Of a stretch of 64,000 bases of DNA, positions 1 to 64,000 are shown one piece after another. The translations under genes were made by a program, and so were the position numbers. Position 1 is the stretch's first letter; each line of letters opens with the position of its first letter. This DNA is from Balneolaceae bacterium (GTDB taxonomy: Bacteria; Bacteroidota; Rhodothermia; Balneolales; Balneolaceae), in the NCBI GenBank assembly GCA_006969905.1, contig CP030887.1, positions 868,001-932,000 on the forward strand, read 5' to 3'. The notes below the pieces were generated by a model that made no database searches, was not told where the DNA came from, and worked only from the letters and a program-made list of their open reading frames with translations.

Positions 1-551
1 AAGCCACTAATGGTTGTCCTGATGACGATGGAGACGGATTTAAAAACTCTGTAGACGAATGTGTTTCGCTGGCAGGTATTGAGAAGTTTAATGGCTGCCC
101 CGATTCAGATGACGATGGAATTATTGATCCGCAGGATGCATGTCCACTTCTTTTCGGATACCGGCCCAATAAAGGCTGCCCGGAAATTGACCCTACAGTA
201 AGGCGGGCCCTTGATGTCATTTTTGAAAACCTGATCTTTGCCTCAAACAGTGCCAATATTGATGCAACATCCCTTGATGACCTCGACCTTCTTGTTACGA
301 TTATGAAAGAAGACCCCTATCTTAAGTTAAGTATTGAAGGGCATACTGATAACAGGGGAGACAGCCAATACAACCTGGAACTTTCCAGGTTGCGAGCTGA
401 AGCTGTAAAACAACACCTTATTGATGGCGGTATTTCTGTAGATAGAATTCGCGCGATTGGATATGGCCAAACCCGGCCTATTGATACAAATGAAACTGTA
501 AAAGGACGTTTGAAAAATCGCCGTGTTGAGCTAAAAATCTCCTATAACTAA
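1..551 (+). CDS. OmpA-family outer-membrane protein, C-terminal part (5' end outside window)
   Basis: The open frame runs in from the left edge, so the N-terminus (probably a signal peptide and beta-barrel or repeats) is missing. The visible part first has two Asp-rich thrombospondin-type-3-like calcium-binding repeats (NGCPDDDGDG, NGCPDSDDDG) ending in CP. An OmpA/MotB peptidoglycan-binding domain follows, with the motif IEGHTDNRGDSQYNLELSRLR and the terminal NRRVEL. The Asp of HTDxxG and the Arg of NRRVE are the usual diaminopimelate-contacting residues, and both are present. Such proteins tether the outer membrane to peptidoglycan in the periplasm. The stop is TAA at 549-551. The domain call is firm; the full-length architecture is unknown. 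Confidence 0.9.
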   Translation, partial: ATNGCPDDDGDGFKNSVDECVSLAGIEKFNGCPDSDDDGIIDPQDACPLLFGYRPNKGCPEIDPTVRRALDVIFENLIFASNSANIDATSLDDLDLLVTIMKEDPYLKLSIEGHTDNRGDSQYNLELSRLRAEAVKQHLIDGGISVDRIRAIGYGQTRPIDTNETVKGRLKNRRVELKISYN

Positions 552-614
552 GTAAGATTTCATCTAACTTGGAGTACTGGCACTTTTACTAAACTGAAAG
601 CGTTGCGGTACTCT

Positions 615-1211
615 ATGGAGGAAAAGAAACCTAAAAAGAAAAAAACGTTACGAAGGGAGCTTTTGGAGTGGGGTATAATGCTAGGCATAGCGGGCACCCT
701 ATATTTAACAGGCTTACATACAGAAGTAATAGGAAACCTTCAGCGTGTTCTGCTGTGGACTGGGTTAATGACTCCCGATATTGAAATGAATCCGGGTGAG
801 ATTAAGACTGCCCGATATAATATGCCCATGATTTCATTAGATGGTGAATCTTATTCATTGGCAGATTTCAAAGGCAAAACTATTTTCTTAAACTTTTGGG
901 CAACCTGGTGTCCTCCCTGTATCGCAGAAATGCCCAATATCCAGGCTTTATATGAAGATGTGGCATCAGACAGTATCGCTTTTGTAATGGTTTCACTAGA
1001 TGAAGAACCTGAAAAAGCCCGCGCATATATGGCTCGAAAAGAATATACCATGCCGGTATATTTTCTTGCCGGGCCTAAGCCCGGAGTTTTTAATAGTACC
1101 GTTGTTCCTACAACCTATGTAATTTCACCTGACGGTCAGATTGTTAGCGAGCGCCGGGGTATGGCAAACTATAACACTGATGAATTTCGCACATTCCTTC
1201 GGGGATTATAA
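615..1211 (+). CDS. Membrane-anchored TlpA-like thioredoxin-fold protein
   Basis: A lysine-rich N-terminus (KKPKKKKTLRR) precedes one hydrophobic segment at about residues 18-38, then a periplasmic thioredoxin fold with the active site WATWCPPCIAEMP and the cis-Pro region VVPTTYVI. This is the AhpC/TSA-TlpA-ResA class of thiol-disulfide oxidoreductase, used in cytochrome c maturation or envelope disulfide reduction. A TTG codon in frame at 603 would add four residues. The ATG at 615 is preferred because the sequence MEEKKPKKKK is a natural anchor start and no clear Shine-Dalgarno sequence favours 603. It lies 63 nt after the OmpA gene and 26 nt before a VOC gene, so co-transcription is plausible. 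Confidence 0.88.
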   Translation: MEEKKPKKKKTLRRELLEWGIMLGIAGTLYLTGLHTEVIGNLQRVLLWTGLMTPDIEMNPGEIKTARYNMPMISLDGESYSLADFKGKTIFLNFWATWCPPCIAEMPNIQALYEDVASDSIAFVMVSLDEEPEKARAYMARKEYTMPVYFLAGPKPGVFNSTVVPTTYVISPDGQIVSERRGMANYNTDEFRTFLRGL

Positions 1212-1237
1212 AAAATACTAAAACCGACTTTAGAAAG

Positions 1238-2302
1238 ATGGAAAAAGTAATTGCAGGTATTCAGCAAATAGGCATTGGTAACCCAAACGTTCATGAGGCT
1301 ACTGATTGGTACCGAAGAAATTTCGGAATGGACATCAAGGTATTTGAAGATTCTGCAACCGCAGATCTTATGTTACCTTATACTGGAGGGAAACCACATG
1401 ACCGGACAGCCATTCTTACCCTTAGTATGAGGGGTGGGGGCGGATTTGAGATATGGCAATACACAAGCCGTACCCCCATAGCACCCGATTTTGATGTACA
1501 ACTGGGAGACCTCGGAATTAACGCCTGTAAGATCAAGTCCATTGATGTGAAAAAAACCTATGAGCAATTCAATATGGCAGGATTGAAGGTTTTAACCCCA
1601 TTAATTGAAAACCCGGCAGGTGACCTTTCCTTCTTTTTGGAAGATTTAAATGGCAACCTATTCCAGGTGGTTAAGGGATTGGGCTGGTTTAAAAAGAACG
1701 AGAATAAAACCACGGGGGGCGTTGCCGGGGCAGTGATTGGTTCTTCGAATATTGATGCCTCAAGAACACTTTATACTGATATTTTGGGCTACGATGAGGT
1801 AGTTTATGATGAAACAGACACTTTTGGTGATTTAGCCGGTGCACCGGGCGGAGATGTTAAACACCGCAGGGTTTTGCTTCGTCACAGCAAACCCCGACAA
1901 GGTGGGTTCAGCCAGCTTTTTGGGCCTACCGAAATTGAATTAATTGAAGTACAAGACAAGCGGCGCAAACCCAAAAAGATTTTTGAAAACAGGTATTGGG
2001 GTGATCTTGGCTTTATTCACCTTTGCTTTGATGTTCAGGGTATGGATGCTTTAAAACGGGAGTGTGTGGCTAAAGGATTTCCTTTTACTGTAGATAGTGC
2101 TGACAGCTTTGATATGGGCGAAGCCGCAGGCCGGTTCACTTACATCGAAGATCCCGATGGTACTCTCATAGAATTTGTAGAAACACACAGGGTACCTATT
2201 GCAAAAAAACTCGGGCTTTCTGTTGATATGACCAAACGCGATCCCAGGAAAAACCTTCCCAAATGGATGCTTTCTGCATTAAGTTTTAGCCGGATGAAAT
2301 AA
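1238..2302 (+). CDS. Two-domain VOC (glyoxalase/dioxygenase superfamily) protein
   Basis: Two vicinal-oxygen-chelate modules are visible. One is at about residues 5-145 (GIGNPNVHEATDWYRRNFGM ... FLEDLNGNLFQVV). The second is at about 160-318 (IGSSNIDASRTLYTDILGYDEV ... YIEDPDGTLIEFVETH). The FxEDxxGxLxxxV / IEDPDGTLIEFVE ends carry the acidic metal-ligand position of the fold. Members include glyoxalase I, extradiol dioxygenases and 4-hydroxyphenylpyruvate dioxygenase; the 354-residue double-module layout fits the last two, but the substrate cannot be told. It follows the TlpA-like gene by 26 nt on the same strand. Confidence 0.85.
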   Translation: MEKVIAGIQQIGIGNPNVHEATDWYRRNFGMDIKVFEDSATADLMLPYTGGKPHDRTAILTLSMRGGGGFEIWQYTSRTPIAPDFDVQLGDLGINACKIKSIDVKKTYEQFNMAGLKVLTPLIENPAGDLSFFLEDLNGNLFQVVKGLGWFKKNENKTTGGVAGAVIGSSNIDASRTLYTDILGYDEVVYDETDTFGDLAGAPGGDVKHRRVLLRHSKPRQGGFSQLFGPTEIELIEVQDKRRKPKKIFENRYWGDLGFIHLCFDVQGMDALKRECVAKGFPFTVDSADSFDMGEAAGRFTYIEDPDGTLIEFVETHRVPIAKKLGLSVDMTKRDPRKNLPKWMLSALSFSRMK

Positions 2303-2342
2303 AAAAGCCGGATAAACCGACCCCACCATATTATTTTTATTT

Positions 2343-2525
2343 TAACTTGAATTCGATAGAAAGTATCCAATCCTAAATAATTAGTTCATTCCACGGCGTA
2401 TGCCTGGAATCTGTATTGTGCTCAAAGAGAAAATTCCCATTTTAAAGTTAACTCCAGATTCCTGCCTTCGCAGGAATGACTGAAAGGGAGTTTTTTAGAC
2501 TGATTTTTATATCGAATTCACGTTA
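2343..2525. repeat. MITE-like element with 20-bp imperfect terminal inverted repeats
   Basis: Positions 2343-2362 and the reverse complement of 2506-2525 match at 18 of 20 bases and share the core TGAATTCGATA. The 183-bp unit has no coding capacity and contains the hairpin at 2457-2480. Its right end coincides with the stop codon (2523-2525) of the T9SS gene on the minus strand. A/T-rich flanks make any target-site duplication ambiguous. It could be a miniature transposable element or a fixed intergenic structure between convergent genes. Confidence 0.5.
2457..2480. repeat. REP-like hairpin (GTCAT family)
   Basis: The 8-bp perfect stem ATTCCTGC (2458-2465) and GCAGGAAT (2470-2477) encloses a CTTC loop. 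Read on the minus strand it begins GTCATTCCTGCG, the start motif shared with the hairpin at 11203-11226. It lies between convergent genes and could also act as a weak transcription stop. Confidence 0.65.
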
Positions 2526-3863
2526 TTTTAGCAAAAGCATCTTACGGGTTTGGGTAAAGCCGCCAGCCTGTAAACGATAGATGTACATACCACTTGCAAG
2601 GTTACTTGCATCAAACTGAACAACCTGGCTACCTGCCCCGAACCTTCCATTTACCAGCTCCGCTACTTGCTGCCCCAGCATGTTGTATACCTTCAGGCTT
2701 ACCTGGCTTGCTTTTGGCAGTACAAATTCAATATTGGTTGTAGGATTAAATGGGTTGGGGTAGTTCTGGGAAAGCTTAAATCCGTTTACCTCATACACAA
2801 GTTCCTCATTACTGGTAACCATCCCCTTATTTCCAAAAACCCACAATGTAGTATCCTGTCCCGTTCTATATGCAAATGCATTTGTTGAGGTAGCGGCAAA
2901 TGTACTGATCCTTGATCCCTGATCGTAATCAATCAAGCCCTCATTTATTACTTTGGCTTCTGTTTGCAGGTTTTTATTCAAAATATATACCCTGGGCCCG
3001 TTGGTTGCATCGGCAAAAGGAATCATCAGGCTGTCACCCATTACCTCTATCCCGTAAGGTACTCCTGAGCTTCCAAAACCAAAGTTTGATGCTGGTGTTA
3101 CTGTAAACGTTTCCCCGTCACTACTTTTAGCTATCCCTTCATCTGTAAGCAAAAAGATAGTTCCTTCAGCATCAACTGCCATCCCATATACTGAATTCTG
3201 AAGCTGATCTTCTACTGAAAATGTGCCAACCCACCGAGTACTGTCTTTATGAGAACGATAAATCCCCCTTCCGTTGGAGCTGCTTGCCAGATAGAAATAG
3301 TCTCCGATAGCAGCCACTTCTTTTATACTCTTATTGTCGTCATTATCCGAAAAAGTATTAAAGATGTTCCAGGTTTTGCCGCCATCTGTGCTTTTCAGAA
3401 TTCCATTATTCCTGGTGGTTCCTGTAATTACTAGCGTATCGTTAATTGCAGAAATATGGGATGCGGTAAATGCAAACGGGATATTTGAAGCATCCAGAGA
3501 TACCGATTCAAAAGTTGCTCCACTATCTCCGCTTTTACGAACCGCATAATTTCCAAATAAGCCAATTCCAATATTAAAAATGGTATCATTAATTGAGATG
3601 GAAAATGCCCCGAAGGCTACACTGCTATCTTCCACCAGTGACTTTATCCATGTTTCGCCCTGATCATCCGAATAGTATAGCCCATAGCTGAAATCTGATT
3701 TCAGAAAAGTAGTGAAAACACGGTCACCAATGGTATGAACACCCGGGAAACCGGAATAACCTTCAGAGTCCCTGAGTTCTGCATATGGTGCGCTTGCAGA
3801 CCACTGTGCAGAAAGAGATTGTACAGTTAAAAGAAGTATTATAGATAGAATTACTTTTTTCAT
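2523..3863 (-). CDS. Secreted beta-propeller (BNR/Asp-box) protein with T9SS sorting domain
   Basis: The protein has 446 residues. The signal peptide is [19 protein letters not shown], cut before Q. The body is a sialidase/HCF136-like propeller with repeated Asp-box motifs: [24 protein letters not shown] and SSDGETF. From about residue 363 there is a type A T9SS sorting domain ([20 protein letters not shown] ... [13 protein letters not shown] ... TRKMLLLK), which directs export through the type IX system and surface anchoring or release. The catalytic residues of true sialidases are not evident, so this is more likely a binding or structural protein. The 5' end is 23 nt downstream of another T9SS gene on the same strand. 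The two genes share strongly similar 3' ends at DNA level. Confidence 0.85.
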
Positions 3864-3886
3864 TTTCTATGGATCTATCATTTCAT

Positions 3887-6073
3887 TTACTTGATGAGCA
3901 TCATCTTACGGGTTTGGGTAAAGCCACCTGCTTTTAACCGATAGATGTACATACCACTTGCAAGGTTCCGGGCATCAAACTGGACAACCTGGCTACCCGC
4001 TGCCAACCTGGCATTTACCAGTACCGCTACCTGCTGTCCCAGCATGTTGTATACCTTCAGGCTTACCTGACCGGCCTGTGGCAATACGAATTCAATGTTG
4101 GTAGTAGGGTTAAACGGGTTCGGATAGTTTTGTGATAAACTGAACTCATCCGGTCTGAAGTCTTCCTCATTACTTACAGCAAATGCTTCACTAATAAACT
4201 CTACCTCTGCTGTTACATACGTGTCTCCACGGATTGCTTTGTACATCACTGGAGAAGGACTCTGTTCATCAACCACCCAGAAAAAACGTCTCGTTTCAGG
4301 GTCGAACGTGGCAGTGGCGGGCAGGTTTGTTACTTCAACCTCCGGAACAGTCATATCCGGACTCATCGCACTTACATAAAGGCTTACTGTATCACCTGGA
4401 GTAATAATAATCGGCCCGTCATTAAATACTCCTGGATAGCCAATATAGGCACTCATTGAGCGATTAATGACTTCCTTCCCATTTACAAATGAAGTGCTGG
4501 ATGTTTGTGTAAAGCTCTGGCCCTTATCTCCGGAAATTCTTCGGTTAGAGATTCTATAGTTTCTAAGTTCCAGTTTCTTTTCAAGGATATTCCAGTCAAA
4601 CCTTATCTCTATAGTACTACCATCTTCCAAAATTTCACGCTGTGTTTGATATCCGAAAGTTGTGTCCCCCTCAGCATTAAAAGAAAAGTTTTTTGCGCCC
4701 TTGTAAGCTCCGGCACTATCGTAGAACGTTTCATTTATTCCTGAACGATATATACCCCCGTTTATATAATCACGGCTATATGTTTCCTGACTGGTTTGGG
4801 CGTAATAGGGATTGTCATTGAAATCTTTGAATTCCCTGAACATTCGCACCACTTTTGAATTTATCTGGAGCGAATCTGAAATTATCGAAAAGTTTCTCAC
4901 TTCAACCTGGTTTCCGACAGCATCGTAATCCATTTCTGTTTTGATTGAAACCCTTGTACGTTCATTCTGCATAGTCTCTGCGTTGTATTCAATCTGGAAT
5001 ACAAGGATTGAGTCGACCACCATTTTATCGCTTTGGTGCTGTCGCTGAAAGCTGGTATAGGCATTATTGAGAACCCATGTAGAATCATCCCACCTGAAGC
5101 CCTCAGCATCTGTGTATGAATCATTCGCAGCGTACATGAAATGAAGGCTATCTTCGCCTACATACTGCATAACTTCAGTATCATACCTTTTCCCTATTTG
5201 ATAAATAAAACGGCCTCCTTCTCCAAACTTTGTGTAATCGTAATTTCCGCCTGTCTGAACTCCTTCCTGGTTAAAATTTTCCCTCCTTCTTAACTCATAT
5301 TCTTCTGTGCTTTCCTGTAAATCAGTGGATGATAACTCACCATCAAAATATCCCTCGTTATAATAATAGGAGTAATTCTCAGCTATTCTTCTTCTTTGGA
5401 GAGAGTTCAACTGATATTCCATCAGATCAGTATTGTATTGATACGATGTGCGAAGGGTATCCCAGCCGTTCTCATCCCGGTATGACAAATCCCGCGTTCC
5501 TTTTACCCAACCGTTGTCAGGGTTATAATAATCCCAGAACTGCTCTAAAGTGGCTCCTTCTGCCGGAGTTTTGGGTGTAATGGACCGCTGGCCTATATAC
5601 GGCTCTTTATAAGGCGACTGATAAAAATATGTGACAGCACTGTCGTTGTGACTATCGGAAAAATAGCTTTTCTGAAGGCGGTCAGGTTTCCATTTCGCAC
5701 TATCACGTGGCCATACATACTGATTGTTATGATAGATGTAGCTCAAGGTGTCCCCGGTATAGAATCTGCGGCTGAAACTATTGGGATGAAACATGGTGTC
5801 CATCTGGGCTTTGGATTCTGAATACCCCCAGGAAGTGTCTGCCGGCAAACTGCTTAATGCTTTCATTTTAAAGAAAATGGCTTTGTCTGCCCTTTCTTTG
5901 AAGTCTAGTACCCACTTATCTGCAACTACCATATCCGGCGAAACCTGGTGTAAGAATGCCCGGTGAGAAGAGTTTATGTATTGGTTTTCAATACGATCCT
6001 TTGGCTTTTCCTGTGCTAAACCAACTCCTGTGCCCGCTATAAAAACTATAATTAGTAACGTTACCTTTTTCAT
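3887..6073 (-). CDS. Large secreted protein with T9SS sorting domain, function unknown
   Basis: The protein has 728 residues with the signal peptide [21 protein letters not shown]. The long central part is rich in Tyr, Asp, Asn and Ser (beta-rich, of the kind [16 protein letters not shown]), and I do not recognise it as an enzyme. At about 575-635 there is an Ig/cadherin-like putative domain ([20 protein letters not shown]). The last 80 or so residues are a type A sorting domain almost identical to that of the downstream gene (2523-3863). Both follow the two-component pair at 6185-10059 on the same strand, so control by that system is possible but unproven. Confidence 0.78.
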
Positions 6074-6184
6074 ACTGTACCCATTAGTTAAACTGTTGTT
6101 GTAATCGATGTTTTCATCTCTTACTCAAATTCAACTTCCGGATTTTAACGGCCCCGGTAAATCGCCCGAATGGGGTATTTTTAT

Positions 6185-6865
6185 TTAAACGATGTCTCTC
6201 TTTAGTGCCAGGCGAACAGCGGCGGCACGCGAATTCACGTGCATTTTTTTATAGATATTTTTGATATGGGTTTTAACCGTCCAGGGGCTCAGGTAAACCT
6301 CTTCCGCAATTTCCTTATTTGATTTTCCCTCGGTCACCTGTTCAAGTATTCTTATTTCTGCAGGGCTAAGGTCAAAAGGTACCATGCTCTCTTCCGAAGT
6401 TTCTTCCTTTCCCGGTTTAGAGATCATTCCTATCAGCTTACGGGCAATAGATGGGGAAATGGGTGAGCCGCCCCTTTTTACTTCCTTCAATGCTTTCACT
6501 ACTTCATCAATCGGGGTATCCTTCAATAAATATCCGGTAGCCCCAACCTGTATAGACTCAAAAATACGTTCATCGTTTTCAAAAACAGTAAACATGATAA
6601 TATCCGAATCTTTGTATCGCTCGTTTATCTGAAAGGTGGTTTCTATGCCCGAAATGCCGGGCAGTTCAATATCCATCAGGATTACATCCGGAAGGTTCTC
6701 CTCTTCTGAGTTATTCAGGTAATTTAAACAACCCTCTCCGCTCTCTGTTGTAAATACCAGCTCCAACTCCTCGTAAAAGCCCAGTAATTCAGAAAGTCGT
6801 TTTCTGAATATATCGTGGTCTTCAACAATTGCCACCTTTAATATTTGCCCTGTTGTTCCTGTCAT
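6185..6865 (-). CDS. NarL/LuxR-family response regulator
   Basis: The protein has 226 residues. The N-terminal receiver domain has the acidic pocket (VEDHD) and phosphoacceptor D65 in DVILMDIELPG, with the conserved Lys in YLLKDTP. The C-terminal LuxR-type helix-turn-helix at about 160-220 (LSPAEIRILEQVTEGKSNKE ... WTVKTHIKNIYKKM) binds DNA. It lies 59 nt downstream of the HisKA_3 kinase gene on the same strand, so the two form a cognate pair. Likely targets are nearby secreted-protein genes or its own operon; this is inference. Confidence 0.93.
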   Translation of the reverse strand: MTGTTGQILKVAIVEDHDIFRKRLSELLGFYEELELVFTTESGEGCLNYLNNSEEENLPDVILMDIELPGISGIETTFQINERYKDSDIIMFTVFENDERIFESIQVGATGYLLKDTPIDEVVKALKEVKRGGSPISPSIARKLIGMISKPGKEETSEESMVPFDLSPAEIRILEQVTEGKSNKEIAEEVYLSPWTVKTHIKNIYKKMHVNSRAAAVRLALKRDIV

Positions 6866-6924
6866 TTTCTTTTCGGGAAATATGGTGTTTCATTCATCAT
6901 AAATCTATACCCCGAATTTGGTAT

Positions 6925-9900
6925 TTATATAGGGATAGTTACCGTTATTCTGGTTCCTTTTTTTGTATCAATTTCAATGCTTCCACCCAATTCATTAGCT
7001 CTTTTTTGCATATTTCCCATTCCATACCCGCTGTTAAAACCAGCCGAACCTCCTTTAAAAACACCATCATCATTTACAGATACCTGCAACCTTCCGTTTT
7101 TCTGTTTCAGAACAATTTCAAGATACCGGGCTTCGGCATATTTAAGCGTGTTTTGTGCAGCCTCCTGGATAATCCGGAAGAGGTTAAGCGCCTGTGTTGA
7201 CGAAAGTTGTGTGTTTTCATCTCCTTTCAGGCTGGAGCTTACTGTTAATGCTTCGGATAAAGCGCTTTGGTTTTTAAAATATTCCCGGAGATGCTTCTGA
7301 AAAGCACCAAGCGTTAAATCATTTTGGTTTAATGCCCAAATCGTTTCCCGCAGCTGCTTGATGGTCACCTCTGCATCACCCTGTAGCGAACTCATCAAGG
7401 CCGTAGACTTTTCCTTATTATTAACCTGGTTGTATTTATCCACGAGGGTTAAACCCGACATAATATTGGCAAGCTGAGAGCCTACATGATCATGCAAATC
7501 CCTGGAAATTCGTTCGCGTTCGTTTCTTAACCGGTTTTCCAGTTCCATTTTGCGGATCTGCTCCCTTAGCCTTCGCTGAGATAAATACCGTATACCCATT
7601 ATGAAGGAGGCCAGTAACAATGCTCCTGAAATTATCCTGAACCACCAGGTTTGCCACCAGGGTGGAAAGATAGTGATGCCCAGGCTGGTGCCGGTTTCAT
7701 TCCAAGCCCCATTATTATTGGACGCTTTAACCTGTAATGTATAGTTACCCGGAGCCAAGTTTGGATATGAGGCATAATTCCTGTTTCCCGAATACACCCA
7801 ATCATTATCCACCCCGGTCATTTTATAAGCAAATTGATTCTCAGAAGGGTTTTCGAAATCAAGAGCTGCAAACTCAAACGAGAGAAAGTTCTGATCGTGG
7901 TTTAACAAGAGGGTTTTTTTGTCCGTCGCTGAGCTGTCCATCTCCAACGCACTATTAAACAATTCTATTTCTGTTATATAAACCGGGGGTACTTTTGTAT
8001 TGGATTCTATTTGAGAGGGATTAACTATATTAAAACCGTTGATACCTCCAAAAACCAAGTCTCCGTTACTCTTTTTTAAATAGGCCCCGGTATTAAATTC
8101 ATTATTCTGTAGTCCGTCTTCTTCAGTGAAAACCCTGAACTGCCCTGTTAATGTATTTAATCTCGCAAGTCCCGAATTGGTACTTATCCAAATAAATTCA
8201 CCGGAGCTTCCGGGAAGAATGGAATATGTACTGTTGTTGGGCAACCCCTGTTCTGTGGTATATCTTTTGAATGTATTTGTTTGTGCGTTCCATTTTGCAA
8301 TGCCCCCGCCATAGGTTGCAAACCAGTAGGTACTGTCGTTTTGCTGGTAAATACTCCGCCCATCGTTGTGTGCAATAGAATTAGAGTCCCCTTCTTTGTG
8401 GGCATAATTCGTAATTGTATTAATTTCTTCACCGCTGATTTGAATGCGATCAAAGCCCGCATCCAAAGTAGCAAGCCACATATTATGATTAGCGTCCTCA
8501 TAGAACACCCTTATTCTGTCGGAACTGATCATGTTATTTTCTGTCTCCGCATCAGGGTTTAATTCAATGAGCTGTGCCGGTTCTCCTGATACCCATTGAC
8601 CGGGATTTTTAATTACCTGGACCCCTTCTCCTTCGTAACCGAGCCATAACCAGTTTCTTGAATCCATAAAAACCTGGTGCAGTTTTTCCGATCTGATAAG
8701 GCTGTTATCAATGGTGAATCGTTGGACGTTTCGATTTGTGGTTTTCAGCAACTCTTTACCAGGTATAAAAACCAATCCCTTTTCAATAGTCGCCAGCCAA
8801 AGTCCCAACTCATTACGATCTATGCTCCACACCCCGTTTACCTGCTCCTTGTTCAAACGGTTATTGAGCCTATATATCGAATTCTTTTTTTCATCAAAAA
8901 AACTTACTTCGCTGGCACTTCCTATCCAGAACCCCTTTTTGTCGTTTTCAAAAGCCAGCATAAAATTATATGAGATCTCATCCGGATGTGTGTTTGAGTT
9001 AAAAAGCTTTATTCCTTTTTTCTCCTTCAGTTTATAGAAGCCTCCACCCCAGCTATATGCCCATAAACCTTTGTTCGGATCTTCGTAAATATACGTTCCT
9101 TCCTTCAGGGCCTCATTTTCAGTTAGTAAACGGGTGGTTTTTTTCCCTGTTTCTAAATTTATAAATACAAGCTCTCCCAGAAGATGGCCTGATATAATGT
9201 ATCCATCTCTTTCTACCACAAGCTCTTTAGCAGAATTTCCAGCAACACCGCTTTCCAGGCTTCTCTTCAACGCTTCCGGCATTTGCCGCCTTTCCAGCTT
9301 CTGCAATCCCGATGATACAAGAAAAACCCAGATATCATTATTTGAATCTACATAGAGATTATTGGTATTAGGCGTTCTTTCATCGGGTGAAAAAAATATG
9401 GTTTCGGCATCAATTTCTTTCGTGTTTTCGGGATGGTCTGTAAACCGTTTAATTTCGTTGGCAGGAACATAAAACAGTCCTTCAAAAGAACCGAACAGCA
9501 TACTTCCGTCTTTAAATTCTATGATTGAGTTGGCTGATTCCTTTTCCTCATCAAAACGTTTATCTACAATCCGAACCGAATGATATTTCCCTCTTTCTTC
9601 GTCAAAAATCCCTGTGCTATTGCCAAAAAAACTAAACCAAAAGTTTTCTTTTTGATCCTTATAGATAGTTTTTATGGCTGCATCGGGAAATTCGCGGTTC
9701 TGCTTTGACAGTAACGAGAAGGTTTCCGTAACCGGATCGAAAACATTAAGCCCCCCATCTCTCGTACTTATCCAAAGCATCCCGGATTTATGCTGGTATA
9801 TCCCATGAACAAAATTATCCGAAATGGTGGTGCTGTCATTTTCGGTATGCCGGAATACTTTCACGTTCTGCCCATCAAACCGGTTCAGGCCATCCAGGGT

Positions 9901-10059
9901 ACTTAGCCACAAAAAGCCTCTCTCATCCATAGCCATATTTAATACTGTATTATGAGAAAGCCCCTGCTCTTTGGTATATCTCTGTTTATGGAAGGACGGC
10001 TGAGCCCAAAGCTGAGAAAGAACGACAATGTTCACTATTAAGCCTGTAAGTACTTTCAC
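6925..10059 (-). CDS. Two-component sensor histidine kinase with periplasmic beta-propeller sensor
   Basis: The protein has 1044 residues. A signal peptide (MKVLTGLIVNIVVLSQLWA) is followed by many two-component-regulator propeller repeats (GLSHNTVLNM, GFLWLSTLDGLNRFD, MLWISTRDGGLNVFD and so on), forming two large periplasmic propellers. A Y_Y_Y domain (YKMTGVDNDWVYSGNRN ... LAPGNYTLQVKASNN) and one transmembrane helix at about 800-820 come next. The cytoplasmic HisKA_3 dimerisation domain has phosphoacceptor H856 in RISRDLHDHVG, and a GHKL ATPase follows (N box QEAAQNTLKYA, G box NSGYGMGNMQKR). Unlike the classic hybrid systems of Bacteroides, it has no fused receiver or AraC domain; the partner regulator is the next gene. 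The ligand is unknown, although propellers of this class often sense glycans. Confidence 0.92.
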   Translation of the reverse strand: MKVLTGLIVNIVVLSQLWAQPSFHKQRYTKEQGLSHNTVLNMAMDERGFLWLSTLDGLNRFDGQNVKVFRHTENDSTTISDNFVHGIYQHKSGMLWISTRDGGLNVFDPVTETFSLLSKQNREFPDAAIKTIYKDQKENFWFSFFGNSTGIFDEERGKYHSVRIVDKRFDEEKESANSIIEFKDGSMLFGSFEGLFYVPANEIKRFTDHPENTKEIDAETIFFSPDERTPNTNNLYVDSNNDIWVFLVSSGLQKLERRQMPEALKRSLESGVAGNSAKELVVERDGYIISGHLLGELVFINLETGKKTTRLLTENEALKEGTYIYEDPNKGLWAYSWGGGFYKLKEKKGIKLFNSNTHPDEISYNFMLAFENDKKGFWIGSASEVSFFDEKKNSIYRLNNRLNKEQVNGVWSIDRNELGLWLATIEKGLVFIPGKELLKTTNRNVQRFTIDNSLIRSEKLHQVFMDSRNWLWLGYEGEGVQVIKNPGQWVSGEPAQLIELNPDAETENNMISSDRIRVFYEDANHNMWLATLDAGFDRIQISGEEINTITNYAHKEGDSNSIAHNDGRSIYQQNDSTYWFATYGGGIAKWNAQTNTFKRYTTEQGLPNNSTYSILPGSSGEFIWISTNSGLARLNTLTGQFRVFTEEDGLQNNEFNTGAYLKKSNGDLVFGGINGFNIVNPSQIESNTKVPPVYITEIELFNSALEMDSSATDKKTLLLNHDQNFLSFEFAALDFENPSENQFAYKMTGVDNDWVYSGNRNYASYPNLAPGNYTLQVKASNNNGAWNETGTSLGITIFPPWWQTWWFRIISGALLLASFIMGIRYLSQRRLREQIRKMELENRLRNERERISRDLHDHVGSQLANIMSGLTLVDKYNQVNNKEKSTALMSSLQGDAEVTIKQLRETIWALNQNDLTLGAFQKHLREYFKNQSALSEALTVSSSLKGDENTQLSSTQALNLFRIIQEAAQNTLKYAEARYLEIVLKQKNGRLQVSVNDDGVFKGGSAGFNSGYGMGNMQKRANELGGSIEIDTKKGTRITVTIPI

Positions 10060-10157
10060 TGAAAACCCGCTTTTCTTAAACCATAGTTTTGACTATATAA
10101 TATCGTATTTAAACAAACAGCCTTCTATTAACTTTTCTTCATCAAAATCAAAAACCC

Positions 10158-11183
10158 ATGCGACAAATAGTAAATACTAAAAACGGATCGTACGATGTGC
10201 TTCAGGTTCAGGAAGTTGCAGATTTAACGCCTAAGGAAGATGAACTGCTTATAGAGGTAAAAGCTGCAGGTTTAAACTTCGCTGATATACTTGCCCGAAA
10301 GGGGCAGTACCCTGATGGTCCTTCGAAGCCGTGCGTGATGGGATACGAAATTTCCGGCATAGTGAAAGAAGTTGGAGCAACCATCGATAAACAATGGATT
10401 GGTAAAGAAGTAATAGGGCTGTGCCGATTTAAAGGCCAGGCTGAACAGGTTTGCCTGAAAGAAAATCAGGTGTACGAAAAGCCGGAAAAACTTTCCTTTG
10501 AAGAAGCCGCTTCCATTCCCGTAACATACTTAACGGCCTGGGCTTTGTTAGTTGCAATGGGTGGATTAAAGAAAGGGGAATCGGTACTCATTCACAATGC
10601 CGGGGGCGGCGTTGGGTTGGCTCAATTAGATATTGCGAAACACATTGGAGCCAAAACCTATGGAACGGCAAGTGAAAGAAAACATGCATTTCTTATAGAG
10701 CGAGGATTGAACTTCCCTATTGACTACCGAAACAAAGACTGGTTTAAAGAACTGATGAAGCTTACGGATAAACGGGGAGTTGAACTGATCACTGATCCTT
10801 TGGGAGGTAAAGAATGGAAAAAAAGCTATAAAGCACTTCGTGCTACCGGGCGTTTAGGCATGTTCGGTATTTCCGTTGCCAGTAAAAATTCATCGGGTGG
10901 TTTTGGAGCAAAGCTTGAATTAATCAAGACCGTACTGGCTATGCCCACTTTTAAACCGCTTTCTTTATTAGATAAAAACCGAGGTGTTTTTGGGGTTAAT
11001 CTTGGTCATCTCTGGCATGAGCCGGATAAAGCAGCGCAATGGATGAAGGATATTCTGCAAGGCGTGGAAGATGGCTGGGTTCGGCCACATGTGGACAAAA
11101 CCTTTAGTTTTGAAGAAGCTGGAGAAGCCCATCGTTATATTGAAGAGCGGAAGAATATTGGTAAGGTGGTTTTGGTGAGTTGA
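10158..11183 (+). CDS. Zinc-independent quinone oxidoreductase / VAT-1-like medium-chain dehydrogenase
   Basis: The protein has 341 residues. It has the GroES-like N-terminal domain of the MDR superfamily (AAGLNFADILARKGQYPDGPSKPCVMGYEISG), then a Rossmann fold with the NADPH motif HNAGGGVGLAQLDIAKHIGA. Zn-ligand cysteines of alcohol dehydrogenases are absent, which places it with quinone oxidoreductases and VAT1-like proteins. These reduce quinones or enones with NADPH in the cytoplasm. It is transcribed alone, divergently from the histidine kinase, and followed by a REP-like hairpin. Confidence 0.88.
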   Translation: MRQIVNTKNGSYDVLQVQEVADLTPKEDELLIEVKAAGLNFADILARKGQYPDGPSKPCVMGYEISGIVKEVGATIDKQWIGKEVIGLCRFKGQAEQVCLKENQVYEKPEKLSFEEAASIPVTYLTAWALLVAMGGLKKGESVLIHNAGGGVGLAQLDIAKHIGAKTYGTASERKHAFLIERGLNFPIDYRNKDWFKELMKLTDKRGVELITDPLGGKEWKKSYKALRATGRLGMFGISVASKNSSGGFGAKLELIKTVLAMPTFKPLSLLDKNRGVFGVNLGHLWHEPDKAAQWMKDILQGVEDGWVRPHVDKTFSFEEAGEAHRYIEERKNIGKVVLVS

Positions 11184-11202
11184 CTTTGTTTTTCCTTTTC
11201 TT

Positions 11203-11226
11203 GTCATCCTGAACTTGTTTCAGGAT
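11203..11226. repeat. REP-like hairpin (GTCAT family)
   Basis: GTCATCCTGAAcTTGtTTCAGGAT contains the arms ATCCTGAA (11206-11213) and TTCAGGAT (11219-11226). It sits in the short gap between the quinone oxidoreductase and vsr, marking the left border of the defence cassette. It shares the 5' GTCAT(T)CCTG start with the hairpin at 2457-2480. Confidence 0.65.
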
Positions 11227-11252
11227 CTTATGGAAAGCCTCAAAAACTATTT

Positions 11253-11690
11253 ATGTCTGACGTTCACGATAAAGAAACCCGAAGCCACAACATGAGCCGG
11301 ATTTCAGGCAAGGATACAAAACCTGAAATGCTGGTCAGAAAATTCCTCCACGCAAACGGGTTCCGCTACAGCCTGCACCGTAAAGACCTGCCGGGAAAAC
11401 CAGATATTGTTCTCCCGAAATATAAAACGCTGATCTTTGTTCATGGCTGTTTCTGGCATGCCCATGAAGGTTGTAAGTACTTCAAAATTCCTAAAACCCG
11501 AACCCAATGGTGGAAAGAAAAGTTGTTAGCAAATCGTGAACGTGATCAAAAACATATTCAACAACTTAAAGAAATGGATTGGACAGTGATTGTTATTTGG
11601 GAGTGTGAGTTGAAACCGGATATATTCCAAGAAACTTTCGAACAATTAATTGAAGACTTAAAAGGAATTAATGCCTATTCCAGTAATTGA
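11253..11690 (+). CDS. vsr: Very short patch repair endonuclease Vsr
   Basis: The protein has 145 residues. The signature SRISGKDTKPEMLVRKFLH near the N-terminus is diagnostic. Catalytic and metal residues line up with the E. coli enzyme: D51 (GKPDIVLP), H64 and H69 (FVHGCFWHAH), with zinc-site candidates C66, H71, C74 and the Cys of WECEL. Vsr nicks 5' of the T in T:G mismatches that arise when 5-methylcytosine deaminates, so it protects the genome from the mutagenic cost of the adjacent methyltransferase. Its 3' end overlaps the methyltransferase start by 20 nt, indicating translational coupling. Confidence 0.95.
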   Translation: MSDVHDKETRSHNMSRISGKDTKPEMLVRKFLHANGFRYSLHRKDLPGKPDIVLPKYKTLIFVHGCFWHAHEGCKYFKIPKTRTQWWKEKLLANRERDQKHIQQLKEMDWTVIVIWECELKPDIFQETFEQLIEDLKGINAYSSN

Positions 11691-13179
11691 TTTATTTGCG
11701 GGCCCAGGTGGTTTAGGAGAGGGATTCAGTTCAGTATTTGATGAAGATGGTAATAGGGTTTTTAAAACCGCTCTTTCTGTCGAAATGGAAAAGTTTGCTC
11801 ATCAGACCCTAACTCTGAGAAGTTTTTATCGTCAATTTCTCCCTGATGAAGTTCCGGATGAATACTATGAAGTATTGAGGGGTGGACTATCAGTAGAAAA
11901 ATTATTTGAATTATTTCCTGAACAGGCAAATGCGTCCGAATATGAAGCAAAGAACTGGAAGCTTGGCTACGATGAAGACTCTGTTGATGAAACACTTCTT
12001 GATGAAGCTATTGCAGAACGGCTGAATGGAGAGAATGACTGGATTCTTACGGGGGGGCCACCGTGTCAGGCCTATTCGATTGTAGGTCGTTCACGTTTAC
12101 AAAGAACGGTTCTTGATGCTGAGGAAGATGAAAGGGTTGATTTGTACAAGCACTATCTGAGAATAATTGAAGAACACATGCCGTCAGTGTTTGTCATGGA
12201 AAATGTGAAGGGAATGATTTCTGCTAGGTCAAAAACGAATTCCATATTTGAAAAGATAATGGAAGACCTTAGGGCTCCGGGATACAAAGTTTTTTCATTG
12301 GTTAAAGAACCGGAAGAAGATTTGTTTTGCGATCCTGTTTTTGAGCCTCAGGACTTTGTTATTCGGTGCGAAGAGTATGGAGTTCCTCAGACCCGTCATC
12401 GGGTAATTTTATTAGGAATACGTGAGGATTTCTTTACCGTACCACCACAAGTGTTAAAAAAGCAACTAGAGGTTTCTATATCGGATGTAATTGATGACTT
12501 ACCACCAATCAGAAGCAGGCTTTCAAAACAGAATGATGACTGGAGTAACTGGATTGATAATGTGGGTGAAATTACGCTGAATGGCGTAATGTCTTCTCTG
12601 AATAAAAAAGTGGCTGATGAGATAAGAAAGTCTATTTATAGAATAAGAAAACCTCAGAATGGCTCAGGAGAAGAATTTGTCAAAGCAAGGGCTAATGCTA
12701 AAGTTATTTCATATGAGCGTGACTGGTTTCATGATGAAAGAATTGGTGGAGCGGCGAATCATAAATCCCGCGGTCATATGGGAAGTGATCTGCACCGTTA
12801 TCTTTTTGTTTCTGCTTTTGGTAAAGTAAAAAAAAGGTCTCCTAAACTAGAGGATTTTCCTGAAGCATTACTTCCTGCACATAAAAATGTTCAGGAAGCT
12901 CTAACGACTAAAAAGTTTGCTGATCGTTTCCGGGTACAATTAAAAAATGATCCGGCCAAAACTATTACAAGCCATATATCCAAGGATGGACATTATTATA
13001 TCCACTATGATCCTTCCCAGTGTCGTAGTTTAACAGTAAGAGAGGCTGCAAGAGTGCAGACTTTTCCAGATAACTATTATTTCTGTGGACCAAGGACATC
13101 ACAATATATTCAGGTAGGAAATGCTGTTCCGCCTTTATTAGCAAAAAAGATAGCTGAAATTGTACAAAAGCTTTTTTAA
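11671..13179 (+). CDS. C5-cytosine-specific DNA methyltransferase (Dcm family)
   Basis: The protein has 502 residues. Motif I is IDLFAGPGGLGEGF (about 6-19); motif IV has the catalytic Cys in GGPPCQAYSIVGRSR (C132). Also present are motif VI (VMENVKGM), motif VIII (QTRHRVILLGIRED) and motif X (QVGNAVPPLLAKKIA). It transfers a methyl group from SAM to C5 of cytosine in a target set by the variable region between motifs VIII and IX; the site cannot be read from sequence. The spacing between motifs I and IV is long (about 115 residues). It overlaps vsr by 20 nt and ends 4 nt from the stop of a convergent four-gene operon, so modification and the putative effector genes meet tail to tail. Confidence 0.95.
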   Translation: MPIPVIDLFAGPGGLGEGFSSVFDEDGNRVFKTALSVEMEKFAHQTLTLRSFYRQFLPDEVPDEYYEVLRGGLSVEKLFELFPEQANASEYEAKNWKLGYDEDSVDETLLDEAIAERLNGENDWILTGGPPCQAYSIVGRSRLQRTVLDAEEDERVDLYKHYLRIIEEHMPSVFVMENVKGMISARSKTNSIFEKIMEDLRAPGYKVFSLVKEPEEDLFCDPVFEPQDFVIRCEEYGVPQTRHRVILLGIREDFFTVPPQVLKKQLEVSISDVIDDLPPIRSRLSKQNDDWSNWIDNVGEITLNGVMSSLNKKVADEIRKSIYRIRKPQNGSGEEFVKARANAKVISYERDWFHDERIGGAANHKSRGHMGSDLHRYLFVSAFGKVKKRSPKLEDFPEALLPAHKNVQEALTTKKFADRFRVQLKNDPAKTITSHISKDGHYYIHYDPSQCRSLTVREAARVQTFPDNYYFCGPRTSQYIQVGNAVPPLLAKKIAEIVQKLF

Positions 13180-13183
13180 AAAT

Positions 13184-13930
13184 CTAACCAGCTAGCCATT
13201 GATCAAACTCACTTGGTAACAAATCTATAATTTGATTAACAGGGGCATCATATAAGTCATAGGTCATCGAGAGCTGTGGTACAATATCTCTTGCTAGTCT
13301 TTTCGCATTACCAGGCTCAGAATCTGAAAAAGTTCTTGGCTTAGGCTTCTTCTTTTGTTCATCAAAATATAGTTTTTTTGCAACTGTAAGAATTCTTTCA
13401 TTTGCAATAAAGTCTTGTCTAGACATTAACTGCTCAACAGCATCACCACTCTCATAAAGTGGATTAGACAACAAAAGAATCGAGTCCTCTTTTAATCGTT
13501 GCCATACAAGAACAGGAGTTAAAACCAAGTGTCGATAAAAACGCCAACTATTTTCAATTTCGGGAATGTATCGGTACTTACTTAAAATTTGCAAGCGATT
13601 ACTTTTAGCAGATTTTTTACAAACTTGATCAAAAAATAAAAGTGCCAACCAGGATAACATGCCTATTTCTTTTTCAACATGCTTACTTCTGAAAATTCCA
13701 AACAGATATTTGCCAAAATGATATCTGTTCTCAAACTCTTTATCCCTGTCAATATCGTAGCCTTCTCCAAACTCTGAGGTAAATTCATTATTGAAGAGAA
13801 TTTCATCAATTTCACTTCTGAGCTTTTCATTCCATTGAGTCAGTGGCGGATTATCTTTTAGCTTATCAAGAAGCTGCTCAAATCTTTGAAGTCCTGTCTT
13901 GTTAAACTCTCTTATTCTGACATTCGCCAT
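13184..13930 (-). CDS. Unrecognised helical protein in defence operon (about 248 aa)
   Basis: I do not recognise a domain with confidence. It may belong to one of the DUF families seen next to C5 methyltransferases (DUF6339 is a guess from memory, not tested). The protein is predicted soluble and mostly helical, with Trp/Tyr-rich blocks (YIPEIENSWRFYRHLVLTP, VLVWQRLKED). There is no signal peptide, membrane segment, Walker motif or clear PD-(D/E)XK triad. ATG at 13930 is favoured; a GTG at 13942 would overlap the upstream stop by 7 nt. It is the last gene of the GHKL operon. A role as effector or partner of the ATPase is inference from position. Confidence 0.7.
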   Translation of the reverse strand: MANVRIREFNKTGLQRFEQLLDKLKDNPPLTQWNEKLRSEIDEILFNNEFTSEFGEGYDIDRDKEFENRYHFGKYLFGIFRSKHVEKEIGMLSWLALLFFDQVCKKSAKSNRLQILSKYRYIPEIENSWRFYRHLVLTPVLVWQRLKEDSILLLSNPLYESGDAVEQLMSRQDFIANERILTVAKKLYFDEQKKKPKPRTFSDSEPGNAKRLARDIVPQLSMTYDLYDAPVNQIIDLLPSEFDQWLAG

Positions 13931-13935
13931 TATAC

Positions 13936-14733
13936 TCACCACTTTTTGTCTAAAAACTTTTCAAGCAGCGTCCTGTTGCCAAACCATTTTTCGTCTGAAA
14001 ATTTGCGTACAGCCTGCTCTGCTAATTCACTTAATTTTAATTTGTCTTTCCAATCCTCATCATCTGGCATCGACCATCTTAATTTTCTGTCACAAAACTT
14101 AATCCACCTGTAAGCTTGTGAGCGCTCATCAATCTCTTCCAAGGAACCAAACCGTAAGAAAATACCATTCAATAATTCTCTTACTATAGCTGGTAAAATA
14201 AAGGCATGAACCCTGATATCTGTTTTTATATCATATAAATCTGCAAAATCTTTATTAATATAAATTTCAGGGTTCTGTTCATCTTCCCAATCTATTTGCC
14301 AAATTAATCCGCCTATTGCATTACTAAAACTAAAACTTAAAAAATTTTTTTGGATCTCTTTATCTTCTTCTGATCTGGTTGCTTTAAAAAACTTAGTAGC
14401 TGATAATATCTGACCGTCATTCCCATCAAGAGAAGGCAGAAGTTTAAGGCGAAAAGAAGGATTGGAATTCTCAGGAAAATCATCGATAAAAATATCATTC
14501 TCCGGTTTTGGGTTAATTAATTTCTGTCTGTAGTACATTCCCTTATAAAGAGCTTCCAAAACCAATACTTGGTCACCTATAAGGCTTATTTTATCCAAAT
14601 CCAGATACAATTTGATGCGTATTTGATCATTATCATGGCTCTCGATCGAGACATGACAATCCCTCTGCCGGATCGTGCCGCGATCAGTATAGTTATATGT
14701 CGCCTTTCTGCTTTTTTTCAATACGATATTCAT
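13936..14733 (-). CDS. Unrecognised protein of GHKL-ATPase defence operon (265 aa)
   Basis: No known domain is recognised. The N-terminal half looks beta-rich (alternating hydrophobic strands such as QIRIKLYLDLDKISLIGDQ). The C-terminal half looks helical and charged, ending in FGNRTLLEKFLDKKW. There is no secretion signal. It starts 1 nt after the ATPase gene stop and ends next to the start of the 248-residue gene, so the three are tightly coupled. Base composition is visibly A+T richer than the housekeeping genes. It could be an adaptor or nuclease of unrecognised fold; this is inference from context only. Confidence 0.72.
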   Translation of the reverse strand: MNIVLKKSRKATYNYTDRGTIRQRDCHVSIESHDNDQIRIKLYLDLDKISLIGDQVLVLEALYKGMYYRQKLINPKPENDIFIDDFPENSNPSFRLKLLPSLDGNDGQILSATKFFKATRSEEDKEIQKNFLSFSFSNAIGGLIWQIDWEDEQNPEIYINKDFADLYDIKTDIRVHAFILPAIVRELLNGIFLRFGSLEEIDERSQAYRWIKFCDRKLRWSMPDDEDWKDKLKLSELAEQAVRKFSDEKWFGNRTLLEKFLDKKW

Positions 14734-14734
14734 A

Positions 14735-16648
14735 TCAGGCTACCTCAGGTTCAATTAGTAAACATCGAATTTCTAAATCTCTGTTCTCGTCAAAACCGAC
14801 AACTGTAACAGAGAATTTTTTCCCTGTAACTTCAACTAAAAGAGTATTTTCTACACGGGCAATAGCTTCAGTACTTTCACTAGTGATCTCAAATTGAGTG
14901 GTATCTGATAAATCAAAATCCAATGGATTATATTTCGATATTCCACCTCCTGTTGTCTTGTAATAGCCCGTTTCAATCTTGATTCTGAATGGAATTTCAA
15001 TCAATCCTGAATCAAAAAGCATTTCAATATCCCTTGACTGCTTAACTTTAAAGCCACCCATTATTTTTGAAAAAACAAATGGACTTGACGAGTGTGATTT
15101 TGGATCAGGATCTGGATCAGAACTAGTAGCACCTTTCTTTCCTCCGGTTTTTCTCTCAGGTATTGTAAATATTTCAGGTAGTACATTTTCAATTTTTTGA
15201 TCTTCTGCAACACCCGCCAAGATATTATAAAAATCACTAACAGAACTCTTTATTAGTCTTAATGGTGTATCATCCTCTTCTTTAAAGCTTCCATTTTCAT
15301 AAAGTGTTTTATAAACCCATCTTTCATGTCCTGGGTCTTCAGCGTACTTAAGAAAATCTGACAGTTCTTCATCAGTCACATATAAAAAGGCGACAGAAAA
15401 AGGCTTTATTATTCCTCCCCCTTCGTTATTAATAAGAAGCTTATCCCGAATATAATGTGTACTTCTCTTCAATTCTGATTGTTCATCATTTTTAACAAAA
15501 AGATGAAAACGTGAGCTTTTTATTTCTTCCTGACCTGTATCTTGATTTTGAGTTTTTACTTTAACCGGTATGGTTGCGCCAACCATTTTTCCGGATGCAA
15601 AATTGGTTTGCATTTTTTCGAGATCAACTTTGTCAAAATCTTCTTTAACTATACCTCTTTTCCGAATTTTCCCCAAGCCTGTACCATCTACAGTATAAGG
15701 TATCCCGGAATCTAGCAAGTCCAGCATTTCTTTCGCATTAGTAATTAGCTCTCGATCTATTGCACTCTCTAAATATTCATTTGAAACAGAGATTACATTT
15801 TCAGTATCAATAATTAATTCTTTTTTAAAATCATAAACTTCAACTTGAAGCTGCCCTCTCATTAATGGAACGTAAAATTCTTTTAATACTGATTCTATAA
15901 CTGAATTGAAATTTATTTCATCATCAATTGAGGGTATAATTACTGAAAGGCCTGTTTCATTAGTCCTTTTCAGGTTGAAATCATTTCGTATTTTTTCAAG
16001 AATTTTTTGATTTTCTTTATCATCATAGGGCCAAATTTGTTCATTTTCACTTTTCTTACCGTAACGGGCATACCCCTTAAACTGGCGCTTGGCAAAGGAA
16101 TGATATTTTAATTGAGAATATCCAATTAGCAGCCCTTCTGGATTTTCCTGACGTATTGTATGGGCAAAAAATGTATTGATATTAGAAGAAGTACTAAGTG
16201 TGATTTTCCCAACACCATGACTTCCCCCGCTACCTTTTCTTTTATCCGACAATCCTTCTGACCACCAAAAGCCTATAAAATTACCCGATACAGGGTTCTC
16301 ATGTTCGTCATATGACATGTTATTAATTGGGCCTGTTAGTCCCTCCGTATTAAAATCTTCAATTACAAGACAACGTTGAGCTTTTGAGGGCAGAGAAATT
16401 CCACATGATTTTAAATGCTTTTCTAAGCTATGATCTTCCCCCTTGAAATATTCTTCCAAGCTATCTTTTGTAATTTTGTTAAATGAAAAACTAATTCTTA
16501 CAGGCTTTTCTCTACTTACTTCCGCATCAAGACTGTTTTGAATTGATTCCCTTACAAGAGCTTGAGCTTTAGTTTGATGATCAAAGAATCTATCTAGCTT
16601 TGACTGCTGTCTGGTTTCATTTGGTGCTAATTCCGGGATTATCCACAT
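14735..16648 (-). CDS. GHKL (MORC/paraMORC or MutL-like) ATPase, defence-associated
   Basis: The protein has 637 residues. The GHKL Bergerat fold is readable: N box LVRESIQNSLDA (E34, N38, D41), a G1-like box LVIEDFNTEGLTG (D98, G103), the glycine-rich ATP lid KGSGGSHGVGKITLS (about 138-152) and the later TGLSVIIPSIDD strand. The GxxHGxGK lid is of the type described for prokaryotic MORC/paraMORC ATPases linked to restriction-modification. An S5-like transducer region presumably follows. Residues about 525-637 appear to be a C-terminal beta-sandwich. Such ATPases clamp and remodel DNA. It follows the 75-residue gene by 2 nt and precedes the 265-residue gene by 1 nt. No helicase or nuclease domain is fused. 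Confidence 0.88.
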   Translation of the reverse strand: MWIIPELAPNETRQQSKLDRFFDHQTKAQALVRESIQNSLDAEVSREKPVRISFSFNKITKDSLEEYFKGEDHSLEKHLKSCGISLPSKAQRCLVIEDFNTEGLTGPINNMSYDEHENPVSGNFIGFWWSEGLSDKRKGSGGSHGVGKITLSTSSNINTFFAHTIRQENPEGLLIGYSQLKYHSFAKRQFKGYARYGKKSENEQIWPYDDKENQKILEKIRNDFNLKRTNETGLSVIIPSIDDEINFNSVIESVLKEFYVPLMRGQLQVEVYDFKKELIIDTENVISVSNEYLESAIDRELITNAKEMLDLLDSGIPYTVDGTGLGKIRKRGIVKEDFDKVDLEKMQTNFASGKMVGATIPVKVKTQNQDTGQEEIKSSRFHLFVKNDEQSELKRSTHYIRDKLLINNEGGGIIKPFSVAFLYVTDEELSDFLKYAEDPGHERWVYKTLYENGSFKEEDDTPLRLIKSSVSDFYNILAGVAEDQKIENVLPEIFTIPERKTGGKKGATSSDPDPDPKSHSSSPFVFSKIMGGFKVKQSRDIEMLFDSGLIEIPFRIKIETGYYKTTGGGISKYNPLDFDLSDTTQFEITSESTEAIARVENTLLVEVTGKKFSVTVVGFDENRDLEIRCLLIEPEVA

Positions 16649-16651
16649 AAA

Positions 16652-16879
16652 CTATTTTCTCAATTTAAATTTTGCTCTGCTATCACTATCTGCATCAATA
16701 AACTTTCGTTTCATGCTTTTTACTTCTTCATCAATGGCATAAAAAATTTTCCGATAATCGGATTCATCATATTCGTAATTTCTTTTGTTTGACAAATTTC
16801 CAATCAATTGGATTTGTTTTAATGCATTATTCACTCTTTTTTCTGCTAAGTCAATAAATTTTGTTTGTTTGTTTCGCAT
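16652..16879 (-). CDS. Small helical protein heading the GHKL defence operon (75 aa)
   Basis: The protein has 75 residues and is Lys/Arg-rich and helical, with a central segment IGNLSNKRNYEYDESDYRKI. No family is recognised. It ends 2 nt before the ATPase start and is the first gene of the operon, so it could be a regulator or small subunit. The start ATG (16877-16879) follows an A/T-rich leader. The tight packing with three larger genes supports it as real despite its size. Confidence 0.7.
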   Translation of the reverse strand: MRNKQTKFIDLAEKRVNNALKQIQLIGNLSNKRNYEYDESDYRKIFYAIDEEVKSMKRKFIDADSDSRAKFKLRK

Positions 16880-17250
16880 TCGAAAATATTTTGAGGAGAA
16901 TATTTTTTTGATGTGTTCTAAATAAACAAAATATAGTCAACATATGAAAATTATATCTACATAATTAATAAAATTTGATGCATAGGATTTATATGTGATA
17001 TAAAATGATTGTGTTCTGCTTTATTTTTATGGCCCTTGTGTTTCCTTACCACGAGCTTTTTCCCATGTAAGATAAAATTTTGTTGTCAGGGTATCGGATA
17101 GAGAAGCTATCTAATAACAAAATAAATGGTTCTTTTAGCCTAAAACCTCCAAAACTTCACACATTATTTATATTATCTGTGCATCATTCGGTACATCTTT
17201 AGGTGTGCTATAGATGCGCTTTTTGTTTACATATAAAAAGGGAGGTTTCC
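16880..17250. other. A+T-rich intergenic region between divergent operons (371 bp)
   Basis: It holds the start regions of the minus-strand defence operon and the plus-strand cytochrome gene. No ORF, RNA gene or strong hairpin was seen. The part nearest the defence operon (16880-16990) is extremely A/T-rich. The part nearest the cytochrome ends in an unusually clear Shine-Dalgarno, AAAAGGGAGGTTTCC, immediately before ATG 17251. I cannot assign promoters with confidence. Confidence 0.5.
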
Positions 17251-17703
17251 ATGAAAAAGCAACTTGTACTCTGTTTATCGATCTTGTTGTTATGGAATTA
17301 CGGGTGTCGCCAAACAGATAAAACCACTTCCGATTACAAGAATGCTGCCATCAATTATGAACAGCTTGATTTAAAGCGGGGCGAAAATATTGTTCAAACC
17401 GTTTGTAACAGTTGTCATGATCCATCTGCCGAAAAGACTAATCGCATTGCGCCTCCCTTGGAGCTGGCAAAGCGTAATTACCTTGCCGTGACCAATACCG
17501 AAGAGGAGTTCGTAAAAAAAATGGTGCGGTTCATCATGAATCCTACAGAAGAGGAGGCTGAGCTACACCAGGATGTGGAAGAATACGGGCTTATGGATCC
17601 TTTGGGTTACTCATTAACTGATATTCAAAGCGTTGCGGTATATATTTACCGTACTGAACTTGAATGGCCCGAATGGATGGATGAAGAGGGTGGCCAGGAA
17701 TAA
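17251..17703 (+). CDS. Small exported mono-heme cytochrome c-like protein
   Basis: The protein has 150 residues from ATG 17251. That start is chosen over an upstream in-frame ATG at 17203 because of the GGGAGG ribosome-binding site just before it and the signal sequence MKKQLVLCLSILLLWNYGC. The Cys at 19 could be lipidated, though NYGC is a poor lipobox. One heme-attachment motif is present (QTVCNSCHD), and a Met in GLMDPLGYSLTD may be the axial ligand. Class I-like cytochromes of this size shuttle electrons in the periplasm. It stands alone, convergent with a DUF1643 gene. Confidence 0.82.
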   Translation: MKKQLVLCLSILLLWNYGCRQTDKTTSDYKNAAINYEQLDLKRGENIVQTVCNSCHDPSAEKTNRIAPPLELAKRNYLAVTNTEEEFVKKMVRFIMNPTEEEAELHQDVEEYGLMDPLGYSLTDIQSVAVYIYRTELEWPEWMDEEGGQE

Positions 17704-17722
17704 CGGCCCTGGTTCTAATACG

Positions 17723-17758
17723 GCCTGAAAAGAAACGGGTATTATCTTGATTTCAGGC
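17723..17758. terminator. Possible bidirectional terminator between convergent genes
   Basis: GCCTGAAA (17723-17730) and TTTCAGGC (17751-17758) form an 8-bp stem with a 20-nt loop. The right arm lies inside the 3' end of the minus-strand gene. There is no strong T tract, so confidence is low. Confidence 0.3.
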
Positions 17759-18278
17759 TTTCTATATAGCGGCTCAGGTTGAATGCGTCCATTGTGGATT
17801 CCTTTCGCAGATAGAGGGGATGATGCGGATGCCCTGCTTTAGAAATATTGCCGCGGGTATAGTATTTGCACTCGTTTGCCTCCAATACTTTATTGATATC
17901 TTTCAGGCAGCGGTATAAGTAGGTTCGCTTCTCAATAAGGGTTCCCCATGCACACCAAACATCCAATCCATTTGGTAATTCATGCAAGAGTTTTTCAATT
18001 GCCCCAACATTCTTATCATGAATTTTCTTCTGAAAACCTTTGTGCATTCTATCCGGGTTTGTAGCCCGTTGAGGATAAAGGTTGAACATCAGCCACCCAT
18101 CATAACCTTTCTCCAAAGCAAACCGTGCTACTGATGCTACGGTAGGGTCTAAATTATTAGGCACTGCCGTGCTTGGATTTATGCCAAAACAAATAAGGGG
18201 GGTTTGGCCTTCCTGCCCAAGAGAATAGCGGGTAAGGGGCTCGTCATGATGATAGATCCAGGGTTTGTCGGGGAACAA
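17742..18278 (-). CDS. DUF1643 domain-containing protein
   Basis: The protein has 178 residues. It carries the DUF1643 hallmarks: LICFGINPSTAVPNNLDPTV near the N-terminus, GYDGWLMFNLYPQRATNPDRM in the middle, WCAWGTLIEKR, and the C-terminal GHPHHPLYLRK. No enzymatic function is established. The fold is often compared to uracil-DNA-glycosylase-like proteins because of the GxNPS segment and terminal His motif; that is inference. It lies 37 nt downstream of hutG on the same strand and may be read through from the hut operon. Confidence 0.85.
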   Translation of the reverse strand: MFPDKPWIYHHDEPLTRYSLGQEGQTPLICFGINPSTAVPNNLDPTVASVARFALEKGYDGWLMFNLYPQRATNPDRMHKGFQKKIHDKNVGAIEKLLHELPNGLDVWCAWGTLIEKRTYLYRCLKDINKVLEANECKYYTRGNISKAGHPHHPLYLRKESTMDAFNLSRYIESLKSR

Positions 18279-18315
18279 GAGGCTTTTTTCTAAGTTTTAA
18301 TGAGAAGAGGGCATT

Positions 18316-19293
18316 TCATATTAAAAATTCCGTAAACAAACTTCCTGCCAGCTTTGCCGTTCTCCCCTGTTCGTCATATTTGGGATTCAGCTCACATACA
18401 TCCATGGATATCAGCTTTCCTGATTTCTTTACCAGGTGAAGAACCCGAAGTGCATGATGCAATTCTATCCCGCTCCAGGCAGGGGCACTTACTCCGGGTG
18501 CTGTTGCCGAATTAAAAACATCCAGACAAATAGTAAAATAAATATGAGTTCTGGATTGTATGAATTTCCGAACCCTTTCAAGGCTCTCTTTTTCTGAGTT
18601 CATGATTTCAAGATTCCCGCAAAACTCAGTGCCAAGCTCATTCGCGGTTTCAAAAAGAGAAGCGGTGTTGTTATCCCTGTTTATACCATACACGAAGTAT
18701 TTCAAATCGAGATTATGTTCTTCCGCGTATTCATGAGCTTGTAGAAAGGGAGAACCGGAATGGGCTATCCCATTATTGGGTCGTAAATCGAAATGTGCAT
18801 CAATGTTAAGTATTCCCAGTTTTGCTTTTGGGTTACTTTGTTTTAAAAAAGAAGCAATACCCAGATAATGGCCGAATGCCGTTTCGTGTCCTCCACCAAT
18901 TACAAAAGTTCGCTTACCAAGCTTGAGTAATCCCTCGATCCCTTTACCCAGTTGTTGTTGTGCTACTTCTAATTTACCAGCGTCAGGAAATATGTTTCCT
19001 ACATCTGTGAAACCGGAATCAGCCCTGTGCCAGCATAAAGAACCTATAGCTTTTCTGAATTCAACCGGGCCCTGTGAGGCACCCACCCTTCCTCCGTTTC
19101 GGGCAACACCTACATCACTGGCAAAGCCCAACAGGGTTATTTCATTACCCTTTTCCATTTCCGTTATGGGCGCACATTTTACAACCTGGTGATACCGACA
19201 CTGGTCCGGGTCATTTTCAGAGTCTACCCTCCCTGACCACCAGTTCTTGTCAGGTTTTTCATAAAAATCCGGGTTAATGCTCAATGCACTCAT
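18316..19293 (-). CDS. hutG: Formimidoylglutamase HutG (arginase family)
   Basis: The protein has 325 residues of ureohydrolase fold. Mn-binding motifs are GGGHETAFGHY (H136) and NIDAHFDLRP (D165, H167, D169). The third motif reads CLDVFNSATAPGVSAP, where canonical arginases have D-x-D; the second Asp is replaced by Phe, which may be a subfamily feature. It hydrolyses N-formimidoyl-L-glutamate to glutamate and formamide, the last step of histidine use. The start overlaps the hutI end by 20 nt. Assignment rests on the motifs plus the complete hut operon. Confidence 0.92.
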   Translation of the reverse strand: MSALSINPDFYEKPDKNWWSGRVDSENDPDQCRYHQVVKCAPITEMEKGNEITLLGFASDVGVARNGGRVGASQGPVEFRKAIGSLCWHRADSGFTDVGNIFPDAGKLEVAQQQLGKGIEGLLKLGKRTFVIGGGHETAFGHYLGIASFLKQSNPKAKLGILNIDAHFDLRPNNGIAHSGSPFLQAHEYAEEHNLDLKYFVYGINRDNNTASLFETANELGTEFCGNLEIMNSEKESLERVRKFIQSRTHIYFTICLDVFNSATAPGVSAPAWSGIELHHALRVLHLVKKSGKLISMDVCELNPKYDEQGRTAKLAGSLFTEFLI

Positions 19294-20512
19294 TGTTGAT
19301 GATAGTATAAGCAGGTTTTAACTGCCCCTGGTTATAGAAAATTTTTCTGTGACTATCTGTTTTGAATACAGCAACTCCTGCCCTGGCTCCGTTGTGAATT
19401 ACCCCGGCATCAATTCTTAAAGCCTGTGCCGCCCTGAATGTAATAGCTGCCAGTGTTTCACTAATGCTTAATTTTTCTGCTGCCCCAATCAGGGATGCCT
19501 GTACCAGCAAATCTCCCATTGGGGCAGATCCCGGATTCCAATCGGTTGCAATAGCTACGCAGGCATCATTATCCAACAACTTCCGGCAGGGTGTGTACTG
19601 CATTCCAAGCCCCAAAGAAGCGCCGGGAAGCGCTACAGCTACCGTGTCTGAATTTCTGAATTTCATAATGGTTTCGTCATTGGTTGTCTCAAGGTGGTCT
19701 GCTGAAACACAATCCAATTCTATAGCAAGTTCAGCGCCTCCCGGATGAAATTGATCTACATGCATTGTCATTTCAAAACCCTGCTCTCTCAGGGTTTCTG
19801 CATATGCCCGGGAAATATCCATATCAAAAGCCCCTTCTTCTACAAATATATCGGCACGATCAGCCAACTCTTCTTCTTTTATAACCGGGATGGTTTTGTT
19901 GATCAACTCAGCCAGGTACTCTGCATGTGTTCCCTTGAAATCTTTTGGTTTGATATGAGCTCCCAAAAAAGTCGGGATCAGAAGTGCTGGTGTCTTGCTA
20001 TTGGCTTCTTTAATGGCGCGAAGCATTTTGAGCTCATTTTCATGATCCAGCCCGTAGCCTGATTTTACCTCAATAATTGCGATGCCTTGCTCCAACAGTT
20101 TTTCAGTCCTTTCCAGAATTACTTCCGCTAATTCGGATTGGGAGGCGGCTCTTGTAGAAAGTACAGTATCCATAATACCTCCTCCGGCTTTGGCAATTTC
20201 CAGGTAGCTTTTTCCGGCTACTCTCAATGCATAGTCATGACTTCTGTCACCTGCCCAACAAATATGGGTGTGGCAATCTACAAAAGCAGGAGTCGCAACG
20301 AGCGGTTCTCCATCATTAAGAAACTTATCCGCTGAATGATATTTAGCAGAAAGATCGTGGTAATCACCTGTGTCAATCACAACACCTTCTTCAACCACAA
20401 TTCCTCCGCTATTAATAACCGGGAGTTCTTCATCTTTTAAAGAACCATGCAATGGAAGGCCATGCATGGTTATCAGCTCAATAAAAGGTCCGTAAAGAAT
20501 GGGGTTTTCCAT
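19274..20512 (-). CDS. hutI: Imidazolonepropionase HutI
   Basis: The protein has 412 residues of the amidohydrolase superfamily. The metal-binding motif PAFVDCHTHICWAGDR carries H81 and H83, followed by AKAGGGIMDTV, the substrate-region motif VKSGYGLDHENELKML, and later MHVDQFHPGG, SADHLE and ATDWNPGSAP. It opens the imidazolone ring to give N-formimidoyl-glutamate (third step). It starts 4 nt after hutU and overlaps hutG by 20 nt. Confidence 0.95.
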   Translation of the reverse strand: MENPILYGPFIELITMHGLPLHGSLKDEELPVINSGGIVVEEGVVIDTGDYHDLSAKYHSADKFLNDGEPLVATPAFVDCHTHICWAGDRSHDYALRVAGKSYLEIAKAGGGIMDTVLSTRAASQSELAEVILERTEKLLEQGIAIIEVKSGYGLDHENELKMLRAIKEANSKTPALLIPTFLGAHIKPKDFKGTHAEYLAELINKTIPVIKEEELADRADIFVEEGAFDMDISRAYAETLREQGFEMTMHVDQFHPGGAELAIELDCVSADHLETTNDETIMKFRNSDTVAVALPGASLGLGMQYTPCRKLLDNDACVAIATDWNPGSAPMGDLLVQASLIGAAEKLSISETLAAITFRAAQALRIDAGVIHNGARAGVAVFKTDSHRKIFYNQGQLKPAYTIINNECIEH

Positions 20513-20516
20513 AGTT

Positions 20517-22199
20517 TTAAATCAATAAATCATGCTTTTTCCCAACTTCTGTTGCTTCCTCATACCCTGCATCATGATGGCGGTATACACCCATTGCCGG
20601 GTCATTATAAAGTACGCGTTTTAAACAAGCTTCGGCTCTATCAGTTCCATCTGCAAGAACCACCATCCCGGCATGTTGACTGAAGCCCATTCCTACACCA
20701 CCTCCGTGATGGAAGCTAATCCAGGTTGCGCCCCCTGTGGCATTACTCATCAGGTTTAAGAGCGGCCAATCGCTTACGGCATCGGTTCCGTCTTTCATAG
20801 CTTCAGTTTCCCGGTTTGGAGATGCTACCGAACCGCAGTCTAAATGATCACGCCCTATCACGATTGGCGCCTTTACTTTCCCGGTTCGAACCAGATTGTT
20901 GAAGATCAAACCTGCTTTTTCACGTTCGCCCATTCCCAGCCAGCAAATACGGCAAGGCAATCCCTGGAAAGCCACCTTCTCTTTGGCTTCGTCCAACCAG
21001 TGAATAAGATGCTTGTTTTCAGGAAAGGCTTCTTTCAAAGCCCGATCGGTTACATAAATATCTTCGGGATCGCCGGAAAGAGCCGCCCAGCGGAACGGGC
21101 CTTTGCCTTCACAGAACAAAGGACGAATATATGCAGGTACAAAACCTGGGAAATCAAATGCGTTTTCCACCCCTCCTTGTTTGGCATAAGCCCTCAGGTT
21201 GTTTCCATAATCAAAAGTTATTGAACCACGATCCATGAGAGTAAGCATATGCCTTACGTGGCGGGCCATGCTTTCAATGGATTTTTTCTCATAAGCTTTT
21301 GGATCTGATTTTCGAAGCTTCAAAGCTTCTTGCAAGGTAATCCCATGGGGTACATACCCATTTAACGGATCATGGGCAGATGTTTGATCGGTTAATATAT
21401 CTGGTGTAATTCCATCTTTAATTAAGCGCTGTAGTATATCTCCGATATCTCCCACTAATCCCACAGAGAGATTATCTTTATTCTCTTTTGCCTCCAAAAC
21501 CCACTTGATGGCTTCTTCATAAGAATCTGTCATCTTGTCGATGTACCTGGTTTTAATTCTTTTCTCAATGCGGGCAGGATCTATATCCACACCCAAAAAA
21601 GTAGCCCCAGCCATAGTAGCCGCTAAGGGTTGAGCTCCACCCATTCCTCCGAGTCCACCGGTAACCAGTAATCGACCTCGTAAATCTCCATTAAAATGTT
21701 TCTGACCACATGCTACGAATGTCTCATAGGTTCCCTGGAGAATTCCCTGGGTTCCGATATAAATCCAAGAACCTGCCGTCATTTGACCATACATCATCAA
21801 GCCGCGTTCTTTCAATTCGTTGAAGTGATGCCAGTTTGCCCATTCCGGTACCAGGTTACTATTTGCAATCAAAACTCTTGGAGCTTCAGGATGGGAGCGA
21901 ACGATACCTACCGGCTTACCGGATTGAACCAACAGACTGTGATTCTCATCCATACTGAGCAATGTATGTACTATTTTTTCCAGCGCGGCCCGATTGCGAA
22001 CGGCCTGTCCATTTCCTCCATAAACGATAAAATCTTCAGGAGCTTCAGCCACTTCCTCATTCAGGTTGTTAAGCAGCATTCTAAGCGGGGCTTCTGTTTG
22101 CCAGCTTTTTGCATGCAATGTGTTACCCGTAGGAGAATAGTAGTTAGGGTGTGTAGCATATTTCTTAAGAAAGTCGGAAGTGTTCATCGAATTCTCCAT
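20517..22199 (-). CDS. hutU: Urocanate hydratase HutU
   Basis: The protein has 560 residues, normal for the family. NAD-binding glycine-rich motifs are [18 protein letters not shown] and GLVGDIGD. The conserved [20 protein letters not shown] and the C-terminal [19 protein letters not shown] contain active-site residues. It adds water to urocanate to form imidazolonepropionate (second step). The ATG at 22199 lies inside the 3' end of hutH (35-nt overlap); an internal ATG at 22187 is an alternative start that still overlaps. Confidence 0.96.
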
Positions 22200-23733
22200 T
22201 CAGGTCAATACTTAACTGCTTTGCAGTCTGGTTTGCAATTTCGTTTATTTTTTGGTGATGAATAAGTTGATGAGCTGCGGCAATATCTTTCGCAAATACA
22301 CGGTCTGCATCCGCATGGTCAATATGTTGTCTTACAAATTGATGGCATGCCTCCAATACCGGGCCTGATTTCATCGGCCTTCTGAAATCAAAAGCTTGTG
22401 CAGCAGTAACCAACTCAATCGCTAAAATTTGTTCCAGGTTATCGATTACCTGGTTTAGTTTCCGGGAACTGATGGAACCCATACTTACATGGTCTTCCTG
22501 CCCCAACGAAGTGGGTATACTATCCGCAGATGCCGGGAAGCAAAGTGCTTTGTTCTCACTTACTAATGCAGCCGATGTGTATTGAGGAATCATAAAACCG
22601 GAATTCAATCCGATTTCTTTCATCAATAGTTTTGGCAGTCCCTCATGGCCGCCTTCCAGTAACAAATAGCTTCGACGATCTGAAATATTGCCCACTTCAT
22701 GCGCAGCCAGTGTTAAGTAGTCACAAGGCAGGGCAAGAGGCTGCCCATGAAAATTGCCCCCGCTAATGGCTTCTTTTTCGGAAAGAATAATCGGGTTATC
22801 GGTTACTGAGTTTATTTCGATTTCAACTTGTTCTTTTGTGTGTAGCCAGGCATCACGGGTAGTTCCGTGAACCTGGGGAATACATCTGATAGAATACGGA
22901 TCCTGTACACGCCCACAATAAGCATGTGATTGCACCATTTCAGAATCCCGAAGCAATGTTCGCATCCTGTGCGCTACCAATCGGGCACCGCTGAAAGGAC
23001 GTAAATCATGCAATTTCCCAATAAATGGGCTTACACTTCCCAATGCTCCTTCCAGGCTCATTGCGCCAATTATATCGGCTGTATCCAAACAATAATGAAG
23101 TTTATGAACAGCCCAAAGGGCATGAGCAGCTATGAACTGTGTGCCATTTATAAGTGCTAAACCTTCTTTGGCTTGTAAATTCAAGGACTCTAGAACCAGC
23201 ATCTTGTTGAGTTTTTCGCCACTCATGGTTCTGCCATTGTAATTAACCTCACCCAAACCAATTAGTGGCAAGAAAAGATGTGCCAATGGAGCCAAATCAC
23301 CGGATGCCCCCACCGAACCTTGTTCTGGTACCACAGGTATAATATCATTTTTGATGTAGAAGATGATGCGGTCAAGTGTGCTTTCGCGAATGCCAGAGTA
23401 ACCAATACTGAGCGCATGGGCTTTCAGAATCAGCATGGTTTTTGCAATTTCTTTTGCAATGGGTTTTCCCACTCCCACACTGTGGCTACGCAATAAATTA
23501 TCCTGGAGCTTTGACGTATTTTCTTTTGAAATTACTGTTGAACAAAGCGGGCCAAAACCGGTATTTACACCATATACCACATCTCCGTTCTCAACCATTC
23601 CTTCCACATACGTACGGCTGTTTTTAACCTTTTCCCGCTGAGCAGTACTTAGCTCTACACTCTTCTCACCCTTAACAATTTGTATTACATCCGGGATTGA
23701 AAGCCTATCCTCACCAAGTTTAAAACTATTCAT
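22165..23733 (-). CDS. hutH: Histidine ammonia-lyase HutH
   Basis: The protein has 522 residues. The MIO prosthetic group forms from A143-S144-G145 in [15 protein letters not shown]. The catalytic Tyr loop [10 protein letters not shown] (Y54) is also present, as is the C-terminal QEDHVSMGS segment. It deaminates L-histidine to urocanate and is the first enzyme and first gene of the hutHUIG operon. A GGAGG lies about 20 nt upstream of the start, but the bases just before ATG are only A/G-rich. The 3' end overlaps hutU by 35 nt. Confidence 0.97.
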
Positions 23734-23794
23734 TTTTTCTTCTTAGCAGTTTACCTCCAAAAGTTTAGGAGAATGTACTATTCGGATAGTTGTT

Positions 23795-23813
23795 ATGCTA
23801 ATTAATTGAGCAT
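23795..23813. promoter_or_regulatory. Possible operator upstream of hutH (imperfect palindrome)
   Basis: ATGCT (23795-23799) and AGCAT (23809-23813) flank an A/T core in the divergent gap between hutH and the VOC gene. Its position suits a regulator site for the hut operon. No hut regulator gene is present in the window, so this is weak. Confidence 0.25.
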
Positions 23814-23892
23814 TTCAACCTCTACTTATGGAAAACAACTGATGAACTTGACAAATATGCGCTGCTGAGCTACTATAAGATAAAAAGTGCTT

Positions 23893-24279
23893 ATGAGTTC
23901 TTCAGAACATATGATTTCATGGTTTGAGATTCCTGTTAATGACATTATCCGGGCTAAAAAGTTTTATGAAGCCATCTTCAACATCAAACTGGTTAGTATG
24001 GATATGGGAGATGAGTTCAAAATGGAGGTTTTTCCGGGTGATGAGAAATCTGTAAGCGGTGCCTTGGTTTTTAACCCATCGTGGTACAAAACCAGCAATA
24101 CAGATGGCTCACTTATTTATCTGAACGGTAATCCTGATCTTCAAATTATCCTGGATCGTATTGAAGCAGCCGGTGGGAAAGTGACCATTCCGAAAAGACA
24201 AATTTCTCCTGATCATGGCCACATGGCTGTCTTCGAAGATACAGAAGGGAACAGGATAGCCCTCCATTCAAACTCTTAA
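23893..24279 (+). CDS. VOC family (glyoxalase-like) protein
   Basis: The protein has 128 residues from ATG 23893; a GTG at 23887 in frame adds two residues only. It is a single-module VOC protein of the YdcA/PhnB-like type: ISWFEIPVNDIIRAKKFYEAIF at the start, YLNGNPDLQIILDRIEAAGG in the middle, and the terminal VFEDTEGNRIALHS. Such small proteins are dimeric, and the substrate is unknown. It is divergent from hutH. The stop codon lies inside the first copy of the 18-bp direct repeat. Confidence 0.85.
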   Translation: MSSSEHMISWFEIPVNDIIRAKKFYEAIFNIKLVSMDMGDEFKMEVFPGDEKSVSGALVFNPSWYKTSNTDGSLIYLNGNPDLQIILDRIEAAGGKVTIPKRQISPDHGHMAVFEDTEGNRIALHSNS

Positions 24280-24291
24280 TTCGAAACTGAA
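24274..24291. repeat. 18-bp direct repeat, copy 1
   Basis: TCTTAATTCGAAACTGAA is identical to 24855-24872, 581 bp downstream, and includes the stop codon of the VOC gene. The two copies bracket the gene at 24337-24777. The flanking bases differ, so the duplicated unit is 18 bp. Confidence 0.8.
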
Positions 24292-24336
24292 TTACAGGCA
24301 ATCCCGTAATCATGCTTTTCAAACTCATGATTACAA

Positions 24337-24777
24337 ATGAACAACAGGATACCTAAACTCTGCTTTTTGTTGATAATTTCGGTACTACTTTCCGGAAGTA
24401 TATTCTCCCAAACTGCTGATGACCATTACTTAGTTTTGAAACAGGATGGAGTTAGTCCACTCGATTTCGTAGACAAAAAACTGGAAACCCACGACTTGCT
24501 TATTTTTGATGACGCTCTTCATTTAGCCCTGGAGCCTTTTCAATTTTATGAAGAAATGCTCACCAAACATTCTTCTTCTATTGATTATGTATTCCTGGAA
24601 GTATTTGCCATAAATCACCAACCGGATATTGATAAATATCTAAGCAGTCCTGTAAAAGACAGCACTATTCTTCTCCCTGTTTTTCAGAATGATTATAGTG
24701 GTTTTGGTTGGCGTTACAAGACTTACCTGGATTTACTTTCAACTATATGGGACATCAATAAGGTGTTTCTACAATAA
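24337..24777 (+). CDS. Short exported protein, probably truncated (ChaN/erythromycin-esterase-like remnant?)
   Basis: The protein has 146 residues with a clear signal peptide (CFLLIISVLLSGSIFSQ). Segments such as DLLIFDDALHLALEPFQFYEEM, YVFLEVFAI and GFGWRYKTYLDLLSTIWDIN recall the start of larger ChaN/erythromycin-esterase-like proteins. In those, the last segment is internal; here a stop follows after about five residues. This suggests a C-terminally truncated gene, although the family link is from memory and weak. It lies between two copies of an 18-bp direct repeat, consistent with a rearrangement. It could also be a short, intact hypothetical protein. Confidence 0.55.
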   Translation: MNNRIPKLCFLLIISVLLSGSIFSQTADDHYLVLKQDGVSPLDFVDKKLETHDLLIFDDALHLALEPFQFYEEMLTKHSSSIDYVFLEVFAINHQPDIDKYLSSPVKDSTILLPVFQNDYSGFGWRYKTYLDLLSTIWDINKVFLQ

Positions 24778-24854
24778 ATGAATTGATAGACAGAGTTTCA
24801 ATGTCTCAACCCGTTGCAAAAAATACATTAATTAAGTAGAAGAATAATCCAAAT

Positions 24855-24872
24855 TCTTAATTCGAAACTGAA
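24855..24872. repeat. 18-bp direct repeat, copy 2
   Basis: Identical to 24274-24291. It lies 49 bp upstream of the TPR gene start, in the gap after the short exported protein. Confidence 0.8.
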
Positions 24873-24921
24873 CTTCATTTCACTCGTAGCTACTTCGGTA
24901 ATTTTGTATCGACACCTAGCT

Positions 24922-25998
24922 ATGAGAATCTTCTTGAAGTTTTTTTTCTTTCTCGTTGTGGTGAACCTGGTTTCACCAGTTGCTTTTTCACAAGCCCTGA
25001 CTGATGCCGGGATTGAACTATTTGAATCGGGGGAAACCGAAAAGGCCAAGGCTTTTTTTCAAAATCATCTTAAGACTAATAAGAAAGACCCGGTAGCTAA
25101 TTTTTATATGGGCCGCATTTATTTTGATGAAGATGAGTATGGAAAGGCTGTCGATTGGTTTGAAAAAGCTGCAAAATATGATGAAAACAACTCCAAATAT
25201 TATATGTGGCTCGGTCATTCATTTGGAAGAAGAGCTCAAAATGCACCAAAGCTAAAGCAGCCTTTCCTGGCCCGAAATTCCCGTAAGAATTATGAAAAAG
25301 CCGTTGAATTAGACCCCGATAACATTGAAGCCAGGGAAAGTGCCATGGAGTTTTATCTGCAAGCCCCGGGATTTATGGGGGGAGGAAGGAATAACGCAGA
25401 GCGTGAAGCCAAAGCAATTATGGAGCGAGATTCTGTTGCAGGATATACTGCGTGGGGAAGGATCTATTCGCACTATGAAGAAACTGAAAAGGCCAAAGAA
25501 AATTACAAAGAAGCTATCCGTAATCATCCAAAGGATATGACTGCTTACTACCGGCTGTTTGCTTTATACTATAACCAAGAACATTTCTCTGGTGCCCTTG
25601 AAGTAGCTAATCAGCAACATGTGCAAAACGACACTAGCGCCGCTATTTACATTAACAAAGCACATGCCCAGCTAAAGCTGGATAATTTTGATACCGCTTT
25701 GGATAGTTACCTAATCGCACTTGAAAAAGATAGCACCATTTACACAGTTTGGTATCACATCGGCAGGCTGGCAGCAGTTTCAGGTTCGCATCTCGAAAAA
25801 GGAAGTTTCTATATCCAGGAGTTTATCAAAAAGCAGGATATGTATAATGATAATACACTAGCATGGGCTCATTTTCGCTACGGAAAAATACTGGAACACC
25901 TGGGAAACAAGGATGAAGCTGTTGAAAATTATAAAATCGCCCTCAAAAAGAATAAAGACCTGGAAGAAGTAAAAAAGGCTCTTGCGGAACTTCAATAA
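24922..25998 (+). CDS. Exported tetratricopeptide-repeat protein
   Basis: The protein has 358 residues from ATG 24922, chosen over an upstream TTG (24904) because MRIFLKFFFFLVVVNLVSPVAFS is a complete signal peptide ending before Q. The rest is TPR helices: FESGETEKAKAFFQNHLKTN, PVANFYMGRIYFDEDEYGKA, YYMWLGHSFGRR, SAAIYINKAHAQLKLDNFDT and WAHFRYGKILEHLGNKDEA. TPR proteins of this type are periplasmic scaffolds without enzymatic activity; the partner is unknown. It is convergent with the ROK kinase gene, 1 nt apart. Confidence 0.88.
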   Translation: MRIFLKFFFFLVVVNLVSPVAFSQALTDAGIELFESGETEKAKAFFQNHLKTNKKDPVANFYMGRIYFDEDEYGKAVDWFEKAAKYDENNSKYYMWLGHSFGRRAQNAPKLKQPFLARNSRKNYEKAVELDPDNIEARESAMEFYLQAPGFMGGGRNNAEREAKAIMERDSVAGYTAWGRIYSHYEETEKAKENYKEAIRNHPKDMTAYYRLFALYYNQEHFSGALEVANQQHVQNDTSAAIYINKAHAQLKLDNFDTALDSYLIALEKDSTIYTVWYHIGRLAAVSGSHLEKGSFYIQEFIKKQDMYNDNTLAWAHFRYGKILEHLGNKDEAVENYKIALKKNKDLEEVKKALAELQ

Positions 25999-25999
25999 A

Positions 26000-26773
26000 C
26001 TAGCTTTCCAAGCTACTAAAAAACTCCTGGTTTTGTTTTTCTAACGAACCTGCATAATAGGCGGCACCCACAATGCTAGCATCATTGAGAAGCTTTGCTG
26101 CTTTAAACTTTGTATTTATCTGTATGAATGGAAATGTCTTTTCTGCTTTGGTGCTGAGTTGTCCACCCAGGATAAACATGTCTGGGTGGAAAATTTTTTC
26201 ATAATGTTCTAACACAAATTGCAATCGTTTTGCCCATGTTTTGCGTTGTATGCCTTCCTTTTTGCGGGCTTTATTAGAGGCCCGTTCTTCAATGGTAATT
26301 CCCTTGATAGAGATTTGTCCCAACTCAGTATTTGGGACCAGAATACCATCCATAAAAAGAGAAGACCCTATACCTGTGCCCACTGTAAGTACTAATACTG
26401 ACCCTCTTTTTTTCTTACCCACTCCAAATGTCATTTCTGCAAGCCCGACAGCGTCTGCATCGTTAATGGTACTTACGGGGCAGCCCGTTATCTCAGAAAA
26501 AAGATGGTCAGCATCAGCATCTGTCCAGGCCTCATCTAGCCTTGTTCCTGAAAGTACTATACCATTACGTACCGCCTCCGGAAAGGCACAACCGATAGGC
26601 CCTTTCCAGTCAAATTTCTTAACCACCTTATGCATCTTGGATATGAGCTTATGAGGGCGGGTATCCTCAATTTTATCCGTGGTTCTTTTTTTAGATACAA
26701 TTTCACCTTTTTCAATATCTACGATTGCACCTTTAATACCGTAGCTACCAATGTCAATGCCTAAAACTTCCAC
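26000..26773 (-). CDS. ppgK: ROK-family kinase, polyphosphate glucokinase-like
   Basis: The protein has 257 residues. The phosphate-1 motif is GIDIGSYGIKGAIVD. The conserved aspartates of NDADAVGLAE include the catalytic base, and the phosphate-2 region is VLTVGTGIGSSLFMDG. ELGQ, the RKTWAKRLQ...HPDMFILGG block and the IVGAAYYAG end match PpgK (polyphosphate/ATP glucomannokinase) better than GlcK. It phosphorylates glucose using polyphosphate or ATP in the cytoplasm. The ROK cysteine cluster for zinc is absent, as is usual in PpgK. The donor cannot be proven from sequence. Confidence 0.82.
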   Translation of the reverse strand: MEVLGIDIGSYGIKGAIVDIEKGEIVSKKRTTDKIEDTRPHKLISKMHKVVKKFDWKGPIGCAFPEAVRNGIVLSGTRLDEAWTDADADHLFSEITGCPVSTINDADAVGLAEMTFGVGKKKRGSVLVLTVGTGIGSSLFMDGILVPNTELGQISIKGITIEERASNKARKKEGIQRKTWAKRLQFVLEHYEKIFHPDMFILGGQLSTKAEKTFPFIQINTKFKAAKLLNDASIVGAAYYAGSLEKQNQEFFSSLES

Positions 26774-26891
26774 AACTCCTGATGGTTAACAATTTCTTAA
26801 CACGAATTTAAACATACGGAAAGGAAGCTTAAATGCAATGTTAAGTTTTTCGAAGAAATCTGGTTGTATCTCTTTTATTGGGGCTTGGCGT

Positions 26892-29800
26892 TTACTTCTC
26901 AACCATTACCCAGCCTTCGTTTTCGACCATGTTTTTGGCGTACTTCCACTTGATCTCTTTTACTTCACCTGTATTCATATTTTGAACTGAGACCTTGTCA
27001 TTACGACCTGGTTCTTCGGCAACCTGAACAGGTTTTCTTTTCACGTTTGGCCCCATGGGTCGCTGCTGATTTCCACCTGCAGGCTCCCCTGCCCCGGCAC
27101 GTAATCCCATTCCGGTTGAATCTGCATGTTGGGTTTGCATCCGGCTGGTATCAAAACGTGACTTTTGCTTTTGAGCTTGTTCAAGCCTGTCTGAATCAGC
27201 CTGAGCTTCTGGCACCATTTTCCAGATGGTAGAAATCACTTCTGTATTTACCATATCCAGTAACTGCCTGAACATGCTGAAAGCTTCTCTTTTATATTCC
27301 AATAGTGGGTCTTTCTGGCCAAATGCCCGTAACCCAATACCTTCTTTTACTGAATCCAACTCACGTAAGTGTTGCATCCACTTTTCATCAATCGTAGCTA
27401 ACACCGCTGCCCGTTCCAAAGCCCGGGCAACTTCACGACCTTTATTTTGTAAAGCAGCATCAACATCTACAACTACCCGCATACGCCGTATCCCATCGGT
27501 GAATACAATTTGCACCCGGTCTGGTCGGTTATCGGGATTAGCCTCTGTAATCCGCTTCATAACCTCATATAACGGTTTTGCCATCCGCTCTTCTTTTCTG
27601 CGATAGGCATCAATGGCTTTTTCAATGATGAGGTCAATTAACTCATCGGCATTCATTTTGCGCCACTCTTCATCATTGAATTCCACATCAACAGCCAGGT
27701 GGCGAAGTACTTCGGTGTGTAAGCCTTCGTAATCGCCTGCACCAACATGTTCTTCTACCAGACTTTCAATAAAGTCTTCGAGCATATCCATCACATCACT
27801 TAAAAGCTGGTCACCACGAAGCGCATTCTTGCGACGAGCGTAAATTACTTTTCGTTGGTTGTTGAGTACATCATCATACTCCAACTGCTTTTTTCGGATG
27901 CTAAAGTTGTTTTGCTCTACTTTTGACTGTGCCCGCTCCAACGATTTTGTAATCCAGGGATGAGTGATAACCTCACCTTCTTCAAAATTCAGCTTATCCA
28001 TCACATTGGCGACCCGGTCTGACATAAACATGGCCATCAGGTTATCTTCGAGTGAAACATAAAACTGTGACTCACCGGGATCACCCTGCCGGCCTGAGCG
28101 ACCGCGTAACTGCAAATCAATGCGACGGGATTCATGACGCTCGGTTCCTAAAATAGCCAGGCCTCCTTGTTCCTTAACTCCGGCCGCCAGCTTAATATCC
28201 GTACCACGTCCGGCCATGTTTGTTGCTACGGTAACTGCCCCGATTTGTCCGGCTTGTTTTACAATATCACTCTCACGGGCGTGCTGCTTGGCATTCAATA
28301 CATTATGAGGAATTCCAGCCCGTTGAAGCATGCGGCTCATAGTCTCCGAAACATCCACGCTGGTTGTACCTACCAATACCGGCTGACCTTTCTCATGATA
28401 TTCACGGATCTTATCTATGGAAGCTTTAAACTTTTCACGCTTGGTTTTGAAAACCAGATCTTCTTTATCATCCCGCTGGATAGGGCGATTGGTAGGAATT
28501 ACCATCACATCCAGCTTATAAATCTCGTTGAATTCACCCTCTTCCGTTTCGGCTGTACCCGTCATCCCAGAAAGTTTGTGATACATCCTGAAATAGTTCT
28601 GCAGCGTGATAGTTGCGTACGTTTGGGTGGAGGCCTCTATTTTAACCTGCTCTTTCGCCTCAATAGCCTGGTGAAGGCCATCCGAATAACGGCGACCGGA
28701 AAGCACCCGCCCCGTATGTTCATCTACAATTTGTACTTTGCCGTCCTGAACGATGTATTCTTCTTCCCGCTCAAAAAGTGTATATGCTTTTAATAGCTGG
28801 TTTACTGTATGAATACGATCTCCGCGCTCACTGAACAATCGATGAAGTTCACTGAATCTTTTCTCTCGCTCGAGATTAACTTCCTGTTTAGCCTCCTGGG
28901 TTTTTCTTTCTTTGTATTCGTCGCTATAGTCTTTGGCTTCAACCTCGGCAAGCTTCTCTTTTCTAAGTTCCTCAATCTCTGTTTCAATAACTGAAGTTTC
29001 AACCCCCAAATCAGGGATTACGAAGAAATCAGGATCTTCTCCTTTTTTGGTAATAAACTCCCGGCCCTTCTCTGTCATCTCAATGGAGTTCAGTTTCATA
29101 TCAACCGCATAAAACAAGTACTCATCTACCTCGGGCATTCTTTTGGCGTTATCTGCCAGATAAATCGCTTCTGTTCTCTGAATGAGCTTCTGAATTTTAG
29201 GCTCCTGAAGCATTTTGCGGAAGCGGGAGTTTTTGGGGAACCCGCGTTGTGCCCTGAATAAGGCCAGTCCGGCTTCTTCTTCATTTTCTGCATCCAGATG
29301 CTTTTGGGCTTCCTGAACTAATTGGGAAACCAACTTTTTCTGGGCTTCAACCAGAGAAGCCATCCTTGGCTTCATTTCTTCGTACTTGTCCGACTTATTA
29401 TCGTTAGGAACCGGGCCTGAAATGATTAAAGGAGTACGGGCTTCATCAATAAGAATAGAATCTACCTCATCAATAATCGTGTAGTGATGCTCTCTTTGTA
29501 CCAATTGTTCTTTTTCAATTACCATGTTGTCACGGAGGTAATCAAAGCCAAACTCATTATTTGTCCCATAGGTAATATCAGCCCTGTAAGCTTTACGGCG
29601 GCCTTCTGAACTGGGCTCGTAGTTATCTATACAGGCTACTTCCAACCCGTGGAAGTTGAAAATTGGCTCGTTCCATTCGGCATCACGTTTTGCAAGGTAA
29701 TCGTTTACCGTAATAACATGAACTCCGCGCCCGGCAAGTGCATTCAGATAAGCCGGAAAAGTAGCCACCAACGTTTTACCTTCACCGGTTTTCATTTCAG

Positions 29801-30281
29801 CCACTTTACCCTGGTGTAATGCGATGGCTCCCACCAACTGTACATCGTAGGGTATCATGTTCCATTCAATATCATTGCCTGCAACCTTCCAGCTTTTACC
29901 GACAAATCGACGGCAAGTATCTTTAAGTACCGCATAAGCTTCGGGCAAAATGTCATCCAGTGTATCTTCCAGTATCTCCAGCCACTGTTCTTCTAATTGG
30001 TCAAGCTCTTCGGCCAGCTCCCTGGTTTCACCGGGAGAAAGCTCTTCTATATTGACCATTTTGGCTTTTACCTCTTCTATCTTTTTAGAGGTGTCAGCAG
30101 TAGCATCGTGTATGCGCTGTTTAAACTCTTCGGTCTTTGCTTTCAGCTGGTCGTCCGATAATTGTTCCATTTCGGAACTGAGAGACTTGATTTTGTTTAC
30201 AATGGGCTGAATAGCCTTAATATCTTTCTCGCTCTTTGAGCCAAAGATCTTGGTGATGATCTTTCCTACTTTATCTAGCAT
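26892..30281 (-). CDS. secA: Protein translocase ATPase SecA
   Basis: The protein has 1129 residues from ATG 30281. An upstream in-frame ATG at 30344 would add 21 residues encoded by a perfect hairpin, so it is unlikely; MLDKVGKIITKIFGSKSEKD is the typical SecA start. Walker A is MKTGEGKTLVA, the DEAD-like Walker B is YTIIDEVDSILIDEA, and MAGRGTDIKLA and RRIDLQLRGRSGRQGDPGES belong to motor 2. An insertion of about 180 residues between the motor regions (LVEAQKKLVSQLVQEAQKHL and neighbours) is typical of Bacteroidota SecA. The C-terminal zinc tail is replaced by a basic Gln/Gly-rich linker and EIKWKYAKNMVENEGW. It pushes preproteins through SecYEG. Confidence 0.97.
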   Translation of the reverse strand: MLDKVGKIITKIFGSKSEKDIKAIQPIVNKIKSLSSEMEQLSDDQLKAKTEEFKQRIHDATADTSKKIEEVKAKMVNIEELSPGETRELAEELDQLEEQWLEILEDTLDDILPEAYAVLKDTCRRFVGKSWKVAGNDIEWNMIPYDVQLVGAIALHQGKVAEMKTGEGKTLVATFPAYLNALAGRGVHVITVNDYLAKRDAEWNEPIFNFHGLEVACIDNYEPSSEGRRKAYRADITYGTNNEFGFDYLRDNMVIEKEQLVQREHHYTIIDEVDSILIDEARTPLIISGPVPNDNKSDKYEEMKPRMASLVEAQKKLVSQLVQEAQKHLDAENEEEAGLALFRAQRGFPKNSRFRKMLQEPKIQKLIQRTEAIYLADNAKRMPEVDEYLFYAVDMKLNSIEMTEKGREFITKKGEDPDFFVIPDLGVETSVIETEIEELRKEKLAEVEAKDYSDEYKERKTQEAKQEVNLEREKRFSELHRLFSERGDRIHTVNQLLKAYTLFEREEEYIVQDGKVQIVDEHTGRVLSGRRYSDGLHQAIEAKEQVKIEASTQTYATITLQNYFRMYHKLSGMTGTAETEEGEFNEIYKLDVMVIPTNRPIQRDDKEDLVFKTKREKFKASIDKIREYHEKGQPVLVGTTSVDVSETMSRMLQRAGIPHNVLNAKQHARESDIVKQAGQIGAVTVATNMAGRGTDIKLAAGVKEQGGLAILGTERHESRRIDLQLRGRSGRQGDPGESQFYVSLEDNLMAMFMSDRVANVMDKLNFEEGEVITHPWITKSLERAQSKVEQNNFSIRKKQLEYDDVLNNQRKVIYARRKNALRGDQLLSDVMDMLEDFIESLVEEHVGAGDYEGLHTEVLRHLAVDVEFNDEEWRKMNADELIDLIIEKAIDAYRRKEERMAKPLYEVMKRITEANPDNRPDRVQIVFTDGIRRMRVVVDVDAALQNKGREVARALERAAVLATIDEKWMQHLRELDSVKEGIGLRAFGQKDPLLEYKREAFSMFRQLLDMVNTEVISTIWKMVPEAQADSDRLEQAQKQKSRFDTSRMQTQHADSTGMGLRAGAGEPAGGNQQRPMGPNVKRKPVQVAEEPGRNDKVSVQNMNTGEVKEIKWKYAKNMVENEGWVMVEK

Positions 30282-30315
30282 TTCTTCTGTACGTACATTT
30301 TGATGAAATAAATAA

Positions 30316-30341
30316 ACCCTGTTTGCAATGGCAAACAGGGT
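30316..30341 (-). promoter_or_regulatory. Perfect hairpin in the secA leader
   Basis: ACCCTGTTTGC and GCAAACAGGGT form an 11-bp perfect stem with a 4-nt loop. On the minus strand it is followed by TTTATTTATTTC and lies 35-60 nt before the secA ATG. It looks like an intrinsic terminator or attenuator, with too little room for a promoter between it and secA. Confidence 0.6.
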
Positions 30342-30392
30342 CATAAATTAGGCAATTATTATACCAAATTTTGATGCTTTGATATAGTTGAT

Positions 30393-30426
30393 TAAAAAAC
30401 CCCGGGTGAACCTAATCAACCGGGGT
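30393..30426 (-). terminator. Intrinsic terminator of the 188-residue gene
   Basis: On the minus strand ACCCCGG, a 14-nt loop and CCGGGGT are followed by TTTTTT. It lies 29 nt beyond the stop of the gene at 30455-31021. Confidence 0.8.
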
Positions 30427-30454
30427 CAATGTTGACTATTTAGTAGTCAGTATC

Positions 30455-31021
30455 TTATGCTTCTTCAAGCATATTTTCGAGGCTCCACGCTTTCTGCGTT
30501 TGCTCTAACGCTCTTTCTGCGATATCAGTAGCTTTTCCTGAATCTTCCATCAATTCTTCAGCTACTACATAAGGAATTACTTGACTTGTTTCAGTAATTA
30601 ATTGAGCAATAGTTGTTAGGCTCTCATTACTGAAGCTTGCCAATTCCTCCATATCGTATGCTAATGCTGCAGTATATAACATGGTATATCCGCTTGCCAG
30701 CATACTTAATGCTGTATAATCATCACGTAATATTTTCGAAATCGGATCTTCACGCAGGCTGTTTATCGTTCCTGCTATAGATCCAAAAATTGAAGCTGTC
30801 TTATTTTTGAAGTCCTCGAATCGTGAATCTTCAATTAAATTATCAAATTTTTCCAGTTCATTTACCTGGTTTGTTAATGCGATATCAATATTGTGTAGCA
30901 GATTAACTGCCTTTGTGTTGGTTACTGTATCGGAAGCCTTCTGCGTTCTTACCACACTCATGAAATGCTTATTAAAACTTAGCAAGTCGTTTGTATAGGT
31001 TGTTAACTTCTCGGTACTCAT
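30455..31021 (-). CDS. Hypothetical helical cytoplasmic protein (188 aa)
   Basis: No family is recognised. The sequence has no signal peptide and appears wholly helical with long amphipathic stretches (TNQVNELEKFDNLIEDSRFED, ESLTTIAQLITETSQVIPYV), suggesting a helical bundle or coiled coil. It ends in an acidic tail (SLENMLEEA). It is a single-gene unit with its own terminator (30393-30426), between secA and the divergent rpmH operon. I infer no function. Confidence 0.7.
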   Translation of the reverse strand: MSTEKLTTYTNDLLSFNKHFMSVVRTQKASDTVTNTKAVNLLHNIDIALTNQVNELEKFDNLIEDSRFEDFKNKTASIFGSIAGTINSLREDPISKILRDDYTALSMLASGYTMLYTAALAYDMEELASFSNESLTTIAQLITETSQVIPYVVAEELMEDSGKATDIAERALEQTQKAWSLENMLEEA

Positions 31022-31221
31022 TAGTATCCTTTTTTTTATTTTATCATTTTAACTTCAGTAATAACAATGAGCCTAAAGCGAATATCATTCAGATATTATG
31101 ATAAACGCTGTTTATGAAGTGCATTGGCAAAGCCTATGAGCGTTTTGGATAGTACAAATCCGGGGTTACAGAAAGTGAAAACAACCATAAAATATCTATT
31201 CAGATTTAAGGATTTAATACT

Positions 31222-31229
31222 TATATTTG
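31222..31229 (+). promoter_or_regulatory. Putative -7 element of the rpmH promoter
   Basis: TATATTTG fits the Bacteroidota -7 consensus TAnnTTTG exactly and lies 45 nt before the rpmH ATG. The expected TTG at -33 is replaced by TTC or TCA, so the match is partial. Confidence 0.45.
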
Positions 31230-31273
31230 AAGCCTTTTTCGGATTCGAAACAGAACGCAAATTATCCTGACCA

Positions 31274-31432
31274 ATGAAACGTACATTTCAACCAAGTAAT
31301 AGAAAGCGCAAAAACAAGCACGGGTTCCGTGAGCGTATGTCTACAAAAAACGGACGTAAAGTGATTGCAGGCCGCCGTGCTAAAGGCCGCCACAAGCTAT
31401 CTGTTAGTGATGAGCAAAAAGGAGCCAAGTAA
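31274..31432 (+). CDS. rpmH: 50S ribosomal protein L34
   Basis: The protein has 52 residues and is highly basic. It has the universal L34 start [20 protein letters not shown], then [20 protein letters not shown]. It binds 23S rRNA in the large subunit. The ATG is at 31274 and the stop TAA at 31430-31432. The 3' end overlaps the rnpA start by 23 nt, the classic rpmH-rnpA coupling. Confidence 0.98.
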
Positions 31433-31844
31433 CCCTACAGGTTCTGCCTCTCGTAGATTTAAACTTCCTAAATCTCGAATCTTACGTGGCAGGCGAAATT
31501 TTCAGAATCTTTTTTCTGATTCTCTGCTCATCCAGTCACCTCAGGTGACTCTTCGCTACGCCTCGTATCCCAATTCTTCAGAAGGTTTCAAAATCGGCTT
31601 CATAGCGCCAAAAAAAATCGGCACTGCTGTGCAGCGTAACCGGGCAAAACGTTTACTAAGGGAAGCTTTCAGGTTGCAACAGCAAAACCTTCTTACCACA
31701 CTCCAGCAAACCCATACAGCAGTACATGCCGTATTGATTGCACGAAATACAGGTATGGATTTTCATATCATTCAGCAGCAGGTAGAAACTCTGTTACAGG
31801 AGTTGCGTAACCGACTGCTTTCTAACACCAATCTAGCTAACTAA
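31410..31844 (+). CDS. rnpA: Ribonuclease P protein component
   Basis: The protein has 144 residues from ATG 31410, within the end of rpmH. A farther upstream in-frame start (31365) would lie deep inside rpmH and is rejected. The RNase P signature [21 protein letters not shown] carries the RNR motif that contacts RNase P RNA. The N-terminal [19 protein letters not shown] aligns with the family start. With the RNA subunit it matures tRNA 5' ends. The next gene, yidC, begins 7 nt later; yidD, often between them, is absent. Confidence 0.95.
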
Positions 31845-31851
31845 TTGACTT

Positions 31852-33654
31852 TTGGATAAAAATACTGCTACCGGACTTGGCTTAATTTTCTTACTCATGA
31901 TCGCCTGGTTTTATGTAACCATGCCCAGCGAGGAAGAGCGCGCAGCACAAATGAGAGAACGAGCCATCCAGGACAGCCTGGCCCAGGTTGAGGCACTGCG
32001 TAATGATGTTCCGGAAGCCCCTGCTGAAAACCAGACTGTTGGCAGTCAACCCCAGATTCGGGAAACTACTGATGAGCACTCAGCTTCCATCCCTCAAACT
32101 GGAATTTTTGCAACATCCTCTCAGACCGAACGACGGCTTTTTACCATTGACACGCCTCTTTACACCGCTGTGTTTTCGAATGAAGGTGCCGGACCCATTT
32201 CATTTACCCTGAAAAAACACAACGACTGGATGGGGAACCCCTACCAGTTAATTGCTGACAGTTCTCGTTCTGCGTACAATTTTGGCTTTCTTACTACTGA
32301 GAACTACAATATTGATACCCAAAACCTTTTGTTCGCTCAGCTGAATGCAGATGCTTCCATAAGTTTGCTTGAGGGAGACAGCAGGGAACTTAAGTATGCA
32401 CTTGAATTATCGGATGGCCGCCAGATTGTTTATACCTACCTTTTTAATGCAGATACCTATGAAATTGACTTAGATGTTCAATTTGTAGGAGTTAGTGAAT
32501 ATATAGTCGGGCGATCTGTCGACTTTGGATGGACAAGTCCTCTTAATTCCTCTGAAAAGGATACCCAACAAGAAGGAATTGAGACAGCCGCCTATATTTA
32601 TGCCGGGGAGGAGTTGGAGAAGTTTAAACTGGATGAACCCGGGCGTGAAGAAAACACCATTAATGGTAATATTGACTGGGTAGCTTCCAAAACTAAATTC
32701 TTTACCCAGTTTATCAAACCCCGCCAGGTAAGTGAGGCAGCTACTCTTGTGGGTGAAGTAACCGGTGCGGCTGATGATCCTAATGCCGAACACCGTTATT
32801 CAACCTCTATAACTTCGGATATTCCTGACAACGGAGTATTGTCTTACCAGCTTTTTGTCGGGCCTTTGCGCTACTACGAAATCCGCAAAGTGGATGAACA
32901 TGCCTATGATATGGTTGAAGTGGGTTATAACTGGTTGCGTTGGTTTTCTGATCCGTTTGTACGATTACTGGTCATCCCGTTTTTTACCTTTTTCAGCCAG
33001 TTTATCAGTAATTACGGGGTTCTTGTAATCATCTTCGCAGCTTCTGTTAAACTGGTATTATCCCCTCTTACTTATAAGAGTTATAAGAGTATGGCCGCCA
33101 TGAGCGAGCTGCAGCCTCAGATGAAAGAAATCCAGGAGAAGTATAAAGATAACCCGCAGAAGCAGCAGCAGGAAACCATGAAGCTGTATAAAAAGAATAA
33201 GGTAAATCCGCTGGGCGGTTGTTTACCTAATTTACTTCAGTTTCCGATCCTGATTACACTTTGGCGTTTTTTCCAGAACTCGATCATTCTCCGGCAGGAA
33301 TCTTTCCTCTGGGCCAGTGACCTTTCTGCCCCTGATTATATTCTGGATCTTCCATTCAGCATTCCTTTTATGGGCGACCAGATTGCAGGTTTTGTATTGT
33401 TGATGTCTGCCACTATGGTTATCCAGAGCCGGCTAACCGGAGGCATGAGCGGAAGCGGAGCCAGTAACCCGATGGCTCAACAAATGAAAGTGCTACAATA
33501 CATTTTCCCTGTAATGTTGTTATTCATCTTTAACAATTTTGCGTCAGGGTTGAGTTTGTATTATCTCGTATTCAATGTTCTGTCAATTGTTCAGCAGATT
33601 TATATCAAGAAAAAGCTTCACGCTGAAAAGGAAGCCAAAGAAGCTGCCGCCTGA
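31852..33654 (+). CDS. yidC: Membrane protein insertase YidC
   Basis: The protein has 600 residues. The start codon is TTG at 31852 (MDKNTATGLGLIFLLMIAWF), because the next in-frame ATG would remove the first transmembrane helix. The layout is an N-terminal helix, a periplasmic beta-supersandwich (about 95-340), then five helices beginning near FVRLLVIPFFTFFSQFISNYG. The conserved Arg-containing groove region (SPLTYKSYKSMAAMSELQPQ), the KVNPLGGCLPNLLQFPILITL loop and the tail KKKLHAEKEAKEAAA are as expected. It inserts inner-membrane proteins alone or with SecYEG. It forms an operon with rpmH and rnpA. Confidence 0.97.
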   Translation: MDKNTATGLGLIFLLMIAWFYVTMPSEEERAAQMRERAIQDSLAQVEALRNDVPEAPAENQTVGSQPQIRETTDEHSASIPQTGIFATSSQTERRLFTIDTPLYTAVFSNEGAGPISFTLKKHNDWMGNPYQLIADSSRSAYNFGFLTTENYNIDTQNLLFAQLNADASISLLEGDSRELKYALELSDGRQIVYTYLFNADTYEIDLDVQFVGVSEYIVGRSVDFGWTSPLNSSEKDTQQEGIETAAYIYAGEELEKFKLDEPGREENTINGNIDWVASKTKFFTQFIKPRQVSEAATLVGEVTGAADDPNAEHRYSTSITSDIPDNGVLSYQLFVGPLRYYEIRKVDEHAYDMVEVGYNWLRWFSDPFVRLLVIPFFTFFSQFISNYGVLVIIFAASVKLVLSPLTYKSYKSMAAMSELQPQMKEIQEKYKDNPQKQQQETMKLYKKNKVNPLGGCLPNLLQFPILITLWRFFQNSIILRQESFLWASDLSAPDYILDLPFSIPFMGDQIAGFVLLMSATMVIQSRLTGGMSGSGASNPMAQQMKVLQYIFPVMLLFIFNNFASGLSLYYLVFNVLSIVQQIYIKKKLHAEKEAKEAAA

Positions 33655-33655
33655 T

Positions 33656-33726
33656 CGTTACCTGAAATTCTTTAACTGTTATTCGTATTATCTCGCATCG
33701 ATGTACGAATAACGGTTAACAGTAAC
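33656..33726. terminator. Nested inverted repeat downstream of yidC
   Basis: GTTATTCGTA (33678-33687) pairs with TACGAATAAC (33704-33713), and the outer CGTTAC/GTAACG also pair. There is no T tract, so factor-independent termination is uncertain; it may stabilise the yidC mRNA 3' end. Confidence 0.45.
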
Positions 33727-33727
33727 G

Positions 33728-34642
33728 ATGCAAAGCAAAGCCATCCATCATTTCCCGCAGTATGTTTTCAGAGACGGGAAAAAACTGCTTTGGAATCCTA
33801 TCCTCAAAAAAGCCTACCAAAACAGGCCTGAAGAACGGGTAAGGCTCCAAATTGTGGAATACCTTATTCATGAAGCGAATATTTCTACTGCCCGGATATC
33901 TTTTGAATCTCCTGTTCATCTAGTTAATGACAGGCCTGCTTCCCGTACTGATCTTATTGTGTATGATAAACAGTTCAAACCATTACTTCTGGTTGAGTGC
34001 AAGTCTACGGATGTAACCCTATCCGAAAAAGCTTCTCTCCAGATTGCACGATACAATCAAAAAGTAGGTGCCCCTTTTCTTTTGATTACAAACGGTGTTG
34101 AAGACTATTGGTTTAATTCAGATTCGGAAAATGTAAAATCGTTAGACGATATCCCTGTCCTTTTTCAAAGCTCTGATCAACCGGATCGAAACTTTCCGTA
34201 TTGGTCGGAACGAAGTTTTGCCGGAAACAAATCTCATCCAGATGCCCGGCGTTGGATACTGCAATCCTGCTCCGATTTATATCAATCAGATCAGGCACTT
34301 CATTTTTTGAATTTTGAAGATGCCCCCGATGAATTCTACTTGCCTAATTATTACAGGATCTTGCCGGTTGATGGGGAAAACAAAATAGCGGCTTCCTTAA
34401 GCGCTACACCTTTTGGAGCTACCAAATTAAACCTCATTCTTAATCGAAAAGGCAAAAACCTGGGTTTGCTCTCCGCCTCCTTAGACTTAATTGCTGAGCG
34501 GGAGACTGCCAATTCAATCGTTCAATCTGCCAAAGGAATGCAGAAAGTCAATCTTATGGAAGAGGCCGATTTTAGCTTTGCTGCTTCCCTTCCTGATCAG
34601 CTAACATCCCTTTATATATTGATGGCAAAGATTGTGGAATAG
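33728..34642 (+). CDS. Orphan type I restriction HsdR-N-like nuclease domain protein
   Basis: The protein has 304 residues. The N-terminal half matches the HSDR_N_2 / PD-(D/E)XK nuclease fold: the RVRLQIVEYLIHEA helix, then ASRTDLIVYDKQFKPLLLVECKS with D75, E90 and K92 as the metal triad, and QIARYNQKVGAPFLLITNGV. There is no helicase, methylase or specificity subunit nearby. Related stand-alone proteins are widespread in Bacteroidota with unknown substrates. The C-terminal half (about 150-304) is not recognised. It starts 73 nt after yidC and 64 nt before pepP. Confidence 0.83.
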   Translation: MQSKAIHHFPQYVFRDGKKLLWNPILKKAYQNRPEERVRLQIVEYLIHEANISTARISFESPVHLVNDRPASRTDLIVYDKQFKPLLLVECKSTDVTLSEKASLQIARYNQKVGAPFLLITNGVEDYWFNSDSENVKSLDDIPVLFQSSDQPDRNFPYWSERSFAGNKSHPDARRWILQSCSDLYQSDQALHFLNFEDAPDEFYLPNYYRILPVDGENKIAASLSATPFGATKLNLILNRKGKNLGLLSASLDLIAERETANSIVQSAKGMQKVNLMEEADFSFAASLPDQLTSLYILMAKIVE

Positions 34643-34706
34643 GCGGTGATATTCGCTTTCTTTTTCTTTATCCTGTCCATTCAATTTTGACAAACTATCT
34701 CTTGTT

Positions 34707-36041
34707 ATGCAGCACCAGCATCGTGAAAAACTTTTTTCATTATTTGATGATAATCAAAATGGAGTCGTCTTTGTACAAGGTAAGGAAACCATGTATCGCT
34801 ATGGCACTGACTATGAATTCCCCTTCCGGCAGGAATCTAATTTTTGGTATCTCACAGGTGTTAACGAAGCTGATTGCTCGCTGATCCTTGACCTGAAAAC
34901 AGAGGAGTACCACCTGTTTGTGCCAAAGCGTGATGCACAATATGCTGTGTGGCATGGGTATGTAAAAAGTAAAGAGCAGTATGTTGAAGAATACAAACCT
35001 GATCACCTGCATTACCAGAATGATGTGCTGAAGGTGTTGAAGGAACTGAAGCCGGATGTTATATACTGCCTGGATGATGAACAAGCCGAGTTTATCGAGG
35101 ATTTGGACCGCAATTTTACTGTAGAAACTGAATCGCTCATTGACGCACTTACCTACTGTCGGGTTTTAAAAACAGATTGGGAGCTGGATCAAATGCGGGA
35201 AGCATGCCGGGTTAATAATCTCGCTTACCTGGAAGTTATGAAAGCCATAAAACCCGGGATGTATGAGTATGAGCTCAAAGCTATTTTCAATAAAGTTCAA
35301 ATTGAAAATGGCCTTCTACAGGATGCTTATAATGGAATTTTTGCATCTGGTGTGAATGCTTCCATCCTGCATTATGTGGAGAACAAAAGCCTTATCAAAG
35401 ATGGTGATCTCTTTTTGATGGATGCCGGCTTTGAATGCAATGGCTATGCTGCTGACTATACCCGTACTTTCCCCGCAAATGGCAAATACACCGATATTCA
35501 GAAAGGAATATATAATTCCGTTCTTACCGGGATGACTGCTGTATTGGATACTATTAAGCCGGGAGTAAAAATGGAAGACCTCCACATGCTGGCTTCCCGC
35601 ACTATGATGGAGGGGTTAAAGGATCTGGATATTGTTCGCGGTGATATCGATGACCTCATGAATGAAAACATTTTTGCCCTTTTCTTCCCGCATGGATTAG
35701 GGCACTTTCTCGGCCTTGACACTCATGATGTAGGAGGTTACCCCAAAGGAGTGGATCGAATTGACCGGCCTGGAATTCAATTCCTGCGCGCGCGTCGCGA
35801 TCTGCAACCCGGCATGGTGGTTACTATTGAGCCCGGGATTTATTTTGTACCTGCGGTTCTCTATCCTGCATTAGAAGACCCGGCCAAAAACAAATTTCTA
35901 AATACAGAAAAAGTGGCCTCACTTTTGAATTTTGGCGGAGTGAGAATTGAGGATGATATTGCAGTTACCGAAACTGGTTTTGAAAACCTTACAAACGTAC
36001 CTAAAGAGGTTGATGAGATTGAACAGGTTATGAATGCTTAA
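34707..36041 (+). CDS. pepP: Xaa-Pro aminopeptidase (M24B, aminopeptidase P type)
   Basis: The protein has 444 residues. The N-terminal creatinase/AMP_N domain (about 1-150) precedes the pita-bread M24 domain. Dinuclear metal ligands are readable: D239 and D250 in LMDAGFECNGYAADYTRTFP, H333 in FFPHGLGHFLGLDTHD, E375 in VTIEPGIYF, and the Glu of GGVRIEDDIAV. It removes N-terminal residues preceding proline in the cytoplasm. The stop codon is part of the left arm of the inverted repeat at 36038-36176. Confidence 0.93.
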   Translation: MQHQHREKLFSLFDDNQNGVVFVQGKETMYRYGTDYEFPFRQESNFWYLTGVNEADCSLILDLKTEEYHLFVPKRDAQYAVWHGYVKSKEQYVEEYKPDHLHYQNDVLKVLKELKPDVIYCLDDEQAEFIEDLDRNFTVETESLIDALTYCRVLKTDWELDQMREACRVNNLAYLEVMKAIKPGMYEYELKAIFNKVQIENGLLQDAYNGIFASGVNASILHYVENKSLIKDGDLFLMDAGFECNGYAADYTRTFPANGKYTDIQKGIYNSVLTGMTAVLDTIKPGVKMEDLHMLASRTMMEGLKDLDIVRGDIDDLMNENIFALFFPHGLGHFLGLDTHDVGGYPKGVDRIDRPGIQFLRARRDLQPGMVVTIEPGIYFVPAVLYPALEDPAKNKFLNTEKVASLLNFGGVRIEDDIAVTETGFENLTNVPKEVDEIEQVMNA

Positions 36042-36176
36042 AGAAGACTTTGCAAAACCTCCAAAATTTCAACTTCTTTTTGCGAGCCTGCGAAGCAATC
36101 TCCGTTTAAACGCTTAGATTGGGAGATTGCTTCACTTCGTTCACAAAACGTATAGGTTTTGCAAGACCTTCTTTAA
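36038..36176. repeat. Nested inverted repeat filling the pepP-toxin convergent gap
   Basis: The outer arms 36038-36060 and 36154-36176 match at 20 of 23 bases. The inner arms GAAGCAATCTCC (36092-36103) and GGAGATTGCTTC (36122-36133) are a perfect 12-bp match of the widespread TGCGAGCNNNGAAGCAATCTCC repeat type. The left arm includes the pepP stop. It probably ends transcription in both directions and may be a REP/BIME-like mobile unit. Confidence 0.7.
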
Positions 36177-36512
36177 CTAAATGCCCAGAAACTTTCTTAG
36201 CTCAGACTTAATGCCGTCCTGATCTATGGAGTGAATTTCTCCTATTTTCTTTAGGATAAAGCTGTTGTCAATTGTGGCAAATTTCATCCTGGTTTGTGAC
36301 GGCTTTGGTAGATTTGCAAATTGCCATTTCTTTATCCGGTAATCTCCTTCTTTGGATGAAACATCCATTTTACTGGTCATGAAAAGCACAACCGTATCGG
36401 GACCTGAATTATAACTGGTTGGGGAAATAACCACTGCCGGTCTTTTTTTTCTGGCAGAAAGATCAGTAAACGGAAAGGGGAGCAAAACAATCTCCCATTG
36501 GTTATAAGTCAT
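36177..36512 (-). CDS. MazF/PemK-family endoribonuclease toxin
   Basis: The protein has 111 residues from ATG 36512. Upstream in-frame codons to 36560 lie within the antitoxin gene and would give an atypical N-terminus. MTYNQWEIVLLPFPFTDLSA followed by KKRPAVVISP is the PemK start with the catalytic Arg region, and the later PSQTRMKFATIDNSF carries the second conserved segment. MazF-like toxins cut mRNA at short motifs. The start overlaps the antitoxin end by 11 nt, normal for type II toxin-antitoxin pairs. Confidence 0.9.
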   Translation of the reverse strand: MTYNQWEIVLLPFPFTDLSARKKRPAVVISPTSYNSGPDTVVLFMTSKMDVSSKEGDYRIKKWQFANLPKPSQTRMKFATIDNSFILKKIGEIHSIDQDGIKSELRKFLGI

Positions 36513-36735
36513 TAAATACCTCGTCTTCATCATTATCCCATTCGGAAAAAGAAGTCTCACTCGCCTTCATTATTTCCTTAAGCTCTGCTTTATCTTTTAG
36601 TCTCTCCTGGGCTTCAATTACGTATTCTTCTATAAGCTCTGAAACAATGTTGGTCATTGACTTGCCTTCCAGAGAAGCAATGGCTTTTAGCTTCTTTCGC
36701 TTGTCTTCCGATATTCTGATGCTCATTACACCCAT
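36502..36735 (-). CDS. Ribbon-helix-helix antitoxin
   Basis: The protein has 77 residues (ATG 36735; ATG 36726 is an alternative giving MSIRISEDKR). The N-terminal RHH DNA-binding fold is SIRISEDKRKKLKAIASLEGKSMTNIVSELIEEYV. An acidic C-terminal tail (SFSEWDNDEDEVFNDL) would wrap and neutralise the MazF toxin encoded just downstream. It is probably autoregulatory through the repeats at 36745-36782. Confidence 0.88.
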   Translation of the reverse strand: MGVMSIRISEDKRKKLKAIASLEGKSMTNIVSELIEEYVIEAQERLKDKAELKEIMKASETSFSEWDNDEDEVFNDL

Positions 36736-36744
36736 AAGATACTT

Positions 36745-36782
36745 TTTGTATAATTGTAGGATTTAATACAAATAGTACAAAT
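36745..36782. promoter_or_regulatory. Putative toxin-antitoxin operator
   Basis: It contains the inverted pair TTTGTAT (36745-36751) and ATACAAA (36766-36772), plus the direct repeat TACAAAT at 36767-36773 and 36776-36782 with a 9-bp period. Positioned 10-47 bp before the antitoxin ATG, it suits an RHH repressor binding as tandem dimers. Confidence 0.5.
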
Positions 36783-36854
36783 ATTGATGCTTTCATCAAA
36801 ACTACAAAGCATGGAAAGCTCTGGTGAAAGAACATTTGTATAGAATCTTATATT

Positions 36855-38027
36855 CTACTTTAGCTTTACGGTTACCGGAATTTCATCCTTGGTCACAACT
36901 TCCAATTCTTCAGCATCCAATAGCGAACCAATATTCATCACATAGTCGCAGTAATTATCAAATACATCAGCAGGCTTTAGGTTATTTACACTCATCAATG
37001 TATCTCCCAGTTGTAACGGGCTATCGGGAACTGTGCGATTTACAACCCAAAGCGAATCGTTTAATACTCCGGGAATAAACCTTAAGCCCGGACTGATCTC
37101 TACTTCTCTTTTCGGGATTAATGAGATTTCCTTCCTGTTATAATTCAACAGTACGGTAAAATGCTCAAGGAACTCGTTTCCTAAAAGTGCTTTTCCTATC
37201 GAAGAAAACTCCACCGGTATCCGGGAGGAATAACCGCCAACTGAAACCTCCAGTTTTTTAGTAATAAGGGTATCTACATTAGTGCCGTAAATCCCTGTAG
37301 TAGATTGGTCAATTACTATTTGTTCTTCATCACTTTGAAAAGATCCTGCAAAACTTGCCGGTAAAACCAGCCCTCCATTATACCCCACATCAAACAAAAC
37401 ACCGCTGACAGTACGCCCATTTACTTCTATTTTGATTTCCGGCACACCGGATAACAATGGCCTTTTAAAAGGAAGCGAGTACACAGTGTTGCCTTGTTCT
37501 GTTCCAAAAGGGCTATCCGAGAAATGTACTTCCCGTTTGTCATATTCTATTTTCCAATGTGCCAGCTTGATAAGGTTTGCTCCAATAATCCCGTCTTCTG
37601 CAATACATGGGCTTGCAGATTGTTGATCGTAAATCAACTTTCCTGCACCGATTTTTGAAAATGTGGTCTCTCCGAATCGTATTGAGTCGAGCCGGGTTAC
37701 CGAAATCTTGCGGGTATTGCCTTGTGCAGTGGAATTACTTTTAGTGGCTACATCTGGTAACCGAAGCGATTTGGCTAGCTCATTTTCAACTTTACTGTTA
37801 AATGCCCCTGTATCAAAAATAAACTCATGGCGGGTTGTATCCTGGTTAATATATCCGCCAACAACAATAAGTCCTTTGCTGTATTCAAAAGGAAGTGTTT
37901 GCACAAAGTTGGTACGCTTCACTTCTCCCCCGGTCAAAAGACGAACATTTTTGGCATAGTTACAGGAAATGAACAAGAACCCTGTAAACAGTGCCGCTGC
38001 CAGAAATAGTGGCCTAAATGTATTCAT
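36855..38027 (-). CDS. Lipoprotein retropepsin-like aspartyl protease with PDZ domain
   Basis: The protein has 390 residues from ATG 38027; an ATG 15 nt upstream only adds MFIII. The lipoprotein signal is MNTFRPLFLAAALFTGFLFISC (C22). The first retropepsin-type lobe has FIFDTGAFNS (D72-T-G) and the second lobe has GVLFDVGYNGGLVLP (D213-V-G). The second motif carries Val where DTG/DSG is usual. A C-terminal PDZ (about 320-390) contains QLGDTLMSVNNLKPADVFD. Such proteins are anchored in the envelope and may process or sense periplasmic proteins; the substrate is unknown. Activity depends on whether the DVG half-site is functional. Confidence 0.8.
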   Translation of the reverse strand: MNTFRPLFLAAALFTGFLFISCNYAKNVRLLTGGEVKRTNFVQTLPFEYSKGLIVVGGYINQDTTRHEFIFDTGAFNSKVENELAKSLRLPDVATKSNSTAQGNTRKISVTRLDSIRFGETTFSKIGAGKLIYDQQSASPCIAEDGIIGANLIKLAHWKIEYDKREVHFSDSPFGTEQGNTVYSLPFKRPLLSGVPEIKIEVNGRTVSGVLFDVGYNGGLVLPASFAGSFQSDEEQIVIDQSTTGIYGTNVDTLITKKLEVSVGGYSSRIPVEFSSIGKALLGNEFLEHFTVLLNYNRKEISLIPKREVEISPGLRFIPGVLNDSLWVVNRTVPDSPLQLGDTLMSVNNLKPADVFDNYCDYVMNIGSLLDAEELEVVTKDEIPVTVKLK

Positions 38028-38113
38028 GATTATAATAAACAAATTTTCTAAGCTGGTTAAGATACTCTGCCTAATAGTTTAAATCTGCTTTTATGATCTA
38101 TTTTGGTGTCAAT

Positions 38114-38149
38114 GGGAGGTGCCGGGTACGAACCGGCATTTCCGGAAAT
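38114..38149 (-). other. tRNA/tmRNA 3'-end-like fragment and adjacent 12-bp palindrome
   Basis: On the minus strand, 38121-38137 reads as a T-arm (stem GCCGG/CCGGC, loop TTCGTAC), followed by ACCTCCC-A, which resembles an acceptor 3' half. No matching 5' half is present, and position 58 of the loop is T, not A, so it is not a working tRNA. Next to it, ATTTCCGGAAAT (38138-38149) is a perfect palindrome. It may be an old attachment site or just a hairpin. Confidence 0.3.
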
Positions 38150-39033
38150 TAACCAGAGATCAAAAAAGCTGACAAAGCCTCTGATTTAGCACGAGAAACA
38201 GGAATCCTTTCTTCTGCTCCTCTGAGAATCAATTCATAGTTTCTGGCATTACCTTCTACACTAACAATATGATTGCCATTTACTACATAGCTTTTGTGGC
38301 ATTGAAAGAAAAGGGATTTCGATAACATTTTTGTGAATGCCTTCAACCGGTTCCGAACCAGTTTTTTTTGAAGATGTCCATTTTCAGTTTGGTAAAAAAT
38401 CTCAACATAGTTGCCACCTGATTTCAAATACAACACTTCTTCCGGCTTCAGTTGCAACTCAATTTTTCCATTTTCTGCCTTAAAAAGAATCAGCTTTGGC
38501 GGGCTTTGAACTTCGGTTTTTTGATATTGTTGATCCGGTTTCAGGGTTATAAGCTTTTTGTTAAGCAGGTTAGCTTGTTCGAGTTTTTGTTTTTGATGGA
38601 AGTACTGCTCAAAAAGTATCATAACTGTTACCGGAAGCACGCTAATCACCAGTGTGTTTACAACCACTCGTTTAAATAAATCCCATATTCCACTATCTGA
38701 TGTTCCTGTAGCCAAAAAGACAAAAAAAATAATAAGACAAATTCCTCCTATAACCAGGACTACCAGTATTACTTCTTTACCCAGCGTCCATCTCTCTTCA
38801 CGCATAAATGCAGGGGCCACATATTTCAAAACATTTACCATGATAACTACCCCTGCCGAACCAATGACCCCGAAAATACCTGCCATTAAAATCCGGTAGT
38901 GAAACGGAAACTCACTAACCCCAAATGGGGCAAATGTGGCAATTATCAAAAAAGAAATTACCCCCGGCACTATAATACTATACCCATTATAGATAAAAGG
39001 ATGTGGTTTTTGCAGGATTTTGATAAAGTTCAT
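38149..39033 (-). CDS. Membrane-bound LytTR-family transcriptional regulator
   Basis: The protein has 294 residues. Four hydrophobic segments in the first half (IIVPGVISFLIIATFAPFG, IFGVIGSAGVVIMVNVL, VILVVLVIGGICLIIFFVF, LVISVLPVTVMILF) anchor it. A LytTR DNA-binding domain occupies about 190-290 (KIELQLKPEEVLYLKSGGNY, FFQCHKSYVVNGNHI). There is no receiver domain, so it is a one-component membrane regulator rather than a response regulator. Targets are unknown. It is divergent from the metallo-hydrolase gene at 39179. Confidence 0.88.
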   Translation of the reverse strand: MNFIKILQKPHPFIYNGYSIIVPGVISFLIIATFAPFGVSEFPFHYRILMAGIFGVIGSAGVVIMVNVLKYVAPAFMREERWTLGKEVILVVLVIGGICLIIFFVFLATGTSDSGIWDLFKRVVVNTLVISVLPVTVMILFEQYFHQKQKLEQANLLNKKLITLKPDQQYQKTEVQSPPKLILFKAENGKIELQLKPEEVLYLKSGGNYVEIFYQTENGHLQKKLVRNRLKAFTKMLSKSLFFQCHKSYVVNGNHIVSVEGNARNYELILRGAEERIPVSRAKSEALSAFLISG

Positions 39034-39178
39034 AGAAGGCAGCTTCTCTTTAAAAGGCTCTGAATATTACGCGATTTGATATTAAGAATGCAGAAAATCA
39101 TTTTTACCGATTTTAAACGGATCCTGAAACTGAATGCAATGTGGGTTCTTTTGGTTTATGGTTCACATTTATTCAGCT

Positions 39179-40228
39179 ATGAAAAAAATTGGAAAATTAT
39201 TTATGGGCTTTTTGATCGCATTGGGTGTAATTATTGTACTGGCAACAGGGCTGGGTTACGGGCTTTCGGCGCCGGGATACACCGGAGACAAAACAGATCA
39301 TTTTGATGGCTCAAAGTTCCTGAATGGAGAAGGATATGAGGAGAAAGGTTTTAGAGAATTACTGAAGTGGATGTTTACCCGTAAACCTGGTGAGTGGACT
39401 GAAAAAACTGAAGCTGATGTGGAATACGGAGAGAAACCTGCTGACCGGGTTAGTGATTCCTCCCAGGTTATTACTTACATCAATCATTCTACTTTTTTGA
39501 TTCAAACTGATGGATTTAACATTCTTACCGATCCGGTGTACAGCAAACGGGTTTCACCTTTTTCTTTTGCAGGCCCCAAACGAATGCGGCCTCCCGGAAT
39601 ACGTTTTGAGGATTTGCCGGATATTGACTTCGTATTGATCAGCCATAACCACTATGATCATTTAGACATTGAAACCCTAAAGCGAGTCAAAAAGAATCAT
39701 GATCCACTTTTTATCACACCTTTGGGTCTCGATTTGTATCTCAATAAAAAAGGAATCGCCAAAACAGTAAGCCTGGATTGGTGGCAGGCTCATAAGGTAG
39801 ATGATAACCTTTTGATCTCAGCGGTTGAAGCCCAGCATTTCTCAGGCAGAGGTGTGTTTGATCGTGATAAAACACTTTGGGCTGGTTTTGTAATCGAATC
39901 CCGGAATGGTAACCTGTATTTTGCGGGGGATACCGGGTATAACTCTTTCTTTAAGACAATTGGTGAGAAATATGCGCCAATCAAAACAGCTATTATTCCC
40001 ATTGGGGCGTATATTCCGCGTTGGTTTATGGGGCCGGTTCATGTGGATCCGGAAGAAGCGGTACAGGCTCATCACGACCTGAATGCAGAACTTAGTATTG
40101 GTATGCACTATGGAACTTTCCCTTTAGCCGATGACGGAGAAATGGACCCTATCAATGATTTAGAAAAAGCCCTTAATGGGGAGAATTTTATTTTGTTGAA
40201 GGAAGGAGAAGCTTTAAAAATCGACTAA
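39179..40228 (+). CDS. MBL-fold hydrolase, NAPE-PLD/UlaG-like, membrane anchored
   Basis: The protein has 349 residues from ATG 39179, preferred over an in-frame start at 39134 because MKKIGKLFMGFLIALGVIIV forms a good anchor. The zinc motif is SHNHYDHLD (H156, H158, D160, H161); further ligands are in AQHFSGRG, FAGDTGYN and IGMHYGTFPL. The layout (substrate-facing AGPKRMRPPG and a terminal MHYGTFPL) resembles N-acyl-phosphatidylethanolamine phospholipase D-like and Romeo-type hydrolases acting on phosphodiesters. The active domain would face the periplasm. The 3' end overlaps the next convergent gene by 4 nt. Confidence 0.85.
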   Translation: MKKIGKLFMGFLIALGVIIVLATGLGYGLSAPGYTGDKTDHFDGSKFLNGEGYEEKGFRELLKWMFTRKPGEWTEKTEADVEYGEKPADRVSDSSQVITYINHSTFLIQTDGFNILTDPVYSKRVSPFSFAGPKRMRPPGIRFEDLPDIDFVLISHNHYDHLDIETLKRVKKNHDPLFITPLGLDLYLNKKGIAKTVSLDWWQAHKVDDNLLISAVEAQHFSGRGVFDRDKTLWAGFVIESRNGNLYFAGDTGYNSFFKTIGEKYAPIKTAIIPIGAYIPRWFMGPVHVDPEEAVQAHHDLNAELSIGMHYGTFPLADDGEMDPINDLEKALNGENFILLKEGEALKID

Positions 40229-40830
40229 TTATAATCGGGCACATGTTTTCCCAGGATAATATCCCGCTTCCCCACTAGTAGTTCTCCTTTTTCAAACAGT
40301 TCCATAATACCATTATTACCACCTCTTGGTGTTGGGTTATTTCGAATCTTTTCGGTTATGTTTTTATCTCCTTCGAACAGAAAGTTCTGAATGTAATAGT
40401 ACTTTCCATTGGGCTCTAATACCATAACATGAATATGAGCAGGTTCTGACCTGTATAATTCAGGCTTTTGCGTATATATAGTATAGGATCCGTGTTTATC
40501 CGTTTTTACCCATCCCCGTAAATAGCCATGCCTGCGTGCCCAGCCTGTTTCATTTCCTTTCTTTGGGTAAACACCTTCTTCATTGGTCTGGTAAACATAC
40601 AGGATAACATCTGGAGCCGGAGTTATTCCATCTGCCTGATACACCGTACCGCTAATCCTGATCTTTTGCTTTTTAGTATTAAACTCAGGCAAAGTGTCAA
40701 CGGGACTTAATGCCCGATCTCCATATTCAAAAACTGCTTCACATCCCTGGCATCGTCCTCCGACCAGTTTACCCTGAGAAAACACTTCTGAAGTAGCAAG
40801 AACAATCAAAACCAGCAGCAATCCTTTCAT
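40225..40830 (-). CDS. Secreted intradiol ring-cleavage dioxygenase-like protein
   Basis: The protein has 201 residues with the signal peptide MKGLLLVLIVLATSEVFS. The intradiol dioxygenase beta-sandwich shows the Fe(III) ligand pattern Y88 (GVYPKKG), Y126 (KPELYRSEP), and H132 and H134 (AHIHVMV), with RGWVKTDKHGSYTIYT. The loop between the second Tyr and the first His is shorter than in protocatechuate 3,4-dioxygenase. A mature N-terminal CQGC pair is present. Exported members of this group are common in Bacteroidota and their substrates are not established. It lies 10 nt downstream of the DUF5916 gene on the same strand. Confidence 0.82.
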   Translation of the reverse strand: MKGLLLVLIVLATSEVFSQGKLVGGRCQGCEAVFEYGDRALSPVDTLPEFNTKKQKIRISGTVYQADGITPAPDVILYVYQTNEEGVYPKKGNETGWARRHGYLRGWVKTDKHGSYTIYTQKPELYRSEPAHIHVMVLEPNGKYYYIQNFLFEGDKNITEKIRNNPTPRGGNNGIMELFEKGELLVGKRDIILGKHVPDYN

Positions 40831-40840
40831 ATATGCTCCC

Positions 40841-43051
40841 TTAATTCAACCAATAGCTCATTTTAAATACCAATCCCCTGTTTTTCACTCCAAAACTCTC
40901 AGTATTGTAATTATCATTATATACCAGGAACAAATCCGACATCGCGGCAAACCTCCATTGTAGGCGGCTATTCAGGTTAAAATTTTCAGCCTGTGTGTTG
41001 TACTGCATAAAGGTTGTCCAGTTAAGAGTATTCGAGAAACTTATTTCGGCCTGCGGGCCTACCAGGTGCAATGTTCGTTTTCCGTAGTTGCCGGGCAACT
41101 CAACCCTGTTCCCAACATAACGCACTCCAAAGTTTCCCCAGGGCTGTGTTCTCATAGTAAGGGTTCCCCCCACCTGTAGCCGGGTACCATCGTAAAACCC
41201 GCCATAAGAACTTTCCAGACTTCCACTTATGATACCTCTTTCATCAGAGTAGTAATTCAAACCAATGGTATTAAAGTTATAAGTCTTGGCTGGCAAAAAC
41301 TCCTCTCCTCCAATAAGGTCTGCGGGAAATAGCAAGCGTACTTCTTCATTCCGGAACCTTATGGAAAAGTCTCCGGCATTTTTGGTTCCCAACTCATAGC
41401 TGAATGAAGAAATACGATCTATAAAACTCCCGTCTGTTTCCCACGAAAAAATAGTCCACGCATTAAACTCATGTGTGTTTATGATTTCGGATTCCGGCCG
41501 GAATACAATACCTGCCCAAGGATTTAAGTAAGTAAATCCGACTCTGATCAGGCTGTCCCTGGCTGCATCATATTGAAAAGACCGCTGAGAGAAACCCAGT
41601 TCATTTATGTAATTATCACCTAGCCGGTCAGCAGTAACTCCAAAGTATTTATATCCGTCACCATACATAAGGGTAGCCCCTGCAAAGGATGCATCGCTCA
41701 GTTTATCTTCGGTTTGCGACCAATGGTAACGCCCGTTTCCCCTCCACCTGCCATTTTCGGATGTATAATTAAACTCTGCTCCAAGGGTTCTATTGAAATC
41801 GTCTCCGGTTGGGCTTGTACCGTCAAAAGCTGTGCGGTTAGTTACCAATGCCTTTACATTTGTTCTCCCGAATACGTTCTGCTGCACGGCCGCAACTGTA
41901 TAATTATTGGCCTGGTATTGATCTAAAGAACGTGTTTGCACATTAAGAGCTCCTGCCCTGAGGTTCCCGGAAAGGTTTCCTGTTACACGCGCTCCAAACA
42001 TAATGGGCACCAAATCCCCGTCCTGTAAACCAATGCGGCGAGAAAAGAATGGCTTAATACCCCAGGTTCCAAAACTCCCAAACAGGTCGTTATTTTCTAA
42101 AAAGAAAGCACGCCTTTCCGGGAAAAATATACTAAACCGGCTCAGATTGGTTACCTGCTGATCCACATCAACCGTAGAAAAATCGGGATTCAGGGTAAGG
42201 TCCATTTTGAGAGAAGAACCCAGTGGGATTTTAGCGTCCAAACCCACATCCAAATTGTTTTCTAAACCGGTTTTATCCTCATAATTCTTGCTTCCTGATG
42301 CCAGCGTATAGGGAAGAATCGCAATGCGCTCTCTTCTTTTTTCCAGGCTTTGATCCATTCTCAATTTGCCCAGGTGCCCCAAATCAATACCGGGAAATCC
42401 TTGAGGGACATGACTCCAGGTGGAATATTCGTTTCTTTTCATATCGTTGCGAACAAAATTAATACCCCATTCGTCATTTTCGGGATCATAGTTAATGGAT
42501 TTAAAGGGGATGGCAAACTCTGCTACCCAGTAATCATCATGCACTTCAACAGCGCTATGCCACACATTATCCCAATTCACGTCCGGGCGTGTATTTGAGT
42601 TCTCGATACTTACTACGCCATCAACTTCTGCTCCTGCCGCGTTAACCCCAAATAAAAATCCATTTGTTTGTTGATTGAAAGGGTCGAGTACTACTGTAAA
42701 ACCATCACTGCTCCAATGGTAACTGGTGTTATCTCTTTTTAACGATTTTATCACCAGGTCTTTTTTCTTTTGATAGTTAATTGACCCAATGTATAAAAAC
42801 TCGTCATCATACATTATCCAGGCCTGTGTTTGATTCGCTGCCAAACCTGTATCATTAGGCCATTTATTTAAAAACTCAGTGGTAGAGCTGGCAGTACCCC
42901 AGGCTATTTCATCCAGCCTTCCGTCAATTTTAACCTCAGAGGTAATCTTTCGTGCATCAAGCACAAAACTCTCAATAACAGGCTGCTCCTGGGCTACTGC
43001 CTCATCATCTACTATGAAGAAAAATAAAAGAAAGGGGATCAGGTATTTCAT
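40841..43051 (-). CDS. DUF5916 protein with CBM9-like N-terminal domain
   Basis: The protein has 736 residues with a signal peptide ending before QEQPVIESF. At about 30-190 it has a CBM9/DOMON-like beta-sandwich (VKIDGRLDEIAWGTASSTTE ... ESTWVAEFAIPF-type strands, here DDYWVAEFAIPFKSINYDP). The remainder is the DUF5916 region (KMDLTLNPDFSTVDVDQQV, FFPERRAFFLENNDLFG) with alternating aromatic strands to the C-terminal W-L-N. This suggests an outer-membrane beta-barrel. Function is unknown; it is often linked with exported peptidases. It probably forms a transcription unit with the intradiol-like gene. Confidence 0.88.
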   Translation of the reverse strand: MKYLIPFLLFFFIVDDEAVAQEQPVIESFVLDARKITSEVKIDGRLDEIAWGTASSTTEFLNKWPNDTGLAANQTQAWIMYDDEFLYIGSINYQKKKDLVIKSLKRDNTSYHWSSDGFTVVLDPFNQQTNGFLFGVNAAGAEVDGVVSIENSNTRPDVNWDNVWHSAVEVHDDYWVAEFAIPFKSINYDPENDEWGINFVRNDMKRNEYSTWSHVPQGFPGIDLGHLGKLRMDQSLEKRRERIAILPYTLASGSKNYEDKTGLENNLDVGLDAKIPLGSSLKMDLTLNPDFSTVDVDQQVTNLSRFSIFFPERRAFFLENNDLFGSFGTWGIKPFFSRRIGLQDGDLVPIMFGARVTGNLSGNLRAGALNVQTRSLDQYQANNYTVAAVQQNVFGRTNVKALVTNRTAFDGTSPTGDDFNRTLGAEFNYTSENGRWRGNGRYHWSQTEDKLSDASFAGATLMYGDGYKYFGVTADRLGDNYINELGFSQRSFQYDAARDSLIRVGFTYLNPWAGIVFRPESEIINTHEFNAWTIFSWETDGSFIDRISSFSYELGTKNAGDFSIRFRNEEVRLLFPADLIGGEEFLPAKTYNFNTIGLNYYSDERGIISGSLESSYGGFYDGTRLQVGGTLTMRTQPWGNFGVRYVGNRVELPGNYGKRTLHLVGPQAEISFSNTLNWTTFMQYNTQAENFNLNSRLQWRFAAMSDLFLVYNDNYNTESFGVKNRGLVFKMSYWLN

Positions 43052-43280
43052 CGCTCACTTATTTTGATTTAATACTGTGAGCGAGATATAAGGCTTATAT
43101 CAAAGAGAGTTTGCCCCTGTTGCTATATCCCTTGTGCTAATTGATAAAAAGCTCTCAATTAAGGCTTAAAACCATTCGCAGCTTTAAAACCTCCATCAAT
43201 CATGAAGAACAGGCTGTCTGTAGATTGGATATAATGAGACTGCATTTCAAAAGAAAGCTTTGCGTACTTTACAGGTTATC

Positions 43281-44363
43281 ATGTTTGGATTGTTAGAAAA
43301 ATATCAAAGTACCCGCAAGCGCATTTTGTGGCATGTGCTGTTCTGGCTTAGTTATATAGCTGCGTATACCTTTATTTATGGCAGTTTTGAAGATAGTTAT
43401 GGGGCAGAATTCTTTTGGAGTATTACCACTCTTCCCTTCAAAATTATAGTTACTTACTTTACCCTTTATTATATCATCCCACACTACTTTTTGGAAAAGA
43501 AGTATGTGATGGCTACCGTACTTACTCTCGTTTCCATTGTTCTGGCAGGTTTTACTCAACGGATGTTAGATAACTTTATAATTTATCCAATTTTCCATCC
43601 CGAATGGGTGGCCAGCAATCCATTTTATATTCCAAAAATTCTAAAAACAGCACTGGGTATTTATCCGGTTGTTGCTTTAGCTGCTTTTATCAAAATCACC
43701 AAATATTTTTATAGCGAAGAAAGTAAATCGCAAGAGCTACAACAGCAAAAACTACAGGCTGAACTCAATTTTTTGAAGGGACAAATTCATCCGCACTTTC
43801 TTTTCAATACCCTAAACAACTTATATGCACTCACGCTTAAAAAATCGGAAAACTCTCCCGAAGTAGTTTTAAAGCTTTCTGAGTTGTTAAGCTTTATGTT
43901 GTATGAATGTAATTCCCGAACGGTACCGCTTAACAAAGAGCTTAATTTAATTGAGAATTATATCGCTCTTGAAAAAATCAGGTACGATGATCGCCTAACC
44001 ACTACCTATAATATTGAAGGGGATGTTTCAAAAAGCCACATTCCGCCCATGCTGTTACTACCCTTTGTAGAAAATGCCTTTAAACATGGTACCAGCGACT
44101 CGTTGGATGAAGTTTGGGTAGAGATAAATGTGACGGTTCGTAACCAAACTCTTTACCTTTCCGTTAAGAACAGCAATGGAAATGATTTTGCTGAACATAA
44201 TGAGTTTGAATATCAAAAAGGAATTGGTTTGAAGAACGTAAACCGGCGCCTTGAGCTTTTATATAATGGCTTTTACAATCTTCAAATCAATGATGATGCT
44301 TCTACCTATTCTGTGTTGCTTGAAATTGAGCTGGATAAACTATTACATACCGATGAACTGTGA
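43281..44363 (+). CDS. LytS-type membrane sensor histidine kinase
   Basis: The protein has 360 residues from ATG 43281; an in-frame TTG at 43260 would add seven residues. Four N-terminal transmembrane helices (ILWHVLFWLSYIAAYTFIY, TLPFKIIVTYFTLYYI, MATVLTLVSIVLAG, TALGIYPVVALAAFI) are followed by a coiled linker. The His_kinase domain has IHPHFLFNTLNNLYAL (phospho-His in HPHF), and a GHKL ATPase follows (LLLPFVENAFKHG, GIGLKNVNRRLEL). The last codons overlap the response regulator GTG start by 4 nt (GTGA). It pairs with the downstream LytTR regulator. Confidence 0.93.
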   Translation: MFGLLEKYQSTRKRILWHVLFWLSYIAAYTFIYGSFEDSYGAEFFWSITTLPFKIIVTYFTLYYIIPHYFLEKKYVMATVLTLVSIVLAGFTQRMLDNFIIYPIFHPEWVASNPFYIPKILKTALGIYPVVALAAFIKITKYFYSEESKSQELQQQKLQAELNFLKGQIHPHFLFNTLNNLYALTLKKSENSPEVVLKLSELLSFMLYECNSRTVPLNKELNLIENYIALEKIRYDDRLTTTYNIEGDVSKSHIPPMLLLPFVENAFKHGTSDSLDEVWVEINVTVRNQTLYLSVKNSNGNDFAEHNEFEYQKGIGLKNVNRRLELLYNGFYNLQINDDASTYSVLLEIELDKLLHTDEL

Positions 44364-45082
44364 GTTTAACGTGTTTTATCATAGATGATGAGCCCCTGGC
44401 AATTGAAGTGATTGAATCACATGTTGCTAAAGTTGATGGCCTTGAAGTAAAAGCTTCTTATCAAAATGCGGTGAAAGCATTTCAGGCATTAAGAAATGAA
44501 AATGTTGATGTTTTGTTCCTGGATATTCAAATGCCAAGATTAACGGGTATTGAATTTTTGAGGACTCTAAAAAACCCGCCTAAAGTCGTTTTTACTACCG
44601 CTTACCGTGAATATGCGCTTGAAGGTTTTGAACTGGACGTAGTTGATTATTTATTGAAGCCTGTTTCATTTGAGCGTTTTCTGAAAGCGATAGATAAAGT
44701 ATTTGATGCTGTTAGCCCTGATCAAAAAAACCATGTTAACGCTGATAATTCCAAAGAAGCACGATATGTATTTGTTCCGGTTGACAAAAAAAACGTAAAG
44801 GTTTGCCTGGATGAAATTCTGTTTGTAGAGAGTAAGCGTGATTATGTGATGATTAAAACTCCTGATAAAGAAGTCGTCACCCATCAAACTTTGGGTTATA
44901 TGGAAGAGCATCTGCCTGAGTCTCATTTTCTAAGGGTACACCGTTCTTTCATCGTCAATATCAAAATGATAGAAAGCTGGAGTAGCAACGAAATAGAAAT
45001 GAAAAATACTTTGGTTCCTATAGGAAGAACTTATAAACGGGAAACTTTAAAGATATTAAACACTGTTTCTATAACACTATGA
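44360..45082 (+). CDS. LytTR-family response regulator
   Basis: The protein has 240 residues starting with GTG at 44360 in a GTGA overlap with the kinase gene. The receiver domain has acidic IIDDEP and phosphoacceptor D55 in VLFLDIQMPR, the Thr of VVFTTAYREYA and the Lys of YLLKPVSF. A LytTR DNA-binding domain occupies about 135-240 (ILFVESKRDYVMIKTPDKEV, FLRVHRSFIVNI, GRTYKRETL). It is the cognate regulator of the LytS-like kinase; targets are unknown but may include neighbouring envelope genes. Confidence 0.94.
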   Translation: MSLTCFIIDDEPLAIEVIESHVAKVDGLEVKASYQNAVKAFQALRNENVDVLFLDIQMPRLTGIEFLRTLKNPPKVVFTTAYREYALEGFELDVVDYLLKPVSFERFLKAIDKVFDAVSPDQKNHVNADNSKEARYVFVPVDKKNVKVCLDEILFVESKRDYVMIKTPDKEVVTHQTLGYMEEHLPESHFLRVHRSFIVNIKMIESWSSNEIEMKNTLVPIGRTYKRETLKILNTVSITL

Positions 45083-45099
45083 GATAGGATCAAATTATA

Positions 45100-47682
45100 T
45101 CATTTTATCAGAAGCATTTTTCGAGTTTGTTCATATCCAAGAAATGAAACTTTATAGATGTATACCCCGGTGGATAAACCACCGGCATTAAAATTAATTG
45201 AGTAGCTTCCTGCATTTAAACGACGGTTAACTAAAGTGGAAACTTTCCTTCCAAGAGTATCATAAACTCTAAGTGTAACCTCTCCAGCTCGAGGAATATG
45301 AAAATCTATGTTTGTGCTGGGGTTAAATGGATTGGGGTAATTCTGATTTACACTAAATGCTTTAAGCTCGTCAACATATTCAAACTCATTAGAAACGATA
45401 TTTGTAGCTTGCAATTCAAGGGGTACTTCATAAGCACCGATGCCTTCTTCATTAGTATTAATCACCATTAACGCATTATATACCCCAGTCTCAAGACCCG
45501 CTGCATTAAAGCTCAAGCTTATTTCTTTTGAACCGCCTGGTTTAATTATGCTCGAATAATCATCTATGTCAAGCCATCTATATGGCCTATCAATTCTTGT
45601 GATGGTAATTCCATCTATATCTACATAACCTCCGGCCACAGTATTAGAATAGGACGTTATCATTTCTGATGGTGTATTTCCATAATTGGTAAAACCTGTC
45701 GATGCAATATTTTGATTATTAAACGAATAACTGATCTCCTCACTAACAGCATTATATTCAATATCTACCATATTATAACTTCCTTTAGTAACCTGTACAC
45801 CTGAAGACATATAAATATCGTTCTCCGTTTTTGATAATGTATGGACGTTTCCATTATCTATTCGAATCCCCGCTGAAACATTTTCAGTAAAACCATCTGC
45901 AAGCAAAAAAGATATTTGCTCATTTTTCATATTGGGCACATTAGGAATTTTAAAGCTAAAAGATACTTTATATGATCCAAATCTTTGATTTCCCCAAAAA
46001 GGGGAGTATAAAAACTTAGTCCCAACCGATGGTTGATTTGTAATACGTAAATGATGTGGTCCAGATCTCGGGGATTCGTTGGTAACCAAAAAATCTGGAT
46101 CTCCATTATCAGAAAATATTCTCCAAGAATTTATTGCTGTATAAGTTCCTGTTGGAAAACCCTGGCTATTCTCAAAACCTGTTGAGAATATGTTTGTATT
46201 CGTTAGTGCATTTTTATTCTTGGTGCTTTTCTCTTTAAACAAAACCCCTTCTGGCACAACAAAATCTATTGAATATTCAAGGTTCGAAAGTCCTGTATTA
46301 TTAATCATTAATGGCACTTTTAATGTCCCATCTTTGCCTAGTGTCACTGAAATTTTGTTAGTTGCAACATCACTAATTGGTGGTTCGGTGGTTGTTCTCC
46401 TATAATTTGAAATAATTCCTTTGATTTTCTTCATGCTTGTAGAAGCATCTGTAATATCCGTTGGGCTTCTCAAGCCTGCCCTTGTTCCTTCCCAAAATAG
46501 ATTTACCCCAGAAAAAACAGGTATTTGTGTAAGCCCTTCAGCATTATAAGCCATAATAGTATGTGTCCCTCTCGTTAGGTTTTGATAACCAACAGACTCA
46601 TGAAAAACCCCCCCTGTAATTCCCGCTGTTTGCACAGCTTGTGTTCTTGAGTGCGCATTACCAAAGTTATGTCCTATTTCATGTATCAATGTATACCCAC
46701 TTGAAATTTGCTGCACCCTGTTTACTGAAAAGCCAAATTCCGGTGAGCCATATCTACTATTAAGCCTCCACGCAAGACCTCCTGTATCATTGATTTGTGC
46801 AACCATGGCAACTAAATCAGCACCATATTGATCTCTTAATTCATGTACCTCATCTATTTCACCATCCTGTACTCCAAACGGATTAAATGAGGGCGAAGCA
46901 GTTAGTACCCTTAGTGTGTTTCCAGATTCAGTACCAGCAAAACCTTCATCAAACGATGTTTGATATATATGTACAAGCCGTATAGTAATTGGTATCTTAC
47001 TATTATCAAGGGCCGACTGAGAAAGATTTAAGGCTTGAGCAATCTCCCCCTCAATATCACCCGTACTGCTATTTGAAAATGCCCACCCACTCGCATTCCG
47101 TGTGTAAACTATAAGAAGATCAAGGACGGTTTCCTCAGAAGGGTCATCACTTGACAGACTAGAAGCTATCCCCTCTGTTGCCGTCTTTCCTTTTTCTTTA
47201 CTGAACTTCTGTAAAGTAGGTGCTATAATATCATGGGAACAACTAAGTTCTTTTTCCTTTTCAGAGGTAATGAAATTCCTTTTTACCTTCCCATCATACT
47301 TGAAAAACAAATCTTCACTACCATTTGAATGAAAAATTCCACTTAGCCTTTCCCCTTTTATAGTAAATGCAAAAACATGATCGCTTGAGGTAGCCCTTAT
47401 AGAAGTATATCCCTTAACAAACTCTGATACCCTTGTTATTTCTAACTTTTTTTCTCCCCTAGCTGTTTGAACTATGATTTCCTGCCCCTCTTCTAGTCCT
47501 TCATTCCGCAACCCCTCAGCATTTAATTTATAAAACACCTTACTTTTAACTGACTTTTCTTTGTTAAGCTCTTCAATGCTTATCTCATTTAGCCTGATAG
47601 GATCACCTATCGGCTGTGATTGTAAAGTCAGGGTTATGGAAAGTAAAATTCCCGCACTTAGTAATAGTCTTTTTTTATTCAT
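45100..47682 (-). CDS. Secreted reprolysin-like metzincin protease with T9SS sorting domain
   Basis: The protein has 860 residues with the signal peptide MNKKRLLLSAGILLSITLTLQSQ. A propeptide runs to about 175 and contains one Cys (ELSCSH, C148) that could serve as a cysteine switch. The catalytic domain has the zinc motif HEIGHNFGNAH (about 334-344) and Met-turn TIMAY (about 375-379). A concanavalin-like beta-sandwich (about 500-680), an Ig-like region and a type A T9SS sorting domain ([19 protein letters not shown] ... RKMLLIK) follow. It is likely an extracellular protease, exported through Sec then the type IX system. It is convergent with the LytTR regulator, 17 nt apart. Confidence 0.92.
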   Translation of the reverse strand: MNKKRLLLSAGILLSITLTLQSQPIGDPIRLNEISIEELNKEKSVKSKVFYKLNAEGLRNEGLEEGQEIIVQTARGEKKLEITRVSEFVKGYTSIRATSSDHVFAFTIKGERLSGIFHSNGSEDLFFKYDGKVKRNFITSEKEKELSCSHDIIAPTLQKFSKEKGKTATEGIASSLSSDDPSEETVLDLLIVYTRNASGWAFSNSSTGDIEGEIAQALNLSQSALDNSKIPITIRLVHIYQTSFDEGFAGTESGNTLRVLTASPSFNPFGVQDGEIDEVHELRDQYGADLVAMVAQINDTGGLAWRLNSRYGSPEFGFSVNRVQQISSGYTLIHEIGHNFGNAHSRTQAVQTAGITGGVFHESVGYQNLTRGTHTIMAYNAEGLTQIPVFSGVNLFWEGTRAGLRSPTDITDASTSMKKIKGIISNYRRTTTEPPISDVATNKISVTLGKDGTLKVPLMINNTGLSNLEYSIDFVVPEGVLFKEKSTKNKNALTNTNIFSTGFENSQGFPTGTYTAINSWRIFSDNGDPDFLVTNESPRSGPHHLRITNQPSVGTKFLYSPFWGNQRFGSYKVSFSFKIPNVPNMKNEQISFLLADGFTENVSAGIRIDNGNVHTLSKTENDIYMSSGVQVTKGSYNMVDIEYNAVSEEISYSFNNQNIASTGFTNYGNTPSEMITSYSNTVAGGYVDIDGITITRIDRPYRWLDIDDYSSIIKPGGSKEISLSFNAAGLETGVYNALMVINTNEEGIGAYEVPLELQATNIVSNEFEYVDELKAFSVNQNYPNPFNPSTNIDFHIPRAGEVTLRVYDTLGRKVSTLVNRRLNAGSYSINFNAGGLSTGVYIYKVSFLGYEQTRKMLLIK

Positions 47683-47687
47683 TCTCT

Positions 47688-48821
47688 TTATGCAAATCTA
47701 TCAGCTAATCTATTAATCAAATAACCACTTTCAGTTAAAGCTTGTGTTGCAAATTTACCAAAAAAATCGGTAACTCCTTCAAATTCACGAATAAACCCTT
47801 CACGATCATTATTCTTAACTAATTCAGCCAGCTTTTGGTGGTGATCAAAAAAACGGAGTAGCAAATCCCTTCGCTCTTCATTTGCAAAAACAATGTCCGC
47901 GTATAGCTCTGCACTTTGAGCAAAAATCCTTCCCGTCATCATCAGTTCAGCCCGATAAATAGGACTGGAATAATCCAGCATGTCGGTTGGTTTCAAATCA
48001 TAATGCTCCATAAATGAGCCATGCAACAATGCCACAAAATGGCGCAGACCCTGCACTAAATGCATCACATGATCGTGTTTTTGAGGTTCTGCTTCTATAA
48101 CCCTCATTCCCCACAGCTCACACTGTCTCGAAAACCATTCAGCCTGTTCACCCTCTCTCGCTGTGCATACCACCATTAACTGCTTGGAAAGGTTTTGCAC
48201 ATCGGGGCCATGCATCGGGTGTAACCCAATTACCGGGCCTTCATGGTTTTCCAGCATTTCCTGAATGGGAACGGACTTATTAGAAGTAAAATCTGCAAGG
48301 ATTGTTTCCTTTTTGAGCCTGCCCCTTAATCGTTTAATAACCTGGGAAGTGATATTAATCGGTACCGTAATTATAACCATATCCAGCTTGGGTGCAAACT
48401 CTTCCAGTTCATGCCAGTTTCCTTTATCAATAGAATATGCGAAATGGCCTGTCTGTTCCGTAATTCGCTTATAGAGCTTACCCATTCCCCCTTCTCCACC
48501 AATGTAGAGTATATGTTTCGGCTCCTCAGTTGCTATCGGGAATTTTTCCTGGGATTGGCTTGCCCTGGATGCAGTCATGATCATTCTTAAAAAGTCTTCC
48601 GCCCAATAAGGATCTATTCCCTTATCGGATGCCATTTTTTTAAATGCATCTGACTTTTCTTCTTCCCTTTTAGGAACAAAAACAGGTAACTGGTTCTCTA
48701 CCTTGGTTTTTATTACTCCCTGCACAACTTTTGCCCGCTCTGCCAGCAAGTCCAGTATTTGCTCATCTATTTCATCGATACGAATGCGGTGTTTTTCCAG
48801 GTTTTTATCGCGATGGGGCAT
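47688..48821 (-). CDS. tyrA: Bifunctional chorismate mutase / prephenate dehydrogenase (T-protein)
   Basis: The protein has 377 residues. The N-terminal AroQ-type chorismate mutase (about 5-90) has KHRIRIDEIDEQILDLLAERAKVV and KREEEK. The dehydrogenase domain has a Rossmann motif (ILYIGGEGGMGKLYKRIT), VIITVPINIT, DFTSNK, and the prephenate-binding GLHPMHGPDV and QGLRHF segments. It makes 4-hydroxyphenylpyruvate from chorismate for tyrosine synthesis. The mutase-dehydrogenase fusion is the enterobacterial TyrA layout. It lies 5 nt from the protease gene start on the same strand. Confidence 0.93.
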   Translation of the reverse strand: MPHRDKNLEKHRIRIDEIDEQILDLLAERAKVVQGVIKTKVENQLPVFVPKREEEKSDAFKKMASDKGIDPYWAEDFLRMIMTASRASQSQEKFPIATEEPKHILYIGGEGGMGKLYKRITEQTGHFAYSIDKGNWHELEEFAPKLDMVIITVPINITSQVIKRLRGRLKKETILADFTSNKSVPIQEMLENHEGPVIGLHPMHGPDVQNLSKQLMVVCTAREGEQAEWFSRQCELWGMRVIEAEPQKHDHVMHLVQGLRHFVALLHGSFMEHYDLKPTDMLDYSSPIYRAELMMTGRIFAQSAELYADIVFANEERRDLLLRFFDHHQKLAELVKNNDREGFIREFEGVTDFFGKFATQALTESGYLINRLADRFA

Positions 48822-48929
48822 GTGTTTCTTTTTTCTGAGCGATAAAAATACGTAATGATGAACTAATTGAAAGGATTATTTGGCATTTGTTTTGGGTGTT
48901 GAAGACGATGAACTGTAATTCCCGCTTGA

Positions 48930-48944
48930 AACATTTCAAATGTT
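48930..48944. promoter_or_regulatory. Candidate operator upstream of uvrB
   Basis: AACATTT-C-AAATGTT is a perfect 15-bp palindrome 58 bp before the uvrB ATG. Position and symmetry fit a repressor site, perhaps an SOS-type box, but the LexA consensus of this lineage is unknown to me. Confidence 0.35.
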
Positions 48945-49002
48945 AGCAGAAAAGCTGGTACCTTTCGGTTTGCATAAAATCACTCCGCTTTAAAATCTGT
49001 AT

Positions 49003-51057
49003 ATGTCCGAATTTAAACTTCACTCTCCGTTTGAGCCTGCCGGCGATCAACCCGCCGCTATTAAAGAACTTTCTGAAGGGCTTATTGAAGGTGATAAATT
49101 TCAAACACTGTTGGGCATTACAGGCTCTGGAAAAACGCGTACCATAGCAAGCGTTATTGAGCAGGTTCAAAAGCCAACCTTGGTCATGAGCCATAATAAA
49201 ACCCTGGCTGCTCAGCTATACCGCGAGCTAAGTGATTTTTTCCCCGAAAACCGGGTAGAATTTTTTATCTCGTACTATGACTATTACCAGCCCGAGGCCT
49301 ACATTTCTGCACAGGATAAGTACATCGAAAAAGACTTGTCCATCAATGAAGAAATACAACGGTTGAGGCTGCGGGCTACCAGCTCCTTGCTTTCCGGGCG
49401 ACGGGATGTGATTATCGTTTCTTCTGTGAGCTGTATTTATGGTATTGGCTCCCCTTCTGAATACGCTAAACTCATTGTTTCCCTCAAAACAGGGATGGAG
49501 ATTCCCCGGAATACTTTGCTTTACGATTTCGTAGATCTTCACTATAACCGAAACGACTTGGATTTCAGACGGGGAACTTTCCGGGTTCGTGGTGATGTGG
49601 TTGATATCTTTCCAGCCTATTCGGATGACGGTTTGCGAATTTCCATGTGGGGTGACGAAATTGAAAAACTTGAACTTTTTGATCCTGATACGGGAAATGC
49701 AAAAGAGACTGTTGAAGAATTCAAAGTATACCCCGCTTCGCATTATGTGACTACCAAATCCCGTTTGGAGCAATCAATTGCTCAAATACGTGAGGAATTG
49801 CAATGGCGTAATAAGGTATTGATTGATGAAGAGAAGTTTCTTGAGGCAAAAAGGCTGGAACAGCGAACTCTTTTTGATATTGAAATGATCCAGGAAATTG
49901 GATATTGCTCCGGAATTGAAAATTACTCCCGTTATTTAGGCGCCCGCAAACCGGGCGAACGTCCTTATTGTTTGCTTGATTATTTCCCGGATGATTTCCT
50001 GACGGTAGTGGATGAGAGCCACCAAACCATACCACAGATCTCTGCGATGTATGGAGGAGATCGCTCCAGGAAAATTCAACTGGTTGATCACGGTTTTCGT
50101 CTTCCTTCTGCTTTGGATAACCGCCCGCTTACTTTTGAGGAATGGGAAAGTATTATTAAGCAGGTCATTTTTGTAAGTGCCACCCCAAGTGATTACGAAC
50201 TGGAGAAAAGCGGGGGAGTATATACAGAACAACTAATTCGACCAACAGGGCTTATGGAACCGGAAATTGAAGTGCGACCCCTTGGCAGCCAGGTTGACGA
50301 TCTGATGGAAGAGATCAGAAAGCGCGTTGAAAAGAAAGAACGGGTTTTGGTTATTACTCTAACAAAAAGGTTGAGTGAAGAGCTGAGTGAATACCTTAAA
50401 AATGTTGGGGTTTCTGCAGCTTACATGCATAGCGAACTGGATGCTTTAGAGCGAATTGAAGTTCTGTATAAGTACCGGCGCGGGGATTTTGATGTACTGG
50501 TTGGAATTAACCTATTGCGCGAAGGAATTGATATTCCTGAACTGAGCCTGGTGGCTATTATGGACGCAGATAAGGAAGGGTTTTTGCGTTCGGAAACTTC
50601 GTTGTTTCAAATTGTAGGGCGCGCTGCACGTAATGTCGAGGGTAAGGCCATTCTGTATGCTGATAAGATCACGAAAAGCATGAGAAAAGTAATAGACGAA
50701 ACCAATCGCCGACGCAAGGTTCAGGCTAAATACAATAAGGAGCATGGTATAACACCGGAAACTATTGCGAAAGAATTGAAACCACTGGTTGATCCCTCAC
50801 TTATTTCAAATAAAAGACTGGATTTCAGCAAAGAAGCTGAGGAGGCCGCTCAGCAAGATTACCTGGAATCTATCCGGGTTGCAGACGATGGTATTCAATA
50901 TAAGGCTAGCCCGGCTATGCACGAAGTTACTTTTGAAAGCAAAGATAAACTCATTGAGCATTTGCGTGCTACGATGCTTCATGCTGCTAAGAACATGGAA
51001 TTTGAAGAAGCCGCCAGAATACGTGATCAGATTGAACAGCTTCAAAAAGAGTTGTGA
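49003..51057 (+). CDS. uvrB: Excinuclease ABC subunit B
   Basis: The protein has 684 residues, full length. Walker A is GITGSGKTRT (38-47). The beta-hairpin region YYDYYQPEAYISAQDKYIEKD that inserts at lesions is present. Other motifs are TVVDESHQTI (DEAD-like), ITLTKRLSEEL, GINLLREGIDIPE and QIVGRAARN. The C-terminal UVR domain (LIEHLRATMLHAAKNMEFEEAARIRDQI) binds UvrC. It verifies damage and loads UvrC in nucleotide excision repair. It is divergent from tyrA. Confidence 0.98.
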   Translation: MSEFKLHSPFEPAGDQPAAIKELSEGLIEGDKFQTLLGITGSGKTRTIASVIEQVQKPTLVMSHNKTLAAQLYRELSDFFPENRVEFFISYYDYYQPEAYISAQDKYIEKDLSINEEIQRLRLRATSSLLSGRRDVIIVSSVSCIYGIGSPSEYAKLIVSLKTGMEIPRNTLLYDFVDLHYNRNDLDFRRGTFRVRGDVVDIFPAYSDDGLRISMWGDEIEKLELFDPDTGNAKETVEEFKVYPASHYVTTKSRLEQSIAQIREELQWRNKVLIDEEKFLEAKRLEQRTLFDIEMIQEIGYCSGIENYSRYLGARKPGERPYCLLDYFPDDFLTVVDESHQTIPQISAMYGGDRSRKIQLVDHGFRLPSALDNRPLTFEEWESIIKQVIFVSATPSDYELEKSGGVYTEQLIRPTGLMEPEIEVRPLGSQVDDLMEEIRKRVEKKERVLVITLTKRLSEELSEYLKNVGVSAAYMHSELDALERIEVLYKYRRGDFDVLVGINLLREGIDIPELSLVAIMDADKEGFLRSETSLFQIVGRAARNVEGKAILYADKITKSMRKVIDETNRRRKVQAKYNKEHGITPETIAKELKPLVDPSLISNKRLDFSKEAEEAAQQDYLESIRVADDGIQYKASPAMHEVTFESKDKLIEHLRATMLHAAKNMEFEEAARIRDQIEQLQKEL

Positions 51058-51115
51058 TTTAAAATCACCCGGCGTGACATGAAGCCAAGAATACAAATAC
51101 TTAAAACCTTGTTGT

Positions 51116-51150
51116 AAACAAAAAAGGAGTAAGCCGACCAAGCCTACTCC
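51116..51150 (-). terminator. Intrinsic terminator after marR
   Basis: On the minus strand GGAGTAgGC, a short loop and GCtTACTCC (51126-51150) are followed by TTTTTTGTTT. It ends the yqeY-cvpA-tyrS-xth-marR transcription unit and faces the uvrB 3' end. Confidence 0.8.
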
Positions 51151-51221
51151 CTGAGGGATTTATGGAGTTAAAATATCACTATATACTATGTGATGCGTAT
51201 ATAACACTCTTTTGATAAAAA

Positions 51222-51668
51222 TTATTCCTTAGTTCCCAACTTTTTACAAATTCTTGCTAACTCATTTTTTTCGCTCTCATCAAGAATCTCGAATTCGTTT
51301 ACAATTTCCTGTAAGTGTTTAGGAAAATACTCTTCTATAAATTTTTGCCCGTCAATGGTTAGGTCAACAATTACAGCCCTCCCGTCATTCGGGTCCTGCT
51401 CTCTTTTTATAAATCCCCTTTTTTCCAGGTTATCAACAACAAGAGTAATATTTCCCCCGGTTTTAAGAAGCTTTTTACCAATCTCTTTTTGATTCTGTGG
51501 GCCAAGATGAAATAGGGCTTCAAGGGTGCCAAATTGACTAATTGTCAGATTCTCTTCCGCAAGGCTCCTGCTAAGACAGCCCGTAACCGTATCTGCAGCA
51601 CGCATCAATTTGATGTATGCATTAAGCGTATTTATCTCTTTTTTTGAGCCTTTATAATGCGTTCCCAT
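51222..51668 (-). CDS. MarR-family transcriptional regulator
   Basis: The protein has 148 residues. The winged helix-turn-helix runs from LTISQFGTLEALFHLGPQ through KEIGKKLLKTGGNITLVVDN and the wing GFIKREQDPNDGRAVIVDLT. The DxRxxxV/I wing motif is the MarR signature. It probably represses its own promoter through the palindrome at 51698-51712. Ligand and regulon are unknown. It is followed by a strong terminator. Confidence 0.92.
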   Translation of the reverse strand: MGTHYKGSKKEINTLNAYIKLMRAADTVTGCLSRSLAEENLTISQFGTLEALFHLGPQNQKEIGKKLLKTGGNITLVVDNLEKRGFIKREQDPNDGRAVIVDLTIDGQKFIEEYFPKHLQEIVNEFEILDESEKNELARICKKLGTKE

Positions 51669-51697
51669 TTCCAGAATTTTAGAAGCTATCTATCAAC

Positions 51698-51712
51698 TTT
51701 CAATATTTGAAA
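51698..51712. promoter_or_regulatory. Putative MarR operator
   Basis: TTTCAA-TAT-TTGAAA is a perfect palindrome centred in the 53-nt gap between xth and marR, 30-44 bp before the marR start. This is the expected place and symmetry for autoregulation. Confidence 0.5.
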
Positions 51713-51721
51713 AGCGTTCAA

Positions 51722-52486
51722 TTAAAGATCATATTCAATGGTTACCGGCGCATGGTCAGAAATATTCCATTTTTTTTCTATTTCTGATTTTTTTGCCCTC
51801 TGGGAAATCTCCTTTGTTGCCATATGATAGTCTATTCTCCAGCCTTTATTCCTTTGCTTGGAAGCTGCCCGGTAACTCCACCAGCTATATAAGTCAGGAG
51901 TGTCAGGGTTTAGCTTTCTGAATACATCTTCATAACCGGCATCCAAAAAATCAGTTACCCAAGCTCTTTCTTCCGGCAAAAAGCCTGATGTCTTGTGCTG
52001 TTTTTCCGGGTTATGAATGTCTATCTCTTTATGGCAAATATTGAAGTCTCCACAAATCAGCATGGGTTTCCGATTGTTTACGAACTGCTCAGTATATTGG
52101 ATGAAATCATCTAAAAACTCCATCTTAAGTTCTTGCCGGAGGTCACCACTGGATCCACTTGGTATGTACACGGACATGATTTCAAATTCTTCATACTCAG
52201 CTATAAGAACACGGCCTTCCCGGTCAATCCAGTCTACACCCATGCCTTTTGTAACTGAAATGGGTTCTTTTTTTGAAAAAATGGATACCCCCGAATAGCC
52301 CTTCTTTTCCGCGGTGTGATAGTACTGGTAATAATCCAGTATACTTATCTCCTGTGGTATCTGTAATTCATCTGCCCTTAGTTCTTGCATGCAGATTATA
52401 TCAGGGTTTGATTCCTGTACCCAACCTGTAAAGCCCTTTTTATTTGCTGCCCTTATCCCATTAATGTTATAGGAACTAATCTTCAT
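51722..52486 (-). CDS. xth: Exodeoxyribonuclease III
   Basis: The protein has 254 residues of the exonuclease-endonuclease-phosphatase family. Motifs are SYNINGIRAANKKGF (Asn near the metal), CMQELRAD (metal Glu), YSGVSIFSK, ICGDFNICHKEIDI (catalytic Asp and Asn), and NKGWRIDYHMAT with the final SDHAPVTIEYDL (catalytic Asp-His). It cleaves AP sites and removes 3' blocks in base excision repair. It starts 5 nt after tyrS on the same strand. Confidence 0.95.
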   Translation of the reverse strand: MKISSYNINGIRAANKKGFTGWVQESNPDIICMQELRADELQIPQEISILDYYQYYHTAEKKGYSGVSIFSKKEPISVTKGMGVDWIDREGRVLIAEYEEFEIMSVYIPSGSSGDLRQELKMEFLDDFIQYTEQFVNNRKPMLICGDFNICHKEIDIHNPEKQHKTSGFLPEERAWVTDFLDAGYEDVFRKLNPDTPDLYSWWSYRAASKQRNKGWRIDYHMATKEISQRAKKSEIEKKWNISDHAPVTIEYDL

Positions 52487-52491
52487 GAGCT

Positions 52492-53718
52492 CTATACACC
52501 TTTGAGTATTCCGTATTTTCTTTTGCCCACTTTTAGCACTGATTCTTCCTGTTCCTGTAAAGAAAAAGAAAAATTAATGTCTGTTATTTTTTTGTCATCA
52601 AGAGTAATCCCCCCTTGCTTCATCATCCTTTTGGTTTCTCCATTACTTGGCGAAAAACCTGTATCTGAAATTATGCTCAGCAATCTTAACTCTTCACCTG
52701 CGGTGTATTTGAATACAGGGGCATCATCAGGAACTTCTTTATTTATAACTGTCTGCTCAAAATGATTTCTTGCCTTCTTCGCTTCTTCTTCTCCATGATA
52801 TAGTTTAACAATAGCATAAGCCAGATCATGTTTTGCGTTCCGAGGATCTTGTTCTGCTTTTGTTTTCAAACTATAAAGCTCTGATTTTTCTACATCTGTA
52901 ACCAGTTCGAAATAGGTATAAATAAGATCATCAGGAATCGATAGGGCTTTCCCATACATATCATTCGGGTTCTCATCAATACCTATATAATTATCGTACG
53001 ATTTGGACATCTTAGCAGAGCCATCAGTTCCAACAAGGAGCGGCATCATTAAACAGATTTGAGGCTCCTGGTTATCATCCTTCATTAAATGCCTGCCTAC
53101 AAGCAAATTAAATTTCTGATCTGTTCCGCCTAATTCAACATCATTTTGTAAATGAACAGAGTCCTGACCCTGTGCTAACGGATATAAAAACTCATGTAAA
53201 GAAATGGGTTCTTTTGTCTCAAATCTTTTGGAAAAATCATCCCTTTCGATCATACGAGCAACGGTAGTTTTAGATGCCAACCTGATTACATCCATAAAGC
53301 TCATTGGGCCCAGCCAGTCAGCATTATTTACAATGGACAACCTTGATGTATCCAGGATCTTTTTTGCCTGGTCTATATATGACTGCGCATTTTGTTCAAC
53401 TTCTTCGGCAGTAAGGGGCGGGCGGGTTGTATTTTGCCCTGTTGGATCCCCGATCATTGCGGTAAACCCTCCGATAATCAGGACCGCTTCATGACCCAGA
53501 TCCTGAAATTGACGCATTTTCCGAAGAACCACTGAATGACCAAGATGTAAATCAGGTCGGGTTGGATCAACGCCTAGTTTTATCTTGAGGGGAGTGCCAG
53601 TTTTTTTCGATTTTTTGAGTTTTGCAATTAACTCTTCTTCAGGAACAATTTCTGTTGTCCCCCTTTTTATTACTTCAAGCTGCTCTTCAACAGAGAGGAA
53701 TTTCATATCAGTTGTCAT
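52492..53718 (-). CDS. tyrS: Tyrosyl-tRNA synthetase
   Basis: The protein has 408 residues of class I. The HIGH motif is HLGH (58-61) in DPTRPDLHLGHSVVL, the KMSKS motif is AKMSKSYDNYIG, and an S4 RNA-binding domain is at the C-terminus (RMMKQGGITLDDKKITD). The lack of the long insert and the length fit the TyrRS-2 (TyrZ) type. Start ATG 53718 overlaps the cvpA stop by 11 nt; ATG 53706 (MKFLSVEEQ) is an alternative 1 nt beyond cvpA. Confidence 0.95.
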   Translation of the reverse strand: MTTDMKFLSVEEQLEVIKRGTTEIVPEEELIAKLKKSKKTGTPLKIKLGVDPTRPDLHLGHSVVLRKMRQFQDLGHEAVLIIGGFTAMIGDPTGQNTTRPPLTAEEVEQNAQSYIDQAKKILDTSRLSIVNNADWLGPMSFMDVIRLASKTTVARMIERDDFSKRFETKEPISLHEFLYPLAQGQDSVHLQNDVELGGTDQKFNLLVGRHLMKDDNQEPQICLMMPLLVGTDGSAKMSKSYDNYIGIDENPNDMYGKALSIPDDLIYTYFELVTDVEKSELYSLKTKAEQDPRNAKHDLAYAIVKLYHGEEEAKKARNHFEQTVINKEVPDDAPVFKYTAGEELRLLSIISDTGFSPSNGETKRMMKQGGITLDDKKITDINFSFSLQEQEESVLKVGKRKYGILKGV

Positions 53719-54268
53719 TTATAATAGGTAGGTTTTCTACCGGGTTATATTTGCTAATATTTTGTTCTATGGTTTCTGAAAAGCCCTCCGCTCCCGGATA
53801 AATAAAAGCCACGGCTTCGTATGCCCAGGGCCCCAAGTGTATTACATAAGGATATAATATCGATTCATCGCGTGTTTGTTCTGCCGGAAAATTGAATCCT
53901 GCCAATAACAAAAGGACTGTACTTACCAACATTCCCGACTTCAAAGCACCAAATAAAGCACCAAAAGCCCTGTTTACTGTTCCAAGATTAACCGCTTCCA
54001 GAAATTTTTTAGTCAACACTGCAATTATGCCAACAATAATCAGCGTGCCTAAGAAAAGCGTAGCCCCTGATGCAAAAGGAATTACACCCGGGTTGTTTTC
54101 AAACATGGGTGCAATAAGGCCGCTAAATGCATCCATATAATTAAAGGTCAAAAATACGGCGAGTATAATTCCTACTATGTTGAGAATTTCCTTAACCAAC
54201 CCGTTCATTGCTCCTCTGTACCCGAAGTAAAGAATAGGGGCCGCTATAAGGATGTCAAGGATGTACAT
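53708..54268 (-). CDS. CvpA family membrane protein
   Basis: The protein has 186 residues with four hydrophobic segments (LDILIAAPILYFGYRGAMNG, IVGIILAVFLTFNYM, ATLFLGTLIIVGIIAVL, LKSGMLVSTVLLLLAGF). The CvpA hallmarks GYRGAMNGLVKEI and VNRAFGALFGALKSGML are present. CvpA proteins affect envelope stress and colicin V production; the mechanism is unclear. It lies 2 nt after yqeY and overlaps tyrS. Confidence 0.9.
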   Translation of the reverse strand: MYILDILIAAPILYFGYRGAMNGLVKEILNIVGIILAVFLTFNYMDAFSGLIAPMFENNPGVIPFASGATLFLGTLIIVGIIAVLTKKFLEAVNLGTVNRAFGALFGALKSGMLVSTVLLLLAGFNFPAEQTRDESILYPYVIHLGPWAYEAVAFIYPGAEGFSETIEQNISKYNPVENLPIINDN

Positions 54269-54270
54269 AG

Positions 54271-54729
54271 TTACTGGTTTAACTTTTGTTTAACTATTTT
54301 GCTGACCAGGCTTCCATCGGCTTTACCTTTTAAAGCCCCCATAATTGGCCCCATTACTTTACCCATATCCTGAGGTCCGGTTGCACCTAAAGCAGAAATT
54401 TTTTCTTCCACAACTTTCGCTATTTCTTCTTCGCTCATCATTTTGGGCAGATATTCTTCAATAATAGCCAACTCTTCTTTTTCTACTTTTGCCAGGTCAT
54501 TTCTGTTTCCCTGCTCAAATTGAGAGATAGATTCCTTTCGCTGCTTAGCTGCTTTCATCAGAACTTCAAGTGATTGCTCCTCACTTAAAGAGGCCTCACC
54601 GCCTTTTCTTTCACTTATTTCCTTTTCCAGAAGCTTTGCTTTTAGAGACCTTAATACCTGAAGCCGTCTTTGATCTTTCGACTTCATTGCTTCTTTCAGA
54701 TCTTTTAGTATTTGTTCTTTCAGTGCCAT
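54271..54729 (-). CDS. GatB/YqeY domain-containing protein
   Basis: The protein has 152 residues. The YqeY hallmarks are LKEQILKDLKEAMKSKDQRR (N-terminal helices), KQRKESISQFEQGNR and EEYLPKMMSEEEI, with the C-terminal GATGPQDMGKVMGPIMGALKGKADG shared with the tail of GatB. A tRNA-related role is inferred for the family but not proven. It is the first gene of the run leading to cvpA, tyrS, xth and marR, downstream of the terminator at 54757-54792. Confidence 0.92.
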   Translation of the reverse strand: MALKEQILKDLKEAMKSKDQRRLQVLRSLKAKLLEKEISERKGGEASLSEEQSLEVLMKAAKQRKESISQFEQGNRNDLAKVEKEELAIIEEYLPKMMSEEEIAKVVEEKISALGATGPQDMGKVMGPIMGALKGKADGSLVSKIVKQKLNQ

Positions 54730-54756
54730 AATTGTGTTTCCTGTTAGAAAGTACGC

Positions 54757-54792
54757 AAAAAAAAAGGTTACACAATCAACTTGCGTAACCTT
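54757..54792 (-). terminator. Intrinsic terminator of the rpmB-rpmG-DUF4295 operon
   Basis: On the minus strand AAGGTTAC, a 13-nt loop and GTAACCTT are followed by eight or more T. It lies 22 nt beyond the DUF4295 stop and before the yqeY start. Confidence 0.85.
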
Positions 54793-54813
54793 AAAATTCG
54801 TTTTAAAACGTAA

Positions 54814-54984
54814 TTACGCCTTATTCTTCTGAATAAAATCTTTAACGTTTTCCTGGTCAATCATCGCCTCACGGTAAGAATATTTACCGTTTTCATTTTT
54901 AGTAGAGATGATAACTTTAGCCATCCGTCTTTGTGATGCTTTGGCCGCTAATGCGTCTGAACCGAATACTTGTTTCTTAGCCAT
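54814..54984 (-). CDS. DUF4295 family small basic protein
   Basis: The protein has 56 residues and is basic: MAKKQVFGSDALAAKASQRR at the start and the terminal DQENVKDFIQKNKA. It matches the short DUF4295 proteins encoded directly after rpmG in Bacteroidota, presumed ribosome-associated. It starts 8 nt after the rpmG stop and is followed by a strong terminator. Confidence 0.88.
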   Translation of the reverse strand: MAKKQVFGSDALAAKASQRRMAKVIISTKNENGKYSYREAMIDQENVKDFIQKNKA

Positions 54985-54992
54985 ATCTCAAC

Positions 54993-55157
54993 TTATTTAA
55001 TTTCTTTATGAACGGTGTGTTTACGTAAAACAGGATTATATTTTTTTAGCTCTAAACGATCTGTTTGTGTACGCCTGTTTTTGGTTGTCACATAACGTGA
55101 AGAACCCGGTTTTTCTGTACACTCTAAAATCACCTGAACTCTGTTGCCTTTTGCCAT
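54993..55157 (-). CDS. rpmG: 50S ribosomal protein L33
   Basis: The protein has 54 residues. [40 protein letters not shown] and [14 protein letters not shown] are typical L33. Only one Cys remains (C13), so this is the zinc-free form. It lies 4 nt after rpmB. Confidence 0.96.
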
Positions 55158-55161
55158 TAGT

Positions 55162-55407
55162 CTATACCTCTTTTAACAGGGTTCCTTTCCGACGCGCATC
55201 TTTTAAAACCTCAGTGATTCCTTTCTTATTGATAGTTCTGAGTGTTTTTGCAGATACCTTAAGTGTAACCCACTTATCTTCTTCAGGAATATAGAAGCGC
55301 CTTTTTTGTAAGTTTAAATGAAAGCGATGCTTCGTCTTATTATTTGACTTAGATGAACGGTATCCGTTCATTGCTTTCTTTCCGGTAATATCGTCTCTTC
55401 GCGACAT
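55162..55407 (-). CDS. rpmB: 50S ribosomal protein L28
   Basis: The protein has 81 residues from ATG 55407 ([20 protein letters not shown]). A longer open frame to 55515 is rejected because L28 starts here and the extension covers the promoter region. [20 protein letters not shown] and [14 protein letters not shown] are the family core. It is the first gene of the rpmB-rpmG-DUF4295 operon, divergent from gyrB. Confidence 0.96.
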
Positions 55408-55507
55408 TGCTTTATCGATTATTTCGTTTTCAAAATAGACGCCAAAGATAGAGCTATTCTTTCCAAACTTCAATGTTTTGGACTCCAAAAAAACCTGAAA
55501 AAGCAAA

Positions 55508-55536
55508 TTATTCACAATTTCCCATGTTTATCCACA
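55508..55536 (+). other. Two DnaA-box matches upstream of gyrB
   Basis: TTATTCACA (55508-55516) and TTATCCACA (55528-55536) both fit the DnaA consensus TTATNCACA in the same orientation, 20 bp apart. They lie in the 280-bp divergent gap between rpmB and gyrB, followed by an A/T-rich stretch. They could be part of an origin or a DnaA-controlled promoter. Confidence 0.55.
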
Positions 55537-55616
55537 TCGCCCACACCCTTGAAATCCCCTAAATTTAAACCCAGAATTTTTATCTGTGCTTTTTTCGATA
55601 AATACCCTGCCTTTTT

Positions 55617-55646
55617 TTGATTTTGCTTGTTTAAGCCCTATTTTCG
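55617..55646 (+). promoter_or_regulatory. Putative gyrB promoter
   Basis: TTG (55617-55619), 19 nt, then TATTTTCG (55639-55646) fits the Bacteroidota pattern TTG-N19-TAnnTTTG with one mismatch. It lies 41 nt before the gyrB ATG. Confidence 0.5.
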
Positions 55647-55654
55647 TGCATTAA

Positions 55655-57625
<1,971 letters not shown>

Positions 57626-57657
57626 TTACTATTTCACAGGATTTTTACTGATTTATT

Positions 57658-60114
57658 ATGGCTGAAAAAATTATTCCAATTACCATTGAAGATGAAATGG
57701 AGTCTTCCTACATCGATTACTCGATGTCGGTTATTGTATCACGTGCACTTCCGGATGTTAGAGACGGGTTAAAACCCGTACACCGGAGGGCTCTATATGG
57801 AATGAGCGAGCTGGGAATGCTTCATAATCGTGGATACAAGAAAAGTGCGCGTATTGTTGGGGAAGTTCTGGGTAAGTACCACCCACATGGCGACTCTGCT
57901 GTTTATGATACTATTGTAAGAATGGTTCAGGACTTTTCATTGAGGTATCCGTTGGTAGACGGGCAAGGTAACTTTGGTTCTATAGATGGTGACTCCGCTG
58001 CGGCAATGCGATACACCGAGGTAAGAATGGATCGTATTGCAGAGGAACTGCTTACAGATATCAACAAAGAAACGGTTGATTACCAACCTAACTTTGACGA
58101 CACACTTCAGGAACCTACCGTTATGCCGGGAAGCCTGCCTAACCTTTTGGTTAACGGGTCTTCAGGTATTGCAGTGGGTATGGCCACCAATATGGCGCCC
58201 CATAATATTTCTGAGGTAATTGATGGTATTACTGCCTATATCGATAATACAGAGATTGAAGTCAAAGAACTAATGCAACATATCACTGCCCCTGACTTTC
58301 CAACCGGGGGTATTATTTATGGATATGAAGGTGTAAAAGAAGCGTATGAAACTGGCCGGGGTAAAATTACACTACGAGCCCGTGCAAGTACTGAGGAACT
58401 ACGAGGCGGCCGCGAGCAGATTGTTATTACTGAGATACCGTATCAGGTTAATAAGAGTACGCTTATACAAAAGATTGCTGAGCTTGTTAACCATGAGAAA
58501 ATCACTGAAATCGCAGAAGTTAGAGATGAATCTGACCGCGAAGGTATCCGGGTTGTAATTATTCTTAAGCGGTCTGCAAATGCGGGAGTAGTTCTAAACC
58601 AGCTCTTCAAGTATACACAAATGCAGACAACTTTTGGTGTGATTAACCTTGCTCTTGTTAAGGGTCGCCCAAAAATTATGGGGCTTAAGGAATTAATTCA
58701 CCATTATGTTGAGCATAGAATCGATGTGGTTATCCGGCGTACTATTTATGACCTGGATCAAGCAGAAGCGCGGGCTCATATATTAGAAGGCCTAAAAATT
58801 GCACTTGATAATCTGGATGAAGTAATTGCAACAATCAGGGCATCTAAAAATCCATCTATAGCCGGACTAGAACTCCGTAAGAAGTTTGCACTCACGGATA
58901 TTCAGGCTAAGGCCATCCTGGAAATGCGCCTGCAAAAACTTACCGGATTAGAGCGCGACAAAATTGATACTGAATATTCTGAAATCGTTGACAAGATTGC
59001 CAACTTCAGGAAAATTCTTTCTGACAGGGCTATACAAAACGAAATTATCAAAGAAGAACTGGCTGACATTAAAGCCCGTTACGGTGATGAGCGCAGAACA
59101 CAAATAGTTTACTCTGCTGATGACTTCAGTATCGAAGACATGATTGCCGATGAAGATGTGGTAGTCACCATTTCCAACAAGGGCTTCATTAAACGAATGC
59201 CGGTCAGTGGTTACAGGCGGCAGCGGCGTGGCGGTAAAGGAATGAAAGGAACCACGACCAGGGATGAAGAATATGTAGAGCATTTATTTGTTGCCACGAA
59301 TCACAACTATATTCTGTTCTTCACAGAACGCGGACAATGTTATTGGTTGAAGGTGTATGAAATACCGGAAGGGGGTCGGCTAGCACGAGGCCGAGCCATT
59401 GTTAATCTCATAGAGATTGATAAAGAAGATTCCATCAAAGCCTTTGTTCCGGTAAAAACTTTGGATGACGAAGAATATGTAAAGAGCCATTCAATCATTA
59501 TGGCTACCCAGGAGGGGCAAATCAAAAAGACTTCGCTTGAATCCTATAGCCGCCCACGAAGAGATGGTATTATTGCTATCAATATTAGAGAAGGCGACTC
59601 ATTATTGTCTGCAAAGCTGACTGATGGAGATAGTAATATCATTCTTGCTAACCGTAATGGTCGCGCTATTCGCTTCCACGAAAGAGATGTGCGGGAAATG
59701 GGACGAAATACTTCCGGTGTTCGCGGCATGACGCTAGGCAAAGGTGATGAAATTGTGGATATGGTTGTTATCAGAAATACACACGAAGCAACTGTACTTG
59801 CTATTTCTGAAAACGGCTATGGAAAGAGGTCGCTGGTAGATGATTACCGAGAGCAGTCTCGTGGGGGTAAAGGTGTAATTACGCTAAAGATAACTCCGAA
59901 AACCGGTGCACTCATTGCTTTGAAAGAAGTTACAGACAGCGATGACCTGATGATCATTACTGAACGAGGAAAAGTAATTCGTATGAGCTGCGGTGGAATT
60001 CGCACTATGGGTCGCAATACCCAGGGCGTTAGAATAATGCGCCTTGATAATGATGGTGCTATTGCTGCTGTTACAAGAGTTGTAAATGAAGACGATGAAG
60101 ATGACGAAGTATAA
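57658..60114 (+). CDS. gyrA: DNA gyrase subunit A
   Basis: The protein has 818 residues. The catalytic tyrosine is Y119 in [12 protein letters not shown]. The quinolone region [13 protein letters not shown] keeps the sensitive-type S80 and D84 (E. coli S83/D87 positions). The C-terminal six-bladed pinwheel carries the GyrA-box-like [11 protein letters not shown] motif (about 520) and repeats such as [17 protein letters not shown] strongly acidic tail (EDDEDDEV) closes it. It lies 32 nt downstream of gyrB, so gyrBA is an operon ended by the hairpin at 60148. Confidence 0.98.
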
Positions 60115-60147
60115 TTAGCTCGTTTAAGTCTTATCTGATAAAAATTT

Positions 60148-60170
60148 AAGCCCACTTTTGTGGGCTTTTT
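60148..60170 (+). terminator. Intrinsic terminator after gyrA
   Basis: AAGCCCAC-TTTT-GTGGGCTT followed by TTTTT, 33 nt past the gyrA stop. Its A-rich left side means it may also stop transcription of the convergent WYL gene. Confidence 0.9.
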
Positions 60171-60176
60171 ATTACC

Positions 60177-61115
60177 TCAACTTTCTAACATCTTTTTAAG
60201 AAGTTCATTTCTTCTTTCTATCAAATCATGTGGAGATAAAATTTTTATAGAAGAACCAAACTGTAACAGCCATTGATTTATAAATCCAAGATTATCAAAA
60301 AGAAATGACGCCTTAATTTTTTTAGATTTTATTTCTTTTTTACTAATTATTTTAGCCGGCAAATTGGCCTCAAATCGCTCAAAATCGCCTTCATCGACCA
60401 GTACCTCCACTTTTTGTGAAGATTCATTAAATCTAAAAATTAACCCCTCTATTGTTATTTTCTCATTTTTAGAAAATTTTTCATCGAGAATTTTAACTGC
60501 ATCCATTTTGTCAAGTATAAAATTTCTTATTTCTCCCCTTAGATGAGAAAACCCAATTACGTTCCAATGGTCTTCATAAAAAACTAAAATATAGGGGTCT
60601 ATTTTTCGAATCTTTTTCTCCCCACTTGCAGAAGAATACTTGAATTCGATTCTTCTTTTTTGGGAAACAGAACTGCTGATTAAGTACCAGTTCCCACCCT
60701 TCTTCTTTTCGGAACCAAACTTTCCATATGGGTCAACAATTGTGTTCTCTTGAAGTGAAGACATGAATTCTTTAAGCTCTCCCGGAAGAACATTTTGTAT
60801 CTTTACCTCAACTCCCTTTGCATCATCTACCATTTGTTTGTCTACCTGGGATTTAACAAAATTGAGCCCCACTATTATCGTCGCAAGCTCCTGAGTGCTA
60901 AACATTAACGGCGGTATCTTATAGCCCGGTATTACTCCATAACCACTATATTTATCCCAAGTAATCGGCACATTTATCTTTTGTAAAGCATTGAAATCTC
61001 TAAATATAGTTCTCCTGCTAACCCCGAAGTGTTCCGCTAATTCATCTACTGTTTTCCGCTTCCCGCCCTGCTGAATTAAGAGCATGAGCATCAATCTTCT
61101 TTCTGAACTATTCAT
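60177..61115 (-). CDS. WYL-domain transcriptional regulator (HTH_11-WYL)
   Basis: The protein has 312 residues from ATG 61115 (MNSSERRLMLMLLIQQGGKR), preferred over an in-frame start at 61160 that lies deep in rsmG. The N-terminal winged helix (HTH_11) has VDELAEHFGVSRRTIFRDFN and WDKYSGYGVIPGYKIPPLMF. The central WYL domain (about 140-210) has RRIEFKYSSASGEKKIRKID and YEDHWNVIGFSHLRGEIRNF, and a WCX-like C-terminal region follows. Such regulators sense nucleic acid or nucleotide ligands and often control defence or DNA-damage genes. It overlaps the rsmG end by 8 nt. Confidence 0.9.
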   Translation of the reverse strand: MNSSERRLMLMLLIQQGGKRKTVDELAEHFGVSRRTIFRDFNALQKINVPITWDKYSGYGVIPGYKIPPLMFSTQELATIIVGLNFVKSQVDKQMVDDAKGVEVKIQNVLPGELKEFMSSLQENTIVDPYGKFGSEKKKGGNWYLISSSVSQKRRIEFKYSSASGEKKIRKIDPYILVFYEDHWNVIGFSHLRGEIRNFILDKMDAVKILDEKFSKNEKITIEGLIFRFNESSQKVEVLVDEGDFERFEANLPAKIISKKEIKSKKIKASFLFDNLGFINQWLLQFGSSIKILSPHDLIERRNELLKKMLES

Positions 61116-61767
61116 ACAACCTCTCAACTTGAACAACTGCTTTTCCTTTATAAAAATCACTCATAAAGGGGGCATCAAGTTTTATGATCTCTGCTTTTAA
61201 TGGAGCCTCTATTTCATTTAACTCCTTTACTGTCTCACCAGCCCCTTTTAAAAAAACTATTGCCCCCCATTTTTTTGGCTTTAGCATTGTATATAACTCG
61301 TTAACCTTAAAGGCGTGTTTGGAAATCACACACGTTTCCTGGGAAAGTGATTGAGTCTCGATTGAGCCCATAAGAATGCCCACTCTTTCTTTTAGATCCA
61401 GCTTATTAATTATATCATTTGCAGCATACATTTTTTTTGAAACAATATCATTCAGGTTCACTACGGAGTTTTCTTTTATAACAGCCAGGGGGATCCCTGG
61501 CAATCCCCCACCTGAACCCGCATCTAAAAAACTGGTTGAGTCCTGTACTGCCCTTGCCAATGATATACAGACAGAATGCCGGATATGATTTAATATAGTT
61601 TCACGTGAAACGCCCCTGCTAATAAGGTTTATTCTATCATTCCACCATAACAGCAAGTCTGCATATGTGAATAAAATCTGTTCTTTTGATTTAACAGTGC
61701 TGAGAATATCTGTCCACTCCGGCTCCGAGATATCTCTGGTTGCTATATTGTGTTTCACGTGAAACAC
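61108..61767 (-). CDS. rsmG: 16S rRNA (guanine527-N7)-methyltransferase RsmG (GidB)
   Basis: The protein has 219 residues. The start codon is GTG (61765-61767), and the first codons spelling MFHVKH lie within a parS palindrome. The SAM-binding motif is FLDAGSGGGLPGIPLA. NDRINLISRG and the C-terminal FLKGAGETVKELNE are family features. It methylates G527 of 16S rRNA, and its loss gives low-level streptomycin resistance. It starts 2 nt after the mnmG stop (mnmG-rsmG operon), and a second parS core lies at 61598-61611. Confidence 0.95.
   Translation of the reverse strand: MFHVKHNIATRDISEPEWTDILSTVKSKEQILFTYADLLLWWNDRINLISRGVSRETILNHIRHSVCISLARAVQDSTSFLDAGSGGGLPGIPLAVIKENSVVNLNDIVSKKMYAANDIINKLDLKERVGILMGSIETQSLSQETCVISKHAFKVNELYTMLKPKKWGAIVFLKGAGETVKELNEIEAPLKAEIIKLDAPFMSDFYKGKAVVQVERLYE
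61598..61611. other. parS centromere site, 14-bp core
   Basis: GTTTCACGTGAAAC matches the ParB/Noc-type parS core perfectly; the two outermost bases (61597 and 61612) differ from the 16-bp consensus. It lies within the rsmG coding frame. Confidence 0.75.
61751..61766. other. parS centromere site, perfect 16-mer
   Basis: TGTTTCACGTGAAACA is identical to the bacterial parS consensus bound by ParB. It overlaps the rsmG start codon and encodes its N-terminus. Placed 140 bp from the second site and next to mnmG-rsmG, it is typical of an origin-proximal centromere. Confidence 0.9.
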
Positions 61768-61769
61768 AA

Positions 61770-63653
61770 TTATGCTTTAAGGTAAACCATCAGCACGGCA
61801 ATGTCGCTGGCAGATACTCCGCTAATCCTGCTTGCCTGACCAATAGTTTCCGGGCGTATCTTCGACATTTTTGCGTAACCCTCGGATGAAAGACTTTTTA
61901 TCTTCGAGTAGTCTAGGCTTTCAGGAATAGGTGAATTCTCTTTTTTACTTAACTCCTCTACCATTTCGTATTCCTTTTGAATATAGCCCTCATACTTGAT
62001 TTGAATTTCCGTCTGTTCCAAAGAGTATTTCTCCTCCGATATTCCAAAAATGGTTTTTCTAAGCCCTTCATCCGCACTTATAAGATCGTTGAGATTAACC
62101 TGCGGCCTTGTTAAAACTGTTTTTGCCTTTACGGGTTGATTAAGTCCCGTAGTTCCTTTTTCGTTTAGCATTTCATTCATCTTCTCCGGCCTTACAGTAT
62201 AGGAGCTCAACAGATCAATAATTTCACCAACAGCCTTTCTTTTTACTGTTACCTTATCAAGCCTTTCTTTAGAAGCAAGCCCTATTTTGTAGCCAATTTC
62301 TGTAAGCCTTAAATCCGCATTATCTTGTCTTAGCAAGATTCTGTGCTCTGCCCTTGAAGTAAACATCCTATAGGGCTCTTCAGTGCCCTTATTGATTAAA
62401 TCATCAATTAAAACACCAATGTAAGCCTCAGATCTTTTAAGAATCAGCGGTTCATTTTCCTCTGCTTTTCTGGCGGCATTAATACCAGCCATTAAGCCCT
62501 GACATGCCGCCTCTTCATAACCGGTTGTTCCATTTATTTGTCCCGCAAAGAAAAGCCCTTCCACCAATTTTGTTTCTAATGATCGTTTTAGCTGGTGTGG
62601 TGGGAAGTAGTCATACTCTATGGCATATCCCGGGCGAAGCATCACCACTTCCTCAAAGCCAGGTATTGTTTGTAGTGCTTTGTGCTGAACGTCTTCCGGC
62701 AAAGAAGTAGAAAAACCATTTAAATACATTTCATAGGTATTCCAACCTTCGGGCTCTAAAAACAATTGGTGCCGGTCCCGCTCCGCAAAACGATTAATCT
62801 TGTCCTCAATACTGGGACAATACCTTGGTCCAATGGATTTTATTCTACCATTAAACATAGGGCTTCGATCAAAACCTGTTTTTAATACCTCATGAACATG
62901 TTCATTTGTATAGCCAATCCAACATGTTAATTGGTCTTTTTTGGGTATCAGGGATTCACTTAAAAATGAAAATGGGCTTGGCTCATCATCACCCTCCTGG
63001 ATTTCCAATTTTGAATAATCTATACTTCTTCCATCAACACGAGGTGGGGTTCCTGTTTTCAATCGCCCTACTTCGAAGCCATTATTTTCCAAAGCAGCAG
63101 AAATTCCCACCGATGCCCTCTCTCCAGACCGCCCCCCTCCATAGTTCGCATCCCCAATATGTATCAGTCCGTTCAAAAAAGTTCCGCTTGTAAGCACAAC
63201 TGAACTTGAATAAAAAATCTGCCCTGTCTGTGTTACAACCCCCTCTACACTTCCTTTCTCTATTAGCAAATCTACTACGTTATCTTGTCTAAAGTAAAGA
63301 TTATCAATGTCTTCCAGGCTTTCTCTCATCATTTGGGCGTAAAGCATTCTGTCGCTCTGGCAGCGGGGACTCCACATTGCAGGCCCCTTACTTCGATTCA
63401 ACATCTTAAATTGTACAGCTGACTTATCACTTACAATCCCCGACAACCCTCCCAAAGCGTCTATTTCCCTAACAAGCTGACCCTTAGCAATACCGCCCAT
63501 TGCAGGATTACAGGACATCTTTGCAATGGCCTCCAGGTTCATTGTGATCAGCAAGGTTTTTGCACCTAACTTTGCCGCAGCGCCTGCAGCCTCACTACCC
63601 GCGTGCCCTGCCCCAACAACAATCACATCATATTTTGGATAAATTGAAGACAT
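61770..63653 (-). CDS. mnmG: tRNA uridine-5-carboxymethylaminomethyl modification enzyme MnmG (GidA)
   Basis: The protein has 627 residues. The FAD-binding motif is [81 protein letters not shown] and [23 protein letters not shown] are diagnostic, and the C-terminal helical region ends in [14 protein letters not shown]. With MnmE it modifies wobble U34 of tRNAs. It lies in an operon with rsmG, downstream of tRNA-Asp. Confidence 0.98.
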
Positions 63654-63690
63654 GCTTACAAATTAATCTAATAGTGGGTTAAAATGAAAA

Positions 63691-63718
63691 AAGCTCCAAA
63701 CCAAATGATTCAGAGCTT
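63691..63718 (-). terminator. Intrinsic terminator of tRNA-Asp
   Basis: On the minus strand AAGCTC, a 16-nt loop and GAGCTT are followed by TTTTTC, just past the tRNA 3' end and 38 nt before the mnmG start. Confidence 0.75.
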
Positions 63719-63721
63719 TTG

Positions 63722-63795
63722 CGATCCGGAAGGGACTCGAACCCTCGACCTCCTGCGTGACAGGCAGGCGTTCTAACCAACTGAACTACCGGACC
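63722..63795 (-). tRNA. tRNA-Asp (anticodon GTC)
   Basis: A 74-nt cloverleaf is readable on the minus strand. The acceptor is GGTCCGG/CCGGATC with one G-U pair and discriminator G. The D-arm is GTTC...GAAC with an AGTTGGTTA loop. The anticodon arm is CCTGC-CTGTCAC-GCAGG with anticodon GTC, and the T-arm is GAGGG-TTCGAGT-CCCTT. The discriminator G and GTC anticodon are both Asp identity elements. CCA is not encoded. Confidence 0.97.
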
Positions 63796-63859
63796 TTTGA
63801 AAGGGTAGCAAATATACGATTCATATTTGCTGATAGTCAACATCAAATTCAAATAAAGT

Positions 63860-63887
63860 GAGGATCACAAACTCAATTGTGACCCTC
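63860..63887 (-). terminator. Probable terminator of the right-edge gene
   Basis: On the minus strand GAGGG-TCACAA, a 6-nt loop and TTGTGA-CCTC (one mismatch) are followed by a T-rich stretch (ACTTTATTT). It lies 33 nt past the stop at 63920. Confidence 0.55.
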
Positions 63888-63919
63888 TTATCGGGATGGC
63901 GATTGGATATGATTTCGTA

Positions 63920-64000
63920 TTACTTAAGTGCTGCTTTCAGCGCCTCTGAAATTTCTTTGCTTTCAGGCTTTACATTGCTTCTAAATCGCCTGATAAGAGT
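63920..64000 (-). CDS. C-terminal end of an unidentified gene (5' end outside window)
   Basis: The open frame enters from the right edge and ends at TAA 63920-63922. Only 26 residues are visible: TLIRRFRSNVKPESKEISEA and LKAALK. The tail is basic and amphipathic; I cannot assign a family. Its hairpin terminator at 63860-63887 and the upstream position relative to tRNA-Asp suggest a separate transcription unit. Confidence 0.6.
   Translation of the reverse strand, partial: TLIRRFRSNVKPESKEISEALKAALK

Follow-up and report, generated by a model that had tools for sequence, protein, structure and literature searches.

Two candidate parS sites within the rsmG coding sequence, near the predicted replication origin of a Balneolaceae bacterium

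Results

Two palindromes inside rsmG

The window analysed is a stretch of 64,000 nucleotides, positions 868,001–932,000 of a single contig of 3,489,855 bases; genes and palindromes of this region are given below in window coordinates, the origin, dnaA and parAB in contig coordinates. Both palindromes lie inside rsmG (gidB; 61108–61767, minus strand), encoding the 16S rRNA m7G527 methyltransferase. Its product scored 68.9 bits against TIGR00138 (E=4.4e-19), under the curated cut-off of 99.5 for that model, and exceeded the cut-off of PF02527, for which it was the sole GidB match in the genome. Directly upstream and in the same direction is mnmG (gidA; 61770–63653, minus strand; TIGR00136, E=1e-259), just upstream of which a tRNA-Asp (GTC) is found at 63721–63795. 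At the other side, a gene for a putative HTH/WYL-like regulator (60177–61112, minus strand) overlaps the end of rsmG by a few bases. It was assigned by reading of the sequence, the WYL assignment having no support from any family model tested, and it occupies the place that parA has in other bacteria with the gene order mnmG-rsmG-parA-parB.

The first palindrome (site 1, 61751–61766) is a perfect 16-bp one, TGTTTCACGTGAAACA, and encodes (V)FHVKH at the 5' end of rsmG. The second (site 2, 61597–61612), spaced from it by 154 bp, has the perfect 14-bp core GTTTCACGTGAAAC at 61598–61611 and encodes VSRET within the RsmG fold. Site 1 matches the canonical 16-bp parS consensus TGTTNCACGTGAAACA exactly. 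Site 2 is exact over the central 14 bp, and read as a 16-mer it has two mismatches to the consensus, one at each outer base.

Over the whole contig, the 16-mer TGTTTCACGTGAAACA occurred once and the 14-bp core twice, both copies being in rsmG, and no match was obtained genome-wide with a control in which the pattern was reversed. No further exact parS site was found on the whole 3.49-Mb chromosome. From the base composition (40% GC), the 14-mer is expected at about 0.015 copies per genome, and chance therefore does not account for two copies separated by 154 bp. The original prediction, made from the window alone, placed a 16-bp palindrome at 61751–61766 and a second core at 61598–61611 in the same gene, and held that two such palindromes within 170 bp could not be fortuitous. 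Both sequences proved exact, the second over 14 bp, the first is present in a single copy genome-wide, and the argument on chance is borne out by the expected number of copies. Rather than being scattered over the chromosome, exact sites were confined to rsmG. The only other match within two mismatches, at 1,287,863, has two mismatches and an altered CACGTG core; it was rejected as being at chance level, about 0.9 such matches being expected.

Synonymous codons are frozen at the palindromes

A codon alignment was made with 32 genomes of the family. For site 2, the codons GTT TCA CGT GAA showed no synonymous change among the 32 genomes: valine and glutamate, each present in 32 genomes, were always written GTT and GAA, and serine and arginine, each present in 28, were always TCA and CGT. 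In site 1, valine was GTG in 28/28. A single synonymous codon was used in 5 of 7 parS columns, versus none of 67 other conserved degenerate columns (Fisher p=1.3e-6). Relatedness of the genomes cannot explain this contrast, because all columns share one tree. At site 2 the sole changes observed alter the protein, namely S to P and R to H; site 1 shows a K to E change. The R to H change was found in four genomes, including G012 and G030. S to P, like K to E, maps to the N position that the published parS consensus contains (PMC4409726). Conversely, no case of an intact peptide with a palindrome destroyed by synonymous change was found at site 2 in the 32 genomes. Frozen synonymous codons, exceptions that alter the protein and free variation elsewhere point, taken together, to selection on the DNA. 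The double role as coding sequence and centromere that had been proposed for this gene is supported by the frozen codons, with ParB as the presumed ligand.

If FHVK and VSRET were simply conserved sequences of the RsmG protein, the palindromes would be a by-product of the peptides. VSRET does belong to a region of the fold that is conserved and free of insertions. However, this explanation is hardly tenable in view of the lack of synonymous change in GTT TCA CGT GAA, when other conserved codons use several synonyms. Moreover, the palindrome was kept while the peptide changed, the motifs are absent from the RsmG of Clostridia, and their positions shift between families.

parS in rsmG throughout the order

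Among 59 genomes of the same order, rsmG was detectable in 53, belonging to five families, and the gene was read in all 53, the studied one included. A parS site or a one-mismatch variant was present inside the rsmG reading frame in 53/53 genomes, and nearly all of them had two or three copies in or near the gene. Four different locations within rsmG were observed, depending on the family: an N-terminal FHVK or FHVE, VSRET following NLVSR, VSRET around residue 15, and a loop in the middle of the gene with MFHVKH. The family with the mid-gene MFHVKH has a second parS copy about 1.2–1.3 kb downstream. Within the family of the studied genome, site 1 was at the same place with 0–1 mismatch in 28/32 genomes, and palindromes with 0–1 mismatch were retained over more than 20 genera. 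In G030 and G012 (L112, L114), both rsmG sites share one base variant, in opposite orientation (TGTTTCATGTGAAACA / TGTTTCACATGAAACA); this pairing suggests that a concerted shift of ParB preference may have taken place in that genus. In a Bacteroidota-wide sample taken outside the class, parS was at most 2.4 kb from rsmG in 13 of the 42 genomes with listed sites, and elsewhere or on another contig in the remaining ones.

Site 1 and the start codon of rsmG

The GTG taken as the rsmG start codon (61765–61767, minus strand) shares two bases with the edge of the palindrome. A second, in-frame GTG (61756–61758, minus strand) lies at the centre of site 1 and is an alternative start. Of the 28 family genomes with site 1, 16 have the central GTG as first in-frame start codon, and 12 an ATG or GTG at the palindrome edge, so the start of rsmG may be the central GTG rather than the edge one. 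The idea that the palindrome is fused to the start codon is thus right in kind, the overlap with a GTG being real, but in the majority of these relatives the first start codon available is the central one.

It is conceivable, though improbable, that the conserved placement of the central GTG at the start of rsmG allows translation or transcription of the gene to be gated by bound ParB; if true, such gating would couple 16S rRNA methylation to origin segregation. A broader proposal is that the sites are chiefly a ParB-operated control of rsmG, by repression or timing at the start codon, with segregation secondary. The overlap of site 1 with the edge start codon, and the central GTG as first possible start in over half of the relatives, would fit with it. 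Against it, the parS site of family f4 is mid-gene and its downstream copy is also unable to act on the start, site 2 is intragenic here yet equally conserved, and what remains constant across families is the location in rsmG. We consider this proposal quite improbable, and retain segregation as the likely main role of the sites.

Position relative to the replication origin

For the GC skew, 40 stretches of 20 kb each and one continuous stretch of 112 kb were used. Its sign changed between 932–952 kb and 960–980 kb, and reversed near 2.7 Mb in the sampled stretches; the two sign changes are half a chromosome apart, as expected of an origin and a terminus. At base level, the cumulative skew minimum is at 955,882, where it abuts an AT-rich intergenic region (955,360–955,782, 27% GC). 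It carries an exact DnaA box (TTATCCACA) at 955,634, another with one mismatch at 955,705, and some weaker boxes. This intergenic region (L046:10360-10782) is a putative oriC. It is not beside dnaA, located at 1.301 Mb, 345 kb from the inferred origin. The two palindromes are 26 kb from the skew minimum, which is 0.75% of the 3.49-Mb chromosome. With an origin placed by sampled GC skew and consensus DnaA boxes, the sites therefore appear to be origin-proximal, as had been predicted. In G043, a closed genome from another family, the parS of rsmG at 255.2 kb is similarly about 12.6 kb from a local skew minimum, at 267.8 kb.

A canonical ParA/ParB pair, distant from the palindromes

The genome encodes a single protein with a ParB_N domain (E=2.5e-34), whose gene directly follows that of a ParA with the motif KGGVGKTTT, so that the search for partner genes called for by the original prediction yielded one canonical pair. 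Proximity of parAB to parS is usual for a canonical ParABS centromere, but does not define it. Here the two are not adjacent: the parAB operon (3,143,271–3,145,013; L042:9271-11013) is about 1.27 Mb from the palindromes, the contig being taken as circular. Its distance to the GC-skew maximum, on the terminus side, is about 0.44 Mb. Only two of the genomes compared, the studied one and G043, had rsmG and parB on one contig, and in these they were at least 0.67 Mb apart.

ParB carries the CTPase motifs GERRLRA and ENIQR. A residue-by-residue match to Noc gave R, T, Q and G at the four specificity positions. At two of these positions R and G are absolutely conserved in ParB, whereas NBS-type specificity (Noc) involves Q, K, K and R, at positions 173, 179, 184 and 201 (PMC7383237). 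As judged from its sequence, the ParB of this genome is of the parS type (R-x-x-G), with the parS-contacting residues present. Nucleoid occlusion by a Noc protein acting on NBS sites was considered and rejected, given R, T, Q, G in place of Q-K-K-R; the score against the Noc model TIGR04285 was 240.9 and did not reach the cut-off of 315. Smc is present as well (1035.6 bits).

The displacement of parAB by 1.27 Mb could be taken to mean that the palindromes are a coincidence, or a non-functional relic of an ancestral parS since replaced by other sites. This is very improbable, as they are kept with 0–1 mismatch over so many genera, and the genome has no other exact site.

Discussion

Our analysis supports the reading of these palindromes as canonical, origin-proximal and protein-coding parS sites. 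They are very likely the main ParB-loading sites of the chromosome, embedded in rsmG near the origin, with the ParA and ParB encoded by parAB segregating the origins; judging from the genome-wide scan, they are probably its only strong ones. ParB produced from the distant operon would load as CTP-dependent clamps at both sites, and would then slide over the neighbouring origin region. ParA would next separate the duplicated origins, and Smc is a likely partner, presumably loaded in the same process. The same DNA would serve both as protein code and as centromere, the peptides FHVK and VSRET being dictated by selection acting on the DNA.

Intragenic parS sites are ordinary, and parS in gidB/rsmG has already been published, the genome studied here being a well-preserved case. 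In Thermus thermophilus HB27, the chromosomal parSc is inside gidB, and ParB binding to it was demonstrated by EMSA (PMC4409726). As in the present genome, a 16-bp consensus parS is in the gidB coding sequence near oriC (PMC4409726), but it is one site, immediately upstream of parA, whereas the present genome has a pair spaced by 154 bp and its parAB operon at a distance of 1.27 Mb. In Pseudomonas aeruginosa, 9 of the 10 sites parS1–10 are within coding sequences, and one origin-proximal site suffices (PMC4368675). Origin-proximal parS and sites within coding sequences are common to both organisms, whereas P. aeruginosa has four origin-proximal and six dispersed sites (PMC4368675), and only two, both in rsmG, are found here.

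The cross-phylum comparison was a sample of named genomes, not a census. In alpha- and zetaproteobacterial mnmG-rsmG-parA-parB loci (L152, L153, L161, L169, L185), parAB is directly downstream of rsmG, whereas it is elsewhere in the Balneolales studied. Among the matches listed, the parS of these loci was in one of three places: the 5' part of rsmG, the beginning of mnmG or the beginning of parA. The first two of these places were those seen in several Alphaproteobacteria. In L152 and L169, parS is written as VSRET in the N-terminal part of RsmG, like here. MnmG and ParA of the zetaproteobacterium (L153) both begin with MFHVKH, parS covering the two start codons (L153:1107-1122 and L153:3533-3548), and a similar MnmG start was observed in Methylocystis (L191).

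What is less usual in the Balneolales is that parS is apart from both parAB and dnaA, and nevertheless strictly retained in rsmG across the order. Here the centromere stays at the origin while parAB and dnaA are located elsewhere, so that parS, and not the par operon, is the origin-tied part of the system. This locus offers a natural example of a centromere written in a protein gene, in which selection on the DNA is evident at the codon level, and it designates rsmG as the place to look for the centromere throughout the order Balneolales.
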